The translations under genes and the position numbers were made by a program. Shown here one piece after another: positions 1 through 64,000 of a DNA stretch of 64,000 nt. This DNA is from Eubacterium sp. (GTDB lineage: Bacteria; Bacillota; Clostridia; Lachnospirales; Lachnospiraceae), in NCBI GenBank assembly GCA_017433825.1, contig JAFRGL010000013.1, forward strand, positions 124,001 to 188,000. Direction: 5' to 3'. Positions within the stretch are counted from its first letter, which is position 1. Every line of letters starts with the position of its first letter. Under the pieces are notes generated by a model that saw only the letters and a list, made by a program, of their open reading frames with translations, was not told where the DNA came from and ran no database searches.

Positions 1-90
1 GACTGTGGTTTAATTATCCGACGCTTAAGGATGCCATATTATACACCGGCCGGGAATGATAACACAAGCCGTTTTCCTTAAGAAACGTTT

Positions 91-119
91 TTGCTTTTCC
101 CGGCGGATCATGGTAAAAT
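91..119 (+). promoter_or_regulatory. Sigma-A-type promoter for the flavodoxin-fold reductase gene
   Basis: TTGCTT and TAAAAT are separated by exactly 17 bases, about 40 bases ahead of the start codon at 158. This matches the housekeeping promoter pattern of Bacillota. No operator is obvious. Confidence 0.6.
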
Positions 120-157
120 GGCCGCATAAACACCACAATGCAAAAAGGAGAAAAGCA

Positions 158-778
158 ATGAAAGTACTTATTATCAACGGCAGTCCCCATGCCGCAGGCA
201 ACACATACATCGCCCTCCACGAAATGGAGAAAATATTCGAAGCGGAAGGCGTGGAATACGAAACCGTCCAGGTCGGCCACCTGGAGCTGCACGGCTGTGT
301 CGGCTGCCACGGCTGCATGAAGCTGGGCAAATGCGTGTTCAATGACATTGTCAACGAGCTGGCTGTCAAATTCGAGGAATGCGACGGCCTGGTCGTAGGC
401 TCCCCGGTGCATTTTGCATCCGCCGGCGGCGCGGTCATCTCCGTCCTGGACCGTCTGTTCTTCTCCACGCATTTCAACAAGGCCATGAAGGTGGGTGCTG
501 CAGTCTGTGCCGCAAGGCGCGGCGGCCTTACCGCCACCTTTGACCAGCTGAACAAATACTTCACCATTTCCGGCATGCCGGTGGCCTCCGGCCAGTACTG
601 GAACGGTATCCACGGCAGCATGCCCGGCGAAGCCGAGCAGGACGGCGAAGGCATGCAGATGATGCGCACCCTTGCCAGGAATATGGTGTTCCTGATGAAG
701 AGCATTGCTCTGGGCAAGGAGAAATACGGCCTGCCCGAGCCGGAAAAAGACCGGGTAATGACCAATTTCATCCGCTGA
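158..778 (+). CDS. NADPH-dependent FMN reductase / iron-sulfur flavoprotein-like protein
   Basis: This 206-residue protein has the flavodoxin-like fold of the NADPH-dependent FMN reductase family. The N-terminal strand-loop LIINGSPHAAGNT (about residues 4-16) is the FMN phosphate-binding loop. A cysteine cluster follows with Cys at about 47, 50, 53 and 59 (GCVGCHGC...KC), as in the clostridial branch that can carry an iron-sulfur cluster or redox thiols. A GSPVHF motif near residue 80 is the second flavin loop. The ATG at 158 was chosen because AAAGGAG lies 7 bases upstream and the protein then begins directly with the first beta strand. It is probably a cytoplasmic flavin-dependent electron carrier or quinone/aromatic reductase; the substrate cannot be read from sequence. 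The amidohydrolase gene follows 31 bases later and may be co-transcribed. Confidence 0.85.
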   Translation: MKVLIINGSPHAAGNTYIALHEMEKIFEAEGVEYETVQVGHLELHGCVGCHGCMKLGKCVFNDIVNELAVKFEECDGLVVGSPVHFASAGGAVISVLDRLFFSTHFNKAMKVGAAVCAARRGGLTATFDQLNKYFTISGMPVASGQYWNGIHGSMPGEAEQDGEGMQMMRTLARNMVFLMKSIALGKEKYGLPEPEKDRVMTNFIR

Positions 779-809
779 GAAGACATAAAGGATAAGCATA
801 CAGTTACCG

Positions 810-1673
810 ATGAACGGAAATCTTTTTGAATGCCACGGCCATCTCCTGATGGACGGCACGGATTACGCAAAAGCCAGAAAAAGACATGAAAAAGGCCCGG
901 ATGAGGAAATCATCCGGGCAGAACTTGCTGCTCTTAAGCAAACCGGTATCGGCTATTTCCGGGACGGCGGGGACGCCTGCGGCGTCTGTCTGGCCGCCAG
1001 GGATTATGCGCCGGAATACGGTATTGAATACGTGACGCCGGGTTTTGCCATTCATAAAAAAGGCCGTTACGGCGATATCGTGGGCAGGAGCTTTACGGAT
1101 TACGCGGATTTCAGGGCCCGGCTTTCGGAAGTGAAGGCCTGCGGCGGCGTCTTCGTGAAAATCATGCTCTCCGGCATTATCACCTTCAAAACCTACGGCG
1201 GACTTTCCTGCGAGAGCCTCCCGCCGGATGAAATAAAGGAGCTGGCGAACATAGCCCACGGCGAAGGATTCCCGGTGATGGTGCATGTAAACGGGAGGGC
1301 GGCCATCGGGGCGGCCGCTTCCTGCGTGGACAGCATCGAACACGGATATTTCGGCGACGAAGACACTCTTTCCGCCATGGCCGAATCCGGCACCGTCTGG
1401 GTGCCTACCCTGGCTGCGGTCGCGGCTTTCGTAGGAAGGCCGGGCTTTGACGAACAGATCGCTGCGCAAACGCTGGAAACCCAGCTTATCATGCTGAAAA
1501 AAGCGGAAGAACTGGGCGTTTCCATCGCCTGCGGCTCGGATTCCGGCGCGGTGGGCGTTCCCCACGGAGAAGGCACCCTGGCGGAGATGCGGCTGCTGAA
1601 GAAAGCCGGGCTCGCCCCGGAAACCATTTCCGCCGGAAATGAAAAAATCCGGCGCGTGTTCCGCGCCGGATAA
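810..1673 (+). CDS. Amidohydrolase-family metal-dependent hydrolase
   Basis: The 287-residue protein shows the metal-ligand pattern of the amidohydrolase superfamily: CHGHL at residues 8-12, VHVNG at about 157, SIEHGYF at about 174 and CGSDSGA at about 240, which supply the histidines and the aspartate of a TIM-barrel metal site. It is shorter than most members (usually 380-450 residues), mainly because it lacks the N-terminal beta-sandwich strands, so the barrel begins almost at once. The substrate is unknown; cyclic amides, dipeptides or imidazolones are typical. The start is uncertain, because the nearest ribosome site (AAAGGA at 787-792) is 17 bases from the ATG, so a non-ATG codon slightly upstream is possible. 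It may form a two-gene unit with the flavoprotein before it. Confidence 0.8.
   Translation: MNGNLFECHGHLLMDGTDYAKARKRHEKGPDEEIIRAELAALKQTGIGYFRDGGDACGVCLAARDYAPEYGIEYVTPGFAIHKKGRYGDIVGRSFTDYADFRARLSEVKACGGVFVKIMLSGIITFKTYGGLSCESLPPDEIKELANIAHGEGFPVMVHVNGRAAIGAAASCVDSIEHGYFGDEDTLSAMAESGTVWVPTLAAVAAFVGRPGFDEQIAAQTLETQLIMLKKAEELGVSIACGSDSGAVGVPHGEGTLAEMRLLKKAGLAPETISAGNEKIRRVFRAG
1642..1670 (-). terminator. Intrinsic terminator of the ferredoxin gene, inside the end of the amidohydrolase gene
   Basis: TCCGGCGCG and CGCGCCGGA form a perfect 9-bp stem with a 5-base loop. Read leftward, six T residues follow. The hairpin encodes the last codons of the convergent amidohydrolase gene. Confidence 0.8.
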
Positions 1674-1675
1674 AT

Positions 1676-1864
1676 TTATTCTTCCTCTCGGATAGCACGC
1701 ACCGGGCAGCTGTCGATTGCGTTGTCCACCGCAGCCGCATTGGCCTCGGTGGTGTCCGCCACGGCTTCTGCCTTGCCGGCGGCATTAAACTCGAAAACCT
1801 CCGGGCAGATGCCCGTGCAAAGTCCGCAGCTGATGCATTTATCTTCTTCTACGTATGCTCTCAT
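1676..1864 (-). CDS. Small 4Fe-4S ferredoxin
   Basis: The 62-residue protein carries CISCGLCTGICP (Cys 10, 13, 16 and 20) near the N-terminus and a second CP motif (SCPVRAI) near residue 53. This is the arrangement of one-cluster clostridial and Fer4_13-type ferredoxins. It is an acidic cytoplasmic one-electron carrier. The start at 1864 follows GGAGG at a good distance; a longer reading from 1891 would lack a ribosome site. It is divergent from the Crp/Fnr regulator gene, and the two share an operator-like inverted pair, so its expression is probably set by that regulator. Its terminator lies inside the neighbouring convergent gene. Confidence 0.9.
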   Translation of the reverse strand: MRAYVEEDKCISCGLCTGICPEVFEFNAAGKAEAVADTTEANAAAVDNAIDSCPVRAIREEE

Positions 1865-1913
1865 GGTATAATCCTCCGTATTCTTTTCCAAACAGCTATA
1901 TGGTCTGTATATG

Positions 1914-2005
1914 AAAACACCTGCAGATGTTTTTTTCGTAATGGAAATCCGGTTTTTCTTGCCGTTTTCTCCTTACGGTATTAAGATAACATCTGCAGGT
2001 ATTTT
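1914..2005. promoter_or_regulatory. Paired inverted operator-like sites between ferredoxin and Crp/Fnr genes
   Basis: Positions 1914-1931 and 1988-2005 are inverted copies of one 18-base sequence with a single mismatch; the 13-base core ACCTGCAGATGTT is perfect. Each copy is also a near-palindrome around CTGCAG. Their centres are 72 bp apart, about seven helical turns. The right copy begins directly after the -10 box of the regulator promoter and should cover its start point. This layout suggests autorepression by the Crp/Fnr dimer and control of the ferredoxin gene. Confidence 0.7.
1959..1987 (+). promoter_or_regulatory. Promoter of the Crp/Fnr regulator gene
   Basis: TTGCCG and TAAGAT are separated by 17 bases. 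The predicted start point near 1994 falls within the right-hand operator-like site. Confidence 0.6.
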
Positions 2006-2056
2006 CGTATGTGGTAATAACCACATTTTCCAAATAATTTTCAGGAGATTCCGACC

Positions 2057-2728
2057 ATGAAAATCGAACAGATTCAGGAAACCCGGATTTTCAAAGACAT
2101 GACGAAGGACGAGGTGATTGTCGCGCTGCGCAGCCTGAACACGTCCATCAAAACCTACGGGAAAGGCGAGATCATCCTGCAGGCAGGTTCGATTACCCGG
2201 CAGATAGGCCTGGTCATGGACGGCAGCGCCAGCATCGAAAGCACGGACGCCTGGGGAAACCGGACCGTGTTCTCCCATGTACAGCCCGGCCAGTTTTTCG
2301 CGGAAACCTACGCGCTTTCGGAAAGCGCGCCTCTTCTGGTGGACGTGACCGCCAACGCAAAATGCCAGATTATGTTCCTGCAGCTTACCGGAATCCGTTC
2401 CTTACGCACCATGGGCGAGCGCTGGGGGTACAAACTGCTGCTGAACCTCCTGGAAATCGCCTCCGAGAAAAACATCAGCCTGACCGAGCGGAACATCCAT
2501 ACCGCGAAGAAAACCATCCGCGGCCGGGTCATGTCCTACCTGAACGCGGAATCCGTGAAAACGCTAAGCCGTTCTTTCGACATTCCCTTCGACCGCCAGC
2601 AGCTGGCGGACTACCTGAACGTGGACCGCAGCGCTTTATCCAAAGAGCTTGGCAGAATGCGCCGCGAAGGAATCCTTTCCTCCCGCAAAAACCATTTCGT
2701 ACTGCATACCGAAGAGGAATATGAATAA
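2057..2728 (+). CDS. Crp/Fnr-family transcriptional regulator
   Basis: The 223-residue protein has an N-terminal cyclic-nucleotide-binding-like beta barrel (about 15-125; GEIILQAGS and GQFFAE are typical), a long dimer helix, and a C-terminal winged helix-turn-helix (QQLADYLNVDRSALSKELGR, about 181-200). The arginine and serine residues used for cAMP binding in Crp are not evident, and there is no N-terminal cysteine cluster as in Fnr. It is therefore more like the redox- or nitrosative-stress regulators common in Clostridia. It probably binds the two operator copies upstream and regulates itself and the divergent ferredoxin. The effector is unknown. The ATG at 2057 follows AGGAG. Confidence 0.88.
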   Translation: MKIEQIQETRIFKDMTKDEVIVALRSLNTSIKTYGKGEIILQAGSITRQIGLVMDGSASIESTDAWGNRTVFSHVQPGQFFAETYALSESAPLLVDVTANAKCQIMFLQLTGIRSLRTMGERWGYKLLLNLLEIASEKNISLTERNIHTAKKTIRGRVMSYLNAESVKTLSRSFDIPFDRQQLADYLNVDRSALSKELGRMRREGILSSRKNHFVLHTEEEYE

Positions 2729-2748
2729 TCCAGAAGTTATATGGAAAT

Positions 2749-2782
2749 AAAAAGAGTCCAGATAAAAGTCTGGACTCTTTTT
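2749..2782. terminator. Bidirectional intrinsic terminator between regulator and tRNA-Leu
   Basis: A 14-bp perfect stem (2749-2762 with 2769-2782) has A residues at one foot and T residues at the other, so it can stop the regulator transcript rightward and the tRNA transcript leftward. Confidence 0.9.
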
Positions 2783-2783
2783 A

Positions 2784-2867
2784 TGCAGGAGAAGGGACTT
2801 GAACCCTCACGACATTGCTGCCACAGGCACCTGAAGCCTGCGCGTCTGCCAATTCCGCCACTCCTGC
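2784..2867 (-). tRNA. tRNA-Leu (anticodon CAG)
   Basis: Read on the minus strand, the 7-bp acceptor pair is GCAGGAG/CTCCTGC, the anticodon stem CAGGC/GCCTG encloses a TTCAGGT loop with anticodon CAG, there is a long variable arm typical of leucine tRNA, and the T loop contains GGTTCAAGTCC. The discriminator base is A. The CCA end is not encoded. Length is 84 nt. Confidence 0.93.
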
Positions 2868-2872
2868 AGCTG

Positions 2873-2923
2873 GCTGTGATTTCTCACAGCGGATATAATA
2901 TCATTAAAAATCGGACAAGTCAA
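2873..2923 (-). promoter_or_regulatory. tRNA-Leu promoter with a 5' leader hairpin
   Basis: On the minus strand TTGACT (2918-2923) and TATTAT (2895-2900) are 17 bases apart. Between this -10 box and the mature tRNA 5' end a 7-bp hairpin (2873-2879 with 2884-2890, GCTGTGA/TCACAGC) forms the leader that RNase P would remove. No separate terminator for ftsY is visible between its stop and this promoter. Confidence 0.65.
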
Positions 2924-2940
2924 CCGGAATTTTTGAAAAT

Positions 2941-3864
2941 TTATTCCTCGAAAACCGCCTTGACGAAGCTTTCCGGATCGAATTTCTGCAGGTCCTCTAT
3001 TGCCTCGCCTACGCCGATGTATTTCACCGGGATGTCAAGCTCCGCTTCCACCGCTACGGCAATGCCGCCCTTGGCGGTACCGTCAAGCTTGGTGATGACG
3101 ATACCGGTTACGTCGGCAATTTCCGCAAACTGCCTGGCCTGGACCAGGGCGTTCTGGCCGGTGGTGCCGTCCAGTACCACCAGGGTTTCCAGATGGGCAT
3201 CCGGACATTCCCGGCTGATGATGCGGTATATCTTCCGCAGTTCGTCCATGAGGTTTTTCTTATTGTGCAGCCGGCCGGCCGTATCGCAGATAAGCACATC
3301 CGTTTTTCTAGCCCTGGCCGCGGAAACCGCGTCAAAGACCACCGAACCCGGATCTGCACCGTCTGAACCGTTGATGATGTCCACGCCGGCCCTGCGCGCC
3401 CACTCGTTCAGCTGTTCATTGGCCGCCGCGCGGAAGGTATCCGCTGCCGCCAGCAGCACTTTTTTGCCCTGGGCTTTCAGATTTGCGGCCAGCTTGCCGA
3501 TGGTGGTGGTTTTGCCCACGCCGTTGACGCCGATAACCAGGATGACGGATTTCGTATTCTCGAATTCGTAAGACGCTTCCTGCGACTTCATCTGGGCCGT
3601 AATCAGGTCCATCAGAAGCTGCCGGCATTCCTCCGGCTCCTTCAGGCGGCGTTCCTTCACCTCTTTTTTCAGGTTTTCAATCACGGCCTCCGTCGTGGAC
3701 ACGCCCATGTCGGCCATGATCAGGATTTCCTCCAGTTCCTCGTAGAAATCGTCGTCAATCGCCGATCCGCGGAAGATGGAGCTGAAGCCCTTTGAAATAT
3801 TTGCCCTTGTCTTGGCAAGTCCGTTTAATAATCGTCTGAAAAAGCCCGGTTTTTCCTGTGACAT
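2941..3864 (-). CDS. ftsY: Signal recognition particle receptor FtsY
   Basis: The 307-residue protein is the NG-domain GTPase that receives ribosome-nascent chain-SRP complexes at the membrane. Visible motifs are the P-loop GVNGVGKTTTIGK (about 112-124), DTAGR near 196 and TKLDGTAKGG near 260. The N-terminal acidic A domain is short, as in many Gram-positive FtsY proteins; a basic amphipathic stretch (FFRRLLNGLAKTR) at the N-terminus could bind the membrane. The start at 3864 has AGGAG upstream. It is the last gene of the leftward smc group, 15 bp after smc. Confidence 0.97.
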   Translation of the reverse strand: MSQEKPGFFRRLLNGLAKTRANISKGFSSIFRGSAIDDDFYEELEEILIMADMGVSTTEAVIENLKKEVKERRLKEPEECRQLLMDLITAQMKSQEASYEFENTKSVILVIGVNGVGKTTTIGKLAANLKAQGKKVLLAAADTFRAAANEQLNEWARRAGVDIINGSDGADPGSVVFDAVSAARARKTDVLICDTAGRLHNKKNLMDELRKIYRIISRECPDAHLETLVVLDGTTGQNALVQARQFAEIADVTGIVITKLDGTAKGGIAVAVEAELDIPVKYIGVGEAIEDLQKFDPESFVKAVFEE

Positions 3865-3879
3865 AGTATTTTCCGCTCC

Positions 3880-6800
3880 TTAATCATCCAGTCCGGCTTC
3901 GATGAGATCCACCGAAACCATGCCGGAAATACCTTTCTCCTGCATCGTGATACCGTAAAGCCTGTCCGCTTCGGTCATGGTACCCCTTCTGTGGGTGATG
4001 ACAATAAACTGCGTGTTCTCGGTCAGCTTGTGCAGAAATGTTGCAAACCTGGCCACATTGGGTTCGTCCAGAGCCGCTTCAATCTCGTCCAGCAGGCAGA
4101 AGGGCGAGGGCTTCAGGTTCTGGATGGCGAAAAGCAGCGCAATGGCGGTCAGCGCCTTCTCGCCGCCGGACAGCTGCATCATGTTCTGCAGCTTCTTGCC
4201 CGGGGGCTGGGCGATAATCCGCACGCCGGCTTCCAGGAGGTCTTCCCCTTCCACCAGCTCCAGGTCGGCCTTGCCGCCGCCGAAGAGGCTCCTGAAGGCC
4301 AGGGAAAATGCGTGGCGGATGTCCGCAAACTGCTCGGAAAACTGCTTGCGCATGCCGGTATTCAGGTCCGCAATAATCTTCTTCAGGGCATCTTCCGCCT
4401 TGACGATATCGTCATACTGGCCGGAAAGGAAAGCATGTCTTTCGCTGACTTCCTTGTATTCCTCGATGGCATTGACATTGACGCTGCCCAGCTCCTTGAT
4501 TTCCGCCTTCAGGCGTTTCACGTTCTTCACGAAACCGGCCCGGTCGGAGGATTTCAGCTCCGGACGGACAATGGTGATGGGTGTAAGCGCATATTCTTCC
4601 CACAGATGCTCCACGGCCGCGGTCCGTTCGTTTTCGAGACGTTCCAGGGTGCTTTCCAGGCGGAAGCACTCCTTGTCCATCAGGCTCATCTGCCCGGACA
4701 GCTCCTCCCGCCTGTTGAAGAAACCGAAATGGGATGCTTTTAAAGCGTCCAGGTTTGCCGTCTCCGTCTCCAGCTGTACGGCCAGCTCTTCCATCTGCAG
4801 TTCAAAGCCGGCCACCGCAGCCTGCAGGGCTTCGATGTCCTTCTCCTTCTGCGCGGTTTCCTCTTCGTCCTCTTCCATATGCCGCAGGATGCTTTCCATT
4901 TCCTCTTTTGTCAGGGCGATTTCCGCATCTGCGCTGTCCATGCTCCGGCCAAGGTAGCCTGCCTGCTGCCCGGCTGCCGCTTCCGATACCTTCAGCTGCT
5001 CCAAGGCGCCGGCCATTTCCTTTTCTTTCGCGGCCAGGCCTTCCAGCGTCTGTCCGGATTCCAGCAGGGCGGTTTTCAGGGCTTCCTCATCCCTGTCCAG
5101 GCCGGAAAGCTTCCCTGCCAGGGTTTCCTTGCTGCCCTCAATCGTACTGACCTGCCCGGCCAGCTCTTCCCTCTGTCTTCTGATGTCTTCCGCTTCGTTT
5201 GAAATCTGTTCCGCCTGCTTTTCGGCCATCTCAAACTGCACGCGCAGGGTATTTTCCTTAATGGACAGTTCCCCGATGACTTCATTTAACTGTGCAATCC
5301 TGTCCCGGACGCCGTACCGGGTATTTTTGATGGAAGCTATTTTTTCTTCCTGGGCTGCGATGGTCTTTCTGTCTTCCTCCACCTTCTCCGTCAGCTCTTC
5401 GATCTGGCGCTTCCTGCCCATCAGGTTGGCATTGTTCCGGTAAGCGCCGCCGGTCATGGAGCCCCCTGCGGAAATCAGCTCGCCCTCCAGGGTAACCATA
5501 CGGTATTTGTGGCCGTATTTCCGGCCGATGGCAATGGCATTGTCAATGTTGTCAATGACGAAGGTCCTGCCCAGCAGCCGCTCGGCCAGGGGCCTGTAAA
5601 TCTTTTCGCATTCCACCAGGTCGCTGGCAATGCCGATGAAGCCTTTTTCCTTAATGGGCTTTTCCTTGCTGCTGCCTTTGATAACCGACAGGGGCAGGAA
5701 CGTAACCCTGCCGAAGCGGCCTCTCTTCAGGTATTCAATCAGGTATTTCGCCGTGGATTCGTTGTCGGTCACCACATTCTGCAGGGTGCCGCCCAGCGCG
5801 GTTTCGATGGCGGTCTCGTATTTTCCCTCGGTGGAAATAAGCTCGGCCACCACGCCTGCGATACCGGGATTGGAATCCATCTGCTCCAGGATTTTGCGGA
5901 CCGCGCTGCCGTAGCCTTCGTATTTCTCCGCAAGGCCCGTCAGGGATTCCAGCAGGGATTTGTCCCTGTGGTATTCCTCCACGGTGCGGTCGTTTTCCCG
6001 GCCGACGGTTTCCAGCGCGGCTTTTAAGGCTGCCAGCTCGTCTTCCGCATCCGCCAGCGCTTTCCGCTTCTCTTCGGCCTCGTCTGCGGCCTCCTTATAG
6101 GCCGCGGCGCATCTTGCGTCCTCAGCCTGGGCTTCCGAAAGCCTCCCTGCCAGCTGCTTTTCCCGTTCTGCAAAAGCAGCGTCCTGCACCGCCAGCTGTT
6201 CTTTCAGGGTTTTAAACCGGCTGTCCTCGCTTAAAAGCTTCGTCCTGTCCGTGAAAAGGGCCATAAGCCGGCTGTTGGTTTCTTCGTTGGAATCGTTTTT
6301 TTCGGCTATGTCGGAAAGAAGCAGATCCCTTTCCGCCGTCTGCCGCTCCAGATCCTTGCGGATGGCTGCCAGCGATTCTTCCGCCGCCGCAAGTTCGTCG
6401 GCCAGGGCGTTTTTCGCCGCGGTCTTCCTCTCCAGTTCCGCTTCCAGGGCAGTCAGCCTGTCCCGGTAAATGCCTTTATTGGCCGCGGAGGACTTGATCT
6501 GTTCCCTCAGTACCTCCTGCTGTCCGGCCAGCTCCTGCTTCTTCACCGCCGACTCGGCAGAGGTGTTGCGGATGGAGAGAATCCTCTCTTCCACAGTCCG
6601 GATTTCGGCTTCAATCCGCTCGTATTCTTCCCTGGTCTTTGCCAGGGCTTCCCCGGCTGCTTCCAGCTCGTCTTTCGCGATGACCAGCTTTTCGGAAGTC
6701 TCCGTAATGGCCTTGTTCAGCCGGTCTTCATCCAGGCAGAACAGGGAAAGCTCGTTCTCCTTCAGCTCATCCCTTTTTCCCAGATAAATCTTCGCCTTTT

Positions 6801-7428
6801 CCGCCTGACGCGAAAGAGGCCCCAGCTGTCTGGTCAGTTCGGACAGTATATCCGTAATACGGGCAAGGTTCTGCTCCTCGCTGTCCAGCTTTTTAATGGT
6901 GGCGGCTTTTCTGCGTTTGTATTTCACAATGCCGGCCGCCTCGTCCAGCAGCTCCCGGCGTTCCTCCGGCTTGCCGGAGACAATCCGGTCAATCTGGCCC
7001 TGGCCGATGATGGAGTAGCCTTCCTTGCCGATACCGGTATCATAGAACAGCTCCTGTATATCCCTTAAGCGGCAGGCATGGCCGTTCATCAGGTATTCGC
7101 TCTCACCGGACCGGAACAGCCTCCTGGTGACCGCGACGGTGTCGTAATCGATGGCAAGCTTCTTGTCGGCATTGTCCAGGGTGATAGTCACGGCGGCAAA
7201 GCCCAGGGGTTTCCTGGACTGTGTTCCCGAGAATATGACGTCCTGCATGTTGCCGCCGCGCAGCTGTTTGGCGCTCTGTTCGCCTAAGACCCAGCGCACC
7301 GCGTCGGCAATATTGCTTTTTCCGCTGCCGTTCGGGCCTACTATGCCGGTAATGCCCTCCCGGAATTCCATCAGCGTCCGGTCGGCGAAGGATTTGAATC
7401 CCTGCATTTCAATACTTTTTAAATACAT
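3880..7428 (-). CDS. smc: Chromosome segregation protein SMC
   Basis: The 1182-residue condensin subunit has the full SMC architecture: the N-terminal Walker A GPNGSGKSNIADA (about 32-44), a long coiled coil, a glycine-containing hinge (about 510-660), a returning coiled coil, and the C-terminal signature LSGGEKALTAIALLFA with Walker B CLLDEIEAALDEPN. It organises and resolves the replicated chromosome together with ScpA and ScpB, which are not in this window. Its ATG directly abuts the rnc stop codon (TAA at 7429-7431, ATG at 7426-7428), so translation is probably coupled. The length is normal for the family. Confidence 0.98.
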   Translation of the reverse strand: MYLKSIEMQGFKSFADRTLMEFREGITGIVGPNGSGKSNIADAVRWVLGEQSAKQLRGGNMQDVIFSGTQSRKPLGFAAVTITLDNADKKLAIDYDTVAVTRRLFRSGESEYLMNGHACRLRDIQELFYDTGIGKEGYSIIGQGQIDRIVSGKPEERRELLDEAAGIVKYKRRKAATIKKLDSEEQNLARITDILSELTRQLGPLSRQAEKAKIYLGKRDELKENELSLFCLDEDRLNKAITETSEKLVIAKDELEAAGEALAKTREEYERIEAEIRTVEERILSIRNTSAESAVKKQELAGQQEVLREQIKSSAANKGIYRDRLTALEAELERKTAAKNALADELAAAEESLAAIRKDLERQTAERDLLLSDIAEKNDSNEETNSRLMALFTDRTKLLSEDSRFKTLKEQLAVQDAAFAEREKQLAGRLSEAQAEDARCAAAYKEAADEAEEKRKALADAEDELAALKAALETVGRENDRTVEEYHRDKSLLESLTGLAEKYEGYGSAVRKILEQMDSNPGIAGVVAELISTEGKYETAIETALGGTLQNVVTDNESTAKYLIEYLKRGRFGRVTFLPLSVIKGSSKEKPIKEKGFIGIASDLVECEKIYRPLAERLLGRTFVIDNIDNAIAIGRKYGHKYRMVTLEGELISAGGSMTGGAYRNNANLMGRKRQIEELTEKVEEDRKTIAAQEEKIASIKNTRYGVRDRIAQLNEVIGELSIKENTLRVQFEMAEKQAEQISNEAEDIRRQREELAGQVSTIEGSKETLAGKLSGLDRDEEALKTALLESGQTLEGLAAKEKEMAGALEQLKVSEAAAGQQAGYLGRSMDSADAEIALTKEEMESILRHMEEDEEETAQKEKDIEALQAAVAGFELQMEELAVQLETETANLDALKASHFGFFNRREELSGQMSLMDKECFRLESTLERLENERTAAVEHLWEEYALTPITIVRPELKSSDRAGFVKNVKRLKAEIKELGSVNVNAIEEYKEVSERHAFLSGQYDDIVKAEDALKKIIADLNTGMRKQFSEQFADIRHAFSLAFRSLFGGGKADLELVEGEDLLEAGVRIIAQPPGKKLQNMMQLSGGEKALTAIALLFAIQNLKPSPFCLLDEIEAALDEPNVARFATFLHKLTENTQFIVITHRRGTMTEADRLYGITMQEKGISGMVSVDLIEAGLDD

Positions 7429-8133
7429 TTACGCATCCTGCAGCTTTCTGATTGCTTCGTAGGCAGCGTTCTGCTCCGCCGCCTTTTTTGTCCTTCCGGT
7501 GCCCTGCCCGAGCACACTGCCCTTAACGGTAACCCGGACCGTGAAGGATTTGTTGTGATCCGGGCCGGATTCCTCCACCAGGGTATACACCGGGCCTTCC
7601 TCATCTGTCTTCTGGACCAGCTCCTGCAGCGCCGTTTTGCTGTCGTTGAAAAGCTGCTTGTGCTCCACGTCGTCCATGATAAACGCAAGAATAAAAGTCT
7701 TCGCGGCCTCAAAGCCGCCGTCCAGGAAAATAGCGCCGATAAGGGCTTCACAGGCATCGGAAATCACAGAATCCCTGTTTCTTCCGCCGGTGGACTCTTC
7801 CCCGTTTCCCAGAAGCAGGAAATCCCCGAGGCTTAAAGTCCTGGCGTCATAGGCCAGGGTGGGCTCGCAGACCAGGCTGGCCCTTAAACGGCTCAGCTCC
7901 CCTTCGGAAAGATCCGGATAATTTCTGTAGAGGAAATCACTGGAAACGGTTTCCAGGACCGCGTCCCCTAAGAATTCCAGCCGTTCGTTGGACAGCTGCC
8001 TGCTCATGTGATGTTCGTTGCAGTAGGAACTGTGGCGCATGGCATTGACCAGGAGGGAGAAATCCCGGAAAACATATCCCGCTTTTTCCTCCAGCTCATG
8101 CAGATTTTCGGCATTCCGGTTGTGGTTTTTCAC
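7429..8133 (-). CDS. rnc: Ribonuclease III
   Basis: The 234-residue protein contains the RNase III signature NERLEFLGDAVLE near residues 48-60, a second acidic cluster (SDACEALIGAIFLDGG), and a C-terminal double-stranded RNA-binding domain ending in the typical KKAAEQNAAYEAI helix. It cleaves double-stranded RNA in rRNA processing and mRNA decay. The start is a GTG at 8131-8133 with AAAGGGA upstream. A perfect 12-bp hairpin lies 28 bases ahead of the start. In many Clostridia acpP lies between plsX and rnc; here it is absent. Confidence 0.96.
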   Translation of the reverse strand: MKNHNRNAENLHELEEKAGYVFRDFSLLVNAMRHSSYCNEHHMSRQLSNERLEFLGDAVLETVSSDFLYRNYPDLSEGELSRLRASLVCEPTLAYDARTLSLGDFLLLGNGEESTGGRNRDSVISDACEALIGAIFLDGGFEAAKTFILAFIMDDVEHKQLFNDSKTALQELVQKTDEEGPVYTLVEESGPDHNKSFTVRVTVKGSVLGQGTGRTKKAAEQNAAYEAIRKLQDA

Positions 8134-8161
8134 GCTTTTTACGTCCCTTTACACAAATTGG

Positions 8162-8188
8162 ACTGCTTCCGGACAGTCCGGAAGCAGT
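8162..8188 (-). other. Perfect 12-bp hairpin in the rnc leader
   Basis: ACTGCTTCCGGA and TCCGGAAGCAGT pair perfectly around a 3-base loop in the 92-bp gap between plsX and rnc. The leftward strand has no run of T residues after it, so it is a poor terminator. It may instead be an mRNA stability or processing element. Confidence 0.6.
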
Positions 8189-8225
8189 TCCTGATAATTA
8201 CTGACAGATTAACCGAAAGCCGGCC

Positions 8226-9245
8226 TTATCCCTCTTCGGGTTCCGAAGCAAAGGCACGGCTGATGATGCCGCCGATGTCGCTCTTTATGAAAGCCGCGCA
8301 CTGCAGCACCGCATTTTTAAAGATCTCCGCCGTGGCATTGCCATGGCATTTCACCACCAGGCCCCGCAGGCCCAGAAGCGGCGCGCCGCCGTACTGGTTC
8401 ACGTCGTAGGCTTTGATGGTTTCCTTTAAGGCCGGTTTGATGAGCAGTCCGCCGATCTTGCTGCGGGTGCTGGTCATCAGGCCTTCTTTTATCACCTTCA
8501 GGAAGGTTTTCACCGTGCCCTCGTACATCTTCAGGATGACGTTTCCGGTGAAGGCTTCACAGACAATGACGTCCGCGCCGCCGGCGGGAATGTCCCGCAC
8601 CTCCAGATTTCCGATGAAATTGATGTCTTCCCTTTCGGAAAGCAGGGCGTAGGTTTCCTTCGTCAGGGCATTGCCCTTGTCCGGCTCCACGCCGATATTT
8701 GCCAGGGCAACCCTGGGGCTGTCCACATTCATGACATGCTTCATATAGGCGCTGCCCATCACGGCAAACTGCACAAGGTGCTCAGGCCTTGCATCCACAT
8801 TTGCCCCGGAGTCCACCAGAAGGCAGCAGCCCTCCGCATTCGGGATAATGGTTGCAAGCGGGGCCCTTGCCACGCCCCTGGCCTTGCGGGCGATCACCTG
8901 GCCGCCCACCAGCACCGATCCGGTATTGCCGGCGGATATGAAAGCATCCGCTTCCCCTTTCCGGACCAGCTGCAGGCCCACCACCAGGGAAGAATCCTTC
9001 TTCTTCTGGATGGAAGCCACCGGCGCTTCACCTGTGACGATAACCTCCCGGGCATCCACGATTGACAGCCGGTCTTCCGGATAATCCATGCCCGAAAGCT
9101 GTTCACGTATCAGTTCTTCCTTCCCTGTCAGGATCACGGAAAGCTTCGGTTCGGCCTTTAAGGCCAGCACCGCGCCTTTTACCGGTTCGGCAGGGGCATT
9201 GTCGCCGCCGAAGGCGTCCACGACAACTCTGAAGTTCTCGCTCAT
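8226..9245 (-). CDS. plsX: Phosphate acyltransferase PlsX
   Basis: The 339-residue enzyme makes acyl-phosphate from acyl-ACP for phospholipid synthesis. Its start VVVDAFGGDNAP and the later GNTGSVLVGG and DSGANVDARPEHLVQFA blocks are characteristic of PlsX. The ATG at 9243-9245 was chosen over an upstream ATG because AGGAG precedes it and homologues begin here. That ribosome site lies inside the end of the lipoprotein gene, whose stop is one base upstream of the plsX ATG, so the two are translationally linked. The usual partner acpP does not follow. Confidence 0.95.
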   Translation of the reverse strand: MSENFRVVVDAFGGDNAPAEPVKGAVLALKAEPKLSVILTGKEELIREQLSGMDYPEDRLSIVDAREVIVTGEAPVASIQKKKDSSLVVGLQLVRKGEADAFISAGNTGSVLVGGQVIARKARGVARAPLATIIPNAEGCCLLVDSGANVDARPEHLVQFAVMGSAYMKHVMNVDSPRVALANIGVEPDKGNALTKETYALLSEREDINFIGNLEVRDIPAGGADVIVCEAFTGNVILKMYEGTVKTFLKVIKEGLMTSTRSKIGGLLIKPALKETIKAYDVNQYGGAPLLGLRGLVVKCHGNATAEIFKNAVLQCAAFIKSDIGGIISRAFASEPEEG

Positions 9246-9246
9246 G

Positions 9247-10083
9247 TTACTCCTGTCCTTCCCCGCCTTCTCCTTCGGGCGTTTCACCGCCGCCTTCTTC
9301 CGGCACGCCTTCCTCTGCAGGCACTTCTTCAGTCACTTCCGGTTCCGGATAAACGATCATCGCGCCGTTTTCATCGGTCTCGTAGCCGTCGGGGGTAATG
9401 ATGTTGCGCTGGAGGATGGCTGTCTGCTCATCGAAATAGTACAGCTTTCCTTCATACTCCAGCCAGCCGGTGGAGGTGTAGCCCACATCGGTGAAATGAT
9501 AGGTGTTGCCGTCGATATCCATCCACAGCAGCGTAGGATAGCTGCCGTCCTCGGACAGATAGCGGACGCCGCCGAATTCATCCATGGTAAATACGCCCCT
9601 CTGGCGCACCTCAACCTCCCGCACGCCGCTGGTGGCGCTGTTGTAGGTTTTGCCATGGCTGTTGGTGGCGACTACGAAATAAAATACATCCGATATTTCG
9701 GAGGTGTCTGCAACATAAAGCGCGTTCGTCGCATCAGGAATGATGGTGCCGCCGGAATTGGAATTGACATTGTTTCTGTACCACTGGTACTGCAGTTCGC
9801 CTTCTGGGTCGTCAATAAGCGCGGTGCCGTCGATAACAACCGTATCTCCTGCGGGAACGATGACGGAGCCGGAGATGTCCTTCACGAAAACAGGAGCCGC
9901 CAGCGCGGTATCCGCCTCCAGCACGTCATCCTGGGTTCTTTTGTTCGCCTCATCCTCTGTCTGGGTGGCTTTTTTCGTGCCGCTGACCAGCCTGTCAAAC
10001 AAATCCGTTATCGAGCATGCGGAGAATGTCAGGGTCATTGCCGCACAGAGAGCGATGCAGACCGCTGTTTTTATTTTCTTCAT
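9247..10083 (-). CDS. Secreted lipoprotein with Ig-like and cell-wall-binding-repeat-like segments
   Basis: The 278-residue protein begins with a lipoprotein signal peptide (lipobox LTFSAC, Cys 23). A linker is followed by a sandwich-like segment (about 63-160, with the Ig-like pattern LQYQWYRNN). The next part resembles choline/cell-wall-binding repeats (GWLEYEGKLYYFDE and GYETDENGAMI). The C-terminal 40 residues are rich in Glu, Gly and Pro. It is probably anchored to the outer face of the membrane; the exact role is unknown. It is the first gene after a strong leftward promoter, ahead of plsX. I know of no standard link between it and lipid synthesis, so its place in this operon looks like a lineage-specific insertion. 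Confidence 0.75.
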   Translation of the reverse strand: MKKIKTAVCIALCAAMTLTFSACSITDLFDRLVSGTKKATQTEDEANKRTQDDVLEADTALAAPVFVKDISGSVIVPAGDTVVIDGTALIDDPEGELQYQWYRNNVNSNSGGTIIPDATNALYVADTSEISDVFYFVVATNSHGKTYNSATSGVREVEVRQRGVFTMDEFGGVRYLSEDGSYPTLLWMDIDGNTYHFTDVGYTSTGWLEYEGKLYYFDEQTAILQRNIITPDGYETDENGAMIVYPEPEVTEEVPAEEGVPEEGGGETPEGEGGEGQE

Positions 10084-10127
10084 ATATAAACCTCTTTTCT
10101 CTAGCGAAAGCTGTCATAAACTGCGTT

Positions 10128-10157
10128 ATTATACCACGCTGCCTGTTGTGCTGTCAA
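10128..10157 (-). promoter_or_regulatory. Strong promoter for the lipoprotein-plsX-rnc-smc-ftsY operon
   Basis: On the minus strand TTGACA and TATAAT are consensus hexamers separated by 18 bases, about 45 bases from the lipoprotein start codon. No other strong promoter is evident before ftsY, so this may drive the whole block. Confidence 0.8.
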
Positions 10158-10174
10158 ATTTTGGGTGAATTTGC

Positions 10175-10204
10175 TTGATTTAACGGCTGTTATTCTGTTA
10201 TAAT
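10175..10204 (+). promoter_or_regulatory. Promoter of the cytidylate-kinase-like gene
   Basis: TTGATT and TATAAT are 18 bases apart. The promoter stands back to back with the leftward operon promoter, with only 17 bases between the two -35 boxes. Confidence 0.7.
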
Positions 10205-10242
10205 ACACCCGAAATCAGGATGTTAATCCAAGGAGGAAGACC

Positions 10243-10872
10243 ATGAATACCATTATTACCATCGGAAGACAGTTCGGCAGCGGCGGACACGACATCGGCG
10301 TTATGCTTTCAAAAGAACTCAATATCCCTCTCTATGACAAGGAACTGCTGGAACAGGCTGCCAAGGAAAGCGGCATGGCCAAGGAAATCATCGAACACCA
10401 GGATGAAAGCAAATCCGGAAGCTTTCTGTTCTCCCTGGTAATGGATTCGTATTCTACCGGCAACAACAGCGGTACCTTCATTCATGAGATGCCCTTAAGC
10501 CAGAAAGTATTTCTGGCGCAGTTCGATGCCATCCAGAATCTGGCCGAACAGGGCCCCTGCATTTTCGTGGGACGCTGCGCTGACTATGTGCTGGACAGAG
10601 ACCCGAGGCTCTTAAGCGTTTTCATCCATGCGGAAGAAGAATTCCGTGCCGGACGTATTGCCGCAGCCTACGACCTTTCCATCGGCAAGGCCAAAGAGCG
10701 CATGATCAAGCTGGACAAAGGCCGTCAGAGCTACTACAACTACAACACCAACAAGAGATGGGGTGCCTGCGAAAGCTATGACCTCACCATCAATACCGCA
10801 AGAGTAGGCATTAAGGGTGCTGTGGAAATCATCAAGAATGCAATTCTGGCAAAGGAGAACTTCCAGGCGTAA
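10243..10872 (+). CDS. Cytidylate kinase-like P-loop protein
   Basis: The 209-residue protein begins ITIGRQFGSGGHDIG, the P-loop form of the cytidylate-kinase-like family (PF13189 type), and later has GPCIFVGRCADYVL and an R-x-x-x-x-R-x-x-x-Y helix (about 150-180). Family members probably phosphorylate a nucleoside or act as small-molecule kinases, but the substrate is not established. It differs from true Cmk, which is longer and has an NMP-binding insert. The ATG at 10243 follows AAGGAGG. It has its own promoter and terminator, so it is monocistronic. Confidence 0.82.
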   Translation: MNTIITIGRQFGSGGHDIGVMLSKELNIPLYDKELLEQAAKESGMAKEIIEHQDESKSGSFLFSLVMDSYSTGNNSGTFIHEMPLSQKVFLAQFDAIQNLAEQGPCIFVGRCADYVLDRDPRLLSVFIHAEEEFRAGRIAAAYDLSIGKAKERMIKLDKGRQSYYNYNTNKRWGACESYDLTINTARVGIKGAVEIIKNAILAKENFQA

Positions 10873-10908
10873 AACCGCCGGGAATCCGACAGAAGATATA
10901 TATGAAGA

Positions 10909-10939
10909 AAATAAGGTCCGCTTCGCGCGGGCCTTATTT
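10909..10939 (+). terminator. Terminator of the cytidylate-kinase-like gene
   Basis: A 13-bp stem (10909-10921 with 10927-10939, one G-T pair) ends in a short T-rich stretch, 36 bases after the stop codon. Confidence 0.75.
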
Positions 10940-10948
10940 GTATACTGG

Positions 10949-10976
10949 TGCACTTTTCTAATCTCTGAAAAGTGCA
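10949..10976. repeat. Inverted repeat in the leader region of the OFA-type carrier gene
   Basis: TGCACTTTTC and GAAAAGTGCA are perfect 10-base inverted arms with an 8-base spacer. No T run follows, so it may be an operator or an RNA hairpin. The rest of the 303-bp gap (10873-11175) is AT-rich and holds the terminator before this repeat and the ribosome site AAAGGAG near 11160; I see nothing else clear. Confidence 0.5.
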
Positions 10977-11175
10977 TAAATTACATAATAATCCAATATT
11001 TGGCATTTGTCCGGTTTTTCGTGTGCAGAAATGTCCGTTATTGCACAATCAAGCCGGTTATTTTTGTTTTTTCGTACAACCTGAGCATCTTGAAATCCCC
11101 CCGAACAGTTTTTATACTTTTATCATCCGATAACACAGCAGAAAATGCTCTACAGATAATAAAGGAGATTTCACC

Positions 11176-12480
11176 ATGAACAAAACCGGAAACCGTATGA
11201 TTTACGCCGCTGCAGGTGTCGCTGTCATGCTGTTTGCAGGAATCGTATACGGCTGGAGCGTGCTTTCCACTCCCATCGCCGCGGAATTTTCGTCCTGGAC
11301 CAGGGCGCAGCTTTCCCTGATTTTCACCGTCACCATGTGCGGTTTCTGTCTGGGGTGCAGCCTGGGCGGCATGCTGGCACGGAAAATATCCGGCCGCAGC
11401 CTGCTGTTCCTTTCTGCCGTCATGTTCCTGGCCGGTTTCCTTTTCTCGGCCTCCGTTACCACCTTTATACAGATGCTGCTGGCTTTCGGCATCATCCTGG
11501 GCACAGCTTCCGGCATCTCCTATAATGCCGTTATCGGCACTGTCAGCAAATGGTTCCCGGACAAAAGCGGCTTTATCTCCGGCGTCCTTCTGATGGGCTT
11601 CGGCATCGGCAACTTCATCATCGGCAAGGTTTATACAGCCTTGACACCGGCTGTTACCGGCGCCTGGAGAGGCTCTTTCCGCATCCTGGGCATTATCGTG
11701 GCTGTGGTATTCGCCGTCTGTGCGCTTTTCATTATCAGCCCGCCCGCGGATTTCGCGCCGGCTTCCGCCAGAAAGAAAGTGCAGATTACCTTCCATTTCC
11801 GGCTGCACGTGGGTCCGGACAAGATCATCAAAACCCCCTGCTTCTGGTCCGTGTATTTCTGGTCCGTATTCGTAAGCGCCGCCGGCCTTATCCTGGTATC
11901 CCAGGGAAGCGGCATCGCAAGGGAGGCCGTAAGCGGCATTTCCTCCGGCTCGGTTGCCACCCTGGTGGGCATGATTTCCGTCTTCAACGGCATCGGCCGC
12001 GTATTTGCCGGCATTGTCTATGACAAATTCGGCCACCACAAGTTCAATATGATGTTCGTGGTGCTGGGCTTCATTCTTTCCGCTGTGCTGAACTTAGGCG
12101 CCATTGCCTCCGGATCCAACATCCTGCTGACCGCCGGTTTCCTCATCGGCGGACTGGCCTACGGCTTCGTTACGCCCACCATTTCAGCCGTAATCCGGGC
12201 GTTTTACGGCGGCGAATATTATTCCCTGAATCTTTCGGTCATCAACACCAATCTTCTGATTGCTTCTTTTGCCAGCACCATCGCCGGCATGCTGTATGAC
12301 CGTACCGGAAGCTTCGCCAGCTGCATCCTGCTCATCGTCGCCTGTGCCGGCGCCGGCGCGGTCTGCTATTTCATCAAGCGGGCCATCATGCTCAAGGACG
12401 CCACGCTCTACGAAGAAACCATTACAGAAGACGAACTCCTGGCAATTGCCAGGAGCCATGGTGCGAAAGCTTTCCAGTAA
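11176..12480 (+). CDS. Major facilitator carrier of the oxalate:formate antiporter (OFA) type
   Basis: The 434-residue protein has 12 predicted membrane helices and the OFA-family opening GIVYGWSVLSTPIAAEF, followed by CGFCLGCSLGG and the cytoplasmic KWFPDKSGFISG loop. Family members exchange carboxylates such as oxalate/formate, lactate or pyruvate across the membrane; the substrate here cannot be fixed. The ATG follows AAAGGAG at a normal distance. It ends 3 bp before the convergent PrsW gene, with no terminator visible between them. Confidence 0.85.
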   Translation: MNKTGNRMIYAAAGVAVMLFAGIVYGWSVLSTPIAAEFSSWTRAQLSLIFTVTMCGFCLGCSLGGMLARKISGRSLLFLSAVMFLAGFLFSASVTTFIQMLLAFGIILGTASGISYNAVIGTVSKWFPDKSGFISGVLLMGFGIGNFIIGKVYTALTPAVTGAWRGSFRILGIIVAVVFAVCALFIISPPADFAPASARKKVQITFHFRLHVGPDKIIKTPCFWSVYFWSVFVSAAGLILVSQGSGIAREAVSGISSGSVATLVGMISVFNGIGRVFAGIVYDKFGHHKFNMMFVVLGFILSAVLNLGAIASGSNILLTAGFLIGGLAYGFVTPTISAVIRAFYGGEYYSLNLSVINTNLLIASFASTIAGMLYDRTGSFASCILLIVACAGAGAVCYFIKRAIMLKDATLYEETITEDELLAIARSHGAKAFQ

Positions 12481-12483
12481 AGC

Positions 12484-13557
12484 CTACCGCGAGTTATTGA
12501 ATTTATTGTAACCGACATTATCAAAATCGTGATAATTCTCATTCTCCATCCGGCCGTCATAACCGTTATCTGCGTAACTGTTATGGGGGCCGGAATTGTT
12601 ATCTCCGGAATTACTGCTGCCATAATTACCGCTGTTTCTGTAGCTGCTGCCGGTGTAATTACTGTTATTTCCGTAATTACTGCTTCCGTAGCTGTTGCCG
12701 CTGTAATTACCGGTATTTCCGTAATTGCTGCTTCCGTAGCCGCTGTTACCGTAATTACCGCTGCTGTAGCCGCCGTTTCCGTAATTACCGCCGTAACTGT
12801 TACCCCCGTAACCGCCTCCGCCATATCCCCCGCCGTTGTACCAGGCGCGGTAGGAATTGAAGGGAATATCCGTATCGGAGTCCTTCCGCACCCTGCGGAA
12901 CGCCAGGATGTCCATGACGACGATAAACGCCAGAAACAGTATGCCGGACGCCGGATGGTTGATGGAAGCCAGGGTATCGTACAGGCCGTGGATGCACACC
13001 GGAACGAAATAGCTCAGCAGAAGATTGCGGCTTCTGCCGGCTGTGTCGCCCCTGGTTTCGCAGTATTTCGCCTCTCCGTAGAAATGGCCCATGAAAATGG
13101 CAAAGGTCAGGTGTCCGGGCAGCGCGGTGACAGCCCTGATAAAGCCTGTCGCGAGGCCGTACTGGAATACGTAAATAATATTTTCGATGATGGCAAAGCC
13201 CATTCCGGTAAATACGGCATAAATGATGGCGTCAAACCGGAAATTGAAATCCTGGTTCTTCCAGGTGGCCAGCTTAAGCACCACAAATTTCCCGAGCTCC
13301 TCCGAACAGCCCACCACGATGAAATAATAGACAATCAGATAGACCAGGTTCACCTGATAAAACACGTGGGTCACGATCAGGGTGCCGATAAGCTCCAGAA
13401 TCATGGCCGAGATAACCGTCAGCGCACCTAAAATGAAGAGCTTTGCCAGAAGCTTCGGCGGCTCTTTTTCTATCTTATCCTGCCGGTAAACCAGAACCAG
13501 CAGTATAACGCCGGGGACTACAGCCAGAAGCAGCATCAAACGTAAAGTCCAGAACAT
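12484..13557 (-). CDS. PrsW-like intramembrane metalloprotease with a Gly/Asn/Ser/Tyr-rich tail
   Basis: Residues 1-225 form the multi-helix PrsW/glutamic-protease core: CSEELGK (Glu 86-87), GFAIIEN (120-126), PGHLTFAIFMGHF with His 149, and HGLYD with His 190. These are the metal-site motifs of proteases that cleave membrane anti-sigma factors. From about residue 241 to 357 the protein is a low-complexity tail of short GSSNYGN-like and YGG repeats, rich in Gly, Asn, Ser and Tyr and nearly free of hydrophobic residues apart from tyrosine. Such a tail is not part of the normal family. The tail is probably cytoplasmic or extracytoplasmic depending on topology; its role is unknown. The start at 13557 has AAGGAG upstream. 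No anti-sigma factor gene is adjacent. Confidence 0.82.
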   Translation of the reverse strand: MFWTLRLMLLLAVVPGVILLVLVYRQDKIEKEPPKLLAKLFILGALTVISAMILELIGTLIVTHVFYQVNLVYLIVYYFIVVGCSEELGKFVVLKLATWKNQDFNFRFDAIIYAVFTGMGFAIIENIIYVFQYGLATGFIRAVTALPGHLTFAIFMGHFYGEAKYCETRGDTAGRSRNLLLSYFVPVCIHGLYDTLASINHPASGILFLAFIVVMDILAFRRVRKDSDTDIPFNSYRAWYNGGGYGGGGYGGNSYGGNYGNGGYSSGNYGNSGYGSSNYGNTGNYSGNSYGSSNYGNNSNYTGSSYRNSGNYGSSNSGDNNSGPHNSYADNGYDGRMENENYHDFDNVGYNKFNNSR

Positions 13558-13582
13558 CTGTAATTCTCCTTATGAAAAAAAC

Positions 13583-13613
13583 AAAAAACGGCCCGGCTTT
13601 CCAGCCAAACCGT
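13583..13613 (-). terminator. Terminator after rpmF
   Basis: On the minus strand ACGG/CCGT and GGCT/AGCC form a hairpin with a small internal loop, followed by a run of six T residues. Confidence 0.65.
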
Positions 13614-13635
13614 CCTTTGTATCACGAAAACAAAA

Positions 13636-13818
13636 TCAATCCTTAACTTCGATAATCTGTTTCCTGTTGTAGGTGCCGCAGGCCTTGCAGACTCTGTGGG
13701 GCATTACAGGAGCGCCGCATTTGGGGCATTTTCCCATGTTGGGAACGGACATCTTCCAGTTGGCCCTTCTCTGATCTCTGTGACCCTTGGATGATTTATT
13801 CTTCGGACAAATGGACAT
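13636..13818 (-). CDS. rpmF: 50S ribosomal protein L32
   Basis: The 60-residue basic protein begins MSICPKNKSSKGHRDQRRA, the usual L32 N-terminus, and has the zinc-binding pair CPKCG and CKACG near residues 34 and 46. It is a structural protein of the large ribosomal subunit. It follows the DUF177 gene by 3 bp, the standard bacterial pairing, and the two share one strong promoter. Confidence 0.97.
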   Translation of the reverse strand: MSICPKNKSSKGHRDQRRANWKMSVPNMGKCPKCGAPVMPHRVCKACGTYNRKQIIEVKD

Positions 13819-13821
13819 GGC

Positions 13822-14352
13822 TTATACCTCCTCATCTCTCTTGTTGAAAATGTCTAATATCGCAGCCATTCGCGGATCATAGGCCTCTTCCTTGCAGTCA
13901 CAGGTTGTGACGTTCAGGTTGGCTCCGCAGTGACTGCACAAACCTTTGCAGTCCTCTTTACATAATACTCGAATCGGCCAGTCGGTTAAGATACCGCATG
14001 TGAGCAGGATATCAGGATCAAACTTCGTGCCCGTGACGTAGTCCACGGGCTCTTCCAGCCTGAGGCGCTCCTCGTCGGAAAGCTTCAAATCCGCTTCCCT
14101 GTCCAGTTTCAGCGGGATATCCACTTCCACCGGTTCCAGACATCTGGCGCAGGGAATCACCGCGGTGAATGTTCCTTCCAGCGTCAGTTCCAGCACTTTC
14201 GCGCCGGTGTTGACAACGGTGATATCCACCGGGCCTTTTGCGGTTACCGGGAAGCTTTCCCCGGACACCGAAACTGTGCTGAAGAGGGGTTCCCAGCTGT
14301 ATTGGCCGCTGCGGCCGTCGGATTCCAAAAGTCCTGATAATTCAATACTCAT
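13822..14352 (-). CDS. DUF177 (YceD-type) protein
   Basis: The 176-residue protein belongs to the DUF177/YceD family, which is nearly always encoded just before rpmF and has been linked to 23S rRNA metabolism. It has CARCLEPVEVD in the middle and a cysteine-rich C-terminal part (CKEDCKGLCSHCG) that probably binds zinc. The N-terminal half is beta-rich. It is transcribed from a near-consensus promoter and is followed directly by rpmF. Confidence 0.9.
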   Translation of the reverse strand: MSIELSGLLESDGRSGQYSWEPLFSTVSVSGESFPVTAKGPVDITVVNTGAKVLELTLEGTFTAVIPCARCLEPVEVDIPLKLDREADLKLSDEERLRLEEPVDYVTGTKFDPDILLTCGILTDWPIRVLCKEDCKGLCSHCGANLNVTTCDCKEEAYDPRMAAILDIFNKRDEEV

Positions 14353-14377
14353 GACAGACTCCTAACCATGCCCGATT

Positions 14378-14406
14378 AGTATACATGGGGCAAAAGTCTT
14401 TGTCAA
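14378..14406 (-). promoter_or_regulatory. Strong promoter of DUF177-rpmF
   Basis: On the minus strand TTGACA and TATACT are separated by 17 bases, 25 bases ahead of the DUF177 start codon. Confidence 0.85.
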
Positions 14407-14411
14407 GGAGA

Positions 14412-14504
14412 AAATCTTTCTGTTTATTATCTTTTTGATCGATATAAGCCTGTATGTAACATACAGGCTTATATCCGGCCGACTATTATTTAACAGAAAG
14501 ATTT
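14412..14504. repeat. Nested inverted repeats at the 3' end of ackA
   Basis: An inner perfect 15-bp stem (14442-14456 with 14460-14474, 3-base loop, ATATAAGCCTGTATG arms) is enclosed by an outer perfect 13-bp inverted repeat (14412-14424 with 14492-14504, AAATCTTTCTGTT arms). The right outer arm includes the ackA stop codon. No T run follows the inner stem on either strand, so it is not a classical intrinsic terminator. Confidence 0.7.
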
Positions 14505-15702
14505 ACTTCTTTAGCAGCGCTACGGTGTCGCGGCAGATGGCCAGTTCTTCGTTGGTCGGGATGACGCAAAGCTTTACGCGCGCGTCCGCCGGGGAAATGA
14601 GGCGGTTGCCGTCGGCTCTCTGGTTGTTTTTCTCCTTGTCAAGAATGATGCCGATGTTGTACAGGCGGCTTAAGATGTATTCACGGATTTCGGCGGAGTT
14701 TTCACCGATGCCTGCGGTAAAGGCGATGGCGTCCACACCGTTCAGGATGGCCATGTATTCGCCGATGAACTTCACTACTTCGTAGGCGAACTCTTCCAGA
14801 GCCAGGGCGGCGTAAGAGTTGCCCGCATCAGCAGCCTGGTCCAGGTCACGGAAATCGGAGGAAAGGCCTCTTGACAGACCGTAAACGCCAGACTTCTTGT
14901 TCAGGATATCCATAATTTCCTCGATGGAAAGGTCTTCCTTCTTATGAATGAACTCGATGATGGCCGGGTCGATATCGCCGGAACGGGTGCCCATGATCAG
15001 GCCGGCAAGGGGGGTAAGGCCCATGCTGGTGTCCACGCAGCGGCCGTTCTTGATGGCGGAAATGGAAGCGCCGTTGCCCAGATGGCAGACAATAATTTTG
15101 CTCTTGTTGTAATCCAGGCCGAGGAATTTGGCGCATTCCTGGGAAACATAGCTGTGGGATGTGCCGTGGAAGCCGTAACGGCGGATTTTATATTTCTCGT
15201 ACCAGTCGTAAGGAATGGCATACATGTAGGCGCGGGGCGGCATGGTCTGATGGAAAGCGGTATCGAAAACGCCGACCATGGGCACGCCGGGCATCAGCTC
15301 GCGGCATACGTTTACGCCGATAAGGTTCGCGGGGTTGTGCAGCGGCGCAAGGTCGGAGCACTCTTCCACGCCCTTGATAACCTCGTCGTCAATAATAACG
15401 GATTTTTTGAATTTCTCCCCGCCGTGCACCAGACGATGGCCGACGGCACCGATTTCGGACAGCTCTTTAATCGCACCGGTCTTTTCATTGGTCAGGGCAT
15501 CCAGCACGAAGCCGATGGCTTCCTTATGGGTGGGCATGGGCAGATTGGTGGTCTCCTTGTCCAGACCGGTTTTCTGATAAACCAGACGTCCGTCAATGCC
15601 GATTCTCTCGCAAAGGCCTTTGGCCAGCAGCTGCTCGGTATCGGAGTCGATCAGCTGGTATTTCAGGGAAGAACTTCCGCAGTTAATAACAAGAACTTTC
15701 AT
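14503..15702 (-). CDS. ackA: Acetate kinase
   Basis: The 399-residue enzyme converts acetyl phosphate and ADP to acetate and ATP. It begins MKVLVINCGSSSLKYQLID, the family signature, and later has FDTAFHQTMP, HLGNGASI and GLTPLAGLIMGTRSGDIDP. It works with Pta, encoded 26 bp upstream, as the main acetate-producing, ATP-yielding fermentation branch. The ribosome site AAAGGAG precedes the ATG. The length is normal. Confidence 0.98.
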   Translation of the reverse strand: MKVLVINCGSSSLKYQLIDSDTEQLLAKGLCERIGIDGRLVYQKTGLDKETTNLPMPTHKEAIGFVLDALTNEKTGAIKELSEIGAVGHRLVHGGEKFKKSVIIDDEVIKGVEECSDLAPLHNPANLIGVNVCRELMPGVPMVGVFDTAFHQTMPPRAYMYAIPYDWYEKYKIRRYGFHGTSHSYVSQECAKFLGLDYNKSKIIVCHLGNGASISAIKNGRCVDTSMGLTPLAGLIMGTRSGDIDPAIIEFIHKKEDLSIEEIMDILNKKSGVYGLSRGLSSDFRDLDQAADAGNSYAALALEEFAYEVVKFIGEYMAILNGVDAIAFTAGIGENSAEIREYILSRLYNIGIILDKEKNNQRADGNRLISPADARVKLCVIPTNEELAICRDTVALLKK

Positions 15703-15728
15703 TTTCTCTTACGTCTCCTTTGTCTTCA

Positions 15729-16730
15729 TTATTCAAATGCCAGCTGCGCCTGGACGGCAGTCATGGCTACCACACCTACGATATCATCCGCGTAACAGCC
15801 CCTGGAGAGGTCGTTTACCGGCATGGACAGTCCCTGCAGAAGCGGGCCGTATGCATTGGCCTTTGCCAGGCGCTGCACCAGCTTGTAGCCGATGTTCCCG
15901 GCTTCCAGGGAGGGGAATACCAGCGTATTGGCATGTCCGGCCACCGGGCTTCCCGGGGATTTCAGCTCGCCGACTTTGGGAACCAGCGCCGCGTCCAGCT
16001 GCAGCTCGCCGTCCAGCACCAGATCCGGGTACATGCTGTGGGCGATTTCCACAGCCTTCGCCACCTTGTCCACATCCGCGTGCTTCGCGCTGCCCTTTGT
16101 GGAATAGGAAAGCATGGCCACCTTCGCCTGCTCGCCGGTAAATTCCTCAAAGGAATCCGCGGACAGCAGTGCGATTTCCGCCAGCTTTTCGGAATCGATA
16201 TCCGGGTTTACCGCGCAGTCCGCAAATACGAAACGGCCGTGGCAGCCCAGTTCGCAGTCCGGCACTTCCATGATAAAGAAACCGGAAACGGAGCTGATGC
16301 CCGGTTTGGTTTTCAGAAGCTGCAGTGCCGGACGGATGGTATTGCCTGTGGAATGGCAGGCACCGGATACCACGCCGTCGATGTCGCCGCATTTGCACAT
16401 CAGGCAGGCATAGTACATATAGTCTTCCGTCATCTGCTGTTCCGCCTTCTCAGGCGTTACACCCTTCGCGCCGCGAAGCTCCACAAATTTGTCGATATAT
16501 TTCTGTCTGTTGGGATCAGTAAAAGGATTGACGATACGAACCTTGCTTAAATCATGTCCGGCACCGTATTTCTCAATATCTTCCGGTGTTCCGATAAGTA
16601 CAACATCAGCAAAGTCTTCTTCGACAATCCTTTGTGCGGCTTCGTAAATACGTTTGTCCATTGTCTCCGGCAAGGCAATGGTTTTCCTGTTCTGCCTCGC
16701 ACGGTCTTTGATTTCATCAATAATTCCCAT
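15729..16730 (-). CDS. pta: Phosphate acetyltransferase
   Basis: The 333-residue short-form Pta transfers acetyl from acetyl-CoA to phosphate. The N-terminus MGIIDEIKDRARQNRKTIALPE, the segment GVVSGACHSTGNTIRPALQ and the C-terminal GNIGYKLVQRLAKANAYGP are typical. The ATG at 16728-16730 was chosen because AGGAG lies upstream and homologues begin here; an upstream ATG at 16808 has no ribosome site. It is first in the pta-ackA pair and divergent from tmcAL. Confidence 0.97.
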   Translation of the reverse strand: MGIIDEIKDRARQNRKTIALPETMDKRIYEAAQRIVEEDFADVVLIGTPEDIEKYGAGHDLSKVRIVNPFTDPNRQKYIDKFVELRGAKGVTPEKAEQQMTEDYMYYACLMCKCGDIDGVVSGACHSTGNTIRPALQLLKTKPGISSVSGFFIMEVPDCELGCHGRFVFADCAVNPDIDSEKLAEIALLSADSFEEFTGEQAKVAMLSYSTKGSAKHADVDKVAKAVEIAHSMYPDLVLDGELQLDAALVPKVGELKSPGSPVAGHANTLVFPSLEAGNIGYKLVQRLAKANAYGPLLQGLSMPVNDLSRGCYADDIVGVVAMTAVQAQLAFE

Positions 16731-16884
16731 AACTTTTCTCCTGAAATAATCCGGCATGTTACTGTCCGGGAAAATTAATACACAAATCCACCATCTATAA
16801 TCTGACACCTCATTCAGTTTTTTGCAATGTTTTAATTCCCAGTTTACTGGTAAAATCTTACAAAATTTTACTATATGCTTTAGC

Positions 16885-16913
16885 TTGATTAATGAAAACC
16901 GGCGTTGTATGAT
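16885..16913 (+). promoter_or_regulatory. Promoter of tmcAL
   Basis: TTGATT and TATGAT are separated by 17 bases, about 48 bases ahead of the tmcAL ATG. The region to its left (16731-16884) should hold the pta promoter; I see no good match there, only a short palindrome CCAGTTTACTGG near 16849. Confidence 0.6.
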
Positions 16914-16960
16914 GATAAATGAACTGAACGGTACTACAAAAATTGCAGGAGGTGTACAGG

Positions 16961-18136
16961 ATGCGTACAGCCGGCGTCATTGCCGAATTCAATCCTTTTC
17001 ATGACGGCCACGCTTATCTTTTCCGGAAAATCCGGGAAAGCGGCTGTGACAATATCATTGTCGTGATGAGCGGGGATTTTGTCCAGCGGGGCGAATGCGC
17101 CATATGCGGCAAATATGAGCGCACGGAAAAGGCCCTGAAAGCCGGTGCGGACCTTGTACTGGAGCTGCCTGCGGCAGCGGCAGTGGGCAGTGCGCAGATA
17201 TTTGCCCAAAGCGCGGTGAATATCCTGGATTCCTCAGGCATCGTGGACGAACTGTGGTTCGGCAGCGAACGCGGGGATATTGCTCCTTTCATCAGCCTCG
17301 GACACACCCTGACGGAAAAGGAAGAGGCTTATGCCCCGGCAATGCGGCAGGCGTTAAAGCTTGGCAAAACCTTCCCGGCTGCCAGGGCCGAAGCCCTTGC
17401 GCAGCTTCCGGAGGAGGACCGGGCAAATCTTTCTTCCGATGAAATACTTGCCTTCCTTTCGGGCCCGAACAATATCCTCGGTCTGGAATACGTCCGGGCG
17501 CTGCTTTTGGCCAAAAGCCCGATAGTGCCGAAAACCATCCTCCGGGCCGGTTCCGCCTATCTGGATACGGACGCGGAAGCCCTTCTTCCGTCCGCCTATG
17601 CCCTGCGCAAGGCGGAAAAAGAAGGCCGTTCCACCGGGAGCTTTTCCCAGGCGCCCCTCTTTGCGGATGATTTCTCCCTGACGCTGATGTCCGCTCTTCT
17701 GGAAGCGGATGAAGCTTCCCTTACGTCCCTGGCGGATATTTCCCCCGAGCTCGCCCGCAGAATCCTTGCACTAGCCGGCCAGGTTACGGAATTTACCGCT
17801 TTCGCCGGGCTTGTCAAAACCAGAAACATGACCTACACCCACGTCAGCAGGGCCCTGGTCCGCATCATGCTCGGGATAAGCCGCGCGGAACAGGATGCCG
17901 CCCTTGCCCCCGCCGCCGTCCGGCTGCTGGGATTAAGGGAATCGCCGGAAACTTCCGCCCTTTTTGCGGGTATCAAAGAAAAGGGGCGCATCCGGCTTAT
18001 CTCCTCCGCCAAAGAGTATCACGAACTCACCGGGGGAAGGGATGCCTATGCGGCCAATCTGTACAATCTCGTGCTCAGCGCCAAAACCGGTACGCCCTTC
18101 GTCCATGAATTCACCCGGAAGGTCGTGAAAATCTGA
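16961..18136 (+). CDS. tmcAL: tRNA(Met) cytidine acetate ligase
   Basis: The 391-residue protein matches TmcAL (YlbM), which uses ATP and acetate to form N4-acetylcytidine at the wobble position of elongator tRNA-Met. The nucleotidyl-transferase motif NPFHDGH is at residues 11-17, followed by VVMSGDFVQRGE and LELP. The C-terminal part (GIKEKGRIRLISSAKEYHELT) also fits the family. The ATG at 16961 follows GGAGG; an earlier ATG at 16943 would overlap that site. It is divergent from pta-ackA, whose end product acetate is one of its substrates, which gives metabolic sense to the arrangement. Confidence 0.92.
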   Translation: MRTAGVIAEFNPFHDGHAYLFRKIRESGCDNIIVVMSGDFVQRGECAICGKYERTEKALKAGADLVLELPAAAAVGSAQIFAQSAVNILDSSGIVDELWFGSERGDIAPFISLGHTLTEKEEAYAPAMRQALKLGKTFPAARAEALAQLPEEDRANLSSDEILAFLSGPNNILGLEYVRALLLAKSPIVPKTILRAGSAYLDTDAEALLPSAYALRKAEKEGRSTGSFSQAPLFADDFSLTLMSALLEADEASLTSLADISPELARRILALAGQVTEFTAFAGLVKTRNMTYTHVSRALVRIMLGISRAEQDAALAPAAVRLLGLRESPETSALFAGIKEKGRIRLISSAKEYHELTGGRDAYAANLYNLVLSAKTGTPFVHEFTRKVVKI

Positions 18137-18198
18137 ACTGCTCCCGGGATACCGGCCGGGCTGCTCACACCCCGCCGTTACCTGGTGTTTTTAGGGTG

Positions 18199-18426
18199 CC
18201 CGGCAGAAAGAGCAGGCCGGGATTGGAGTGAAGCCATGAAAAATACAGCTGTCAGAACCGGCTGATGAGGGGCAAAAAGTTGCTTCGGAGCAATTCTTTT
18301 TGAGTCCTGCTGAGGCGACTTTTGATCAACAAAAGTCGTCGAATCAGGACGGTACCCGAAATCAGACGGTTTTGCAGCTGTATATTTTTCAGGCTGAAAC
18401 GACCTGCCGGCCGTTCTTCTGCCGGG
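18199..18426. ncRNA. Structured intergenic element, copy A (candidate novel RNA)
   Basis: This 228-nt stretch fills most of the 336-bp gap between tmcAL and the PFL gene. It folds into a closing helix (CCCGGCAGAA 18199-18208 with 18417-18426, plus GGCCGG 18215-18220 with 18407-18412), a second helix (18238-18251 with 18375-18390, TACAGCTG core), a 12-bp hairpin (18273-18302) and a two-part hairpin (18304-18350). A homologous element at 36622-36838 keeps every helix with compensatory base changes and shares long unpaired blocks. The transcribed strand is not known. Read leftward, both copies follow a protein gene's stop codon by 35-46 bases. I do not recognise a known RNA family. Confidence 0.75.
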
Positions 18427-18472
18427 ACATCTGTAAAACAACAATCATGTATTATTTTGAAAAATTAATCTG

Positions 18473-19837
18473 TCAGTTCTTAAACGAATGAATCGGCGCG
18501 GGGATGCGTCCCTTTCTGGAAATGAACGCCTCGCAGCTGAATGTGTTCACCGGCATAATCGGCGCGTAGCCCAAAAGCCCGCCGAATTCCACCGTCTCTC
18601 CCACCGTCTTGCCGATAACCGGGATCAGCCTGGCTGCCGTCGTCTTCTGGTTCACCATGCCGATGGCCATCTCGTCCGCGATGATGCCGGAAATGGTGGA
18701 TGCCGGGGTATCTCCCGGAATCGCGATCATATCCAGGCCCACGGAACAGACGCAGGTCATGGCCTCCAGCTTCTCCAGTGTCAGGGCGCCTGCATTTACC
18801 GCATTGATCATGCCCTGGTCCTCGCTGACCGGGATGAACGCGCCGGAAAGTCCGCCTACGTAGGAGGAAGCCATCACGCCGCCTTTTTTCACCTGGTCGT
18901 TCAAAAGCGCCAGCGCGGCCGTGGTTCCCGGTGCGCCTGCGGCTTCCAGTCCGATCTCTTCCAGGATTTCCGCCACGGAATCCCCCACTGCCGGGGTCGG
19001 CGCCAGGGACAGATCCACGATGCCGAAGGGCACGTTCAGGCGTTTGGAAGCCTCCTGCGCCACCAGCTGGCCTACCCGGGTAACCTTGAAGGCCGTCTTC
19101 TTTATCGTCTCGCAAAGCACCTCAAAGCTCTCTCCCCGCACCTGGGAAAGCGCATGCTTCACCACACCGGGGCCGGAAACGCCCACGTTGATGATGGCAT
19201 CCGCTTCCGTCACGCCGTGAAAAGCGCCCGCCATGAAAGGATTGTCATCCGGCGCGTTGCAGAACACCACCAGCTTCGCGCAGCCCAGGCAGTTATTGTC
19301 TTTCGTCTCTTCCGCCGTCTGAACGATAATTTCCCCCATCAGCCGCACCGCGTCCATGTTGATGCCGGTCTTCGTGGATCCTAAGTTTACCGAAGAGCAG
19401 ACAAAATCCGTGCAGGCCAGGGCCTTCGGGATGGACCGGATGAGCAGTTCGTCCGCCGAAGTCATATTTTTGGAAACCAGCGCGGAAAAGCCGCCCAGGA
19501 AATTCACGCCGGTGGCCTTTGCCGCCGCATCCAGGGTCTTCGCAATGCTTACGAAATCCTCAGGGGTTTTACAGGCCGCCGCGCCTATCAGGGCGATGGG
19601 CGTTACGCTGATTCTTTTATTTACAATCGGGATGCCGTATTCCGCCTCGATATCCTCGCCGGTCTTCACCAGGTCCTTCGCCCGGGTGGTGATGCGCTCG
19701 TAGATTTTCTCATTCAGGCGGTCAAGGTCGCTGTCGATACAGTCCAGGAGGCTGATGCCCATGGTAATGGTACGGACGTCCAGATTCTCCTGGGAAATCA
19801 TCTGATTGGTTTCATGAACCTCAAAAATATTAATCAT
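18473..19837 (-). CDS. PFL-family (UPF0210/DUF711) protein
   Basis: The 454-residue protein belongs to the UPF0210 family, distantly related to pyruvate formate-lyase in fold. It has no glycyl-radical loop, so PFL activity is not expected. Typical blocks are [26 protein letters not shown] and [21 protein letters not shown]. The biochemical role is not established. It is conserved next to a small ACT-domain protein, encoded 14 bp upstream, which may sense an amino acid and regulate it. It is the last gene of the nadE-yycJ-ACT-PFL run. Confidence 0.92.
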
Positions 19838-19851
19838 ACCGGTTCACCTCT

Positions 19852-20124
19852 TCAGATTCTGTGCATCATGTTGAAAATGTCCTCGTGCTGGCACCGGATT
19901 ACCACGCCGATGGTCTCGCCCAAAGCCTTTAAGTCCTTCGACATATCCGCCGCGGAAATCGACGCCTGTGAGGTGTCCGCCACCATCATCATGTTGAAAT
20001 AACCCTGGATGATTGTCTGGGAAATATCCTCGATATTGACCTGGTGATCCGCCAGGTAAGTGCATACTTTGGCGATAATGCCGATGGTATCCCGTCCCAC
20101 GACGGTAATGATGGTTTTCTTCAT
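19852..20124 (-). CDS. ACT-domain protein (UPF0237)
   Basis: The 90-residue protein is a single ACT domain beginning TIITVVGRDTIGIIAKVCTYL. ACT domains bind amino acids or similar ligands as regulators. This small family is almost always encoded directly before the PFL/UPF0210 gene, as here, so the two probably act together. GAGGAGG precedes the ATG. Confidence 0.92.
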   Translation of the reverse strand: MKKTIITVVGRDTIGIIAKVCTYLADHQVNIEDISQTIIQGYFNMMMVADTSQASISAADMSKDLKALGETIGVVIRCQHEDIFNMMHRI

Positions 20125-20137
20125 ACTGCCTCCTCTT

Positions 20138-20935
20138 TCACCATTCTATTATATCTCCGGTTTTGTCCCGGAGGGCTACCTGTATATCAAAATCCCCGGC
20201 CCGGTAGGGGTTCTCCCCCATGGTAATCTCGCTGGCCACCGTCTCGAAGGCCAGGGAGGGGTAATTGTTCTCCTGGCTTAAATGCCCAAGGATGATATGC
20301 CTCATATTGTCATGCAGCACCCGGCACAGAAGCTGCCCGGCGCTTTCATTGGAAAGATGTCCTTTTTCGGAGAGAATCCGCTGTTTTAAGTTCCAGGGAT
20401 ACCTGCCCACCTCCAGCATCCGCACGTCGTGATTGGACTCGACAAGGAGGGTATCCAGCCCTTCCAGATTGCCAACGATATATTCGTTGTAGCAGCCCAG
20501 GTCTGTGGCCACCGCCAGGTTTCTCCTTCCGTCCGAGATGCGGAAGCCCATGGGATTGGCCGCGTCATGGCTGGTGGAGAATGGATGTATCAGCAAATCC
20601 CCCACCGAAAAATCATAATCTGGCCGCTCATCGACGAAAATATCCGGCGGAAGCTTCCCCATGCTCTTCAGCTTCAGGACCTCGGCGGCTGTCTCCCTCG
20701 CGGTGTAAACCGGCATCTCCTTCTTCCGCAGCAGCACCCCAAGGCCTGCGATGTGGTCCGCGTGCTCGTGGGTGAGCAGGATGCCGTCGATATCCGACAG
20801 GGAAAGGCCCAGACTGTTCAGGCCCTCCAGCGTTCTCTTGCCGCTTACCCCCGCGTCTATTAAAAGATGTGTATTGTCACTGCCCACGTAGATGCAGTTT
20901 CCGCTGCTGCCGCTGGCAATGCTGCAGATTCTCAT
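20138..20935 (-). CDS. MBL-fold metallohydrolase of the YycJ/WalJ type
   Basis: The 265-residue protein has a metallo-beta-lactamase fold with the metal motif THEHADH near residue 56, an SGSSGNC loop at the N-terminus and a later HILGHLSQENN block. It resembles YycJ (WalJ), a nuclease-like protein linked to the WalKR cell-wall regulon, though no walKR genes are present here. The likely action is phosphodiester or ester hydrolysis with two zinc ions. It lies 13 bp before the ACT gene and 43 bp after nadE, so it is probably in their operon. Confidence 0.87.
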   Translation of the reverse strand: MRICSIASGSSGNCIYVGSDNTHLLIDAGVSGKRTLEGLNSLGLSLSDIDGILLTHEHADHIAGLGVLLRKKEMPVYTARETAAEVLKLKSMGKLPPDIFVDERPDYDFSVGDLLIHPFSTSHDAANPMGFRISDGRRNLAVATDLGCYNEYIVGNLEGLDTLLVESNHDVRMLEVGRYPWNLKQRILSEKGHLSNESAGQLLCRVLHDNMRHIILGHLSQENNYPSLAFETVASEITMGENPYRAGDFDIQVALRDKTGDIIEW

Positions 20936-20978
20936 TTGTCCCCTTTCCTAAGCCGCTTCCCTCAAAGCGGCACACCCC

Positions 20979-22901
20979 TTATTTCGCAAGCTGTTCCTCC
21001 AGCTCCTCGCAGGCCGCAAGCCAGATGTCCCGGCAGGCGTCCGAGGGCAGAACCAGGTCGCCCCTGGGAGATACGCCCACCGAACCGATCTTCGGTCCGT
21101 CGGACAGGCAGGAACGCTTGAACTGGGAGGCAAAAAACCTCCTGTAGAAATTCTTCAGCCATTTCAGAAGCGTGGCATCGTCGTACTCGCCGGCAAAAGC
21201 GGCCTTCGCCAGCCGGAAAATCTTCTCCGGTGAATATCCATACCGCAGACAGTAATAAATATAGAAGTCATGCAGGCGGTAGGGCCCTACCAGGTCCTCG
21301 GTTTTCTGGGAAATTTCCCCCTCCTTCGCAGGAAGCAGCTCCGGGCTGATGGGGGTATCCAGCACGTCTTTCAGGATTCTTCTCTCTTCTTCATTAGTGC
21401 AGGTTTCCGCCACATAACCCACCAGAACCCGCATCAGGGTCTTGGGCACGCCGCCGTTTACGTCGTACATGGACATGTGGTCGCCGTTGTAGGTGGCCCA
21501 GCCCAAGCAGAGCTCGGACAGATCGCCGGTGCCCACCACGAAGCCGCCGGTCATGTTGGCGATGTCCATCAGCACCTGGGTGCGTTCCCGGGCCTGGGCA
21601 TTTTCAAAGGCGGTATCGTGTACATCCGGGTCATGGCCGATGTCTTCGAAATGCTGCAGCACGGCCTTTTTGATGTCCACTTCCTTCAAAGTGGCGCCCA
21701 GGGCCTTCGTCAGTTCGCAGGCATTGGTGTAGGTCCGGTCCGTGGTGCCGAAGCAGGGCATGGTCACCGCAATGACATTTTCCGCCGGAAGGCCCAGAAG
21801 CTTCACAGCCTCCGCCGTCACCAGCAATGCCGTGGTGGAATCCAGCCCGCCGGATATTCCCAGCACGGGATAGTCGCAGTAAGCCCGTTTCATCCTGACG
21901 GCCAGGGCCTGTGCCTGCATCTGAAGGATAAGCCGGCACCGTTCATTCCTTACAGCCTCGTCCTCCGGGATAAAAGGAGCCGGGGAAACGGTTCTGGTAA
22001 GAACGGTTTCCGCACTCCGAAGCGGGAACCAGACGGTAATGCCGTCGTCCTCAAGCGCCGCGAAATCCGTCCGGTCTCTTTCCGCTGCCAGGCGGTCCAG
22101 GTCGATTTCGGAAATCACCGTTTTCTGCAGGAAGGGTTCTCCCTCCGCCAGAATCTCCCCGTCTTCCGCAATCATGCCGCGTCCGGCATAGACGTAATCC
22201 GTTGTGGATTCCCCGACAGACGCATTGGTGTAAATGTATCCGAGACAGCCCGCTTCCGTCACCTGGGAAACAAATTTTCTCCTGGTTTCCGCCTTGCCCA
22301 CGATTTCCGGCGCGGCGTCCAGGCAGACGGTAATAAATGCGCCTGTGGCAGCTGCTTTCCTGCTCTTCGGCAGGAGCTGTGCTTCATCCCCGCCGAAGGT
22401 TACGGCGACCTTCAGGGTTTCCATGGCTTCGCAGGCGAAGGTTATCTCCGAAGAAAAAGGCACAGTAACCACACCGTCCGGAACCTGCCCGTAAAGGTCT
22501 TCACCGGAGACAAAATATCTGCCGTCATTTCTGTCGCCGCACTGCTGCGGGTTTTCCTTGGGTACGAAGCCCATAATTTTTCCCCGGCTCAATACCGCAG
22601 CCGCATTGTACAGACGGCCTTCGAAGCGCATGGGCAGGCCGAAAATGATGAGGGCGTCCAGTTTCCTGGTGCCCTGCCGTATTCTTTCCATGGCCAGGGC
22701 CGCATCCCTGATGAGCTGCTGCTGCCGGAAAGCGTCCCCGCAGGTGGAACCCGTTACGGCCAGCTCGGGAAAAGCTATAATTTTCGCGCCGCATTCCGCC
22801 GCTTCTTTTGCCGCCGCTATGATTTCTTCCGCATTTTTCCGCGGGTCCGCCACCGTAACCTTCGGTGAACACGCCGCCGCCTTGATGAATCCGTATTTCA
22901 T
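20979..22901 (-). CDS. nadE: Glutamine-dependent NAD+ synthase
   Basis: The 640-residue enzyme joins an N-terminal nitrilase-type glutaminase domain (about 1-300; the Glu in FPELAVTG and the Cys in FACEAME are plausible catalytic residues) to a C-terminal synthetase domain with the ATP-pyrophosphatase P-loop ISGGLDSTTALL near residue 350. It amidates deamido-NAD with ammonia taken from glutamine. The C-terminus has the usual RRFFASQFKRSCLSDGPKIG. The length fits the two-domain type. A palindromic element separates it from hslO upstream. Confidence 0.96.
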   Translation of the reverse strand: MKYGFIKAAACSPKVTVADPRKNAEEIIAAAKEAAECGAKIIAFPELAVTGSTCGDAFRQQQLIRDAALAMERIRQGTRKLDALIIFGLPMRFEGRLYNAAAVLSRGKIMGFVPKENPQQCGDRNDGRYFVSGEDLYGQVPDGVVTVPFSSEITFACEAMETLKVAVTFGGDEAQLLPKSRKAAATGAFITVCLDAAPEIVGKAETRRKFVSQVTEAGCLGYIYTNASVGESTTDYVYAGRGMIAEDGEILAEGEPFLQKTVISEIDLDRLAAERDRTDFAALEDDGITVWFPLRSAETVLTRTVSPAPFIPEDEAVRNERCRLILQMQAQALAVRMKRAYCDYPVLGISGGLDSTTALLVTAEAVKLLGLPAENVIAVTMPCFGTTDRTYTNACELTKALGATLKEVDIKKAVLQHFEDIGHDPDVHDTAFENAQARERTQVLMDIANMTGGFVVGTGDLSELCLGWATYNGDHMSMYDVNGGVPKTLMRVLVGYVAETCTNEEERRILKDVLDTPISPELLPAKEGEISQKTEDLVGPYRLHDFYIYYCLRYGYSPEKIFRLAKAAFAGEYDDATLLKWLKNFYRRFFASQFKRSCLSDGPKIGSVGVSPRGDLVLPSDACRDIWLAACEELEEQLAK

Positions 22902-22921
22902 TTCTTACTCCTGTTTATTGC

Positions 22922-23061
22922 GTACATCATATATATTTCTTCCGGGGACCGCTCTCGCTTAGTCCTCGCTCCAACGGCACTAATGCGCTCGTTCACATTC
23001 GTTCACGAATCGCAAAGTGCCGGGGCTGCGGATGTCCCCTTCAGAATTATATATGATGTAC
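22922..23061. repeat. About 140-bp palindromic intergenic element
   Basis: Perfect 14-base outer arms GTACATCATATATA (22922-22935) and TATATATGATGTAC (23048-23061) are extended inward by CGGGGACCGC against GCGGATGTCCCC. Within the element CGGCACT...GCG (from 22975) pairs with CGC..AGTGCCG (to 23023). The whole region between hslO and nadE can fold back on itself. No T run and no transposase are present. It looks like a MITE- or REP-like repeat, or a structured leader for nadE. Confidence 0.65.
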
Positions 23062-23072
23062 TTCAAATAGCA

Positions 23073-23960
23073 TTACTTCCTTGCCGCTTCCAACATTTCC
23101 GCTATATCTTCCGGAGTAAAGGTATATGCGCTGCCGCAGAACTGACACTTGATTTCGATCGGTTCGCCTTCCGCCGCCAGCGACTCCAGCTCCTTCTCCC
23201 CCAGGCTGATGAGCGCCTTCGCCATCCGGTCATAACTGCAGTTGCAGGAAAATGCCAGTTCGGTTCTCTCCATAATCTCAGGATCGAACCCCTCCAGGAT
23301 GAAGGAAATCATATCCTCCGGCGTCATCCCCGCTTCCAGCATCTGCGTAACCGACTGAATGCCCGAAAGCTTCTCCTCGATGCCCGCGATGACCTCTTCC
23401 GAAGCGCCGGGCATCATCTGGATGACGAATCCGCCTGCCTGCTTCACAAAATTCTCCTTGTCCATCAGAACGCCAAGGCCCACGGCGGAAGGCACCTGCT
23501 CGCTTGCCGCGAAATAATAGGTAAGATCTTCGGCGATTTCACCGTTGACCAGCTCCACCTGGCCCACATAGGGTTCCTTGAGGCCCAGGTCCTTGACGAC
23601 CGTCATTGTGCCGGCGCCGACCGCGCCGCCCACATCCAGCTTGCCGTTGGCCTTCGCCGGAATCAATACCAGGGGATTATAGGGATAGCCTTTTACATTT
23701 CCTTTGGAATCCGCAGTGACGGTCATTCCTTCCATCGGGCCGTCTCCTTTTACGATAACCGTAAGGATATCCTTGTCGCCCTTCATCATGCAGCCCATCA
23801 TGGCGCTGCCGGTTAAGAGTCTTCCCAGCGCGGCGGTTACCACGGGGCTCGTGCCGTGTATCTGCCTTGCTTTCTCTGCAAGATTTGTCGAAACCGCGGC
23901 AAAGGCCCTTACCTGACCGTCAGCAGCCGTGCCGCGTATCATATAGTCTGTATTGTTCAT
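23073..23960 (-). CDS. hslO: Redox-regulated chaperone Hsp33
   Basis: The 295-residue protein is Hsp33, a holdase chaperone switched on by oxidation of a zinc-bound cysteine centre. The C-terminal switch is present as CNC (about residue 238) and CQFC (about 272), all four cysteines intact. The N-terminal domain has GRLLTGSAMMGCMMKGDKD, as in homologues. It acts in the cytoplasm against oxidative protein unfolding. The start at 23960 has AGGAG upstream. It lies between a methyltransferase gene and nadE, all leftward. Confidence 0.96.
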   Translation of the reverse strand: MNNTDYMIRGTAADGQVRAFAAVSTNLAEKARQIHGTSPVVTAALGRLLTGSAMMGCMMKGDKDILTVIVKGDGPMEGMTVTADSKGNVKGYPYNPLVLIPAKANGKLDVGGAVGAGTMTVVKDLGLKEPYVGQVELVNGEIAEDLTYYFAASEQVPSAVGLGVLMDKENFVKQAGGFVIQMMPGASEEVIAGIEEKLSGIQSVTQMLEAGMTPEDMISFILEGFDPEIMERTELAFSCNCSYDRMAKALISLGEKELESLAAEGEPIEIKCQFCGSAYTFTPEDIAEMLEAARK

Positions 23961-23980
23961 CGTTTTCTCCTGTATTTATT

Positions 23981-24023
23981 CCCTCATCCGGCCCTTACGG
24001 GCCACCTTCCCCCAGGGAGAAGG
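23981..24023. repeat. Short hairpin-forming repeat unit (CCCTCATCCGG type)
   Basis: The gap between the methyltransferase and hslO is filled by two small hairpins: GGCCC TTAC GGGCC (23990-24003) and CCTTCCCCC AGGGAGAAGG (24005-24023). From memory, sequences of this type occur dispersed in many gut Clostridia; only one copy is in this window. It ends against the stop codon of the methyltransferase gene. Confidence 0.5.
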
Positions 24024-24776
24024 CTAGTAAATATGTCTTTCCGGGTCCGCGGGCACGCAGACAAATACCGTCCGGCCGTCTTCTTCTTTCGGGTACCCCG
24101 GGAACTGTTCCGCAGGCTTAAGGCCGCCCTCTTTCAGGAGCGCTTCCACTTCCTCCGCCGTCCAGGCCCTCTGGCAGTGAACTTCCTCCTGCCTCTCATA
24201 CAGCCCGTCCTCCCTTTCCAGGAAGAAGGTGATATCGTATTCATTGCGGCGGGTTTCCCCGTCGTAGTAATTCTCCCAGATGAAAGCCGCGTTGTCCCGC
24301 ACCTCGCTGATGGTATCCTCCCCGATGGCCCTGTATTTCTCCGGGGTGTTGAAATCAAAAAGGAATACCCCGTCCGGCTCCAGGTACAGCCGCACCGTTT
24401 TGAACACCTGCGCCAGTTCTTCGTCATTTGAAATATAATTCAGGCTGTCGCAGACGCACAAAACCGCCCGCACCGTGCCGTACAGCTCGAAGCTTCTCAT
24501 GTCCTGGCACAGATAGAGGATGTCCGCGCCGGAAACCTCCTTCTTCTGCAGGGCCATTTCCAGCATTTCGGGCGAATTGTCGACGCCGATCATGTCGTAG
24601 CCTGCCGACGAAAGCATCTCCGTTAAAGTTCCCGTGCCGCAGCCCAGATCCAGCACAATACCGCTTTTTATGCCGTATTCCGCCAGTTTTCCGCAAATGA
24701 ATTCACACCGGCTATTATAATCCACATTGTCCATAAATTCATCATATAATTCGGCCAATACGGTATAGGCATCCAT
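24024..24776 (-). CDS. Class I SAM-dependent methyltransferase
   Basis: The 250-residue protein has the Rossmann methyltransferase motifs VLDLGCGTGTLTE (about 42-54), MIGVDNSPEML (about 62-72) and an acidic post-II loop around LCQDMRSF. The substrate is unknown; the C-terminal half (YDITFFLERE and HCQRAW) resembles the general Methyltransf_25 group. The start codon follows GGAGG at about 11 bases. It has its own leftward promoter, whose -35 box overlaps that of the divergent MATE gene. Confidence 0.85.
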   Translation of the reverse strand: MDAYTVLAELYDEFMDNVDYNSRCEFICGKLAEYGIKSGIVLDLGCGTGTLTEMLSSAGYDMIGVDNSPEMLEMALQKKEVSGADILYLCQDMRSFELYGTVRAVLCVCDSLNYISNDEELAQVFKTVRLYLEPDGVFLFDFNTPEKYRAIGEDTISEVRDNAAFIWENYYDGETRRNEYDITFFLEREDGLYERQEEVHCQRAWTAEEVEALLKEGGLKPAEQFPGYPKEEDGRTVFVCVPADPERHIY

Positions 24777-24805
24777 TTCTTTTTGATCCTCCGGCGGAAA
24801 TTAAT

Positions 24806-24822
24806 CCAAATGAATAATTTGG
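24806..24822. promoter_or_regulatory. Small inverted repeat downstream of the methyltransferase promoter
   Basis: CCAAAT and ATTTGG are separated by 5 bases just after the leftward -10 box (24826-24831). The site covers the expected start point of transcription and could be a repressor operator. Confidence 0.35.
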
Positions 24823-24825
24823 TTT

Positions 24826-24854
24826 ATTATAAAATGACTTTTTGTTCTTGACAA
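24826..24854 (-). promoter_or_regulatory. Leftward promoter of the methyltransferase-hslO group
   Basis: On the minus strand TTGTCA (24849-24854) and TATAAT (24826-24831) are 17 bases apart. Its -35 box shares five bases with the -35 box of the rightward MATE promoter. Confidence 0.7.
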
Positions 24855-24876
24855 TACGAAATAATTCCTGTAGATT
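24848..24876 (+). promoter_or_regulatory. Rightward promoter of the MATE gene
   Basis: TTGACA (24848-24853) and TAGATT (24871-24876) are 17 bases apart. It overlaps the leftward promoter in the -35 region. Confidence 0.7.
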
Positions 24877-24934
24877 TTTATAACGTGCCTGTAAACTATG
24901 ATGATTAATTATAAATAAGAAAGAAGGAAGAAAA

Positions 24935-26377
24935 ATGGCTGATGTAAAAACCAAGCCGAAGGCCAATAAGATGGGCTACATGCCCATGGGCAAGCTTCTG
25001 GCGACCATGTCCATCCCGATTATTATCTCACTCGTTATCTCAGCCCTGTACAACATCATCGACAGTATCTACGTTTCCCAGATCGGTGAAAACGCCCTGA
25101 CTGCCGTTACCCTCTGCTTCCCGATGCAGATGATCATGATGGCCATCGGCGCCGGTATGTGCGTAGGCGTAAATGCCCTGCTGTCCAAAGCCCTTGGTGA
25201 AAGAAACCACAAACTGGCCGACCTTATCGCGCAGCACGCCATTTTCCTGGCAGCTATTTCCAGCGTAGTCGTCGGCTTAATCTTCTATAACATTGCCCCG
25301 GGCTTCATCGCCTCCCAGGCCAAAAACGCGGATCCCATCGTTGTGACATACGGTACAGCCTACCTGAAGGTGGTATCCATGTTCTACTTCGGCAGCCTGT
25401 TCGGCGTAACCCTGGAGCGTCTTCTGACCTCCACGGGCCGCACCAACCTGACCATGTACGGCCATGTGACCGGTGCGGTCATCAACATTGTCCTGGACCC
25501 GATTTTCATCTTCGGCAAAGGCCCCATCCCCGCCTTCGGCGTAGCCGGCGCTGCTTATGCCACCATTATCGGCCAGATTGTTTCCGCGATTATTTCACTG
25601 ATTCTGAATATCAGGAAGAACCATGAAATCAATCTGTTTTCCAGAGGATTCCGTCCCAGCATGACCATCATCAAAAACATCTACAAAATCGGTGTTCCTT
25701 CCATGATCATGCAGTGTATCGGTTCCTTTACCACCCTGGGCATCAACGGTATCCTGATGAGCTTTACCCCCACGGCCATCGCCACCAACGGCGTCTTCAA
25801 CAGGATCAACAGTATGATTATGTTCCCGACCTTCGGTATTTCCTCATCCATGGTACCGATAATCGCATTCAACTACGGCGCGCAGAATAAGAAGAGGGTA
25901 AATGAAGCTGTAAATAAATCGACTCTGGCCGCTTTCGTCATCATGGCTATCGGCACGGTCATCCTGTGGGTATTCCCGCGGCAGCTGATGGGCATCTTCA
26001 ATGCCACCCCGGAAATGGAAGCCATCGGCATATGGTGCTTCCGCCTGATTTCCACCAGCTTCATCCCGGCCTCCTACTGTATGCTGAGGGGTTCCGCCAT
26101 GCAGGCTTTGGGCAACTCCTTCTACACCATGCTGACCTCGCTGCTGCGTCAGATCATCGTGCTGCTGCCCGCCGCCTTCCTGTTCTCCCGCCTCTTCGGC
26201 CTGAACGGCACCTGGCTTGGCTGGCCCTGCGCAGAGGTTGCATCCCTTATCCTGAACATCTTCTTCTACAGAAGCGTGTACAAGAAGACCGTAGGCCTGC
26301 TGCCGGATGAGCAGCCCATCGAACTAAGATATACGGAAAACGACGAAACTGTTGTCGCCGCTTCCGCAGAGGAATAA
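24935..26377 (+). CDS. MATE-family efflux transporter
   Basis: The 480-residue protein has 12 predicted membrane helices and two MatE halves with the usual sequence blocks (SIPIIISLVISALYNIIDSIYVSQIG at the start, then FNRINSMIMFPTFGISSSMVPIIAFNYGAQ). MATE proteins export cationic drugs or metabolites in exchange for Na+ or H+. The substrate is unknown. The ATG follows AGAAGGAAG. It has its own promoter and a strong terminator, so it is monocistronic. Confidence 0.92.
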   Translation: MADVKTKPKANKMGYMPMGKLLATMSIPIIISLVISALYNIIDSIYVSQIGENALTAVTLCFPMQMIMMAIGAGMCVGVNALLSKALGERNHKLADLIAQHAIFLAAISSVVVGLIFYNIAPGFIASQAKNADPIVVTYGTAYLKVVSMFYFGSLFGVTLERLLTSTGRTNLTMYGHVTGAVINIVLDPIFIFGKGPIPAFGVAGAAYATIIGQIVSAIISLILNIRKNHEINLFSRGFRPSMTIIKNIYKIGVPSMIMQCIGSFTTLGINGILMSFTPTAIATNGVFNRINSMIMFPTFGISSSMVPIIAFNYGAQNKKRVNEAVNKSTLAAFVIMAIGTVILWVFPRQLMGIFNATPEMEAIGIWCFRLISTSFIPASYCMLRGSAMQALGNSFYTMLTSLLRQIIVLLPAAFLFSRLFGLNGTWLGWPCAEVASLILNIFFYRSVYKKTVGLLPDEQPIELRYTENDETVVAASAEE

Positions 26378-26410
26378 ACATCTTTCCGGTATCCGGATAA
26401 ATAATACAAA

Positions 26411-26446
26411 GCGTCCCGCGTAAAATAAACCGCGGGACGCTTTTTT
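26411..26446. terminator. Intrinsic terminator between MATE and clpB genes
   Basis: GCGTCCCGCG and CGCGGGACGC are perfect 10-base arms with a 10-base loop followed by six T residues. It serves the MATE transcript and possibly the convergent clpB transcript. Confidence 0.92.
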
Positions 26447-26459
26447 ATCATTTAAAAGG

Positions 26460-29045
26460 TCAGGCTGCCGGTCTGGCAACCAGCTCTCCGTTTTCCACGG
26501 CGATTTCGATGGTATCGCCTTCACCCACCTGTCCGGAAAGGATCAGTTTCGCGGACAGGGTTTCCACATATTTCTGCAGATAACGCTTCAGGGGCCTTGC
26601 ACCGTACAGCGGGTCGTAGCCGCCTTCGATGATCATTGCCTTGGCTTCATCCGTAAGCCGGATGGACAGTTCGCTGTCCGCCAGACGCTTGTTCAGGGAT
26701 TTTATCAAAAGCTCTACGATATGGCTGATATTGTCCTTGGTCAGCGGCTTGAACATGATGATTTCATCCAGCCTGTTCAGGAATTCCGGTCTGAAATGAC
26801 CCCTGAGTTCCTGGTTTACCAGGTCAACGGCTTCCTGGCTTATCTCCCCGTCGTCCTTCATGTCTTCCAGCAGGTAGGAGGAACCCAGGTTCGACGTCAT
26901 GATGAGGATGGTATTCTTGAAGTCCACCGTCCGGCCCTGGGAATCGGTCACACGGCCGTCGTCCAGAATCTGGAGCAGTACGTTGAACACATCCGGATGG
27001 GCTTTTTCGATTTCATCGAACAGCACCACGGAGTAGGGTTTCCGGCGTACGGCTTCCGTCAGCTGGCCGCCTTCTTCGTAGCCCACATATCCGGGAGGCG
27101 CTCCGATAAGCCTGGACACGGAGAATTTCTCCATGTATTCACTCATATCGATACGCACCATATTGTTCTCATCGTCGAAAAGCTTCTCAGCCAGGGCCTT
27201 GGCAAGCTCGGTTTTGCCCACACCCGTAGGTCCGAGGAACATGAAGGAGCCGATGGGCTTGCCCGGGTCTTTCACACCCGCCTTCGAACGGATGATGGCG
27301 TCCGCCACCTTGGTGACGGCTTCGTCCTGGCCGACCACCCGCTCGTGCAGCTGGTCTTCCAGCTTCAGGATTTTCTCTCTTTCACCCTGGGTAAGCTTCG
27401 CCACCGGGATACCGGTCCAGCGGGAAATGATACGGGCAATCTCTTCTTCCGTAACGCTTTCATGCACCAGGGTAAGGTCCCTGCTCTTCACCGCCGCTTC
27501 CTCATCCGCCAGTTCTTTCTGGAGTCTGGGCAGTTCACCATACTGCAGCTCCGCTGCCCGGTTCAGATCATATTTCTGCTGGGCGTCCTGGATCTGCAGG
27601 TTCACGTCCACAATCTGCTCACGCAGCTTTGACAGACGCTCCACGGAAGATTTTTCATTCTCCCACTGGGTTTTCTTATTTGCAAACTCTTCCTTGAGCT
27701 CCGCCAGGTCTTTCTTCAGGTCTTCCAGCCTTTCCATGGACAGACGGTCGGTTTCTTTTTCCAATGCGGTCTGTTCGATTTCCAGCTGCATGATTTTACG
27801 GTTCAGTTCATCCAGCTCGGTGGGCATGGAGTCCAGCTCGGTCTTAATGCTGGCGCAGGCCTCGTCCACCAGGTCAATGGCCTTGTCCGGCAGGAACCGG
27901 TCGGAAATATACCTGTGGGAAAGGGTTGCCGCCGCCACCAAGGCGCTGTCGGTAATCTTCACGCCGTGGTATTTCTCGTAATTGTCCTTGATGCCCCTTA
28001 AGATGGAAATGGTATCTTCCACCGTGGGCTCGTCCACCAGAACGGTCTGGAAACGACGCTCCAGGGCTTTGTCTTTTTCAATGTATTTCCGGTATTCGTC
28101 CAGGGTGGTGGCGCCGATGCAGTGCAGCTCGCCCCTGGCCAGCATGGGCTTGAGCATGTTGCCGGCGTCCATGGCGCCTTCGGTCTTGCCTGCGCCGACG
28201 ATAAGGTGCAGCTCATCAATGAAGAGGATAATCCGGCCGTCGGAGCTTTTGACTTCCTCCAGCACGGCTTTCAGCCTCTCCTCGAACTCGCCCCTGTATT
28301 TCGCGCCTGCCACCAGGGCACCCATATCCAGCGAGAATATGGTCTTGTCTTTTAAGGCTTCCGGCACGTCCCCGGCCACAATACGCTGGGCCAGGCCTTC
28401 CACGACGGCGGTTTTGCCGACGCCGGGTTCGCCGATAAGCACCGGGTTGTTCTTCGTCTTCCTGGACAGGATACGCACCACGTTACGGATTTCCGCATCC
28501 CTGCCGATGACCGGATCCAGCTTCTGGTCCCGGGCTTTTTCCACCAGGTCGGAGCCGTATTTGTTCAGCGTATCATACGTGGCCTCCGGATTGTCGGTGG
28601 TCACCCGCTGGTTGCCCCGGACCGTGGACAGGGCCTGCAGGAATCTTTCCGTTGTAATGCCGAACTCCCGGAAGAATTTCTTCATGGAGGGCGACGGCTT
28701 GTTCAGCATGGCCAGGAACAGATGCTCCACAGACACGTAATCATCGCCCATGGCCTTCGCCTGGTCCTCCGCGGACACCAGCGTCTGGTTCAGGTACTGG
28801 CCGATGTAGGGATTGCCTCCCTGCACCTTGGTTCTGGCATTCAAAGCGCTCTCCAGCGCATTTTTAAAATAATCCGGCTGGATTTCCATCTTCTCGATCA
28901 TCTTCAGGATCAGGCTGTCTTCCTGGTTCACCAGATTGTACAGCAGATGCTCCTGTTCGATCTCCTGGTTGCCGAATTCGTAGGCGGCCTTTTCCAAATC
29001 CTGGACCGCACTTAATGATTTCTGTGTAAATTTACTGATATTCAT
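26460..29045 (-). CDS. clpB: ATP-dependent disaggregase ClpB
   Basis: The 861-residue AAA+ protein has the ClpB order: an N-terminal substrate domain (1-145), the first ATPase domain with GEPGVGKTA (about 205), a long coiled-coil middle domain (about 400-520; many KE and LE heptads) and the second ATPase domain with GPTGVGKTE (about 605). The middle domain separates it from ClpA and ClpC. It rescues aggregated proteins with DnaK. The ATG at 29043-29045 was chosen because GAGGTG precedes it. It is under a CIRCE-controlled promoter, so HrcA repression and heat induction are expected; hrcA is not in this window. Confidence 0.96.
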
Positions 29046-29210
29046 ATAACTCACCTCTTTTGCGGGTAAATTTTCTGTATTAATCAGGGAATGGGCGGTT
29101 TTCTCTTTCCACCCGGTATTTCTCCGCCTGCCGGTGTTTTCGGGCTTTCCGGTACGTTCTCCTTACCGGTGTTTTTGAATTATCCGGGGTTTTCCCTGTT
29201 TACATAAGGA
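29046..29210 (-). other. Long clpB leader with a duplicated segment
   Basis: Between the promoter and the ATG lies a leader of about 160 nt. Read on the minus strand it holds two similar units that begin AAAACACCGG and contain TACCGG, spaced about 35 bases. No riboswitch family is recognised and no gene is present. Confidence 0.4.
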
Positions 29211-29239
29211 AGTATACCGCAAATTGTTAGCACTGTCAA
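29211..29239 (-). promoter_or_regulatory. clpB promoter
   Basis: On the minus strand TTGACA (29234-29239) and TATACT (29211-29216) are 17 bases apart. The -35 box lies inside the CIRCE element. Confidence 0.9.
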
Positions 29240-29253
29240 GAGGTGAGTGCTAA
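29227..29253. promoter_or_regulatory. CIRCE operator (HrcA binding site)
   Basis: TTAGCACTG, nine bases, GAGTGCTAA matches the CIRCE consensus with one mismatch at the ninth base. It overlaps the clpB -35 box, so HrcA bound here would block the polymerase. Confidence 0.93.
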
Positions 29254-29306
29254 TCGTTCTGAAATATTTCTGCATTTTGCCTGTGAAACAGGTGTTTCTG
29301 AACGTG

Positions 29307-29335
29307 AAAAAGGGGACCTGCGCATCCAAGTCCCC
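29307..29335 (-). terminator. Terminator after the 1124-residue secreted protein gene
   Basis: On the minus strand GGGGAC and GTCCCC form a stem with a 12-base loop, followed by five T residues. Confidence 0.75.
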
Positions 29336-29355
29336 CGAAAATCACCTTTTTAAGC

Positions 29356-32300
29356 TTATTGTATCCCGTTTACGGTAAGGGATATCGTCTTTATGTAGTC
29401 CCCGGTCTTATCTACATTATTGGAGGAGCTGTTCGGATCAACCTCCGTCCATCCGTCGCTGTAGGGACCTTTGACGAACTGCTGTTTTTTCACTTTTTCA
29501 TGTCTGGTTACCGAAGCCTGCATGCTGCAGTTGATGTAGATGGTATCGCCCTTTACCTCCACCGTGACCAGCTGGTTTTCCGCCTTGATTTCCCATGTGT
29601 TATTTACGGAAGTAGACTGCTTCATGAGGTACTGTGACGTCTCATGCCAGGACTCGTCAATCGACACGCTCTCCGTGACGGTGGCTTTCAGCGAGCAGGA
29701 ACCCTGCTTTGTGCTGTTGTTGATGGTTCCGTTGATTTCAAAGGTCGCCGCGGAACTGCCGCCTGCGCTGCCTTCATCTCTGTATTGATACAGGTATACA
29801 TACTCATCGGCGCTTACCGTGGCGGTACCGTAGATTTTGAACTCATTCCCGTTCAATTCACAGGTACAGTTTTCAAAAGCCTTGCTGAGGCTGTTCTCCA
29901 GATTCCCGTACCCGCTCGTCCGGAACTGGCTGTCCCCGTTGTCCTGCCCTTTTCGCACATTGCTGTCATAATAAAACAGCCTCTTTGTATTATCTGTTTT
30001 CGGAATGGTAACCGTTACGTGGATCTTCCCGTCTTCCCCGGTATCCGGGATGGTAAAGGGTACCGGCACATCCTGGGATCCAGGATTCGACACGTCGGTA
30101 AATATCATGGTGTCCGGGGCGCCCATCAGGAGGTAATGGTATACCGTGCAGGTAAAGACCACGTCATTGTCCTTCTTATAAAACCCTTCATACCGGGGCA
30201 TGAAATTCTGCCAGTGGGGATAATACAGGTACGGATCGCACTGCGTCATCGTATCGTTCTCGCTGTATTTGATGTTCGGCAGGAATACGGGCGCCTTTAC
30301 CGGCTTGTTCCCCTTCGCGAATTTCATGGTAACTCTGTATTTGTCGTATCCGGTCTCGGAGCCCTTGTCGTTTCCTTCGAGGTAATTGTAATCCAGGGCG
30401 TATTTCGAACCGGAGAACCGGTCGCCGTTTTCATCCGGCGCGATGTTCTCGTCCACGACCCGGAACTCCATTTTCGTGTTCAGCAGCTCCTGCAGGGTAC
30501 CGGATACCGCCTCGGTGAGCTCTGCGGCCCCGGAATGCTCGTAGGATTTCACGATATCGAGAATTATCGGGCCGTGTACCCTCATCAGCTCCGCGATATA
30601 ATTATTCTTATAGTTCTCCTGATTTTCCGCGGAGGTTTCAGCCTGACTGTATCCGTTGTGTTCGCGGAACGCCTTGTCCACCGCCCGGAAAGTTTCCATG
30701 TCTTCCCAGCAGGCATTGGCGTAATTCTCGTAAAACTGTTTTACAACTTTGGTCAGCCTGGCGGGATCGCCCTCGCAGATTTTAAAGAGCGTATGCAGAA
30801 CCACCGCCCATTCCTTATTGCCGATATAATCGCTGTATTTCTCCATGTCCGCGCAGACGCTTCTCGTATCATAGGCGGAAAGGCCGAAAATCTTCCGGAT
30901 CACCTCCTGAAGCTTCGCATCTTCGGCTGGCGTTAATTCCTTAAGCTTTTTGATGACGCCGAAGTCGGAACCCCTTGCCAGGTTTTCCGGGATTGCCATA
31001 TAATAAAACACCCTGTTGCTGTCATAATCCGCTTTCCGGTTGTCCAGCCAGGTATCATCATATCCCCCGGGCGTATAATACGACCTGTAAGCCTTTTCAT
31101 TCACGGAGAGCTCCCTGCCGGTGTATTTTTCGTAGGCCCAGCTTGCTGCCGCCAGGGAAAGGCCGGCGACCGCGGCCGGGATATTGAGGCCCGGAACGCA
31201 TCCCACCCAGGCGACGCCTGCGGACAGATAATCCAGTTTATGGTTGTACGCCGCCTGCAGGAAGCTTTTTCCCTGATCCATTTCCAGAATGATCTTGCGA
31301 GCATAGGACCAGGTGGCCAGGGCAGCGGCAACCGGCGCGATTACCTTCCCGAGACCGTTCGCCAGGGTCGATACCCCTTTCCCGACGGTGGAAAGTCTGC
31401 TTCCGGCCGCGAATTTCACCCCGTCTCTGGCGGCTTTTTTCAGGCCCTCCTTGGCAAGCGTGCCGACGCTGTTCCCCGTATCCGTCGCCGTGACGCCGTT
31501 CTGAGCGTCCATGTTCCAGCCGAAAAGATCCGTGACGAAATCCGAACTGTAGACAAGGGTATCCTTCGGGGTGCTCTTCGCGGCCGCCTCAAATTCCTCG
31601 ATGCTCCTGGAAACCGCGTCGTCCATGTACTTTTCCAGGGCTTCCGCGCTGATCACGTAAACCGGCCTGTCCTTTAAGTCGGCATCCCCGTACAGATAAA
31701 ACAAACCTCTTAAGTTCTCCGCGGACATCTTCGGCATTTCTTCCCGGTCGTTCAGCCATCCTGTGATCTGCCGGTAGAGGGAATCAAGGACATTGACCTT
31801 CGCCTTGTCGCTGAAATGGGTGGTGTATACCAGGTCGCTCTTCCCGTCCTCACTGGTTTCGCTGTACAGCCTCTCCCATTCCCCCGTCTCCTCGTTGTAG
31901 CTTGCCCAGTACGTGAATTCGTTGTCTCTTTTGTCCTTCGGCACGGTAATCACGACCTCCACCGGGAACTCGTCCTGCCCGGAAGCGAGGAAAAAATCAT
32001 AGGCCTTCAGCCTGTAACCGGCTTTTTCATCGGTTTTTTCCGGCAGATCCACGATGGTCAGCTTATCCTCTCCCAAAAGGCTGTAGGAGAAATCAACCGT
32101 AATGTCTCCGCAGGAAACAACCGTATCCGAGGCTTTTATGTCCGTTTCCTTTTTCGGCGCTGCTTTGCGCTCCGCGGCCGTATAGGTAACGGAAATATCC
32201 GAAGTCGTCCCTAAGTGCGCGAAGCCGTCTTCGTCCACGTACGCTTTTTCCGCGTCTGCCGCAGGAGCGTATCGAAGCTCGAAGAAGCCTGCGTTCCCGC

Positions 32301-32730
32301 TTTCGGCATTGCAGCTCCAGGTGGAATAATCGGAATCCTCGATATAATACGTGGTTCCTGCCTTCAGCTCCACATCCGTAAAAGCGTCCCAATAAACGTT
32401 GGCCGGGACGCCGCTTCCGGTCCGGGCCCGGGTCTGCCAGCTGCCGACGCAGCCGCCGCCGCCTGTATAAATGCTGACCGTACCCGGCGTACTGCCCTTT
32501 CCCCCGTTCCAGTGGTACGTGGTAACCGCAGCAAGCGTGACGTCCTCCTCCGGCGTATACATCGCGGCGGCGGAAGGATTCGCCTTCACGGTTTCTTCGT
32601 TAAAGTTGCTGTAAAGAAGCGGGAAATCCTGAATGGATTCCGCCGACACCGGTGCAGGAAAAGCGGTAACGGCGACTGCCAGAACCACACAGATTATCCT
32701 GCGGAAAAATGAATTGCGACTTGTTTTCAT
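29356..32730 (-). CDS. Large secreted protein with a NVYWE-type domain and a hydrophobic central region
   Basis: The 1124-residue protein starts with a Sec signal peptide (cleavage likely after PAPVSA, about residue 30). Residues 60-155 resemble a small beta domain seen in Gram-positive surface proteins, with TYHWNGGKGSTPGTVSIY, ANVYWDAF and DSDYSTWSCNAESGNAGF. About 420-530 contain glycine- and alanine-rich hydrophobic stretches (VIAPVAAALATWSYA; LNIPAAVAGLSLAAASWAYE) that could insert into membranes. The C-terminal half is beta-rich with many Asn, Ser and Thr. No LPXTG, SLH or choline-binding anchor is seen. The function is unknown; a surface, adhesion or pore-forming role is possible. The ATG follows AAGGAGG. 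The FAD reductase gene ends 62 bp upstream in the same direction. Confidence 0.75.
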   Translation of the reverse strand: MKTSRNSFFRRIICVVLAVAVTAFPAPVSAESIQDFPLLYSNFNEETVKANPSAAAMYTPEEDVTLAAVTTYHWNGGKGSTPGTVSIYTGGGGCVGSWQTRARTGSGVPANVYWDAFTDVELKAGTTYYIEDSDYSTWSCNAESGNAGFFELRYAPAADAEKAYVDEDGFAHLGTTSDISVTYTAAERKAAPKKETDIKASDTVVSCGDITVDFSYSLLGEDKLTIVDLPEKTDEKAGYRLKAYDFFLASGQDEFPVEVVITVPKDKRDNEFTYWASYNEETGEWERLYSETSEDGKSDLVYTTHFSDKAKVNVLDSLYRQITGWLNDREEMPKMSAENLRGLFYLYGDADLKDRPVYVISAEALEKYMDDAVSRSIEEFEAAAKSTPKDTLVYSSDFVTDLFGWNMDAQNGVTATDTGNSVGTLAKEGLKKAARDGVKFAAGSRLSTVGKGVSTLANGLGKVIAPVAAALATWSYARKIILEMDQGKSFLQAAYNHKLDYLSAGVAWVGCVPGLNIPAAVAGLSLAAASWAYEKYTGRELSVNEKAYRSYYTPGGYDDTWLDNRKADYDSNRVFYYMAIPENLARGSDFGVIKKLKELTPAEDAKLQEVIRKIFGLSAYDTRSVCADMEKYSDYIGNKEWAVVLHTLFKICEGDPARLTKVVKQFYENYANACWEDMETFRAVDKAFREHNGYSQAETSAENQENYKNNYIAELMRVHGPIILDIVKSYEHSGAAELTEAVSGTLQELLNTKMEFRVVDENIAPDENGDRFSGSKYALDYNYLEGNDKGSETGYDKYRVTMKFAKGNKPVKAPVFLPNIKYSENDTMTQCDPYLYYPHWQNFMPRYEGFYKKDNDVVFTCTVYHYLLMGAPDTMIFTDVSNPGSQDVPVPFTIPDTGEDGKIHVTVTIPKTDNTKRLFYYDSNVRKGQDNGDSQFRTSGYGNLENSLSKAFENCTCELNGNEFKIYGTATVSADEYVYLYQYRDEGSAGGSSAATFEINGTINNSTKQGSCSLKATVTESVSIDESWHETSQYLMKQSTSVNNTWEIKAENQLVTVEVKGDTIYINCSMQASVTRHEKVKKQQFVKGPYSDGWTEVDPNSSSNNVDKTGDYIKTISLTVNGIQ

Positions 32731-32792
32731 TCATGTTCCTCCTTCTTTGCATGTTCTTCCGTACTGTCAGGTGCCTTTCCGTCGCGAACCGG

Positions 32793-34196
32793 TCAGCGCC
32801 TGCACTCTCCCGCGATAAATCCGAAGACCACACACTCCGCGAGCGCGTTGCCGCCGAGGCGGTTTTTGCCGTGTATGCCGCCGCAGCATTCCCCGGCGGC
32901 ATACAGGCCCGGAATGGGCTGTCCCTGCCCGTCCAGCACCCTGGCCTTCGTATCAATCTTCAGTCCGCCCATGGTGAAATGCACCGTCGGCCACTGGGGA
33001 ATGGCATAGAACGGCCCATCCTTTAATAAATGGAAGGTGGTGCCGCGCACCTTGCCAAAATCATCTTCCTTTTCGCCCGCCACAAAAGCATTATGGCTGT
33101 CGACCGCAGCGCGGAGTGCCCCTGCCGGGATATTGACGGCCTCCGCCAGACCCTCCAGGGTATCTGCCGCATACAGCCTTTTCACTTTGGTAAAGCGTTC
33201 GATTTCATCCCCGCTCAGTCCCAGGATGTCTGCAATTTCCTGATTGAAAACCGCAAAGGTAGGCTTTTCGCAGTTCTGAACCTGGGCATCACTCACCGCA
33301 TCCCTTCCCAAAAGCTCATTGACGAATCGTTCTCCCTTTTGGTTGACATAAATCATCCCATAGCCGGCACCGGTATAGGCATGAAAGCCGCAGGTGTCAA
33401 TCCCCCCGCTTTTCGGATCAGCGCAGGGATACAGCTGGATATATTCCATGCCGGTCACCGCCGCGCCGGCCTGCTGCGCCAGCCGGATAACTTCCCCCGT
33501 GGCGCCTTCATGGTTGGAGCAGCCGTAATCCTCCGTCAGTGCGGGGCAGTATTTCTGCCGCAGTGCGGTATCCCGGGAGAAACCGCCCGAGGCGATAATC
33601 ACCCGGTCCGAGGCCATTATCGTCAGCTTCTCATCTTCCGTCTCTCCCTCTCCGTCTTCCGGCATCTTCCGAACCGCCGTCACGCCGGTCACTCTCCCGT
33701 TCTCTTTAAGGAAGCCCGTCACCGCGCAGCGGTTCATAAACACCGCGCCGGCAGCTTCCGCCGCGGCGTGCACCTTGTCCATAATCTGCCGGCCGGTGAT
33801 ATCCGACATATACGCCCGGTGCACCGAATGCCCGCCTATCTGGTTCAGCGCGTCGGTAAAGGTAACGCCGCAGGAAATCAGCCAGTTTAAGCCCTCCGGC
33901 GCGCCTTTGGCCATGGTTTCAATCAATGCCATATCCCCGATGCCGCCGCCTGCCTTAAACGTATCCTCCGCGTGAAGCTGCCAGGAATCAGGCTCCAGAT
34001 TGAATTTCTCCCTGTATTTGAGTACGGAATCCGAAGAGGCGTAGCCGCCTCCCGCCAGATTGGAATTTCCGCCGAAATAATCCATTTTCTCCAAAACCAG
34101 CACATTTTTCCCGGCCGATGCTGCCTTGTACGCCGCCGCGCACCCCGCAAGGCCGGAACCGATAATGAGGATATCAGCAGATACATTTTTTATCAT
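32793..34196 (-). CDS. FAD-dependent fumarate reductase/oxidoreductase flavoprotein
   Basis: The 467-residue protein belongs to the fumarate reductase/succinate dehydrogenase flavoprotein family. It has the FAD dinucleotide fold near its start (ILIIGSGLAGCAAAYKA, then VLVLEKMDYFGGNSNLAGGG) and the C-terminal closing motif GGNALAECVVFG. It has no FMN-binding domain, haem domain or export signal, so it is a stand-alone cytoplasmic reductase that needs an external electron donor. The substrate could be fumarate, an enoate or urocanate. The ATG at 34194-34196 follows AAGGTGG; longer readings upstream lack a ribosome site. A near-palindrome AACCATATTTGGTT at about 34328-34341 may be an operator. 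Confidence 0.85.
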   Translation of the reverse strand: MIKNVSADILIIGSGLAGCAAAYKAASAGKNVLVLEKMDYFGGNSNLAGGGYASSDSVLKYREKFNLEPDSWQLHAEDTFKAGGGIGDMALIETMAKGAPEGLNWLISCGVTFTDALNQIGGHSVHRAYMSDITGRQIMDKVHAAAEAAGAVFMNRCAVTGFLKENGRVTGVTAVRKMPEDGEGETEDEKLTIMASDRVIIASGGFSRDTALRQKYCPALTEDYGCSNHEGATGEVIRLAQQAGAAVTGMEYIQLYPCADPKSGGIDTCGFHAYTGAGYGMIYVNQKGERFVNELLGRDAVSDAQVQNCEKPTFAVFNQEIADILGLSGDEIERFTKVKRLYAADTLEGLAEAVNIPAGALRAAVDSHNAFVAGEKEDDFGKVRGTTFHLLKDGPFYAIPQWPTVHFTMGGLKIDTKARVLDGQGQPIPGLYAAGECCGGIHGKNRLGGNALAECVVFGFIAGECRR

Positions 34197-34400
34197 TTTA
34201 TATTTCCACCTTATAACAGACTTCAGGGGAACGTTGCCGAAGCTTATGTTCCGTAAATCAGTATCAGCAAAACTTCCGGCTGTATTCAGCCTACTGTTGA
34301 TTTTAGCCGAAGAATGATCGGGAATCAACCATATTTGGTTCATTTGAACAGGAAAAGCCTTCACCATGAGGTACGGCGTCTATGATACAATTGAATTGTG

Positions 34401-34429
34401 TTGCATTACGCTCTTATTTAAGTTATAAT
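34401..34429 (+). promoter_or_regulatory. Orphan sigma-A promoter in the 34.2-35.0 kb gap
   Basis: TTGCAT and TATAAT are separated by 17 bases. No protein gene follows on this strand for several kilobases, yet the promoter match is good. Confidence 0.65.
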
Positions 34430-34435
34430 AACCTC

Positions 34436-34590
34436 TGTAAAGCGACAGCGGGCATTTGCATAAAGGAGGTGCTGCCTATGACTTGAACCGGCATCTGACG
34501 TAAAACCCTTTTTATCACATCCCGCCGTATTACGTGAATGATTATCGTATCCGGCGTCTTTATGTGCATCCGCACATTATCCTTTTTTTA
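34436..34590 (+). ncRNA. Candidate small RNA or minigene transcript
   Basis: Downstream of the orphan promoter an ideal ribosome site (AAAGGAGGT, 34462-34470) is followed after seven bases by ATG ACT TGA, a two-codon reading frame (34478-34486). About 75 bases later ATGTGC ATCC GCACAT is followed by a seven-T run, a modest terminator. The unit is therefore about 150 nt and encodes no longer protein. It could be a small RNA, a leader peptide unit without its gene, or a remnant. Confidence 0.45.
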
Positions 34591-34729
34591 ATCCCAGTTA
34601 ATTAATATCATTTTCTGCGAAAAAAGCGGCAGTCTGCCCGGCTTCCCGGTATTGCCATGACTGACGGTTTACCGGTATTGACATGCTCTGCCGGCTTTCC
34701 TATATTACTTGCTCCGCCGAATGCTTTAC
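34591..34729. other. Non-coding stretch without a recognised feature
   Basis: This part of the 768-bp gap between tcdA and the FAD reductase gene holds no credible gene. It has loosely repeated CCGGYTT and CGGTATTG words around 34638-34700 but no clear element. Confidence 0.4.
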
Positions 34730-34781
34730 AAAAAAATAAAAGGCATTGCCCGGGCACACACGGTTTCGCCGGACAGATGCC
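34730..34781 (-). terminator. Strong intrinsic terminator downstream of tcdA
   Basis: On the minus strand GGCAT/ATGCC, TG/CA and CCGG/CCGG form one interrupted stem, followed by TTTTATTTTTTT. Confidence 0.8.
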
Positions 34782-34809
34782 GATATGAAAGGGAAATTCC
34801 CGAAGACTG

Positions 34810-34902
34810 AAAAAACAGGCCTTTATCCTTCCGGGCGGAACATACGCTGACTAAAAAGGAGCGCTGCTCACTCACCTTAAATGTCCGGAGGTTAAAGGCC
34901 TG
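34810..34902 (-). other. Large branched hairpin with T run downstream of tcdA
   Basis: CAGGCCTTTA (34816-34825) pairs perfectly with TAAAGGCCTG (34893-34902), and the helix continues through CC.T.CCGG against CCGGAGG. The 50-base interior contains further small stems (GAGC GCT GCTC). On the minus strand six T residues follow. It is either an unusual first terminator of the flavin reductase-tcdA operon or a structured RNA of its own, directly ahead of a second terminator. Confidence 0.6.
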
Positions 34903-34964
34903 CGTTTACTGTCGTAATACTCGGATATTTCATCACCGGTTTTCCGCCGGAGGATTACAGGCTG

Positions 34965-35666
34965 TCAGATTCCCGCAATATGTTTGATAACTTCACCGGC
35001 GGCCAGAAGGCCAGCGGCGCCGGGCACGTAGGAAACTGAGCCAGGCGCATGTCTGCCCCTGTCATCTCCCAGAGTGCTGCCCTTCGGATCTTCCCGGGAA
35101 TACACCACCTTTACGCCCTCGATCCCCCGTTTTTTAAGTTCCCGCCGCATGACTTTGGCCAGTGGGCAGACGGAGGTTTTGCTGATATCCGCCACTTCGA
35201 AGGCGGAAGCATCCAGCTTGTTGCCGGTGCCCATGACGCTGATCACCGGAACGCCGGCATTCTTCGCCGCCTCAATGATGGCCAGCTTGGCCGTCACGGT
35301 GTCCACTGCATCCACCACATAGTCAAAGGCGGAAAAATCTATTTCTCCTGCTGTCTCCGGCAGGAAAAACATATCATGAATGACAACGTTGCATTCCGGA
35401 TTGATATCGAGGACACGCCTTTTCGCGGCCTCGGTTTTTTTCATGCCGAGGGTGGAATGCAGGGCCAGGATCTGGCGGTTCAGATTGGACTCACTGAATG
35501 TATCATTGTCGATCAGGTGCAGGCAGCCGATACCGGCGCGGGCCAGGGCTTCCGTCACGTAGCCGCCCACACCGCCCAGGCCGAACACCGCGACTGTGGC
35601 TGCGCCAAGCTTCTCCACGCCCTCTTCCTGCAGGATCATGGCCGTGCGTACTGACATTTCTTTCAT
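34965..35666 (-). CDS. tcdA: tRNA threonylcarbamoyladenosine dehydratase (TcdA/CsdL type)
   Basis: The 233-residue ThiF/E1-like protein has the nucleotide-binding GLGGVGGYVTEALARAGIG (about 26-44), the adenylate-site SESNLNRQ near 58, and later GTGNKLDASAFEVADI. These features, with the C-terminal GSVSYVPGAAGLL, fit TcdA, which cyclises t6A37 in tRNA with ATP. The ATG at 35664-35666 shares one base with the stop codon of the flavin reductase gene (TGATG), so translation is coupled. Confidence 0.9.
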   Translation of the reverse strand: MKEMSVRTAMILQEEGVEKLGAATVAVFGLGGVGGYVTEALARAGIGCLHLIDNDTFSESNLNRQILALHSTLGMKKTEAAKRRVLDINPECNVVIHDMFFLPETAGEIDFSAFDYVVDAVDTVTAKLAIIEAAKNAGVPVISVMGTGNKLDASAFEVADISKTSVCPLAKVMRRELKKRGIEGVKVVYSREDPKGSTLGDDRGRHAPGSVSYVPGAAGLLAAGEVIKHIAGI

Positions 35667-36250
35667 CAGGGCTTCTTTCTGACCGTATACCCGAAGGTGC
35701 CGATCATTTCTTTCAGGGAATAATATGCCCCGTGGGCAAAGGTGATAAGGTTGCAGGCATTGATGTCGAATCTGCCTTTTTCGTCCACAAATTCTTCGCT
35801 GACGTCCACGGCAATGACCTCCGCCATGAACATGTCGTGGCTGCCCAGGCGCTCCATTTTCATCACCTTGCACTCGATGTTCACCGGGCTTTCGGCAATG
35901 ATCGGCGCATAAACCTTGGTGGCCTCCATGGGAGTCAGATTGCATTCCTTCCATTTATCCACGTCCCTGCCGGACCGTACGCCGCAGAAATCCGTGGCAT
36001 AAGCCAGCTTCTCGGTGGTGAGGTTAATGACAAATTCCCCGGATTCACGGATAATGCGTCTGCTGTACCGCTCCGGACGCACGGAAATGTAGACAATAGC
36101 CGGGTCCGAGCAGAGGATGCCCGTCCATGCAATCGTCAGGATATTGCTGTTGCCCTGCTTGTCGCCGCAGCTTACCAGCACCGCGGGCAGGGGATAAATC
36201 ATCGTACCGGGCTTCCAGACCAGCTTGCCCTCCATTTTCACCTGTTCCAT
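35666..36250 (-). CDS. Flavin reductase-like FMN-binding protein
   Basis: The 194-residue protein has the split-barrel flavin reductase fold: PLPAVLVSCGDKQGNSNILTIAW near the N-terminus and ISVRPERYSRRIIRESGEFVINL in the middle. Such proteins bind FMN and act as NAD(P)H:flavin reductases or small flavoproteins. The ATG at 36248-36250 was chosen because GGAGG lies 7 bases upstream. It is the first gene of a two-gene unit with tcdA; the functional link between the two is not obvious. Confidence 0.88.
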   Translation of the reverse strand: MEQVKMEGKLVWKPGTMIYPLPAVLVSCGDKQGNSNILTIAWTGILCSDPAIVYISVRPERYSRRIIRESGEFVINLTTEKLAYATDFCGVRSGRDVDKWKECNLTPMEATKVYAPIIAESPVNIECKVMKMERLGSHDMFMAEVIAVDVSEEFVDEKGRFDINACNLITFAHGAYYSLKEMIGTFGYTVRKKP

Positions 36251-36286
36251 ATCTTCCTCCATCATCAAATTCTAATATTGTTAACG

Positions 36287-36610
36287 CATAACCGGTTGGG
36301 GGTTCTCCCCATTTCCCGCTTTTTGTGTTCAGGGGAGAATATTTTCTCTGTGCAACCAGCTGGGTCTCTCCCCTTTTCTCTTGTTTTCACGTCCGGGGGA
36401 GAAGTCTTCACTGTTTAACCGGCTGGGCTTCTATCCTTTTTTCTGATTTTCATGCTTAGGGGAGAATTCTATCCATGCATGACCGCCTGATTTTCTCCCC
36501 TTTCCTTGTTTTTTCACGTCCGGGGGAGAAACTTTTCATTGTTTGAAAGTCTCTTCTTCTACTCCAGGTTCTCTTTTTGCCCGCTGGGGGAGAAAATCTT
36601 CACTGTATAG
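36287..36610. repeat. Five tandem 63-64 bp units with TTCTCCCC/GGGGAGAA arms
   Basis: The motif GGGGA begins at 36332, 36396, 36459, 36523 and 36587, giving periods of 64, 63, 64 and 64 bases. Each unit has a left arm TTCTCCCC (or a variant such as CTCTCCCC or TTCTATCC), a T-rich spacer of about 21 bases, a right arm GGGGAGAA, and a tail like CTTCACTGTTTAACCGGCTGG. Units have diverged but spacing is kept. No reading frame runs through it. It is a phased tandem inverted-repeat array, and it is not a CRISPR. Confidence 0.85.
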
Positions 36611-36621
36611 CCGGGTATTCA

Positions 36622-36838
36622 GCAGAAGGAAGGCCGGGATTGGAGCAAACCGCTAAAAAACGCCGCTGTCGGGAAAGACTGATGAGGGACGAAAAGTTGC
36701 TTCCAAGCAATTCTTTTCGAGGCCTGCTGAGGCGGGTTTTGATCACAAAACCCGTTGAATCAGGCCGGTGCCCGAAATCAGGATTTCCTGCAGCGGCATG
36801 TTTTTTACGGAGAAGCGACCTGCCGGCCGTTCTTCTGC
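36622..36838. ncRNA. Structured intergenic element, copy B (candidate novel RNA)
   Basis: This 217-nt element is homologous to 18199-18426. It keeps the closing helix (GCAGAA 36622-36627 with 36833-36838; GGCCGG with CCGGCC), the second helix (AAAAAAC GCCGCTG 36655-36668 with CAGCGGC AT GTTTTTT 36791-36806), a hairpin CGAAAAG TTGCT TCCA AGCAA TT CTTTTCG (36690-36719) and a two-part hairpin GGCCTG...CGGGTTTTG ATCA CAAAACCCG...CAGGCC (36721-36766). Paired bases differ from copy A in a compensatory way. It lies between the tandem array and the stop codon of the hydrolase gene. Confidence 0.75.
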
Positions 36839-36873
36839 AGAATCGTTTATTTCAGTTTGATGTATTTTCTCTT

Positions 36874-39795
36874 CTACAGCTGCAGATACCGCAATACGGT
36901 CATCCAGCCCGGATTGTGGAAGGCAACCTCGCAGACTTCTTTACCGGTCTGGTCGCCGCCGATGCTTTCGAAGATGGAGCCGTCGTCACCGTGGGCGCCT
37001 ACCATCCGGCCGTTGCCGATGTAAATCTCGGTGTGGCCGTGGGTTCCCCGGATGTCTGTCCGTCTGTACCAGAGGATATCGCCGGGCTGCAGATCGTCCA
37101 TGCTGGTGAAGGGAAGCACCTGCCAGCCGGCATTCTTCATGACATTGACCATGGTACCGGTATAGAAGGGGCTGGAACCAAGTCCGGTATAGCCGGAATG
37201 CACCAGGGCGTAGAATACAAAGGATGAACAATCGGCGTCAGGATTCAGGTACCTTCTTGTCTGGGAATAGCCGATGCTCTCGTCCATGCCCATGGTAATG
37301 CCCCGCTCCACGTAGGAAATCATGGTAAACTGCGTGCTTTCCAGGAAATCATCCCCGCTGTACAGATGCACCAGGTAGGTGCCGTCACCGGAATGATTCC
37401 TGCCGGCTACGTCAAAGTAGAAGCCGCCCTGCCCGTCCGGCGTTCCCTGGTACCATACCAGGTCGTCCTGGCCGCGGTCCAGGGTCCATACAGCCGCGGA
37501 AAGCTCACTGACGGAGGAATTCTTATAGGCCACTCTTCTGACGTTGGTGCCTTCGGTTCCGCTCACCACAATGGAGCTGCCCATGGAGAAATACTGTCTT
37601 CCCAGGGCCATTTCACATTCGCAGCCATTGGCCAGCACCGCATATGCTTCAAATTTGTACAGGCCGGAATGGAAACCGTGGTTCTCGATATTGACATAAG
37701 CCCTGAAGCTGCCGTCGCTCTGCGGATAGGCGGTGTAGCCGCCCTTGTCGGATTTGTCATCCGCGCACCAGACGTAAACCTTCACGCCTTCCACCGGGAT
37801 GGAAGAGCTTTCGGGCCTTACCACCACGTCGAACAGGCCGTTGAACACGTCCATATTCGCCACGGAAATCCTGCCCTGGGCGTAGCTTTCCACCACAAGA
37901 TCAGTGGATTCCTTCAGGAAATCATAGGAGCCGTTCGCATTCACGCCGTAGGCGTGGATGTAATAGGTACCCGAGCTGCCGTGGTTTTTCACATCCAGGT
38001 CCAGCACATAGCGGTTGCCCTGCTGGCTGGCAGTATACCAGATGATGTCGTCCTGGGCATCCTTCTGGGACCATACCGCAAACCGGATCTTTGAATATCT
38101 GGATGCGGAAGGCACATGGCTTAAGGTAATGGTGTAATACCGCTCGTCGATGCCTTCGCTTATGGAAAGGGTCATCTCCCCGCCGGCTTCCTCCACGTCG
38201 AATTCCGTACCGCAGGCAAATTCATAGGCGCCTGCCTTGGTGGTCACATAGACGTGGCAGTAATATTTGCCTTCGCTGCCTTTATGCTTCGAGGCAGAGG
38301 AGCTTACCCGGTAGGTGCCGTCCGCCATTCGCTCGGCATTGTACCAGATGAGGTCATCCTGGCCGTCTGCTTCGCTCCAGACCGCAAACTCAGCCTTCTT
38401 CACGTCAAATCCGCTTTCCAGGCCCGCTGCGGAAATCACGAAGCCGCCGGCTGTATCTGCGGAAACCTTCACGTTCATGGGTTCTTCCGCCAGCTGGGCG
38501 GTAAATTCCGTGGCTGCCACAAACTCCGTTCTGCCGTTCTTGAGCTCCGCATAGACATGGCAGATGTAGACGCCCTTCTCGGGCAGCTGGTTCTTCAACA
38601 GCTCCAGCGTACCGGAGGAAGAGGCGGTATCGAAGGCCACGTCATACCATACCAGGTCATCCTGGCCGCGGTCCTGGCTCCAGACCGCGAAGCGCAACTT
38701 CCGGACACTGGTCTTCGGCGTGGTGCTCGTGATGTAGAATTTCTCCGAGCCTGCCGTCATTTCCACACTGTCAGTCACCGGGTCCGGTTCCAGCGCCGGG
38801 TCGGCGAAGGTGACCGTGCTGCCGGTCAGGCAGCTGCCCCGGCCGTCGGCAGTAAAAGCATAGATATGTACCCAGTAGCTTCCCAGGTTGCCCCTGTGGT
38901 TCTTCAGATCCATCTGGACTGTCCATCTGCCGTTTCCGGCATTTGCGCAGTCATACCAGTTAATGTCGCCCTGGTCGCCCTGGCTCCAGACCGCCGCGCG
39001 CACCGAGGTATAACCGGCATTTGCCGGCACATTGGAAATGATGATGTCGCAGGTGCCCTTTTTATTGCTGTGGTTTTCGAAGGAAACGTTTACAGCGGCG
39101 GGATTCTGCGGCTGCGGTGCTGCCACCTGCTGCTTCTCCGCTGCGGTAAAGCCGGTCGCTCCGACGAAGATATAGTCGTCGCTTCTGGTGATGCAGTAGA
39201 CGTGTGCTTCATAGTGCCCCGCGCCGGAATGTCTGTCCGCATCGGCAGTATAATGGTAATTGCCGTCCGCGGCCTCTTCCATCAGATACCAGTCCAGATC
39301 GTCCTGGCCGTCTTCATCGCTCCAGACCGCTGCCCAGAGATCGCAGCCGGAAGGAAGGTCGTAATTCTCCACCACCAGGTCGAACTGTCTGCCGCTGGAA
39401 TCAGCGGCCTGTGCATAAACTGCGGTTTCCCCCTTGAATACAAACTCCGTACCAGCCACAAAGGTGGGCACGTCATTCGTATCATAGGTATAGGCATGAA
39501 TGTAATAAACGCCTTTGTAGTTTCCGTGCGCGGCCATATCCACTTCACCGTTGAAACTTGCGTCCGCCCTGTACCAGTCCAGGTCATCCTGTCCGTTTTC
39601 CGCCGTCCATACCGCAAACCAGAGTTCATCCGTGGGATCGGAATAGCTGAAGTTGTTCGTGCTGATATGAATCCTCCCGTTCCCGGCGTAGGATGCGGAT
39701 ACCGTCGTACCGTCTGCCAGGGCTAAGCCTGCAGCAGACGCCAGAAATACCGCTGTCAGTACCAGGGCTGAAATGATTTTTATCTTTCTGGACAA
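36874..39795 (-). CDS. Secreted multi-repeat protein with C-terminal NlpC/P60-like peptidoglycan hydrolase
   Basis: The 973-residue protein starts with a TTG codon at 39793-39795, supported by AAAGGAGG seven bases upstream and by a signal peptide that begins there (cleavage after LALA, about residue 27). Eight repeats of about 90-100 residues follow, each around FAVWS..DGQDDL.WY and ending in G.Y..HVY; these are GBS Bsp-like repeats. The C-terminal 140 residues form a cysteine hydrolase domain: DCSSFVFYAL (Cys near 856), GHTEIYIGNG and VGAHGDDG. It most likely cuts peptidoglycan peptides at the cell surface, the repeats giving wall or polymer binding. The seventh repeat is degenerate (VYVWCADDKSDKGGY). 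Confidence 0.88.
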   Translation of the reverse strand: MSRKIKIISALVLTAVFLASAAGLALADGTTVSASYAGNGRIHISTNNFSYSDPTDELWFAVWTAENGQDDLDWYRADASFNGEVDMAAHGNYKGVYYIHAYTYDTNDVPTFVAGTEFVFKGETAVYAQAADSSGRQFDLVVENYDLPSGCDLWAAVWSDEDGQDDLDWYLMEEAADGNYHYTADADRHSGAGHYEAHVYCITRSDDYIFVGATGFTAAEKQQVAAPQPQNPAAVNVSFENHSNKKGTCDIIISNVPANAGYTSVRAAVWSQGDQGDINWYDCANAGNGRWTVQMDLKNHRGNLGSYWVHIYAFTADGRGSCLTGSTVTFADPALEPDPVTDSVEMTAGSEKFYITSTTPKTSVRKLRFAVWSQDRGQDDLVWYDVAFDTASSSGTLELLKNQLPEKGVYICHVYAELKNGRTEFVAATEFTAQLAEEPMNVKVSADTAGGFVISAAGLESGFDVKKAEFAVWSEADGQDDLIWYNAERMADGTYRVSSSASKHKGSEGKYYCHVYVTTKAGAYEFACGTEFDVEEAGGEMTLSISEGIDERYYTITLSHVPSASRYSKIRFAVWSQKDAQDDIIWYTASQQGNRYVLDLDVKNHGSSGTYYIHAYGVNANGSYDFLKESTDLVVESYAQGRISVANMDVFNGLFDVVVRPESSSIPVEGVKVYVWCADDKSDKGGYTAYPQSDGSFRAYVNIENHGFHSGLYKFEAYAVLANGCECEMALGRQYFSMGSSIVVSGTEGTNVRRVAYKNSSVSELSAAVWTLDRGQDDLVWYQGTPDGQGGFYFDVAGRNHSGDGTYLVHLYSGDDFLESTQFTMISYVERGITMGMDESIGYSQTRRYLNPDADCSSFVFYALVHSGYTGLGSSPFYTGTMVNVMKNAGWQVLPFTSMDDLQPGDILWYRRTDIRGTHGHTEIYIGNGRMVGAHGDDGSIFESIGGDQTGKEVCEVAFHNPGWMTVLRYLQL

Positions 39796-39884
39796 AATAA
39801 AACCTCCTTTATGATGCCCCTCACAAAAAAACAAAACCGAATCATACAGTCGCAAAAAAACCCCTTGCTTCTGATTATTTGTTT

Positions 39885-39913
39885 ATTGTACTCTATTACA
39901 GGAGAAAACACAA
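39885..39913 (-). promoter_or_regulatory. Promoter of the repeat-hydrolase gene
   Basis: On the minus strand TTGTGT and TACAAT are separated by 17 bases, leaving a leader of about 85 bases before the TTG start codon. Confidence 0.65.
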
Positions 39914-40018
39914 GCTTTTAGCGTAACAAATTCGTAATATTTGTGTTTTTATTGCTGTTTTCAAGCATATTTCCCCTTGCTTTACTATATTATATAATTT
40001 ATTTGAGGCATAAATGAG

Positions 40019-41395
40019 ATGGCATTAAGGAAACTGAAACACCCCTTACAGATGAAAATCCTGTACTTTCCGGAACGGTTTTTCATGCAGGCGCTGGCTG
40101 TTATGGAGCTTGTCTTTCTGGCGTCCTTCCTGCCGGAATCCTCTTCGCTTTCCGGAATACTCACCCTCCTGCCGCTTCTTGTGCCCGCCGTTACGGATTT
40201 TATCTTTTCCTTTATAAACGGCATCCTCATCGAAAAGCTGCCGCATCCTTCGGGAAAACTATCCTTCTGGCTGGCTTTCGGGGCCATTGCCGGAGGGCTC
40301 CTTCTCCTCCCGGTTTTTTTCGTAAGCGGAAATGTCACGGCTGCGGGCGTTCTTGTCCTGCTGGTACTCTCCCGCTTTTCCCGTTCCCTTTCGGAAGCGG
40401 CTTGCCTGACGCTTCCCGCCGTGCTGACGGAGGATGAAAAGGAGCGGTCGTCCCTTTCCGCCGTTTCCGGTGCCGGAAGGGCCTGGGCTTTCTGCCTGCT
40501 CATCCTTGCCGGATTTCCTTTCATTCGCGGTTTAAGCACGGGGTCTGTCCTTCTGCCGGCAGGCTTTCCGTATATCTGCCTTGCCTGCGCATTGCTTTAT
40601 ATCGTCTTTTCCCTGCTGCTTGCATTTTCCACGGGAAAAGAGGAAAAAGCCGCGGCATCGGCGGAAACAGCGGATCCGGCCGTTAAGTCCGGCACAGCGG
40701 ACGGAAAAAGGCCCTCCGTTAAGGATAAGGTAAAAAGCATTTTCGAAAACGGGCCTTTTATCGGCATTCTTGCCGCGGACCTGGCATACTGGACCATTGC
40801 ATCCCTGTCAGCGGGCTTTCTGCTTTTTTTCTTCAGAAGCCTGCCCGGGTATCTTTCCTCACTCTCCCTTTTCCTGGCCGTAAGGGCTTCGGGCAGCGCT
40901 CTTTCCGTCTTCCTGTACCCGGTATACATGAAGCTTTTCGGGGGAATAAAAAAACGCGTTGTGACCGTCTGCCTGGTCCTTTTCGCGTTCTGGAATGTTA
41001 TTTTCTGGTTCGGCCGCTGGAACATCACGGTATTCCTCATCGGGACTGCCCTCTTCTCCCTTCTGACCGGAAGCATGCACCTGCCCTTTACCGCGCTGTA
41101 CGCCGATGCTGCTTCCTACGGAAAATGGAAGACGGAGACAGCCGCGGAAACGCTTGTCATGCCGCTTTCCGCCATGCCGGAAAAGGCAGGCCGGCTTATC
41201 GTGCGCATCGTACTGCCCGCTGTCCTTGCGGCAGTTCATTATGATCCGGCCCTGCCGGCTGAAAATTTCACGGACACCTTCTGCAACAGCTTTATCATGC
41301 TGCCGGCTATCCTCAGTCTTGCCATCTGCGTCATCTTCGCCGTAGGATACCGGCTGGACGAGGACAAGGTAACCCAGATGATGTCGGAAGATTGA
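40019..41395 (+). CDS. MFS carrier of the GPH (glycoside-pentoside-hexuronide) type
   Basis: The 458-residue protein has about 12 predicted membrane helices with a charged central loop (about 205-240, rich in Lys, Glu and Ala). The motif ADAASYGKWKTET near residue 363 matches the conserved GPH sequence (AD..YG.WKTG), so it is probably a cation-linked sugar or glycoside importer. It is more diverged than typical family members. The ribosome site is a modest GAGG at 11 bases. It is convergent with the signal peptidase gene, with a 1-base gap. Confidence 0.72.
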   Translation: MALRKLKHPLQMKILYFPERFFMQALAVMELVFLASFLPESSSLSGILTLLPLLVPAVTDFIFSFINGILIEKLPHPSGKLSFWLAFGAIAGGLLLLPVFFVSGNVTAAGVLVLLVLSRFSRSLSEAACLTLPAVLTEDEKERSSLSAVSGAGRAWAFCLLILAGFPFIRGLSTGSVLLPAGFPYICLACALLYIVFSLLLAFSTGKEEKAAASAETADPAVKSGTADGKRPSVKDKVKSIFENGPFIGILAADLAYWTIASLSAGFLLFFFRSLPGYLSSLSLFLAVRASGSALSVFLYPVYMKLFGGIKKRVVTVCLVLFAFWNVIFWFGRWNITVFLIGTALFSLLTGSMHLPFTALYADAASYGKWKTETAAETLVMPLSAMPEKAGRLIVRIVLPAVLAAVHYDPALPAENFTDTFCNSFIMLPAILSLAICVIFAVGYRLDEDKVTQMMSED

Positions 41396-41396
41396 T

Positions 41397-41843
41397 TCAG
41401 GAGGTATGTTTCTTCTTCAGCCGCCTCCAAACGGCGATGGCGGTCTTTTTGAGCGTTGTACGCACCGGCGCGGTTTTCATTGTCCAGGCGCTGTACAACC
41501 GGTACGGCAGCTCATCCACCGTGTGGGTCTTCCCGTCCCGGACGTAAGCGGTCATGATTCCCAGGATATCGTCGTCCGTGATGCCGTATTCCCGGCTGAC
41601 GCAGTTATCCCCCAGGATCACGTAATCCTTCGGACGCACCTCCACTATCCGGTGAAGCACATACCTGCTTCCCCTGCGGTAAAGCACCACATCACCGGCC
41701 CTGCACCGCTCTTCCGTCTTCTTTCTGACGGTGAACAGGTCTTTTCCCTGCCGCAGCAGGGGCATCATGCTCGTACCCACATTGGTGTAGGTAAGCTCCC
41801 CGTTTGCTTCCAGAAACTCTTCGTAAGAAAATCCTTTACTCAT
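41397..41843 (-). CDS. SipW/ER-type signal peptidase-like protein (S24/S26 family)
   Basis: The 148-residue protein has the S26 serine motif GTSMMPLL (about 22-29), GDVVLYRRG, and VLHRIVEV, where bacterial type I enzymes normally have a lysine. The Ser-His pattern, followed by VILGDNCVSREYGI, is that of SipW-type and eukaryotic-type signal peptidases. There is no clear N-terminal membrane anchor, and only weak hydrophobicity near the C-terminus. It would cleave a leader or prepeptide. Its ATG overlaps the end of the PqqD-like gene by 8 bases. It is the last gene of the exporter operon. Confidence 0.78.
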   Translation of the reverse strand: MSKGFSYEEFLEANGELTYTNVGTSMMPLLRQGKDLFTVRKKTEERCRAGDVVLYRRGSRYVLHRIVEVRPKDYVILGDNCVSREYGITDDDILGIMTAYVRDGKTHTVDELPYRLYSAWTMKTAPVRTTLKKTAIAVWRRLKKKHTS

Positions 41844-42096
41844 CCAGCGCTCCGATTTTGGACAGTTCGCCAATCACTTTTTCCACATCCGCTTCAATCA
41901 CGCCTTCCGGCGCCTCGTATTTCTCCCTCATGGCGGCAATCACCTGTTCCTTCGTAGTGTCTTCCTTCAGAAGCTCCAGGATCGCCCCCAGGGTCTTATT
42001 GCCGCGGACCAGGCCCGAAAAGCCCGCATTTCCCGCAGGCACCAGCAAGGCTTCGTCTTTCGTATTGTGTGTGATAAATTCTTTTTTCAGTTTCAT
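41836..42096 (-). CDS. PqqD-like peptide-binding protein
   Basis: The 86-residue protein resembles PqqD and RRE domains, winged-helix folds that present precursor peptides to modifying enzymes. It begins MKLKKEFITHNTKDEALLVP and has the two-helix end TKEQVIAAMREKYEAPEGVIEADVEKVIGEL, split here by family convention into the two C-terminal helices. AGGAG precedes the ATG. No radical SAM enzyme or precursor gene is adjacent, so the partner is probably the HprK-like kinase or peptidase beside it. Confidence 0.78.
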   Translation of the reverse strand: MKLKKEFITHNTKDEALLVPAGNAGFSGLVRGNKTLGAILELLKEDTTKEQVIAAMREKYEAPEGVIEADVEKVIGELSKIGALDE

Positions 42097-42116
42097 TTTG
42101 CTCCTCTTTCTGTTCT

Positions 42117-42857
42117 TTATTCGTCTTTCCGCATGGCTTCGTATGAAAGCTTCGCGGCGGAAATGTCCATGTTGCAGCCCAGCCGGTACAGCCGGACAGA
42201 TGCGGCCAGCTTCTCCGTAAGCTCCAGCATCCTTGTCAGGGCGGGTATCCCCTCCGGCCGGTAAGTCTGCTGCAGAAGCATGGGCAGCGCCTCGCTCCTG
42301 TCAATCTGCCGGATGTGATTGTCCTTGGCCCGCTCCAGGATGCAGACTGCCGCAAGCGGGCAGGCGGTATTGGTGCTCAGGCGGTGCTTGCCGTCCCAGG
42401 GCGTGCCGTAAATGACCGCGCCGCCCTCCGTTACGCGCACCAGGGGCTTGTCGTCATTGATCATGACCGCTTTTTCCTTCAGAAGTTCCCGCCACAGCCG
42501 GGTGTGCGTGCTCTTGCCAGTGCCGCTTTTCGCGATGAAAAGATACGCCGCGCCGTCCACAGCCACGGCAGAGCCGTGCATCAGCAGGGTGTCATAATCC
42601 GGCAGGATCTCCGCCATCTTCCGGTACACTGCCAGTTCCTCCAGGTAGCCGTCGGAAAATGACCGTACCGGTATGCCCTCCAGCTCATCGGTCCTGGCGG
42701 ACCGCTCTCTTTCGTATTCTATGTCCTCCGGCGTCGTCTCCACGGCAAAATCATAAGTGCCGCCGTCCGTGCGGTAGTCTTCACACAGCCGGTGGACCTT
42801 CTCATGCACCGAAGAAATCCGTATGTCCACGTCCGCAAAGCGGTAGATGTCAGTCAT
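42117..42857 (-). CDS. HPr kinase-like P-loop protein
   Basis: The 246-residue protein has a P-loop AKSGTGKSTHTRLW (about 104-117) followed by MINDDKPLVRV and a GTPWDGKH block. This is the HprK-like C-terminal catalytic fold found in peptide-modification clusters, distinct from genuine HprK, which is longer and has an N-terminal HprK_N domain. Known relatives phosphorylate peptides in some lasso peptide clusters. The ATG at 42855-42857 follows GGAGG and overlaps the end of the ABC gene by 8 bases, so it is tightly coupled to it. Confidence 0.78.
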   Translation of the reverse strand: MTDIYRFADVDIRISSVHEKVHRLCEDYRTDGGTYDFAVETTPEDIEYERERSARTDELEGIPVRSFSDGYLEELAVYRKMAEILPDYDTLLMHGSAVAVDGAAYLFIAKSGTGKSTHTRLWRELLKEKAVMINDDKPLVRVTEGGAVIYGTPWDGKHRLSTNTACPLAAVCILERAKDNHIRQIDRSEALPMLLQQTYRPEGIPALTRMLELTEKLAASVRLYRLGCNMDISAAKLSYEAMRKDE

Positions 42858-44562
42858 TTTTCTCCTCCGCAATTCCCTCTTCCGTAAACCGGTAAATTCT
42901 GTCGCAGATGGCCAGAGCCGCTTTCCGGTGGGTCACCGCCACCACGGTTTTGTCCGTCATTTCCTTCAGATTCTTCAGAAGCCTGCTCTCAGTCTGCGCG
43001 TCCAGGGCGCTGGTTACCTCATCCAGCAGCAGCACGGGGCTTTCCGAGAAAACCGCCCGGGCAATGGCAAGACGCTGCATCTGTCCTTCGGAAAGGCCGG
43101 TGCCGCGCTCTCCCAGCAGCGTATCCGGGCCGTTCTCCAGCTCATAGACAAACTCGTCGGCGCAGGCAATCGCAAGCGCGTTTTTCAGTCTTTCCTCATC
43201 GTTTCCCGCAGCCGGGTCGGATAAAGAAACCGCCTCCCGGATGGTGCCGCTCATCAGCTGGTTCCCCTGGGGAACATAGGCAAAAAGCCGGCGCATCTGC
43301 GCGCCCAGCGGCTTTTCTTCCCCGGCAGGATTCCTGTAATACCGCTCCCCCTCTTCCGGCTGATAGACGCACATCAAAAGCTTTAAGACTGTGGATTTTC
43401 CGCAGCCGGAGGGTCCGGCAAACGCAGTATAACTGCCTTTTTCAATTTCCATGGAAAGATTCTCTATCACCTTCGGAAGCTCATCCGGCATATTTCCGGC
43501 TGCCGCGGGCGGCTTATAGGCAAAGGATACATTCTTCAGGCCGAAGGAAACCAGCTCATCCCGGTAGAAATCCTTTGCAGTCTCCGGTTCTGCCGCCGTT
43601 TCCTCATCCGGATCGTAATCCTCCGCTTCCATCAGGCGTTCGGCGCTGGCGCACATGGCGTAATATCTCGGCAAATAGCCGGTCAGGTTGGCAAAGGGCG
43701 TCTGTATCTGGGAAATCAGCTGTGTGACCGCGGTCAGGGTGCCGAAGGTCACAGTTCCCATGAGGATTCCGTAGCCGCACCAGCCCACACCCAGAAGGTA
43801 CATGCCGTTCATGATGCCGCCGAAGCCGATATTGCACAGGTTCGAGAACCTGTTTTTCTGCATTCTTGCCCGCTGGTGGTCGTTCAGCTTCTCCAGAAGC
43901 TGTATTTCCGTATTCTTCTCCGCTGCAAAGGATTTCAGCATCAGGAGGCTGCCGATGCGTTCCTGAAGGAAAACCCTTAACCTTCCGTCAGCTTCCTGCA
44001 CGCCTTTGTGCAGCCGTTTGATGGTTTTGCGGAAAAGCGTGGTAAATATAATCAGCAGTGCGCCGCAGGGCAGGAGGACGGCCGCGAACCTGGGCTCCAG
44101 CAGGATAATCATGACAAGGGCGCTTATCAGCTTCACAATCATGCTGATCATGCCCGGCAGGATTTCCACATAGCCGTTGGCCACCACCACCGTGTCATTG
44201 GTAAGCCGGTTTATCCATTCGCCGGAATGCACCGTGCTTATCTGCCGGTAATCCCGGTGCAGCAGGACATTCGCAAGCCTTGCCTTCAGCAGGTTTTCAA
44301 ATGCGGCTTTCGAAAGCTCCGTAAACCACCGGATGACCGCGCGCAGGGCTATCTGCGCTGCCACCAGCACCACGATGGCAATAATGCTGTTTTTAAAAGC
44401 CGCCAGGTCTTTCGATACCGCGGCATCCACCACCGTACGCAGAAAAAGGGCGTACAGTACGCCGGAAAACCCGTTGGCTGCCTGCAGCAGCGTCAGGATC
44501 AGAATACTGAGTTTTTTCGTTCCCGGAACGGTAAAAAGCCATTTCTCGGCTGACGTCCTCAT
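42850..44562 (-). CDS. ABC exporter with fused permease and ATPase
   Basis: The 570-residue protein has an N-terminal six-helix ABC transmembrane domain (about 20-300) and a C-terminal ATPase domain with Walker A GPSGCGKST (about 380), the signature LSEGQMQRLAIARA and Walker B VLLLDEVTSALD. It belongs to the type I exporter group that moves lipids, drugs or peptides. No C39 peptidase domain is present. The ATG at 44560-44562 was chosen because a promoter -10 box lies just upstream, which rules out the earlier ATG at 44628. It is the first gene of the ABC-HprK-PqqD-signal peptidase operon. Confidence 0.88.
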   Translation of the reverse strand: MRTSAEKWLFTVPGTKKLSILILTLLQAANGFSGVLYALFLRTVVDAAVSKDLAAFKNSIIAIVVLVAAQIALRAVIRWFTELSKAAFENLLKARLANVLLHRDYRQISTVHSGEWINRLTNDTVVVANGYVEILPGMISMIVKLISALVMIILLEPRFAAVLLPCGALLIIFTTLFRKTIKRLHKGVQEADGRLRVFLQERIGSLLMLKSFAAEKNTEIQLLEKLNDHQRARMQKNRFSNLCNIGFGGIMNGMYLLGVGWCGYGILMGTVTFGTLTAVTQLISQIQTPFANLTGYLPRYYAMCASAERLMEAEDYDPDEETAAEPETAKDFYRDELVSFGLKNVSFAYKPPAAAGNMPDELPKVIENLSMEIEKGSYTAFAGPSGCGKSTVLKLLMCVYQPEEGERYYRNPAGEEKPLGAQMRRLFAYVPQGNQLMSGTIREAVSLSDPAAGNDEERLKNALAIACADEFVYELENGPDTLLGERGTGLSEGQMQRLAIARAVFSESPVLLLDEVTSALDAQTESRLLKNLKEMTDKTVVAVTHRKAALAICDRIYRFTEEGIAEEKND

Positions 44563-44599
44563 ATCCGGCACCCCTGCCCCCTCGTTTTTATTTCCATAC

Positions 44600-44628
44600 A
44601 GTATAAACCATTTGCGAAAGTTGGGCAA
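44600..44628 (-). promoter_or_regulatory. Promoter of the ABC exporter operon
   Basis: On the minus strand TTGCCC and TATACT are separated by 17 bases. The start point near 44593 leaves a short leader with a weak GGGG ribosome site before the ATG. Confidence 0.7.
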
Positions 44629-44655
44629 GGGGCGTAAAAGTCTGTTTACTTTATC

Positions 44656-44684
44656 TTGTTAAATCATGGAAAATAATGTATAGT
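44656..44684 (+). promoter_or_regulatory. Promoter of the CoA-transferase gene
   Basis: TTGTTA and TATAGT are separated by 17 bases, about 65 bases ahead of the start codon. Confidence 0.65.
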
Positions 44685-44750
44685 TTACAAAAGTTATACA
44701 GCAAAAATATATGTAATTCACATATCTGATTTCAGGAAGGAATGCAGGAA

Positions 44751-46064
44751 ATGAACAAATACGAGGAACTGTATCAGTCCAAATGCGGCACCATTGACGA
44801 TGTGCTCGCGATGATCCGGGATGACGACATCATTGTCACCAGCGGGGAATTCTCCGAACCGGCCTTGTTTTACAACAATTACCATAAAATCGCGGCGGAG
44901 CGTAACAATGTACTGATATTCAAAGGCAAGAAAGGCTCCGGCCACATGTATCCCTTCATGGAAATGGACGGACTGGCGGGCCATGTCATGATGGCCGCCC
45001 ATATGTTCGACTCTTCCTTCCGGGAATGCATCAGGAAAGGCATCGCCACCCACCTGCCTTCAAACCTTCATGATACCATGGAGCGCTTTACCCAGGCGCA
45101 CCCGGTGATCAATAAATTCATCGCCATGACCACAGGGCTGGATGAGGACGGCTGTTTTACCGTCTCCGGCTGCGGCATGTATGAGGAAGGCGCCTATGAA
45201 CACGCCGAAGAGGTTATCCTCGAGGTCAATAAAAACCTGCCGAAATTCCCGGGATGCCTGACCATCCCCCTGGACAGGGTGACGAAAATCGTGGAGGTCG
45301 ACACGCCGGCCACCATCTACAACGTGCGGTCCGTACCCTCGGAAACCGATTTGAAGATCGGCGCTTTCGCCGCGGATTTCATTCACGACGGCGACTGCAT
45401 CCAGTTAGGCATCGGCGGCATGCCGGACGCAGTGGGCAACTCCTTCTTCGACAAGAAAGACTTAGGCCTGCACACCGAGCTTTTCACCCCCATTATGGGC
45501 GATCTGATTAAGGCCGGCGTTATCACCGGCGCACGAAAGAATATCGACAGGGGAAAGCATGTGGGCAACTTCGTGCTGGGCGACTGGCAGCTGTACGACG
45601 TCCTGACTTCCGACCCGAACGTACTCTTCCGCCAGGCCTCCTACACCAATGACCCCACAGTCATCGCGCAGATCGACAATTTCGTGTCCGTCAACACAGC
45701 CATGGAAATCGACCTGACCGGCCAGATCTGCTCGGAAAGCCTAGGCCCGGAACAGTATTCCGGCACCGGCGGCGCCTTCGACTTTGCCTTCGGCGCCCAG
45801 CATTCCAAAGGCGGCAGGGGCATTATCGCCATTCCTTCCACCGCGAAAAAGGGCACGATTTCCAAGATTAAGCCCGTACTCACCCCGGGCAGCGTGGTTT
45901 CCATTACCCGGAATGTGGCGGATATCATTATCACCGAGTTCGGCGTAGCCTACATGAGAGGCCGGACAGTGGCCGAGCGGGTGAAGCAGCTGATTGCAAT
46001 TGCCCATCCGGATCACCGGGACGAACTTACCTTCGAAGCGAAAAAACTCAACTACATTATATAA
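44751..46064 (+). CDS. Acetyl-CoA hydrolase/transferase-family CoA-transferase
   Basis: The 437-residue enzyme is of the 4-hydroxybutyrate/butyryl-CoA:acetate CoA-transferase type. Sequence blocks include TPATIYNVRSVPSETDLKIGAF, QLGIGGMPDAVGNSF and QICSESLGPEQYSGTGGAFDF; the glutamate in this last segment is the expected acyl-CoA-forming catalytic residue. It exchanges CoA between acetate and a short-chain acyl-CoA in fermentation. Two in-frame ATG codons exist (44742 and 44751); the second fits the AGGAAGG site better. The VTC-domain gene follows 9 bp later, so they may share a transcript. Confidence 0.9.
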   Translation: MNKYEELYQSKCGTIDDVLAMIRDDDIIVTSGEFSEPALFYNNYHKIAAERNNVLIFKGKKGSGHMYPFMEMDGLAGHVMMAAHMFDSSFRECIRKGIATHLPSNLHDTMERFTQAHPVINKFIAMTTGLDEDGCFTVSGCGMYEEGAYEHAEEVILEVNKNLPKFPGCLTIPLDRVTKIVEVDTPATIYNVRSVPSETDLKIGAFAADFIHDGDCIQLGIGGMPDAVGNSFFDKKDLGLHTELFTPIMGDLIKAGVITGARKNIDRGKHVGNFVLGDWQLYDVLTSDPNVLFRQASYTNDPTVIAQIDNFVSVNTAMEIDLTGQICSESLGPEQYSGTGGAFDFAFGAQHSKGGRGIIAIPSTAKKGTISKIKPVLTPGSVVSITRNVADIIITEFGVAYMRGRTVAERVKQLIAIAHPDHRDELTFEAKKLNYII

Positions 46065-46073
46065 AGGAAACCA

Positions 46074-46784
46074 ATGGCTGATACGTTCACACGCCGTGAG
46101 ATGAAGTTTCTCCTGTCCGGCAGACAGCGTGCCGAACTGGAGGAAAAGCTGGCACCTTACGTGGAGAAAGAAAATTACAACCGGTACACCATCTGCAATA
46201 TTTTCTTCGACACGGAAAGCTTCCACCTGATTACCACCTCCCTGGAGCGTCCGCCTTTCAAGCAGAAGCTCCGGATGCGGACTTATTTTGACGGAGGGAA
46301 GAGATCCGACACCTACCTGGAACTGAAGAAAAAGCTGGACCACATTGTCTACAAAAGGCGGATTTCCACAGAAGACGACCGGTTTATCACGGATTTGTCC
46401 GGAGCCCTGGCCGCGCTTGGCAATGATGTAACCGCCCGGGAAATCCGGTATTTCTGCGGACAGTACCCCGATTTGGCCCCGCGGATTTTCTTAAGTTACA
46501 ACCGTACCGCTTACCACTGTATCACGGACAAATCCTTACGCATTACCTTCGATGACAACATCCGCTGGCGGACAACGGATTTGAATTTCAATTCCGAAAC
46601 CTACGGCAGCCTGCTGCTTGCGGACGGCTGGTCATTGATGGAAATAAAAGTGGATACCGCCCTGCCGGTCTGGCTTTCGGAGATCCTGACCGGATGCGGC
46701 GTTTACAAAACGACCTTTTCCAAGGTCGGACGGGCTTATACTCAAATGCTGGAACAAAAATCAAAAGAAAGCGCAGGTATCTGA
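46074..46784 (+). CDS. Polyphosphate polymerase VTC-domain protein
   Basis: The 236-residue protein has the VTC tunnel fold, with the basic strands RREMKFLLS, KQKLRMRTYFD, YLELKKKLDHIVYKRR and LMEIKV that line the active tunnel of the yeast polyphosphate polymerase Vtc4. It probably makes polyphosphate from ATP or is a related triphosphate-tunnel enzyme. It has no membrane segment; the next gene encodes a membrane protein that may anchor it. AAAGGAAA precedes the ATG. VTC and DUF4956 genes are a common bacterial pair. Confidence 0.88.
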   Translation: MADTFTRREMKFLLSGRQRAELEEKLAPYVEKENYNRYTICNIFFDTESFHLITTSLERPPFKQKLRMRTYFDGGKRSDTYLELKKKLDHIVYKRRISTEDDRFITDLSGALAALGNDVTAREIRYFCGQYPDLAPRIFLSYNRTAYHCITDKSLRITFDDNIRWRTTDLNFNSETYGSLLLADGWSLMEIKVDTALPVWLSEILTGCGVYKTTFSKVGRAYTQMLEQKSKESAGI

Positions 46785-46785
46785 C

Positions 46786-47472
46786 ATGTATGCTGTTCTC
46801 TTCTCCGGGCTTTTCAACTCCACAGGCATCACGGTCCCGGGCTTTTTCATCTGTCTTGTCATCGCCATTGTACTCGGCGCGGTGGTCTCCATTGTCCACA
46901 CGCTCTGCGAAGAATCCTCCCGGGGCTACAATATCACCCTGGCCCTGATTCCGCCCATTGTCTGCGTTATCATCATGATGGTCAGCGGCAGTCTGGGCGC
47001 CGGCATCGCGGTGGCGGGCACCTTCTCGCTCATCCGCTTCCGTTCCCGCCCCGGAACCGCCACCGAAATCTGCTCCATTTTCCTCGGCATGGCTTCCGGT
47101 CTGGCCTGCGGCATGGGCTATCCCGGCTTCGGCATTTTATTTGCGGTCATCCTGTGTGTCATCATGTTCCTGTATCACAGGTTCGGCTTCGGCGCCAGAA
47201 AGGAAGGCCCCTTAAACAGGGTTCTGAACATCACCGTACCGGAGGATTCCTCCTTTACTGACATGTTTGACGATGTTTTCGAAAAATATACTTCCTCCTG
47301 CACCCTGGTGCGGATCAAAACCACAAACCTGGGCAGCCTTTTGAAGCTTCGTTATGAACTGGTGCTTAGCCAGGCCGGCACGGAGAAGGCTTTCATCGAC
47401 GAACTGCGCACCAGAAACGGCAACCTGGAACTGAACCTGGCCTTTAAGGCCGAATCCGAAAACGATCTGTAA
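46786..47472 (+). CDS. DUF4956 membrane protein
   Basis: The 228-residue protein has about four membrane helices in its first 130 residues, including the DUF4956 signature FSLIRFRSRPGTATEI near residue 83. A soluble C-terminal domain (about 145-228) has a beta-alpha ferredoxin-like pattern. It starts one base after the VTC stop codon, so it is translationally linked to it and probably forms a membrane complex with it. The molecular role is not known. Confidence 0.85.
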   Translation: MYAVLFSGLFNSTGITVPGFFICLVIAIVLGAVVSIVHTLCEESSRGYNITLALIPPIVCVIIMMVSGSLGAGIAVAGTFSLIRFRSRPGTATEICSIFLGMASGLACGMGYPGFGILFAVILCVIMFLYHRFGFGARKEGPLNRVLNITVPEDSSFTDMFDDVFEKYTSSCTLVRIKTTNLGSLLKLRYELVLSQAGTEKAFIDELRTRNGNLELNLAFKAESENDL

Positions 47473-47487
47473 ACCGGAGGGCTCCTC

Positions 47488-49125
47488 ATGAAAAAGCTGA
47501 TTGCATGCATTGCATTGGCGGCGGTCTGTCTGGCGCTTCTTGCGGTATACCGCGGGTCCCTGCCGGAAGAAAAAGCGGAGGTTCCCGTTCCCACGGAGGT
47601 GACGGTCGAAGACGAGGACAAGGTGCAGGCCTACCGGCAGTACACCAGCATCACCCTTTCGGATGCCGGCAGCACCACGGACAGCAGTTTTGTGTCCGTG
47701 GAGGAAAGCGGTGTGGTGATCAACCGGTCCGGCCATTACCGGCTTACCGGAAGCCTGTCTTCGGGCATGGTTATCGTCAATGCCCAGGACAACGGCACGG
47801 TAGTGGTTATCCTGGACGGCGCATCGGTACACGCGGACAACTGCGCCGCCCTTTACATCCTCTCCAACAATAAGACCATCCTCAACCTGGCGGAAGGTTC
47901 GGAAAACAGCCTCTCCTCTTCCGGGGAATTTGTTTCCATCGACACCAACCATATCGACGGTACGGTCTTTGCCAAATCCGACCTTGTCATAAACGGCAGC
48001 GGTTCCCTGACCGTATCCTCCGACGCGGGCCACGGCATCGTCTGCAAGGACGCCCTGGTGTTTACCGGCGGGAAATTAAACATAACGGCAGAAAAAAAAG
48101 GCATTTCCGCCAATGACGGCATTGCCTTTACGGATGCGGATATTCAGATTAAAAGCGGAACGAGCGGCATTCATACCGGCAATTCAGACGATACCGCCTT
48201 CGGTGATATCCTGATTTACAGCGGAAACTTTGACATCGATTCCGACGGCGACTGCATCCACTCCAACAATTATTTCTGGCTTTTTGACGGCACGCTGACC
48301 CTTTCCTCCGGAGATGACGGCATTCACGCGGACCGTACGCTGTACATAGAAGGCGGCACGGCGGACATCACCGAAAGCTACGAAGGGCTGGAGGGCAATA
48401 AAGTGGAAATTTCCGGCGGCGAAATCACCATTACCGCCTCCGACGACGGCATCAACTCCAGCGGCGGCAGCGACGGCTTCTTCCCCGGCTTCAACACAGA
48501 CGTGTTCAAGGATAATGAAGAAACCGACGAGGATGAGGGCATCCTGATTTCCGGCGGCGTCATCCGCATCAACGCGAACGGCGACGGTGTGGATTCCAAT
48601 ACGGTGCTTACGGTCACGGGAGGCGAGCTTTTTGTGGACGGTCCGGTCAATTCCGCCAACGGCCCCCTTGACGCGGAGCATTCCGCTTCCGTTTCCGGCG
48701 GCAGGGTGCTGGCCATCGGTTCCGCCGGCATGGCCATTAACTTCGGCAGCGGCTCCACCCAGGGGTCGATACTGTATTTCCTGCCTTCCAACCAGCCGGC
48801 AGGCACGGTTATCTCTCTTTCGGATGCCGTGGGAAATGAACTGATCCGGCATACGTCCGCCAAGGCTTTCCAGGCTGTCACCGTCAGCTGTCCGGAAATA
48901 ACCGCCGGCAAAACCTACACGCTGACCGTCGGAAGCAGTTCGTACGAAATTGAAATGACCTCCCTTATCTATGGGGAAGGCTACAGCTTCGGTTTCGGCG
49001 GACCGGGAGGCCCCGGAGGCAATCCCGGATGGCCCGGCGGACAGGACGGCAATCCTCCGGAAATCCCCGAAGGCGGACCGGAAAATGGTCCGGGCGGCCC
49101 CGGAGGGCCGCCCGGCAGAAGATAA
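47488..49125 (+). CDS. Secreted Cthe_2159-like beta-helix carbohydrate-binding protein
   Basis: The 545-residue protein has an N-terminal hydrophobic signal or anchor (about 5-22). It then has a right-handed beta-helix-like repeat region (about 70-400) with repeated GDGIHSNN, DDGIHADRTLYIEGG and ADGVDSN-type turns, matching the Cthe_2159 (DUF4353) family, which binds acidic or cellulose-like polysaccharides and calcium. The last 55 residues are a Gly/Pro-rich tail (GGPGGPGGNPGWPGG and similar). It is probably held on the outer face of the membrane. In other genomes the same family accompanies VTC, DUF4956 and CotH genes; CotH is not present here. Confidence 0.85.
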   Translation: MKKLIACIALAAVCLALLAVYRGSLPEEKAEVPVPTEVTVEDEDKVQAYRQYTSITLSDAGSTTDSSFVSVEESGVVINRSGHYRLTGSLSSGMVIVNAQDNGTVVVILDGASVHADNCAALYILSNNKTILNLAEGSENSLSSSGEFVSIDTNHIDGTVFAKSDLVINGSGSLTVSSDAGHGIVCKDALVFTGGKLNITAEKKGISANDGIAFTDADIQIKSGTSGIHTGNSDDTAFGDILIYSGNFDIDSDGDCIHSNNYFWLFDGTLTLSSGDDGIHADRTLYIEGGTADITESYEGLEGNKVEISGGEITITASDDGINSSGGSDGFFPGFNTDVFKDNEETDEDEGILISGGVIRINANGDGVDSNTVLTVTGGELFVDGPVNSANGPLDAEHSASVSGGRVLAIGSAGMAINFGSGSTQGSILYFLPSNQPAGTVISLSDAVGNELIRHTSAKAFQAVTVSCPEITAGKTYTLTVGSSSYEIEMTSLIYGEGYSFGFGGPGGPGGNPGWPGGQDGNPPEIPEGGPENGPGGPGGPPGRR

Positions 49126-49136
49126 TCAGAATCTTC

Positions 49137-51095
49137 TTAATCTGTTAAATATGCCTTCACCGGCAAATTGTCAAATGCAAGGCTGCCCATGGTCTGATAC
49201 TCTCTGACGAGCTGACCGAGGGCAGTCTTCCAGTCTGTCCAGATATCCCCGCCGAAGCAGACATAGCTTTCCTTTTCATTGACGACCGCATTGGCATACA
49301 GCTGCGACGTCCGCAATCCCTGCTGTACCAGGGACTGCACGGTTTCCCTGCCGAAAGCGAAGACGTGGGTCAGCACATATTTTTCCTTACCTTCCACCGC
49401 TGCCTTCTGGGACACAACGACGCCGATCCGGTCTCCTTTTTCAAGAGGAAGGGCATCTTTGAATGCCAGACAGTGATACCCCGCAAAAGCGAAGCTTTCC
49501 GTTACGGTTCCTAGAAGGTCGCCTTCCACAGGCGAGGCCGCATCTTCCTTCAGCCGGTAAACCGAAACCGTCACTTCCGTATCCCGGTACGCCGTGATTG
49601 CGGAGACTTCAGCAAGCTTTCCATCGTCTGCCGCGGTAAACACATTGGCTTCCTGCACTTTGCTGTCGAACAGCACGCCGCATAAATAATCGGCCGGCAT
49701 AAAGTCATGCTGGAGAATACTGCGGCCGACGTCCTCTTCCGAAACATAGAAATCAAACGATACCGGCGTACGGATGGTCTGGTCATAATACGAAACATAG
49801 TAACAACCGTCAATGCCCCAGTCGGCTCCCCAGCTGTTCTTCACGATCCAGGCGCCGTCTGAAGGCGGTTCATGGCCGTCAAGGAAGGAAGATGCCGGAT
49901 AGGTATCATCCCAGCCGATAATGGCGACGGCATGATTGTACATGACAGGCTCATAGGTGTACTGCGCATAACTGGTATAGTCCGTGTACTGCGTCAGCTT
50001 CGAAAGCGCCATATCCAGCGGGTTGCCGAAGGTCGGACTGAAGAGCAGGTAGGCCAGCTGGTCGTGGGTCAGGCCCGACAGAACGTACATATCCTCATCC
50101 TGTTCGTTAAGCTTCAGCCGCAGTCTGATGAATTTGCGCAGCGTCTCGTCTGTCTGGCTGTAGACGTCTTCACCGCCATACCGCATTTCCACATAAAACC
50201 TGGCATCTTCTTTGGGCACGTCCGGGAACAAAGCCAGGATCTTCCCATATAAAGTTTCCGCTTCTTCCCGCTTCTCCTCCTCTGTCAGTTCCGGCACCGA
50301 CATGTCAGCATACAAGGTGACAGCCACTGCCTTTCCCTTCAAAAGCTCGCTTTTGATAACGTCCGTGGCTTCTTTCCGGTAAACATAGTTTTTGTCCGTA
50401 TCGTAATACACCGGCGACGGCAGCATATTTGCGTCTTTAATCCGGTAATCCGACCGGAAACGCATGCTTTCCGGCAGGGTCCAGTCATCCGACTTGCTCA
50501 TCGTACCATTCTTTCCGGTATATGGCGCTTCATCTTCCGCAATCATGCCGGATCCAGACGCCAGTGTTTCTATGACACATAACAGTTCAGCGGTCATGTC
50601 ATAGCCGTCATCCGCAGCGCCTTCCGGCAGCCTGCGGCCTTCACCGGCCTGGGCTGAGCCGTCCGAAGGCAGTCCGTGGGAAGTAAACCAGGCCAGATGC
50701 TTTTGGGAAAGGCCGGCAGTTGTTCCGAAAGCGTCCCGGTATTCCTCTGCCGTCATGCCCAGGGCGCTTAAAACCGCAGTTTCGGCGGCAGCCGTGGTAC
50801 CGAAAGCCCAGCAGTCCTGCCACGGGGACTGATCCTCTGCCTCCGTCACAACACCCTGCTGACGCAGATCGTATTTCTCCGGAAATGCGGAAGTTTCCGT
50901 CATTTTCGATAAATCCGTATAATTATCATTGTAAATCGTATTGACGTCCCTCCGGAACAAATCCAGTACGGACGCATAGATTTCCTGCAGGCCTTTTTCC
51001 TCGGTCTGAGACAGTTTGGAGGATCCGCTGCAGGCGTTTCCGGTAAGCAGTACGGCAACCAGAAGCATTATACCTGCTGTCTTTATTCTTCGCAT
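49137..51095 (-). CDS. Secreted C1 (papain-like) cysteine peptidase
   Basis: The 652-residue protein has an N-terminal signal with a loose lipobox (LLTGNAC). The papain core shows QSPWQDCWAF (active Cys near 96), a long insertion, MYNHAVAIIGWDD with the active His (about 390), and IVKNSWGADWG with the active Asn. The C-terminal 200 residues form a beta-sandwich-like, lectin-type extension seen in other bacterial C1 peptidases. It is likely a surface peptidase that processes proteins outside the cell. The ATG at 51095 begins the signal peptide; its ribosome site is weak. It is convergent with the beta-helix protein gene, and no good terminator is seen between them. Confidence 0.88.
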   Translation of the reverse strand: MRRIKTAGIMLLVAVLLTGNACSGSSKLSQTEEKGLQEIYASVLDLFRRDVNTIYNDNYTDLSKMTETSAFPEKYDLRQQGVVTEAEDQSPWQDCWAFGTTAAAETAVLSALGMTAEEYRDAFGTTAGLSQKHLAWFTSHGLPSDGSAQAGEGRRLPEGAADDGYDMTAELLCVIETLASGSGMIAEDEAPYTGKNGTMSKSDDWTLPESMRFRSDYRIKDANMLPSPVYYDTDKNYVYRKEATDVIKSELLKGKAVAVTLYADMSVPELTEEEKREEAETLYGKILALFPDVPKEDARFYVEMRYGGEDVYSQTDETLRKFIRLRLKLNEQDEDMYVLSGLTHDQLAYLLFSPTFGNPLDMALSKLTQYTDYTSYAQYTYEPVMYNHAVAIIGWDDTYPASSFLDGHEPPSDGAWIVKNSWGADWGIDGCYYVSYYDQTIRTPVSFDFYVSEEDVGRSILQHDFMPADYLCGVLFDSKVQEANVFTAADDGKLAEVSAITAYRDTEVTVSVYRLKEDAASPVEGDLLGTVTESFAFAGYHCLAFKDALPLEKGDRIGVVVSQKAAVEGKEKYVLTHVFAFGRETVQSLVQQGLRTSQLYANAVVNEKESYVCFGGDIWTDWKTALGQLVREYQTMGSLAFDNLPVKAYLTD

Positions 51096-51128
51096 ACTTC
51101 TTTCCCCGTCTTTCATTATCATTTCAGG

Positions 51129-52628
51129 TTATTCAACCCAGCCTTTGGCGCGCTCCACCGCGCGGTTCCAGCCGTGGATGAGGCGTTCCGCCTCTTTTCT
51201 TTCCATATGGGGGAAGAAAATACGCTCGGAAGTACGCAGGGACCGGATATCCGAAAGTTCGTCCCAGACGCCGCAGGCAAGGCCCGCCGCAAAGGCGGCT
51301 CCCAAGGCCGTGGTTTCCACGATGGCCGGCCGGTCAATGGGGATTCCGGAAATGTCAGACTGGAACTGCATCATGATATTGCTGACGGAAGCGCCGCCGT
51401 CCACCTTCAAATCCAGGATGGCGCCTGCCGCCCTGTTCATGGCGGACAGAAGGTCATTTACCTGGTAGCAGATACCCTCGACGCAGGCCCGGGCGATATG
51501 CCCCCTCGTGGTGCCCCTGGTGATGCCTGCGATAATGCCCCTGGCGTACATATCCCAGTGCGGTGCGCCAAGGCCCGTAAAGGCGGATACCAGATAGACT
51601 CCCCCGTTGTCCGGCACCGTTTCGGCAAGCGTACTCACCTCCGCGGCGGTATTGATGATCTGCAGTTCGTCCCGCAGCCACTGGATGGAGCTTCCCGCAT
51701 TGAAGACGCTGCCCTCCAGGGCGAAGACGGTTTCACCGCTGATGTTCCAGGCCACGGTATTCAGAAGCCTGTCCGCATCTGCCAGCGGTTCATTTCCCGC
51801 GTTCATCAGGGTGAAGCAGCCGGTACCGTAGGTATTCTTCGCCTGCCCCTTTTCGAGACAGCCCTGGCCTAAAAGGGCTGCCTGCTGGTCGCCCAGGGCA
51901 CCGGAAACCGGCATGCCGTTAAGCGCCGCAAGCCGCGGGTCCGCACAATGCACGTAACCGTAGATCTGCGAATTGCCCACCGGTTCGGGCAGCATGCACA
52001 TGGGGATATTCAAAAGCCCGCACAGTTCCTCGTCCCAGGAAAGTGTATGGATATTGAACAGCATGGTGCGGCTGGCATTGGAATAATCCGTGACATGCAC
52101 CTTGCCGCCGGTAAGGTTCCAGATAAGCCAGGTTTCCACCGTACCGAACAGCAGTTCGCCCGCCTCGGCCCGCGCACGCACGCCGGGCACATTTTCCAGA
52201 ATCCAGGCAATCTTCGTTGCAGAAAAATACGCGTCTATCAGAAGGCCGCATTTTTCCTTGATCATATCCTGCCAGCCTGCGGCAATCAGCTCATCGCACA
52301 GCTTTGCGGTGCGGCGGCACTGCCAGACAATGGCGTTGTACACCGGTTTGCCGGTCTTTTTATCCCAGACAATGGTGGTTTCCCGCTGGTTCGTAATGCC
52401 GATGCAGGAAATATCCTTTCCGGAAAGCCCGCTTTTTGCCAGTGCTTCGGAGATGGCGGCATATTCCGTCTCCAGATAATCCATCGGGTCGTGCTCAACC
52501 CAGCCTTCCGAAGGAAAATGCTGGTCAAAGGCCTTCTGCCCCACAGATACGATATTTCCGTTTTCATCAAAAATAATCGCCCGCGAACTGGTGGTTCCCT
52601 GATCGAGCGCAAGAACATATTTATTCAT
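51129..52628 (-). CDS. glpK: Glycerol kinase
   Basis: The 499-residue enzyme phosphorylates glycerol to glycerol 3-phosphate. It begins with LALDQGTTSSRAIIFD and has the FGGY-family C-terminal block GGASVSNIMMQFQSDI with a later EGICYQVNDLL helix. The length is typical. GGGAGGAAG lies upstream of the ATG. No glpF or glpD gene is beside it. The C1 peptidase gene follows after 33 bp in the same direction. Confidence 0.96.
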   Translation of the reverse strand: MNKYVLALDQGTTSSRAIIFDENGNIVSVGQKAFDQHFPSEGWVEHDPMDYLETEYAAISEALAKSGLSGKDISCIGITNQRETTIVWDKKTGKPVYNAIVWQCRRTAKLCDELIAAGWQDMIKEKCGLLIDAYFSATKIAWILENVPGVRARAEAGELLFGTVETWLIWNLTGGKVHVTDYSNASRTMLFNIHTLSWDEELCGLLNIPMCMLPEPVGNSQIYGYVHCADPRLAALNGMPVSGALGDQQAALLGQGCLEKGQAKNTYGTGCFTLMNAGNEPLADADRLLNTVAWNISGETVFALEGSVFNAGSSIQWLRDELQIINTAAEVSTLAETVPDNGGVYLVSAFTGLGAPHWDMYARGIIAGITRGTTRGHIARACVEGICYQVNDLLSAMNRAAGAILDLKVDGGASVSNIMMQFQSDISGIPIDRPAIVETTALGAAFAAGLACGVWDELSDIRSLRTSERIFFPHMERKEAERLIHGWNRAVERAKGWVE

Positions 52629-52792
52629 GGACCGGTCTTCCTCCCCTGTCTTTGTATATCCGTATTATTGCACAAATAATGTTGAGAATCTACAGTTTTT
52701 AATATGAGTACAAGGAAAACGGCCTCAGCTGCGCAGAAGATACTACGGATTGAAATGTAAATTTCTTGGTATGAACCGTAATGCCGCCGGCG

Positions 52793-53110
52793 CTAAACCT
52801 GATGCTTTGCCAGGATAAAATGATACCCCGCCGCCAGTCCGACGGTGGCGGCCACCGTCCCCAGAATCGTAATGATGAAAACCGGGGAATTCTGCCTTCC
52901 GAAAAGAAGCGGAAGCCCGAGAAGCTCCAGCACGGCAGCATAGGCAAACCACAGCTTTGCCACCGCGTGGTTGTATTTTTTCACATTCTTAACCTGCGGT
53001 CCTTCCACCCCCGCGTAGAATCCTGCGGATTTTTCCGACCGCCAGGTTATAACACCGATGACAGCCATCAAAACGCTTACGGCTGTCCAGATGATAAATC
53101 CGGTTAACAT
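52793..53110 (-). CDS. DUF3784-like small membrane protein
   Basis: The 105-residue protein has three predicted membrane helices (about 3-22, 50-70 and 78-98) and the sequence FYAGVEGPQVKNVKKYNHAVAKLW between the first and second, the hallmark of DUF3784 proteins. The role is unknown. The ATG follows GGAAAG. A leftward promoter lies about 90 bases upstream. Confidence 0.75.
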   Translation of the reverse strand: MLTGFIIWTAVSVLMAVIGVITWRSEKSAGFYAGVEGPQVKNVKKYNHAVAKLWFAYAAVLELLGLPLLFGRQNSPVFIITILGTVAATVGLAAGYHFILAKHQV

Positions 53111-53200
53111 TTCCTTTCTTCCTTGTCTTTCTTACCCTGACTGCCGCCCGGCGCCTGAACTGCCCCGGCACAGCGTGCAGACTGTCTAAGTCTTTATATC

Positions 53201-53229
53201 ATTATAATCATTTTACTTTGACCGGTGAA
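53201..53229 (-). promoter_or_regulatory. Promoter of the DUF3784 gene
   Basis: On the minus strand TTCACC and TATAAT are separated by 17 bases. Confidence 0.55.
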
Positions 53230-53343
53230 AGGAAGTCCACCCCGGAATAAGTAAAATAAAGCTGATAATTGTCTCCTTCACAAAAGAATAGCCTGCCTGA
53301 TCATCCCGGGGAAACGGCAGTTCTTCATCATGACGAAGGCGGC

Positions 53344-53366
53344 AGACGGATTAACGCCCTCCGTCT
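53344..53366 (+). other. Hairpin ahead of the alpha/beta hydrolase gene
   Basis: AGACGG and CCGTCT form a 6-bp stem with an 11-base loop followed by a pyrimidine-rich stretch with four T residues. It may be a weak terminator or leader hairpin. The rest of the 323-bp gap (53111-53433) holds the DUF3784 promoter and a ribosome site; no gene is seen. Confidence 0.35.
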
Positions 53367-53433
53367 TCCCTTTTACCTTCAGTTATGCTATAGTAAAACC
53401 ACTAAAATGATTGTTAATGCGAGGGTAAGAATC

Positions 53434-54474
53434 ATGCCGGAATTAAAAGAATTCACATTTTTATCCACAGACGGTAAAACGCAGATTTACGTCCGGGAAT
53501 ATCTCCCCGACGGCAATATCCGCGGCACGGTGCAGATTGCCCATGGCGTGGCGGAATACTGCAACCGTTACGATGATTTCATGATTTATCTGGCCGAACA
53601 CGGCTTTGCCGTCTGCGCCAATGACCATCTGGGCCACGGCAAAAGCGTGCAGGACGAGGCGCACCGCCGCTTTTTCGCCGAGGAAGACGGCTGGAGCAAG
53701 GTTGTCGGCGACATCAAGCAGCTGCGGGATATTCAAAAAAACAAATACCCGGACGTACCCTCCGTGCTTCTGGGCCACAGTATGGGCAGCTTCCTGGCCC
53801 GCACCTTCATGATTAAATTCCCCAATGATTTCGATGCCTTTATCTTAAGCGGCACCGGCCAGATGAGCCGGCTGATTGTGAAAATCGGCTATTCGCTGGC
53901 CAAGGGCGAATGCGGTAAAACCGGCGCCATGACGCCTTCGCCGAAGTTGTACAAAACCGCTTTCGGTTCCTACAACAAGAAAATCGCAAACCCGAAAACC
54001 GAAAACGACTGGCTCTCCCGCAATGAGGCAAATGTAGCCGCCTATGAGGCGGATCCCTTATGCGGCGGCATCTGTTCGGCCGGCCTGTACCGGGATATGA
54101 TGGGCGGCCTGGTTTTTATTTCCGACAAGAAAAATCTGCTGAAGATGAACAAAAAAGCCCCCGTACTTTTCATTGCCGGCACCGAGGATCCGGTGGGCGG
54201 CTACGGCCAGGGCGTGGTCAAAGCCTGCGAACTGTTCAGATGGGCACTGATGAAGGATGTTACCCTGAAGCTGTATGAAGGCGACCGTCATGAAATCTTA
54301 AATGAAGACGATAAAGGCACGGTGTATGAAGACGTGCTGACCTGGATATGCGCGAAGGTCCTGGGAACCGGCATCGACGGTACTCTGCTGGAAAATGCGC
54401 AGGCGCCTGCAGGCCCCACCTCCGAGGAAGAGGCCGTGGCAAAGCTTCAGAAAAGACTGAACAGAAAACTGTAA
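53434..54474 (+). CDS. Alpha/beta hydrolase (monoacylglycerol lipase/lysophospholipase type)
   Basis: The 346-residue protein has an alpha/beta-hydrolase core: the oxyanion strand QIAHGVAEYCNRYDDF, DHLGHGKS, the nucleophile elbow LLGHSMGSFLAR (Ser near 111), a likely acid in FIAGTEDPVGG, and the catalytic His in EGDRHEILNE. This is the PldB-like pattern that hydrolyses monoacylglycerol or lysophospholipid. No signal peptide is present. The ATG at 53434 follows GAGGG; upstream in-frame ATG codons have no ribosome site. The last 30 residues are a charged extension. Confidence 0.88.
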   Translation: MPELKEFTFLSTDGKTQIYVREYLPDGNIRGTVQIAHGVAEYCNRYDDFMIYLAEHGFAVCANDHLGHGKSVQDEAHRRFFAEEDGWSKVVGDIKQLRDIQKNKYPDVPSVLLGHSMGSFLARTFMIKFPNDFDAFILSGTGQMSRLIVKIGYSLAKGECGKTGAMTPSPKLYKTAFGSYNKKIANPKTENDWLSRNEANVAAYEADPLCGGICSAGLYRDMMGGLVFISDKKNLLKMNKKAPVLFIAGTEDPVGGYGQGVVKACELFRWALMKDVTLKLYEGDRHEILNEDDKGTVYEDVLTWICAKVLGTGIDGTLLENAQAPAGPTSEEEAVAKLQKRLNRKL

Positions 54475-54488
54475 GTTATCAGACAAAA

Positions 54489-54513
54489 GGCAGCCTGCTG
54501 TAAGCCGGCTGCC
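54489..54513 (+). terminator. Hairpin between the hydrolase gene and trmO
   Basis: GGCAGCC and GGCTGCC pair around an 11-base loop, then TGATTTT. A weak terminator; some read-through into trmO is possible. Confidence 0.55.
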
Positions 54514-54537
54514 TGATTTTAAAGGAGAAGGACATCC

Positions 54538-55239
54538 TTGGAAGCATTTACCATCACACCCGTTGCCAGAATATATACGGATTTCCCGGAGAAATTCGCC
54601 CTGCCCCGGCAGAGCGGCATGATCGAAGAACTGACGGGCACCATCGTCTTTGAGCCGGAATACGCCAGGCCCGAGGCGGTAAAAGGCCTGGAAAGCTATT
54701 CCCACATCTGGGTTTTGTGGCTTTTTTCCGAAAACATCCGGGAAAAGCCGAAGCTGACCGTCCGGCCTCCGGCCCTGGGCGGCAATACCCGGGTGGGCGT
54801 TTTCGCCACCCGCTCGCCCTTCCGGCCGAACAGTATCGGGCTTTCCTGCCTGAAGCTGGAACGTATCGAATTCAGCCCGGACCAGGGCCCGGTGCTTCAT
54901 GTCTCCGGCATCGATATGAAGGACGGTACGCCGATTCTGGACATCAAGCCCTACATCCCCATGTGGGATGCGAAGCCTGCGGCCTCGGAGGGAATGATCG
55001 CAGACAGCGGGAAGCTGAAGCTTACGCTGGTTTCTAACGAAGCCTTTGATAACGAACTGCAGAAACTGCCCGAAGAGAAGCGGACAGCTCTGCTGCACCT
55101 GCTGGAGAATGACCCCCGGCCGGCCTACCAGCATGACCCGGACCGCATCTACGGCTTCACCTTTGCAGGTTATGAAATCCGCTTCCGGGTGAAGGATGAC
55201 AGAATATTTCCCCTGACGATAGATAAGGCGGCGCCGTAA
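54538..55239 (+). CDS. trmO: tRNA (N6-threonylcarbamoyladenosine37-N6)-methyltransferase TrmO
   Basis: The 233-residue protein matches TrmO (TsaA/YaeB), a SAM enzyme that methylates t6A37 in tRNA-Thr. The conserved block RPPALGGNTRVGVFATRSPF (about 78-97) followed by RPNSIGLS is diagnostic, with DIKPYIPMWDA near residue 139. The start is a TTG at 54538 with AAAGGAG upstream. A C-terminal extension (about 165-233) fits the longer form of the family. A terminator overlaps its stop codon. Confidence 0.93.
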   Translation: MEAFTITPVARIYTDFPEKFALPRQSGMIEELTGTIVFEPEYARPEAVKGLESYSHIWVLWLFSENIREKPKLTVRPPALGGNTRVGVFATRSPFRPNSIGLSCLKLERIEFSPDQGPVLHVSGIDMKDGTPILDIKPYIPMWDAKPAASEGMIADSGKLKLTLVSNEAFDNELQKLPEEKRTALLHLLENDPRPAYQHDPDRIYGFTFAGYEIRFRVKDDRIFPLTIDKAAP

Positions 55240-55260
55240 GCACATGGCGCCGCCTTTATT
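55225..55260 (+). terminator. Terminator overlapping the end of trmO
   Basis: AAGGCGGCGCC and GGCGCCGCCTT form a perfect 11-bp stem with a 10-base loop, then TATTTT. The left arm covers the last codons of trmO. Confidence 0.88.
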
Positions 55261-55269
55261 TTCCGGTTT

Positions 55270-56346
55270 TTACCGGAATTCGTAATCGTTGATCTTCGTA
55301 ACTTTGCCGCCGGAGACGGTCAATTCCACCCCGTCTCCCGTCTTAAGGCCGTTCCAGATCTCTTCCGGGACATAGGCGTTGTAGAGCTTGTCCTTGTCAG
55401 TCCGGAAGGTAACGCTGTACGATTCCTGTCTGTCCCCCTCCCGTTCATTGGAAGCCAGGTTTACCGCCGGCCAGTAAGGCGTATCGTCCGTTCCCGAGGC
55501 CTTCTCCGTCCGGTCATACAGCCACCTGTCGATATCGTAGTAATAATAGGTGCCGTACACCGGGACACTTATGTATACCGGCCGGCTCTCCCATTCGTAA
55601 TAATACTCCGTGGTATACCTGGGGATCTGGTGCTCCACTTCCGTGAATGTACCGTCGCCGTTGTCCACGTACTCTATCTCGGTATCATAGCCGTCCTGAA
55701 CCTGCCTGGAACGCTGCACCTGCACGTCCTCGTAATGATCCAGAACCTCTTCATAATACTGTATTTCCTGGGTGGTCGACGTTACCCGGCCGCCGTATGG
55801 CACACTCCAGTCGGATTCCTCCACCGTGGTATATGCTTCGACTTCTATACTGCGGGACCAGTATTTGGCGTCCACCAGCGTAGCTGCTTTCCGCGGCGCA
55901 AAAACGGCAATCAGGGCGACAACGATAATCGCCGCGATGATGCCGAAGACAATACCGGCTTTCTTCCCGCCTCCGGATGACTGCTGCGGCTGGCGGCTGG
56001 CACGGGGCTCTTCCCGCACCGGCTCCCTTACGGCCTGCCTGGGGTCCATCCGTCTCTGGTTGTCATGATAGCTGCCGCTGCTCTCGCTTCTGGATGCGCC
56101 GCAGCCTTTGCACTGTGTTTCGTTGTAACGGTTCAGGGTATTGCAGTAGGCGCAGGTCCAGTCAGCCCCTTTGCCGTATTTGTCCGCCGTCTCCTCGTCC
56201 AGATACCGGACGGTACCCGGCATATAGAATTTCGTATCCGCATCCTGGGGATGTCCGCACTGGGGACATTCTTTGGTCAGTCCCCCTATTCCCGTGCAGC
56301 CGCAGTACTTACAGTCCCACAGGCCCTCTATTTTTCTTTCTGCCAT
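55270..56346 (-). CDS. Membrane protein with N-terminal zinc ribbons
   Basis: The 358-residue protein has two zinc-ribbon units at its N-terminus (CKYCGCTGIGGLTKECPQCG and CAYCNTLNRYNETQCKGCG, about 12-31 and 65-83). A basic linker, one membrane helix (about 129-150, VFGIIAAIIVVALIAVFA) and a large extracytoplasmic beta-rich domain with many tyrosines follow. The zinc ribbons should face the cytoplasm. No enzyme motif is seen. The ATG at 56344-56346 follows GGAGG. The function is unknown; a sensor or envelope-organising role is possible. Confidence 0.7.
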   Translation of the reverse strand: MAERKIEGLWDCKYCGCTGIGGLTKECPQCGHPQDADTKFYMPGTVRYLDEETADKYGKGADWTCAYCNTLNRYNETQCKGCGASRSESSGSYHDNQRRMDPRQAVREPVREEPRASRQPQQSSGGGKKAGIVFGIIAAIIVVALIAVFAPRKAATLVDAKYWSRSIEVEAYTTVEESDWSVPYGGRVTSTTQEIQYYEEVLDHYEDVQVQRSRQVQDGYDTEIEYVDNGDGTFTEVEHQIPRYTTEYYYEWESRPVYISVPVYGTYYYYDIDRWLYDRTEKASGTDDTPYWPAVNLASNEREGDRQESYSVTFRTDKDKLYNAYVPEEIWNGLKTGDGVELTVSGGKVTKINDYEFR

Positions 56347-56375
56347 GTTCTCCTCCATAAAGTATTGCTGGCATT

Positions 56376-56404
56376 ATTATAGCACGCGTACCGTCTTTCG
56401 TCTA
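56376..56404 (-). promoter_or_regulatory. Promoter of the zinc-ribbon membrane protein gene
   Basis: On the minus strand TAGACG and TATAAT are separated by 17 bases, close to the start codon. Confidence 0.5.
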
Positions 56405-56412
56405 TCTGTGAT

Positions 56413-56461
56413 GCAAAAAGCGGCATTTCATTCCGCGCTTTTTGCCGCTTTATCGCGGCAA
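56413..56461. repeat. Two overlapping inverted repeats upstream of the T-box promoter
   Basis: GCAAAAAGCG (56413-56422) pairs with CGCTTTTTGC (56436-56445), and TTGCCGC (56442-56448) pairs with GCGGCAA (56455-56461). They share bases 56442-56445, so only one can form at a time. The function is unknown. Confidence 0.5.
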
Positions 56462-56520
56462 ATCGGTAAATTGGCAGAATTTCACAGTATTTCACCGGTA
56501 AAAATTGTTGAAACTGTTGC

Positions 56521-56549
56521 TTGACAGAAGAAAATACAACGTTTACAAT
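56521..56549 (+). promoter_or_regulatory. Promoter of the trpXYZ operon
   Basis: TTGACA and TACAAT are separated by 17 bases. The start point near 56556 lies at the beginning of the T-box leader. Confidence 0.82.
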
Positions 56550-56555
56550 CTCCGT

Positions 56556-56835
56556 AAACCGTTGAGGAAGAGTAGTACATTTTGTCACTCGCTTTACAGA
56601 GAGTCCCGGACGGTGGAACCGGAGCAGCGATACAGAATCGAATGGACTTCTGAGGGCAAACAGAACAAAGCTTAAAAGCTTTCAGTATGTGAGACGGGAG
56701 TGGCTTCCCGTAACCAAGAGCCGGCATATGATGGTATGCGCTAAGTGGGTGCTTGAAAAGCACCAAGCCGGGTGGCACCGCAGGAAAGATTTATCGTCCT
56801 GTCCCAGCGAAGAATCGCGTGGGATGGGACTTTTT
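56556..56835 (+). promoter_or_regulatory. T-box riboswitch, specifier TGG (tryptophan)
   Basis: The leader has the T-box hallmarks: the AGAGAGTC and GGTGGAACCGG segments of Stem I, a specifier loop with TGG at 56643-56645 followed by A, the T-box sequence GGGTGGCACCGC near 56770-56781, and a terminator (56796-56835, GTCC TG TCCCA against TGGGA TG GGAC, then five T residues). Uncharged tRNA-Trp would stabilise the antiterminator and let transcription reach trpX. The specifier and the transporter type agree. Confidence 0.9.
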
Positions 56836-56908
56836 GTTTTCCCCCAGACAAATCCCCCGCAGCACCATCAGAAACATTACGCAAAGGAAAAAAGAAAGGG
56901 AAATGAAA

Positions 56909-57961
56909 ATGAAAAAGAAAATCTTTGCAGCAATCCTCTCAGCAGCACTTGTTTTAGGTATTACCGCCTGCGGCGGAAATTCCGGCGGCACCTCTTCCGC
57001 TTCCGGCTCCGCTTCGGACGATTCGAAGGTTTATCACATCGGTCTTTGCAACTATGTGGATGATGCCTCCTTAAACCAGATCGTGGACAATATTACCGCG
57101 ACCTTAAAAACCGTCGGCGACGAAAACGGTGTCGTCTTTGAAGTCGATTACGACAACTGCAATGCGGACTCCAACGTCATGAGCCAGATTATTTCCAACT
57201 TTGTCGCCGACGACGTGGACATGATGATCGCCATTGCCACCCCGGTAGCCATGCAGATGCAGGCAGCCACCGAGGACAACCGGATTCCCGTGGTCTTCGC
57301 CGCCGTATCCGACCCGGAAGGCTGCGGCCTTGTAGCCAGCAATGCAGCCCCCGGCGCCAACATCACCGGCTCCTCCGACGCACTGGACACGGAAGCCATC
57401 CTGAAGCTGATGCTGGTTCAGAATCCGGATCTTAAGACTGTAGGCCTTCTGTATGACCTGGGCCAGGATGCTTCCACCACCGCCATCGCTGATGCGAAGG
57501 CCTTCCTTACCGCCAACAATATTGCTTTCAAGGAATACACCGGCACCAACGTATCCGAAGTTGAACTGGCAGCCCAGGCGGCCGTAACCGACAAGGTTGA
57601 CGCCATTTTTACCCCCAGCGACAACACCATCATGACCGCCGAGCTTTCCATCTACGAACTGTTCGCCGACGCGGGAATCCCCCACTATGCCGGCGCTGAC
57701 TCCTTTGCCTTAAACGGCGCGTTCTTAGGCTACGGCGTTGACTACGCGAACCTGGGTGTGGAAACAGCCAAAATGGCCGCGGACATCCTCCTTAACGATC
57801 TGAACCCCGGTGAAGTATCCGTTCTCACCTTCGACAACGGCACCGCCACCATCAATACAGACATCTGCACAAAGCTCGGCCTTTCCTACGACGACCTGGC
57901 AGCTGCCTTCGATGGCCTGTGCACCAAGGTACAGCCCATTACCACCGCAGAAAGCTTCTGA
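56909..57961 (+). CDS. trpX: Tryptophan ABC transporter substrate-binding lipoprotein (TrpX type)
   Basis: The 350-residue lipoprotein has a signal peptide ending in LGITAC (lipobox) and a periplasmic-binding-protein fold of the ABC_sub_bind family (PF04392 type). Blocks include IGLCNYVDDASLNQIVDNI, TPVAMQMQAATEDNRIPVVFAAVSDP and GADSFALNGAFLGYGVDYANLG. It should capture tryptophan outside the membrane. The ATG at 56909 is favoured because AAGGGA is 8 bases upstream. It is first in trpXYZ, behind the T-box leader. Confidence 0.88.
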   Translation: MKKKIFAAILSAALVLGITACGGNSGGTSSASGSASDDSKVYHIGLCNYVDDASLNQIVDNITATLKTVGDENGVVFEVDYDNCNADSNVMSQIISNFVADDVDMMIAIATPVAMQMQAATEDNRIPVVFAAVSDPEGCGLVASNAAPGANITGSSDALDTEAILKLMLVQNPDLKTVGLLYDLGQDASTTAIADAKAFLTANNIAFKEYTGTNVSEVELAAQAAVTDKVDAIFTPSDNTIMTAELSIYELFADAGIPHYAGADSFALNGAFLGYGVDYANLGVETAKMAADILLNDLNPGEVSVLTFDNGTATINTDICTKLGLSYDDLAAAFDGLCTKVQPITTAESF

Positions 57962-57977
57962 ATTCCAATAATAACCC

Positions 57978-58009
57978 GCAGGGGGCTGCCGCATACGGCG
58001 GTCCCCTGC
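57978..58009 (+). other. Intercistronic hairpin between trpX and trpY
   Basis: GCAGGGG, GCT and GCCG pair with CGGC, GGT and CCCCTGC around a 4-base loop: 14 pairs including two G-T. No T run follows. It probably protects the upstream trpX mRNA end so that more binding protein than permease is made. Confidence 0.7.
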
Positions 58010-58025
58010 TGACAGGAGAACCCTT

Positions 58026-58964
58026 ATGACCATCGGATCCGCCATGGGACTGGTCCAGACCGCCCTGGAACTGGGACTTATCAGTTCCCTGACCGTACTG
58101 TCTCTGTTCTTAAGCTATACCATGCTGAACGTCTGTGATCTTTCCACAGACGGCTGTTTCACCCTCGGCGCTTCCGTCGGGGCTGTTTTTGCGATCTCCG
58201 GCCATCCGTACCTGGCCATTGTCATGGCCATGGTCTCCGGTATGTGCTCCGGCTTTATTACCGCCTTCCTGCAGACGAAGCTGGGCATCAACAGCCTGCT
58301 GTCCGGCATCATCGTCAATACCGGGCTGTACTCCATCAACATCGCCGTCATGGGCAACTCGTCGCTTCTGAACATGAACACCACGGTCACCGTCTTCACC
58401 AAAATGAAAGACCTCCTGGCGAAAACACCGCTGGCCGGCCAGTTTAAAATCATCGTGGCCGCCATTGCCGTGGTCTGCGTGATTATATTCCTCTCCCTGT
58501 TTTTAAGAACCAGGCTGGGACTGGCCATCCGTGCCACGGGCAACAACCCCGACATGGTGCGCTCCTCCTCCATCAACCCGGTTTTCACCATTATCATCGG
58601 CCTTTGCATTTCCAATGCCATTACCGGCCTTTCCGGATGCCTCATGGCCCAGTCCCAGAAATCCGTCAACATCGATATCGGCACCGGCATGGTCACCATT
58701 GCCCTGGCAAGCCTGCTCATCGGCAACGCTTTCCTCGGAAAAGGAAAAATTCCGGTGCGGGCCTGCGGCGCGGTGCTCGGCGCCTTTGTCTTCCGCCTGG
58801 TCTACACCATTGCGCTGCGGTTCGACATGCCCGCCTTCATGCTGAAGCTGGTCAGCGCCATAATCGTGGTCATTGCCATTGCCGGACCGTACCTGAAATC
58901 CAGATTCCCGGAAATGAAACGCCGGATGAATGCAAAAACGGCGGAAAGGGGAAGAAATGCTTGA
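58026..58964 (+). CDS. trpY: Tryptophan ABC transporter permease (TrpY type)
   Basis: The 312-residue protein has about 8 membrane helices and the BPD_transp_2 permease pattern: LNVCDLSTDGCFTLGASVGA, LSGIIVNTGLYSINIAVMG and LGLAIRATGNNPDMVRSSSIN near the ATPase-contact loop. It pairs with TrpX and TrpZ. The ATG follows ACAGGAG. It overlaps trpZ by 8 bases. Confidence 0.88.
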   Translation: MTIGSAMGLVQTALELGLISSLTVLSLFLSYTMLNVCDLSTDGCFTLGASVGAVFAISGHPYLAIVMAMVSGMCSGFITAFLQTKLGINSLLSGIIVNTGLYSINIAVMGNSSLLNMNTTVTVFTKMKDLLAKTPLAGQFKIIVAAIAVVCVIIFLSLFLRTRLGLAIRATGNNPDMVRSSSINPVFTIIIGLCISNAITGLSGCLMAQSQKSVNIDIGTGMVTIALASLLIGNAFLGKGKIPVRACGAVLGAFVFRLVYTIALRFDMPAFMLKLVSAIIVVIAIAGPYLKSRFPEMKRRMNAKTAERGRNA

Positions 58965-59739
58965 GCTGATTCATGTATCCAAAACCTTCAACCCCGGCAC
59001 CCCGAATGCCCGTCCGGCCTTAAGGGACGTAAATCTGCATGTGAAAAAAGGCGATTTCATCTCCATTATCGGCGCCAACGGTGCGGGCAAATCCACCCTG
59101 TTCAACGCCATCTGCGGCAGCTTCCTGACGGATGAGGGGCAGATTATCCTGGACGGGAAGGACATAACCCTCCTTCCGGAATACAAACGCGCCAAAAATA
59201 TCGGCCGGCTTTTCCAGGACCCCATGAAAGGCAGCGCCCCGGGCATGAGCATTGAGGAAAACCTGGCCCTGGCCTCCGGCAAGGGAGGCTGGCTTTCGGC
59301 CGTGGGCAAAAAAGACAAGGAAGAATTCAGGGAACGGCTGGCGCTGCTGGACATGGGCCTGGAAAACCGCATGGACCAGCCGGTGGGCATGCTTTCCGGC
59401 GGACAGCGGCAGGCACTGACGCTTCTGATGGCCACCTACAACCCGCCCAAGCTGCTGCTTCTGGACGAACATACCGCGGCCCTCGACCCTGCCACCAGCG
59501 AGAAGGTGATGACACTCACGGATTCCATCGTAAACGACAACGGCCTTACCTGCCTGATGGTCACCCACAACATGCAGATGGCCCTGGATATGGGCAGCCG
59601 TATCATTATGATGAACGCAGGCTCCGTGATATTTGACGCGGAAGGGGATGAAAAAAGCCACCTGAAGGTGGCTGATTTGATGGAACAGTTTAAAATTGCT
59701 GCCGGCAAGGCGCTTGATACAGACCGGATGCTGCTCTAG
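58957..59739 (+). CDS. trpZ: Tryptophan ABC transporter ATP-binding protein (TrpZ type)
   Basis: The 260-residue ATPase has Walker A GANGAGKST (about 42-50), the signature LSGGQRQALTLLMA and Walker B LLLLDEHTAALDP. The ATG at 58957 with GGGGAAG upstream lies inside trpY, so it is coupled to it. Its TAG stop overlaps the TAG stop of the convergent MFS gene in the shared tetranucleotide CTAG. Confidence 0.9.
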   Translation: MLELIHVSKTFNPGTPNARPALRDVNLHVKKGDFISIIGANGAGKSTLFNAICGSFLTDEGQIILDGKDITLLPEYKRAKNIGRLFQDPMKGSAPGMSIEENLALASGKGGWLSAVGKKDKEEFRERLALLDMGLENRMDQPVGMLSGGQRQALTLLMATYNPPKLLLLDEHTAALDPATSEKVMTLTDSIVNDNGLTCLMVTHNMQMALDMGSRIIMMNAGSVIFDAEGDEKSHLKVADLMEQFKIAAGKALDTDRMLL

Positions 59740-60962
59740 TCAGCTCCGGTCTTTTTCGTTTTCAGATTCCGGGTGATTCGAAGCACCAGTACTGCGGCTA
59801 TTGCAAGGCTTACAATGATAACCAGGAACGTTTTCGAATAGGCGGTCTGCATTGCCGCGTTTTCTGTCAAACCGGCAGCTATGCCCTTCACGATGAGATA
59901 GTCTGCAATCAGTCCCGCAATATACGGCCCGAAGAAGCTGCCGATATCCTGCCCGAGGAAGAAGGTATTGCCGCCCACGCCCCGCCTTTCCGGGGGAACG
60001 GAGGTCATGCACAGCGCCTGCATGTTCGGCAGGAGCAGTCCGTATCCGAAGGCCGCAAAAAGGGCGGCCAGGATAAAGCCGGCCAGGTTTTTGGAAACAG
60101 AAAACAGGATGAAAGTAACCGCATAGGATGCCAGGGACGGAAGCAGCACCTTCCGGTAGCCGAAGCGGTCGGCCATTCCGCCGGTCACAAATCGTAAAAC
60201 CACCAGCGCTACCGCGTAAACCGTAAAGAAAAGCCCGATCTGTTCAATACCCAGGATATCCCCGTATATCGCCAGGAAACCTGTGATCGTGGCATAGGGG
60301 ATAACCACAAAGATCATGGTCACAGCTGTAGGAAGCGCTTCCTTTGCCACAATTGTGGAAACCCGGATCTGGTATTTTGCGTCAGCCGGCGGCGCCGCGC
60401 TGTACACGAACCGGCTGGTCACCAGGGCGAGGACAATCATCATCAGGCAGATGATAAAGGTTGTCCGGTAGCCGATGGTTTTGCTTAAGGACAGGCCGAT
60501 ACCCGGCCCGATTGCCTGGCCCACAGCCTGGCCTAAGGTAAACATGCTGACGCCCTTCGCGAACCCGTTCTGCGGAAGGTTGTCACAGGCAATACTTAAG
60601 GCGATCGGTCCGCTGATGCCCACGCCGACACCCTGCAGCAGTCTTCCGGCGATAAGCAGACTGGTGTTCGGCGCCAGGAAAAACAGCAGATATGAAAGTA
60701 TGACGATAATATTGGAAAGGGAATAAATGTTTTTCTTGCTGAAACAGTCAAAAGCGGGGCTGGCCACCGGCCGGATGGCGATGGCGGACACAGCAAAAAT
60801 ACCGCTGATGATGCCGATAATCGTGGAAGTGGCCCCCATGGAGGCCGCATATTTCGGAACAAGCGTGGTAATGGTCTGCTGACCCATGAGCTGGAACAGA
60901 TTGGCGATGAAGATAAGGATAAAGCCCCTGTTCCAGACTTTTGTTACGGATGCTGTCTGCAT
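59736..60962 (-). CDS. Major facilitator (DHA1-like) transporter
   Basis: The 408-residue protein has 12 predicted membrane helices and the MFS motif around RPVASPAFDCFSKKNIY after helix 2, with GRLLQGVGVGISGPIALS after helix 4. It resembles drug or sugar efflux proteins; the substrate is unknown. GAGGAGG precedes the ATG. It lies 38 bp after the zinc-ribbon protein gene in the same direction and is convergent with trpZ without a terminator. Confidence 0.85.
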   Translation of the reverse strand: MQTASVTKVWNRGFILIFIANLFQLMGQQTITTLVPKYAASMGATSTIIGIISGIFAVSAIAIRPVASPAFDCFSKKNIYSLSNIIVILSYLLFFLAPNTSLLIAGRLLQGVGVGISGPIALSIACDNLPQNGFAKGVSMFTLGQAVGQAIGPGIGLSLSKTIGYRTTFIICLMMIVLALVTSRFVYSAAPPADAKYQIRVSTIVAKEALPTAVTMIFVVIPYATITGFLAIYGDILGIEQIGLFFTVYAVALVVLRFVTGGMADRFGYRKVLLPSLASYAVTFILFSVSKNLAGFILAALFAAFGYGLLLPNMQALCMTSVPPERRGVGGNTFFLGQDIGSFFGPYIAGLIADYLIVKGIAAGLTENAAMQTAYSKTFLVIIVSLAIAAVLVLRITRNLKTKKTGAD

Positions 60963-61000
60963 TTCTTTTCCTCCTCTTGCCAGTTCCCCGGCAGTTTTAT

Positions 61001-61921
61001 TTAACCGAACAGTGTATTCATCAGATACGGCAGCAGATATGCATTGGGAAGATTGGAGTATACAGAGCAGATTTTACCGCCGCTTTTGTCCTCAATCAGA
61101 ATATTTCCCTTCAGCCTGCAGCTTCCCATATTATGGGAATTAATCTCCACCGGCACCTTCTTTAATCCCTTGTAGAATACAGCGGAATCCTTTGAAATAT
61201 CCAGGCCGGCCACGGTTACGGTTTCCCCGTCCAGAATCCGGTTGTATACCAGCTGCGCCATTTCCCTGGCGACGATGCTGTAGAAAGGTTTTACCAGCTC
61301 CAGATACTTCTGTTCGCCGGTTTTTGTGGTGCCGATGCCGTAGACATTCGTACCGCCCACGGTCAGCTTCTCCTTGCTGCCGTCATGGAAAATCATCTGC
61401 ACATAGCCGGAGAAATGGGAAAATGCCACCAGCCCGGTGGCTTTATGGGTGGAACCGTAGGCACTGATGGACTCCAGCTCCTCATAGAAAACCGGGATGC
61501 CGCTGAACACCAGCCTGTCCTTGTAAAAATCACAGATTTCCCCGTTTTTCCCGTAGGCTGCGCTGGCCAGAAGCTTTCCCGGGTCGGACATCTCCCCGTA
61601 TATGGTTTCCGCCTGGGAATCATCATCCGGCAGTTCCGTCATATCTTCCCGGCCCTCATCGCTTTCCGCTTCCGGTTCAAAAACCCGGTTTTCACGGGCA
61701 GGCTCTTGCGATGCAAACACATCCGGCTCTTCCGCCGGATAATACTCCTCCGAAAGGTCTTCCGGCTCCGGCTCCATCTCCACCTCTACGGGCCGGACCG
61801 AATCAAAGCTGTCCTCCAGCACCTCACGGAGTGACCTCCGCATATCTTTATAAGCCGCGCCGCAGCGCGGGCAGAAACTGAAGCCTTCCCTCATTTCTTT
61901 TCCGCATTCCGGGCAGAACAT
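61001..61921 (-). CDS. Zinc-ribbon protein with a C-terminal PH-like domain
   Basis: The 306-residue protein starts with a zinc ribbon (CPECGKEMREGFSFCPRCG, residues 3-21). A long acidic Glu/Pro-rich linker (about 45-115) follows. The C-terminal part (about 120-306) is beta-rich with short repeats of strand-turn type (GLVAFSHFSGYVQMIFHDGS; VAGLDISKDSAVFY). No membrane segment or catalytic motif is evident. It may be a regulator or scaffold. It lies 5 bp after the Na/Pi symporter gene, so it is probably in the same transcript. Confidence 0.65.
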   Translation of the reverse strand: MFCPECGKEMREGFSFCPRCGAAYKDMRRSLREVLEDSFDSVRPVEVEMEPEPEDLSEEYYPAEEPDVFASQEPARENRVFEPEAESDEGREDMTELPDDDSQAETIYGEMSDPGKLLASAAYGKNGEICDFYKDRLVFSGIPVFYEELESISAYGSTHKATGLVAFSHFSGYVQMIFHDGSKEKLTVGGTNVYGIGTTKTGEQKYLELVKPFYSIVAREMAQLVYNRILDGETVTVAGLDISKDSAVFYKGLKKVPVEINSHNMGSCRLKGNILIEDKSGGKICSVYSNLPNAYLLPYLMNTLFG

Positions 61922-61926
61922 ATGTT

Positions 61927-63774
61927 TTATCCTCCGATATTTTTAATTATTTCAGGCGTTTCTTCAAACCTGAGCGAAGGGTCTATCATTTCCAGCTGAC
62001 TGAAAAATTCGTTATGCGCTTTGTGGTATTCCTCCGTAAACTGGGCATTGCCCCCCTGATGCAGGGCGGTAATGTAATTGTGGGCCACGGCGGCCATTTC
62101 CGGCTTCACACGGGTAATAACCGATACGCCCACGTCCGAGCAGAGGTCGGCTATCCGTTCCAGATTGGTCAGAAGGTCCAGATAGAGAATTCCCGTCTCC
62201 TCGTCGCAGATGCCGGCGTTGAGCCGCACCACATGGTTGTCATGCAGGGTGTTGACCATATCGTCCATGACCTCTTCGAGGGGCTCGATGTGAAGAGCGG
62301 CATCCAGATCCCTCTTCTCAAAAGCCAGGTTGGTAAAGCTGAACAGGCGGTCCATCAGTGTCTCCGCTATTTTCAGTTCAGCCATGGCGTCCTTTGAAAA
62401 GGATTTACCCTGTCTGTCCATCCGGGTCGCGGTTTCGGAAATATTCATGGCATGGTCGCCTATACGCTCGAAATAAGTGGCCAGCTTATTGTACTGGTGC
62501 AGGATCTGCATATGCACAGGCTCATTGATGTGGGGCGGCAGCTGGCTCATGTAGGTGGTGAGGGCATCCGTCAGAATATCGATATGCTCTTCCTCCTCAT
62601 TGATTTCCAGGATGACCACCGGTTCGTAGTGGACGAACATATCCAGGGCCTTTTTCACATTTGCCATGCCCAGCTTCAGGATGGTCTTCAGGATTTCATA
62701 GCAGCTGTTCAGGGCCAGGGCTGTCGTGGCGATAAATACCGGGTTTAAGGAATTGATTTCGTCCGCGTATTTGTTCTCCGGCAGGGGATCGTCCTTGACC
62801 AGCCGCATGGCAAGCTTTTCCAGAAGGCCGACTGTGGGCAGGAGGACGATGGCGCAGGCCAGGTTGAAGACCGTATTGGCATTCGCAATGGTGCCGGAGG
62901 TCATGGGCATCTTCCAGAGATTGTTCAGAAGACCCACGGCATGGAGTATCTGCACCACCAGAATGGTCAGAACCGTTTTCCCCAGGTTGTAGACAATATT
63001 GATAAGGCCTACCCGCTTCTGGTTGGCATTCGCGCCGATGGAGCAGACAATGGCCGTCGTGACGCAGTCGCCCAGGTATACGCCTACCACGACGATGTAC
63101 GCTGTTTTGAAGGGAATCACGCTGGACATGGCAAAGGCCTGCAGGATGCCGACCGTGGCAGAGGAACTCTGCAGTATGAAAGCCACGCCCGCACCGATGA
63201 TATAGCCCAGCCACATGTTGTCGCCGATGCTTCGGAACAGGCCTTCCAGTACGCCGGATTCGGAAAGGGAACCCACTGCCGCCGTCATATTCATCAGGCC
63301 GGTAAAGAGGATGCCGAAGCCCACAAAGATGCCGCCCACCGGCTTGGATTTCGGGAACTTCGTGAACATGATCAGTATAACGCCGAGGATCAGCGCCAGC
63401 GGTGCCAGCGTGGAGGGCTGGAAGAACTGCAGAAATGAATTGCCGCCGGCATTCACATCCAGAAGACGGATGATCTGGCCGGTAATGGTGGTGCCGACGT
63501 TGGCGCCGATGATGATGCCCAGAGACTGCCGTACACTTAAGATACCGGCGGCCACAAGGCCGGCGGTCAGCACGATACAGGCTGTGGAGGACTGGATAAT
63601 CGCCGTAATCGCCGCACCGAGGATAAAGGCCTTGATCGGGTTGTTGGTGACCTTTTCCATGAATTTCTTCAGGGTGCCGGAGGAGTCTTCCTTCAGATTG
63701 TCGCCCATAAGGCGCATACCGTACAGGAACATGGCCAGGCCGCCCAGAAGGGTAATAATATCGAAAACACTCAT
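61927..63774 (-). CDS. Na/Pi cotransporter-family protein with PhoU-like domain
   Basis: The 615-residue protein has two copies of the Na/Pi-cotransporter II repeat, each with a QSSTA- or QSSSA-type motif (AIIQSSTACIVLTAG near residue 58; ILQSSSATVGILQA near 200), about nine membrane helices, and a C-terminal PhoU-like helical domain (about 345-560). The family imports phosphate with sodium, or exports it; the PhoU part suggests regulation by phosphate state. The ATG at 63774 has GAGGT upstream. It is the first gene of a leftward run with the zinc-ribbon and MFS genes. Confidence 0.9.
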   Translation of the reverse strand: MSVFDIITLLGGLAMFLYGMRLMGDNLKEDSSGTLKKFMEKVTNNPIKAFILGAAITAIIQSSTACIVLTAGLVAAGILSVRQSLGIIIGANVGTTITGQIIRLLDVNAGGNSFLQFFQPSTLAPLALILGVILIMFTKFPKSKPVGGIFVGFGILFTGLMNMTAAVGSLSESGVLEGLFRSIGDNMWLGYIIGAGVAFILQSSSATVGILQAFAMSSVIPFKTAYIVVVGVYLGDCVTTAIVCSIGANANQKRVGLINIVYNLGKTVLTILVVQILHAVGLLNNLWKMPMTSGTIANANTVFNLACAIVLLPTVGLLEKLAMRLVKDDPLPENKYADEINSLNPVFIATTALALNSCYEILKTILKLGMANVKKALDMFVHYEPVVILEINEEEEHIDILTDALTTYMSQLPPHINEPVHMQILHQYNKLATYFERIGDHAMNISETATRMDRQGKSFSKDAMAELKIAETLMDRLFSFTNLAFEKRDLDAALHIEPLEEVMDDMVNTLHDNHVVRLNAGICDEETGILYLDLLTNLERIADLCSDVGVSVITRVKPEMAAVAHNYITALHQGGNAQFTEEYHKAHNEFFSQLEMIDPSLRFEETPEIIKNIGG

Positions 63775-63835
63775 TGACTGTCTACCTCATTATACAACTA
63801 AACGTATCGTTTCCGTATAAATCCGCAATTTTCAC

Positions 63836-63864
63836 CTATTAACAGTTATTTTATTATAAGTCAA
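63836..63864 (-). promoter_or_regulatory. Promoter of the Na/Pi cotransporter gene
   Basis: On the minus strand TTGACT and TAATAG are separated by 17 bases. Between it and the gene AAACG TAT CGTTT (about 63799-63811) is a small inverted repeat that could be an operator. Confidence 0.55.
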
Positions 63865-63879
63865 TTTTTTTGTAAAGAG

Positions 63880-64000
63880 CCATAAGGGCTTAAAAGAAAG
63901 CGCCACTGTTTTTTCTTACGCCGTCATATTTTTGTTGTTTTTCCCAATGAAAATGGTAAACTGTACCTGTAGAAACATATAATTGCAGTCAAAAATACAG
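63880..64000 (+). other. Window end, possible promoter for a gene beyond
   Basis: The last 120 bases hold no gene. TTGTTT and TAAACT with a 16-base spacer (about 63935-63962) could be a rightward promoter for a gene outside the window. Confidence 0.3.

What the first reader, a model, noticed from the sequence alone, without database searches (positions are those of the whole stretch)
18199..18426. Two dispersed ~220-nt structured elements with compensatory base changes: candidate new RNA family (copy A)
Copies at 18199-18426 and 36622-36838 share four helices. Paired bases change together. TACAGCTG/CAGCTGTA becomes GCCGCTG/CAGCGGC. CGACTTTTG/CAAAAGTCG becomes CGGGTTTTG/CAAAACCCG. GTCCTG/CAGGAC becomes GGCCTG/CAGGCC. 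CAAAAAG/CTTTTTG becomes CGAAAAG/CTTTTCG. Long unpaired blocks (GGGATTGGAG, CTGAGG, CCCGAAATCAG, CGACCTG) are unchanged. This is the mark of selection on structure. I recognise no known riboswitch or RNA family, and neither copy encodes protein.
Basis: partly seen in the sequence, partly recalled or inferred. Interest (0 to 1): 0.82.

Follow-up and report, generated by a model that had tools for sequence, protein, structure and literature searches.

The report
Giant self-pairing intergenic DNA repeats
The two elements are copies of a large family of hairpin-shaped DNA repeats scattered between genes of gut bacteria; their matching base changes look like the signature of a new RNA but are better explained by one arm of the DNA hairpin being copied from the other, so they are a warning case for RNA discovery.

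Summary
Copies A (18200-18425) and B (36619-36841) belong to a dispersed family with 24 counted places in this Lachnospiraceae genome and 23-59 copies in two Faecalicatena species and two other genera. A covariance model finds it in at least 24 of 299 family genomes. Copy A has no Rfam, phage or plasmid match. A three-way-junction tip and internal loops are conserved. Stems are hypervariable: in one genome 53 of 53 inner stems differ and outer arms are near random, yet they pair almost perfectly. All 57 model pairs covary. The pairing does not look RNA-like. In the rods G-T and A-C mismatches are about equally rare (86 vs 69; 31 vs 38). Orientation relative to genes is random. Close pairs are always divergent (16 of 16). 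One copy has both arms of one type and an inverted tip, the footprint of a DNA template switch. Best reading: giant REP/REPIN-like palindromes acting as folded single-stranded DNA, with loops selected and stems kept complementary by DNA-templated correction. In other genera many carry a CGTC/CCA border like CGTC-REPs. Mobilisation by a RAYT transposase is suggested weakly. Transcription was not testable.

The parts
18200..18425 (+). Copy A, whole element (226 bp, between two convergent genes)
   Evidence: Terminal inverted repeats CCGGCAGAA..TTCTGCCGG; alignment A1; absent from the orthologous gap of same-genus genome G001
36619..36841 (+). Copy B, whole element (223 bp, second subfamily)
   Evidence: Alignment A1; covariance match 36654-36807, 172.6 bits; absent from the orthologous gap of G001
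18200..18220 (+). Copy A 5' arm of the outer helix
   Evidence: Pairs with 18405-18425 in the fold
18405..18425 (+). Copy A 3' arm of the outer helix
   Evidence: Fold
18221..18233 (+). Copy A lower internal loop, 5' side (ATTGGAG nearly invariant)
   Evidence: Nearly invariant positions 23-29 of A1
18394..18404 (+). Copy A lower internal loop, 3' side (..GAAACGACC)
   Evidence: Conserved in A1; similar GAARYGACC in G032 copies, by eye
18237..18391 (+). Copy A core (stem, three-way junction, two hairpins) matched by covariance model R1
   Evidence: 171.4 bits
18273..18302 (+). Copy A hairpin hp1
   Evidence: Fold and pair counts
18304..18350 (+). Copy A hairpin hp2 with ATCA loop and CTGAGG/CGAATCAG internal loop
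   Evidence: Fold and pair counts; ATCA loop among the most conserved columns in Faecalicatena
36654..36807 (+). Copy B core matched by covariance model R1
   Evidence: 172.6 bits

Best explanation
The finding is two copies of a dispersed, non-coding, REP/REPIN-like palindromic DNA repeat of Lachnospiraceae, each unit 225 to roughly 400 bp, sometimes in divergent pairs. SHOWN: it is multi-copy and intergenic, and it is rare between divergent genes. A common core (three-way junction, two hairpins, fixed internal loops) is conserved while the stem sequences are close to free. INFERRED: it acts and spreads as folded (single-stranded) DNA, recognised by its loops, mismatches and shape, perhaps by a HUH/Y1 enzyme of the TnpA-REP (RAYT) type. 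Its long stems are kept complementary mainly by DNA-level arm-to-arm copying (template switching at quasipalindromes). That copying makes base pairs change together without RNA-level selection on each pair.
For: Copy number and spread: 24 places in G000, 23 and 27 in two Faecalicatena, 59 in G032 and 28 in G021, 24 of 299 family genomes. Both window copies are missing from orthologous gaps in G001. Stem drift: in 58 G032 copies outer arms have median identity 0.575 against 0.55 shuffled, and 53 of 53 inner stems compared are distinct. Mismatch symmetry in 82 copies: outer arms 86 GT/69 AC, core stem 31/38; tRNA control 24 GU/0 AC. Template-switch footprint: 1 of 59 G032 copies (L076 = L249) has 98/98 paired arms, both of 5' type, with the tip inverted. 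Five orthologous comparisons between two species show 16-33 double Watson-Crick changes each, clustered in 2 of 5. 16 of 16 close pairs in five genomes are divergent. Context of 76 copies: 41 tandem, 26 convergent, 5 divergent, 4 at edges; orientation 49:44. Border: [CT]GTC at the 3' end in 41 of 59 G032 copies (background 7/236) and CCA at the 5' end in 40 of 59 (background 31/236). RAYT association: 12 of 24 vs 43 of 275.
Against: No element was found in the fetched flanks of 15 Y1-transposase loci. Twelve of 24 element-positive genomes have no match to the RAYT model at E<=1e-30, including G178 with 23 copies. That model was built from element-positive genomes; without the five of them in the sample the association is p=0.027, and phylogeny is not corrected. 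hp1/hp2 lean to G-U (6:1; 20:8, p=0.036 for hp2), and CM-aligned cores show 74 GU/19 AC and 84/25. A terminator control for strand bias was uninformative (GT 7, AC 6). Direct template-switch evidence is one copy; double changes are not clustered in 3 of 5 orthologous comparisons. hp2 varies less than the other stems (36 distinct of 53, median identity 0.7). The CGTC/CCA border was not seen at the ends of the window's own subfamily.
Confidence: 0.58

Rival explanations
1. A new family of structured non-coding RNA transcribed from the + strand, with compensatory changes caused by selection on RNA pairing.
For: 57 of 57 model pairs covary; the + strand folds more stably in all four copies folded whole (-107.6 to -120.4 against -89.8 to -101.3 kcal/mol); hp1/hp2 and the CM-aligned cores lean to G-U; loops are conserved over genera.
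Against: Rod mismatches are strand-symmetric, with an A-C excess in G032 (74 AC/42 GT sporadic); orientation relative to genes is random; about 100-bp nearly perfect rods are unlikely under pair-by-pair selection; one template-switch footprint. No expression data were available.
Confidence: 0.2
2. A MITE of a classical DNA transposon (terminal inverted repeats, cut and paste), the secondary structure being incidental.
For: Terminal inverted repeats CCGGCAGAA in the window's subfamily; copies of copy A's subfamily that are 87-93% identical to it; internally deleted derivatives L016/L017.
Against: Bases outside the ends are complementary rather than directly repeated in several copies (by eye); no transposase domain among the 25 commonest of 174 Pfam families in 95 neighbouring ORFs (the other families were not listed).
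Confidence: 0.12
3. A host-function site (bidirectional terminator, mRNA 3'-end protector or nucleoid-protein site) maintained at each locus by purifying selection.
For: Copies in G032 have nearly saturated stems but intact loops, as if each were selected in place; location mostly 3' of genes.
Against: Patchy distribution (24 of 299, a lower bound) and gain or loss between same-genus genomes.
Confidence: 0.25

Closest known systems
CGTC-tagged REPs (Di Nocera et al. 2013, PMC3733652; abstract, passages and section 6 read)
   Same: In many G032 and some Faecalicatena copies: CGTC/TGTC at one end and CCA at the other; paired units in inverted orientation with the tagged ends outside (their HH dimers); intergenic, tandem/convergent bias; RAYTs in some host genomes but not beside the repeats.
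   Different: Stems there are 8-9 bp with 4-5 nt loops; here 225-400 nt with a three-way junction, fixed internal loops and freely varying stems. Which end carries the tag on which strand could not be compared (figure not held). The window's subfamily lacks the tag. The main text has no occurrence of Firmicutes or Clostridi-.
GTAG REPs, BIMEs and REPINs with RAYT/TnpA-REP (PMC8266576 and PMC6006769, passages; PMC3116915 and PMC2817692, search listing only)
   Same: Inverted pairs of hairpins, imperfect in some families; loops, bulges and mismatches matter for enzyme recognition; gene loss with surviving repeats is suspected in print.
   Different: GTAG lies at the 5' end of only 4 and the 3' end of 0 of 112 copies (no background computed); units about ten-fold larger; no element found near the RAYT genes.
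Template-switch-maintained hairpins (Monttinen and Loytynoja 2022, PMC8794818; abstract and passages)
   Same: Multi-base compensatory changes, restoration of perfect stems, loop inversion as the strongest footprint.
   Different: There rRNA and microRNA genes, inverted loops up to 7-8 nt in the rRNA cases; here an inverted tip of roughly 90 nt in a multi-copy DNA repeat.

Membership tests
Rfam RNA family | Match at or above a curated gathering score | tested here: not met
   Only a tRNA in the window; nothing in eight further element-bearing loci; best E-value around copy A 1.6
Functional structured RNA | Strand-specific wobble (G-U much more than A-C) in helices | tested here: inconclusive
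   Absent in rods and core stem, weak in hp1/hp2 and present in CM-aligned cores; tRNA control 24:0
Functional structured RNA | Transcribed | not testable with these tools
   No RNA-seq available
REP/REPIN/BIME | Dispersed intergenic palindromes in many copies | tested here: met
REP/REPIN/BIME | Pairs in inverted orientation | tested here: met
   16 of 16 neighbours within 1.2 kb in five genomes are (-,+); most copies are single
REP/REPIN/BIME | Short unit of 20-40 bp | tested here: not met
   About 225-400 nt
GTAG REP | GTAG foot | tested here: not met
   4 of 112 copies at the 5' end, 0 at the 3' end; reverse complement 2 and 5
CGTC REP | CGTC/TGTC tag at one end and CCA tail at the other | tested here: inconclusive
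   G032: 41/59 and 40/59, both 37; Faecalicatena: 17/53 and 16/53, both 9; not seen at the ends of the window's subfamily; strand order in the published consensus not readable
RAYT-mobilised element | RAYT gene flanked by the repeat (REPtron) | tested here: not met
   0 matches around 15 Y1 loci, flanks up to about 4 kb and shorter at contig ends
RAYT-mobilised element | RAYT present in genomes that carry the repeat | tested here: inconclusive
   12 of 24 vs 43 of 275; 7 of 19 vs 43 of 275, p=0.027, without the genomes that supplied the query
Classical MITE | Target-site duplication | tested here: inconclusive
   Flanks inspected by eye only; empty sites differ too much

The most novel reading that the evidence does not exclude
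A class of giant mobile DNA hairpins in which only loops and junctions are under selection, while about 100-bp stems drift freely and are kept almost perfectly complementary by constant arm-to-arm DNA copying. This gives genome-wide, statistically overwhelming 'RNA-like' covariation that owes little or nothing to RNA. It would be a natural counter-example to the rule that covariation proves a functional RNA.
Probability: 0.4. Interest if true: 0.82.

Novelty: new variant of a known kind. Interest (0 to 1): 0.62.

Why it matters
Covariation is the usual proof of structured RNA, and one screen of human microbiomes lists 250 palindromic candidates among 3161 (PMC8040213, passages). A family with up to 59 counted copies in a genome, near-random stems, fixed loops and a template-switch footprint lets one measure how much covariation DNA mechanics alone can produce. 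It also extends REP-like repeats to Lachnospiraceae with units about ten times the usual size, and would test whether RAYT-type enzymes can read hairpins by loops and shape alone.

Tried and rejected
Hammerhead or kink-turn core (suggested by CTGATGAG..CGAAA): considered by eye only; in other subfamilies that part is a variable stem, so dropped. Known Rfam families: none. Phage or plasmid origin: copy A has no blastn match in either collection, and one exact tip pattern, which fits only part of the family, had 0 matches in viral contigs. Spread beyond Lachnospiraceae: a looser pattern hit 11 stretches in genome contigs, ten from three Lachnospiraceae genomes and one from a Rokuibacteriota MAG contig; the last has no R2 match and is taken as chance. 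Autonomous element with its own gene: in 95 neighbouring ORFs the 25 commonest Pfam families (of 174) are metabolic, regulatory or ATPase domains, none a transposase. A gene between one pair in F. orotica has no counterpart in the orthologous F. faecalis pair. Repeats around RAYT genes: no R2 match in 15 loci; inverted repeats in five of them were not pursued. Terminator hairpins as a strand-bias control: only 13 informative cases. Earlier tRNA counts: two found none, one only 2 tRNAs. ARAGORN's brackets may hide mismatches, though pair totals look complete (20-26 per tRNA). A gapped pattern in the window gave 0. L249 (=L076) was left out; the degenerate sixth orthologous pair was left out; duplicate rows were dropped (one search also drops gappy rows).

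Full report
WHAT IS THERE. With the terminal inverted repeats included they span 18200-18425 and 36619-36841. Copy A as a blastn query finds 15 full or contig-cut copies (itself and B included) plus two internally deleted ones in the window's genome. A covariance model from 14 copies (R1) also finds a second, more distant subfamily. Together 24 places were counted in G000, including two contig-end fragments and one deleted copy. Several contigs of the assembly end inside the element, as expected for a repeat.

STRUCTURE. Each unit is one long rod closed by a tip: a three-way junction with two hairpins (hp1; hp2 with an ATCA loop), a conserved CTGAGG/GAATCAG internal loop, and a second conserved internal loop lower in the rod. 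In other genera the rod is longer: about 290 nt to a recurrent border, with local pairing continuing to 350-450 nt in some copies. Pair counts: 41 distinct rows from ten genomes, 57 of 57 pairs with double changes, covariation score 0.881 against 0.203 shuffled. For Faecalicatena matches, 55 distinct rows, 57 of 57, score 0.963 against 0.217. Rows were aligned to the model, which favours its structure; sliding partners by 1-3 columns drops the score to 0.10-0.18.

DISTRIBUTION. R1 found 10 of 299 family genomes. The better model R2 found 24 of 299, and 1 of 391 in a class-wide draw, the window's own genome. These large searches score only 7-10 candidates per genome and are lower bounds: G021, missed, has 28 copies in a sensitive search. 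Sensitive counts: 23 in F. faecalis (G178) and 27 in F. orotica (G705); 59 in G032, 28 in G021, 4 in G001, positives 3 of 37. The names rest on equal contig lengths. Blastn with copy A in 61 genomes, the own one included, gave only two weak matches outside G000 (E=2.6e-4 in G001, 6.8e-4 in G010). Copy A has no blastn match in phages or plasmids, and one exact pattern none in viral contigs.

MOBILITY AND CONTEXT. In same-genus G001 the genes flanking copy A abut, without the element. The gap of copy B is 78 bp there against 629 bp in the window. Of 76 copies examined, 41 lie between tandem genes, 26 between convergent, 5 between divergent, and 4 at edges; four cores overlapped a called ORF. Element orientation relative to genes whose 3' end faces it is 44 same to 49 opposite. 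ORFs here are simple longest-frame calls. Sixteen of 16 neighbouring pairs within 1.2 kb in five genomes are divergent.

RNA OR DNA? Three results speak against pair-by-pair RNA selection. First, mismatches inside good stems, found by an alignment that treats all mismatches alike, are strand-symmetric: 82 copies, outer arms 86 GT/69 AC (p=0.20), core stem 31/38; an earlier, overlapping subset of 36 gave 19/21. In G032 the raw counts are 34 GT/104 AC and, without recurrent positions, 42 GT/74 AC (other filter), the reverse of what a + strand RNA would show. Twenty tRNAs (11 of them from E. coli) show 24 GU and no AC, with the caveat that the program's brackets may hide mismatches. Results the other way: hp1 6:1, hp2 20:8 (p=0.036), and CM-aligned cores 74:19 and 84:25, perhaps partly because the model rewards G-U. 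Second, in G032 the outer arms of 58 copies are hardly more alike than shuffled sequence (median 0.575 vs 0.55; 4 of 1653 pairs reach 0.75) and 53 of 53 inner stems are distinct (hp1 43 and hp2 36 of 53), yet non-Watson-Crick cells outside recurrent loop positions are 172 of 4677. Keeping every pair of such long rods by selection in every copy is implausible; copying one arm from the other is not. Third, copy L076 (refetched as L249) has 98 of 98 arm positions paired, carries the 5'-type loop sequence on both arms, and its tip is inverted relative to the arms. That is what an inter-strand template switch produces, and Monttinen and Loytynoja name compensatory change with loop inversion as the strongest possible support for that mechanism (PMC8794818, passages). 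It is 1 of 59 copies.

ORTHOLOGUES. At least three loci are shared by F. faecalis and F. orotica among those fetched. In five compared units 16-33 pairs changed on both sides to another Watson-Crick pair, against 4-11 single changes to GU, 2-7 to AC and 6-16 to other mismatches. Double changes are clustered in two of five (p=0.008, 0.016), not in three (p=0.085, 0.31, 0.59). Third-position divergence of the flanking genes is 0.28-0.47, so paired double changes (14-25% of pairs) accumulate at a sizeable fraction of the near-neutral rate. In nine comparisons of paralogues within G000, double Watson-Crick changes (0-5 each) are about as frequent as single ones (sequences reused).

WHAT MOVES IT. 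A Pfam Y1_Tnp search of 30 genomes showed, besides IS200-like enzymes, RAYT-like proteins in open frames of about 200-330 aa in 10 of 13 element-positive genomes and in 1 of 17 others (G010; a partial one in G033 not counted), sorted by eye. Nine were scanned against NCBIfam: nine hit the REP-associated tyrosine transposase model, one above its cut-off. In 299 genomes a model of six such proteins matches, at E<=1e-30, 12 of 24 element-positive and 43 of 275 other genomes (p=2e-4). The six rows came from element-positive genomes, five of them in the sample, so the fairer figure is 7 of 19 against 43 of 275, p=0.027, uncorrected for phylogeny. At E<=1e-80 it is 8 of 24 against 9 of 275, and 3 of 19 against 9 of 275 (p=0.035) without those five. 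No element lies in the fetched flanks of 15 Y1 loci. RAYT mobilisation is therefore a lead only. It fits the literature: TnpA-REP binds single-stranded hairpins, with loops, bulges and mismatches contributing (PMC8266576, passages), and loss of the gene with surviving repeats is suspected (PMC6006769, passages).

KINSHIP. In G032, 41 of 59 copies carry CGTC or TGTC at the 3' end of the main rod and 40 of 59 CCA at its 5' end (backgrounds 7/236 and 31/236); in Faecalicatena 17 and 16 of 53 (backgrounds 10/209 and 18/209). CGTC REPs have a CGTC tag (TGTC or CCTC in many), a tail mostly CCA, and predominantly head-head dimers with tags outside (PMC3733652). The resemblance is close, but the units are about ten times larger, the window's subfamily lacks the border, in some copies pairing continues beyond it, and strand order could not be compared. 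I call it a new variant of the REP/REPIN kind, not a member of the CGTC family. Seven literature searches, six of them on repeats, hairpins or structured RNAs, listed no paper whose title or abstract start describes it; that is no proof of absence.

Noticed in passing
window 36332-36531: A 63-bp tandem repeat (3.1 copies, GGGGAGAA..TTTCTCCCC) just upstream of copy B; it lies in the same stretch missing from G001.
   Followed up: partly
L160:1463-2029 (F. orotica): An acetyltransferase-like gene (named by eye from its sequence) sits between two divergent elements; the orthologous pair in F. faecalis (L166) has no gene there.
   Followed up: partly
L103:1527-1580 and L104:5830-5870, about: The spacer between paired elements in the window's genome is itself a GC-rich palindrome (GCTTTG..CCCGGGCCGGG..CAAAGC).
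   Followed up: no
G032 copies, offsets +9 and +14 from core start: A T-T mismatch (46 of 58) and an A-C mismatch (35 of 58) recur at fixed places of the otherwise freely varying stem.
   Followed up: no
L212-L225: Lachnospiraceae carry several divergent RAYT-like protein groups; eight of nine scanned score below the NCBIfam cut-off.
   Followed up: partly
L016, L017: Two copies share the same internal deletion (query 32-155 missing), so a short form may itself have spread.
   Followed up: no
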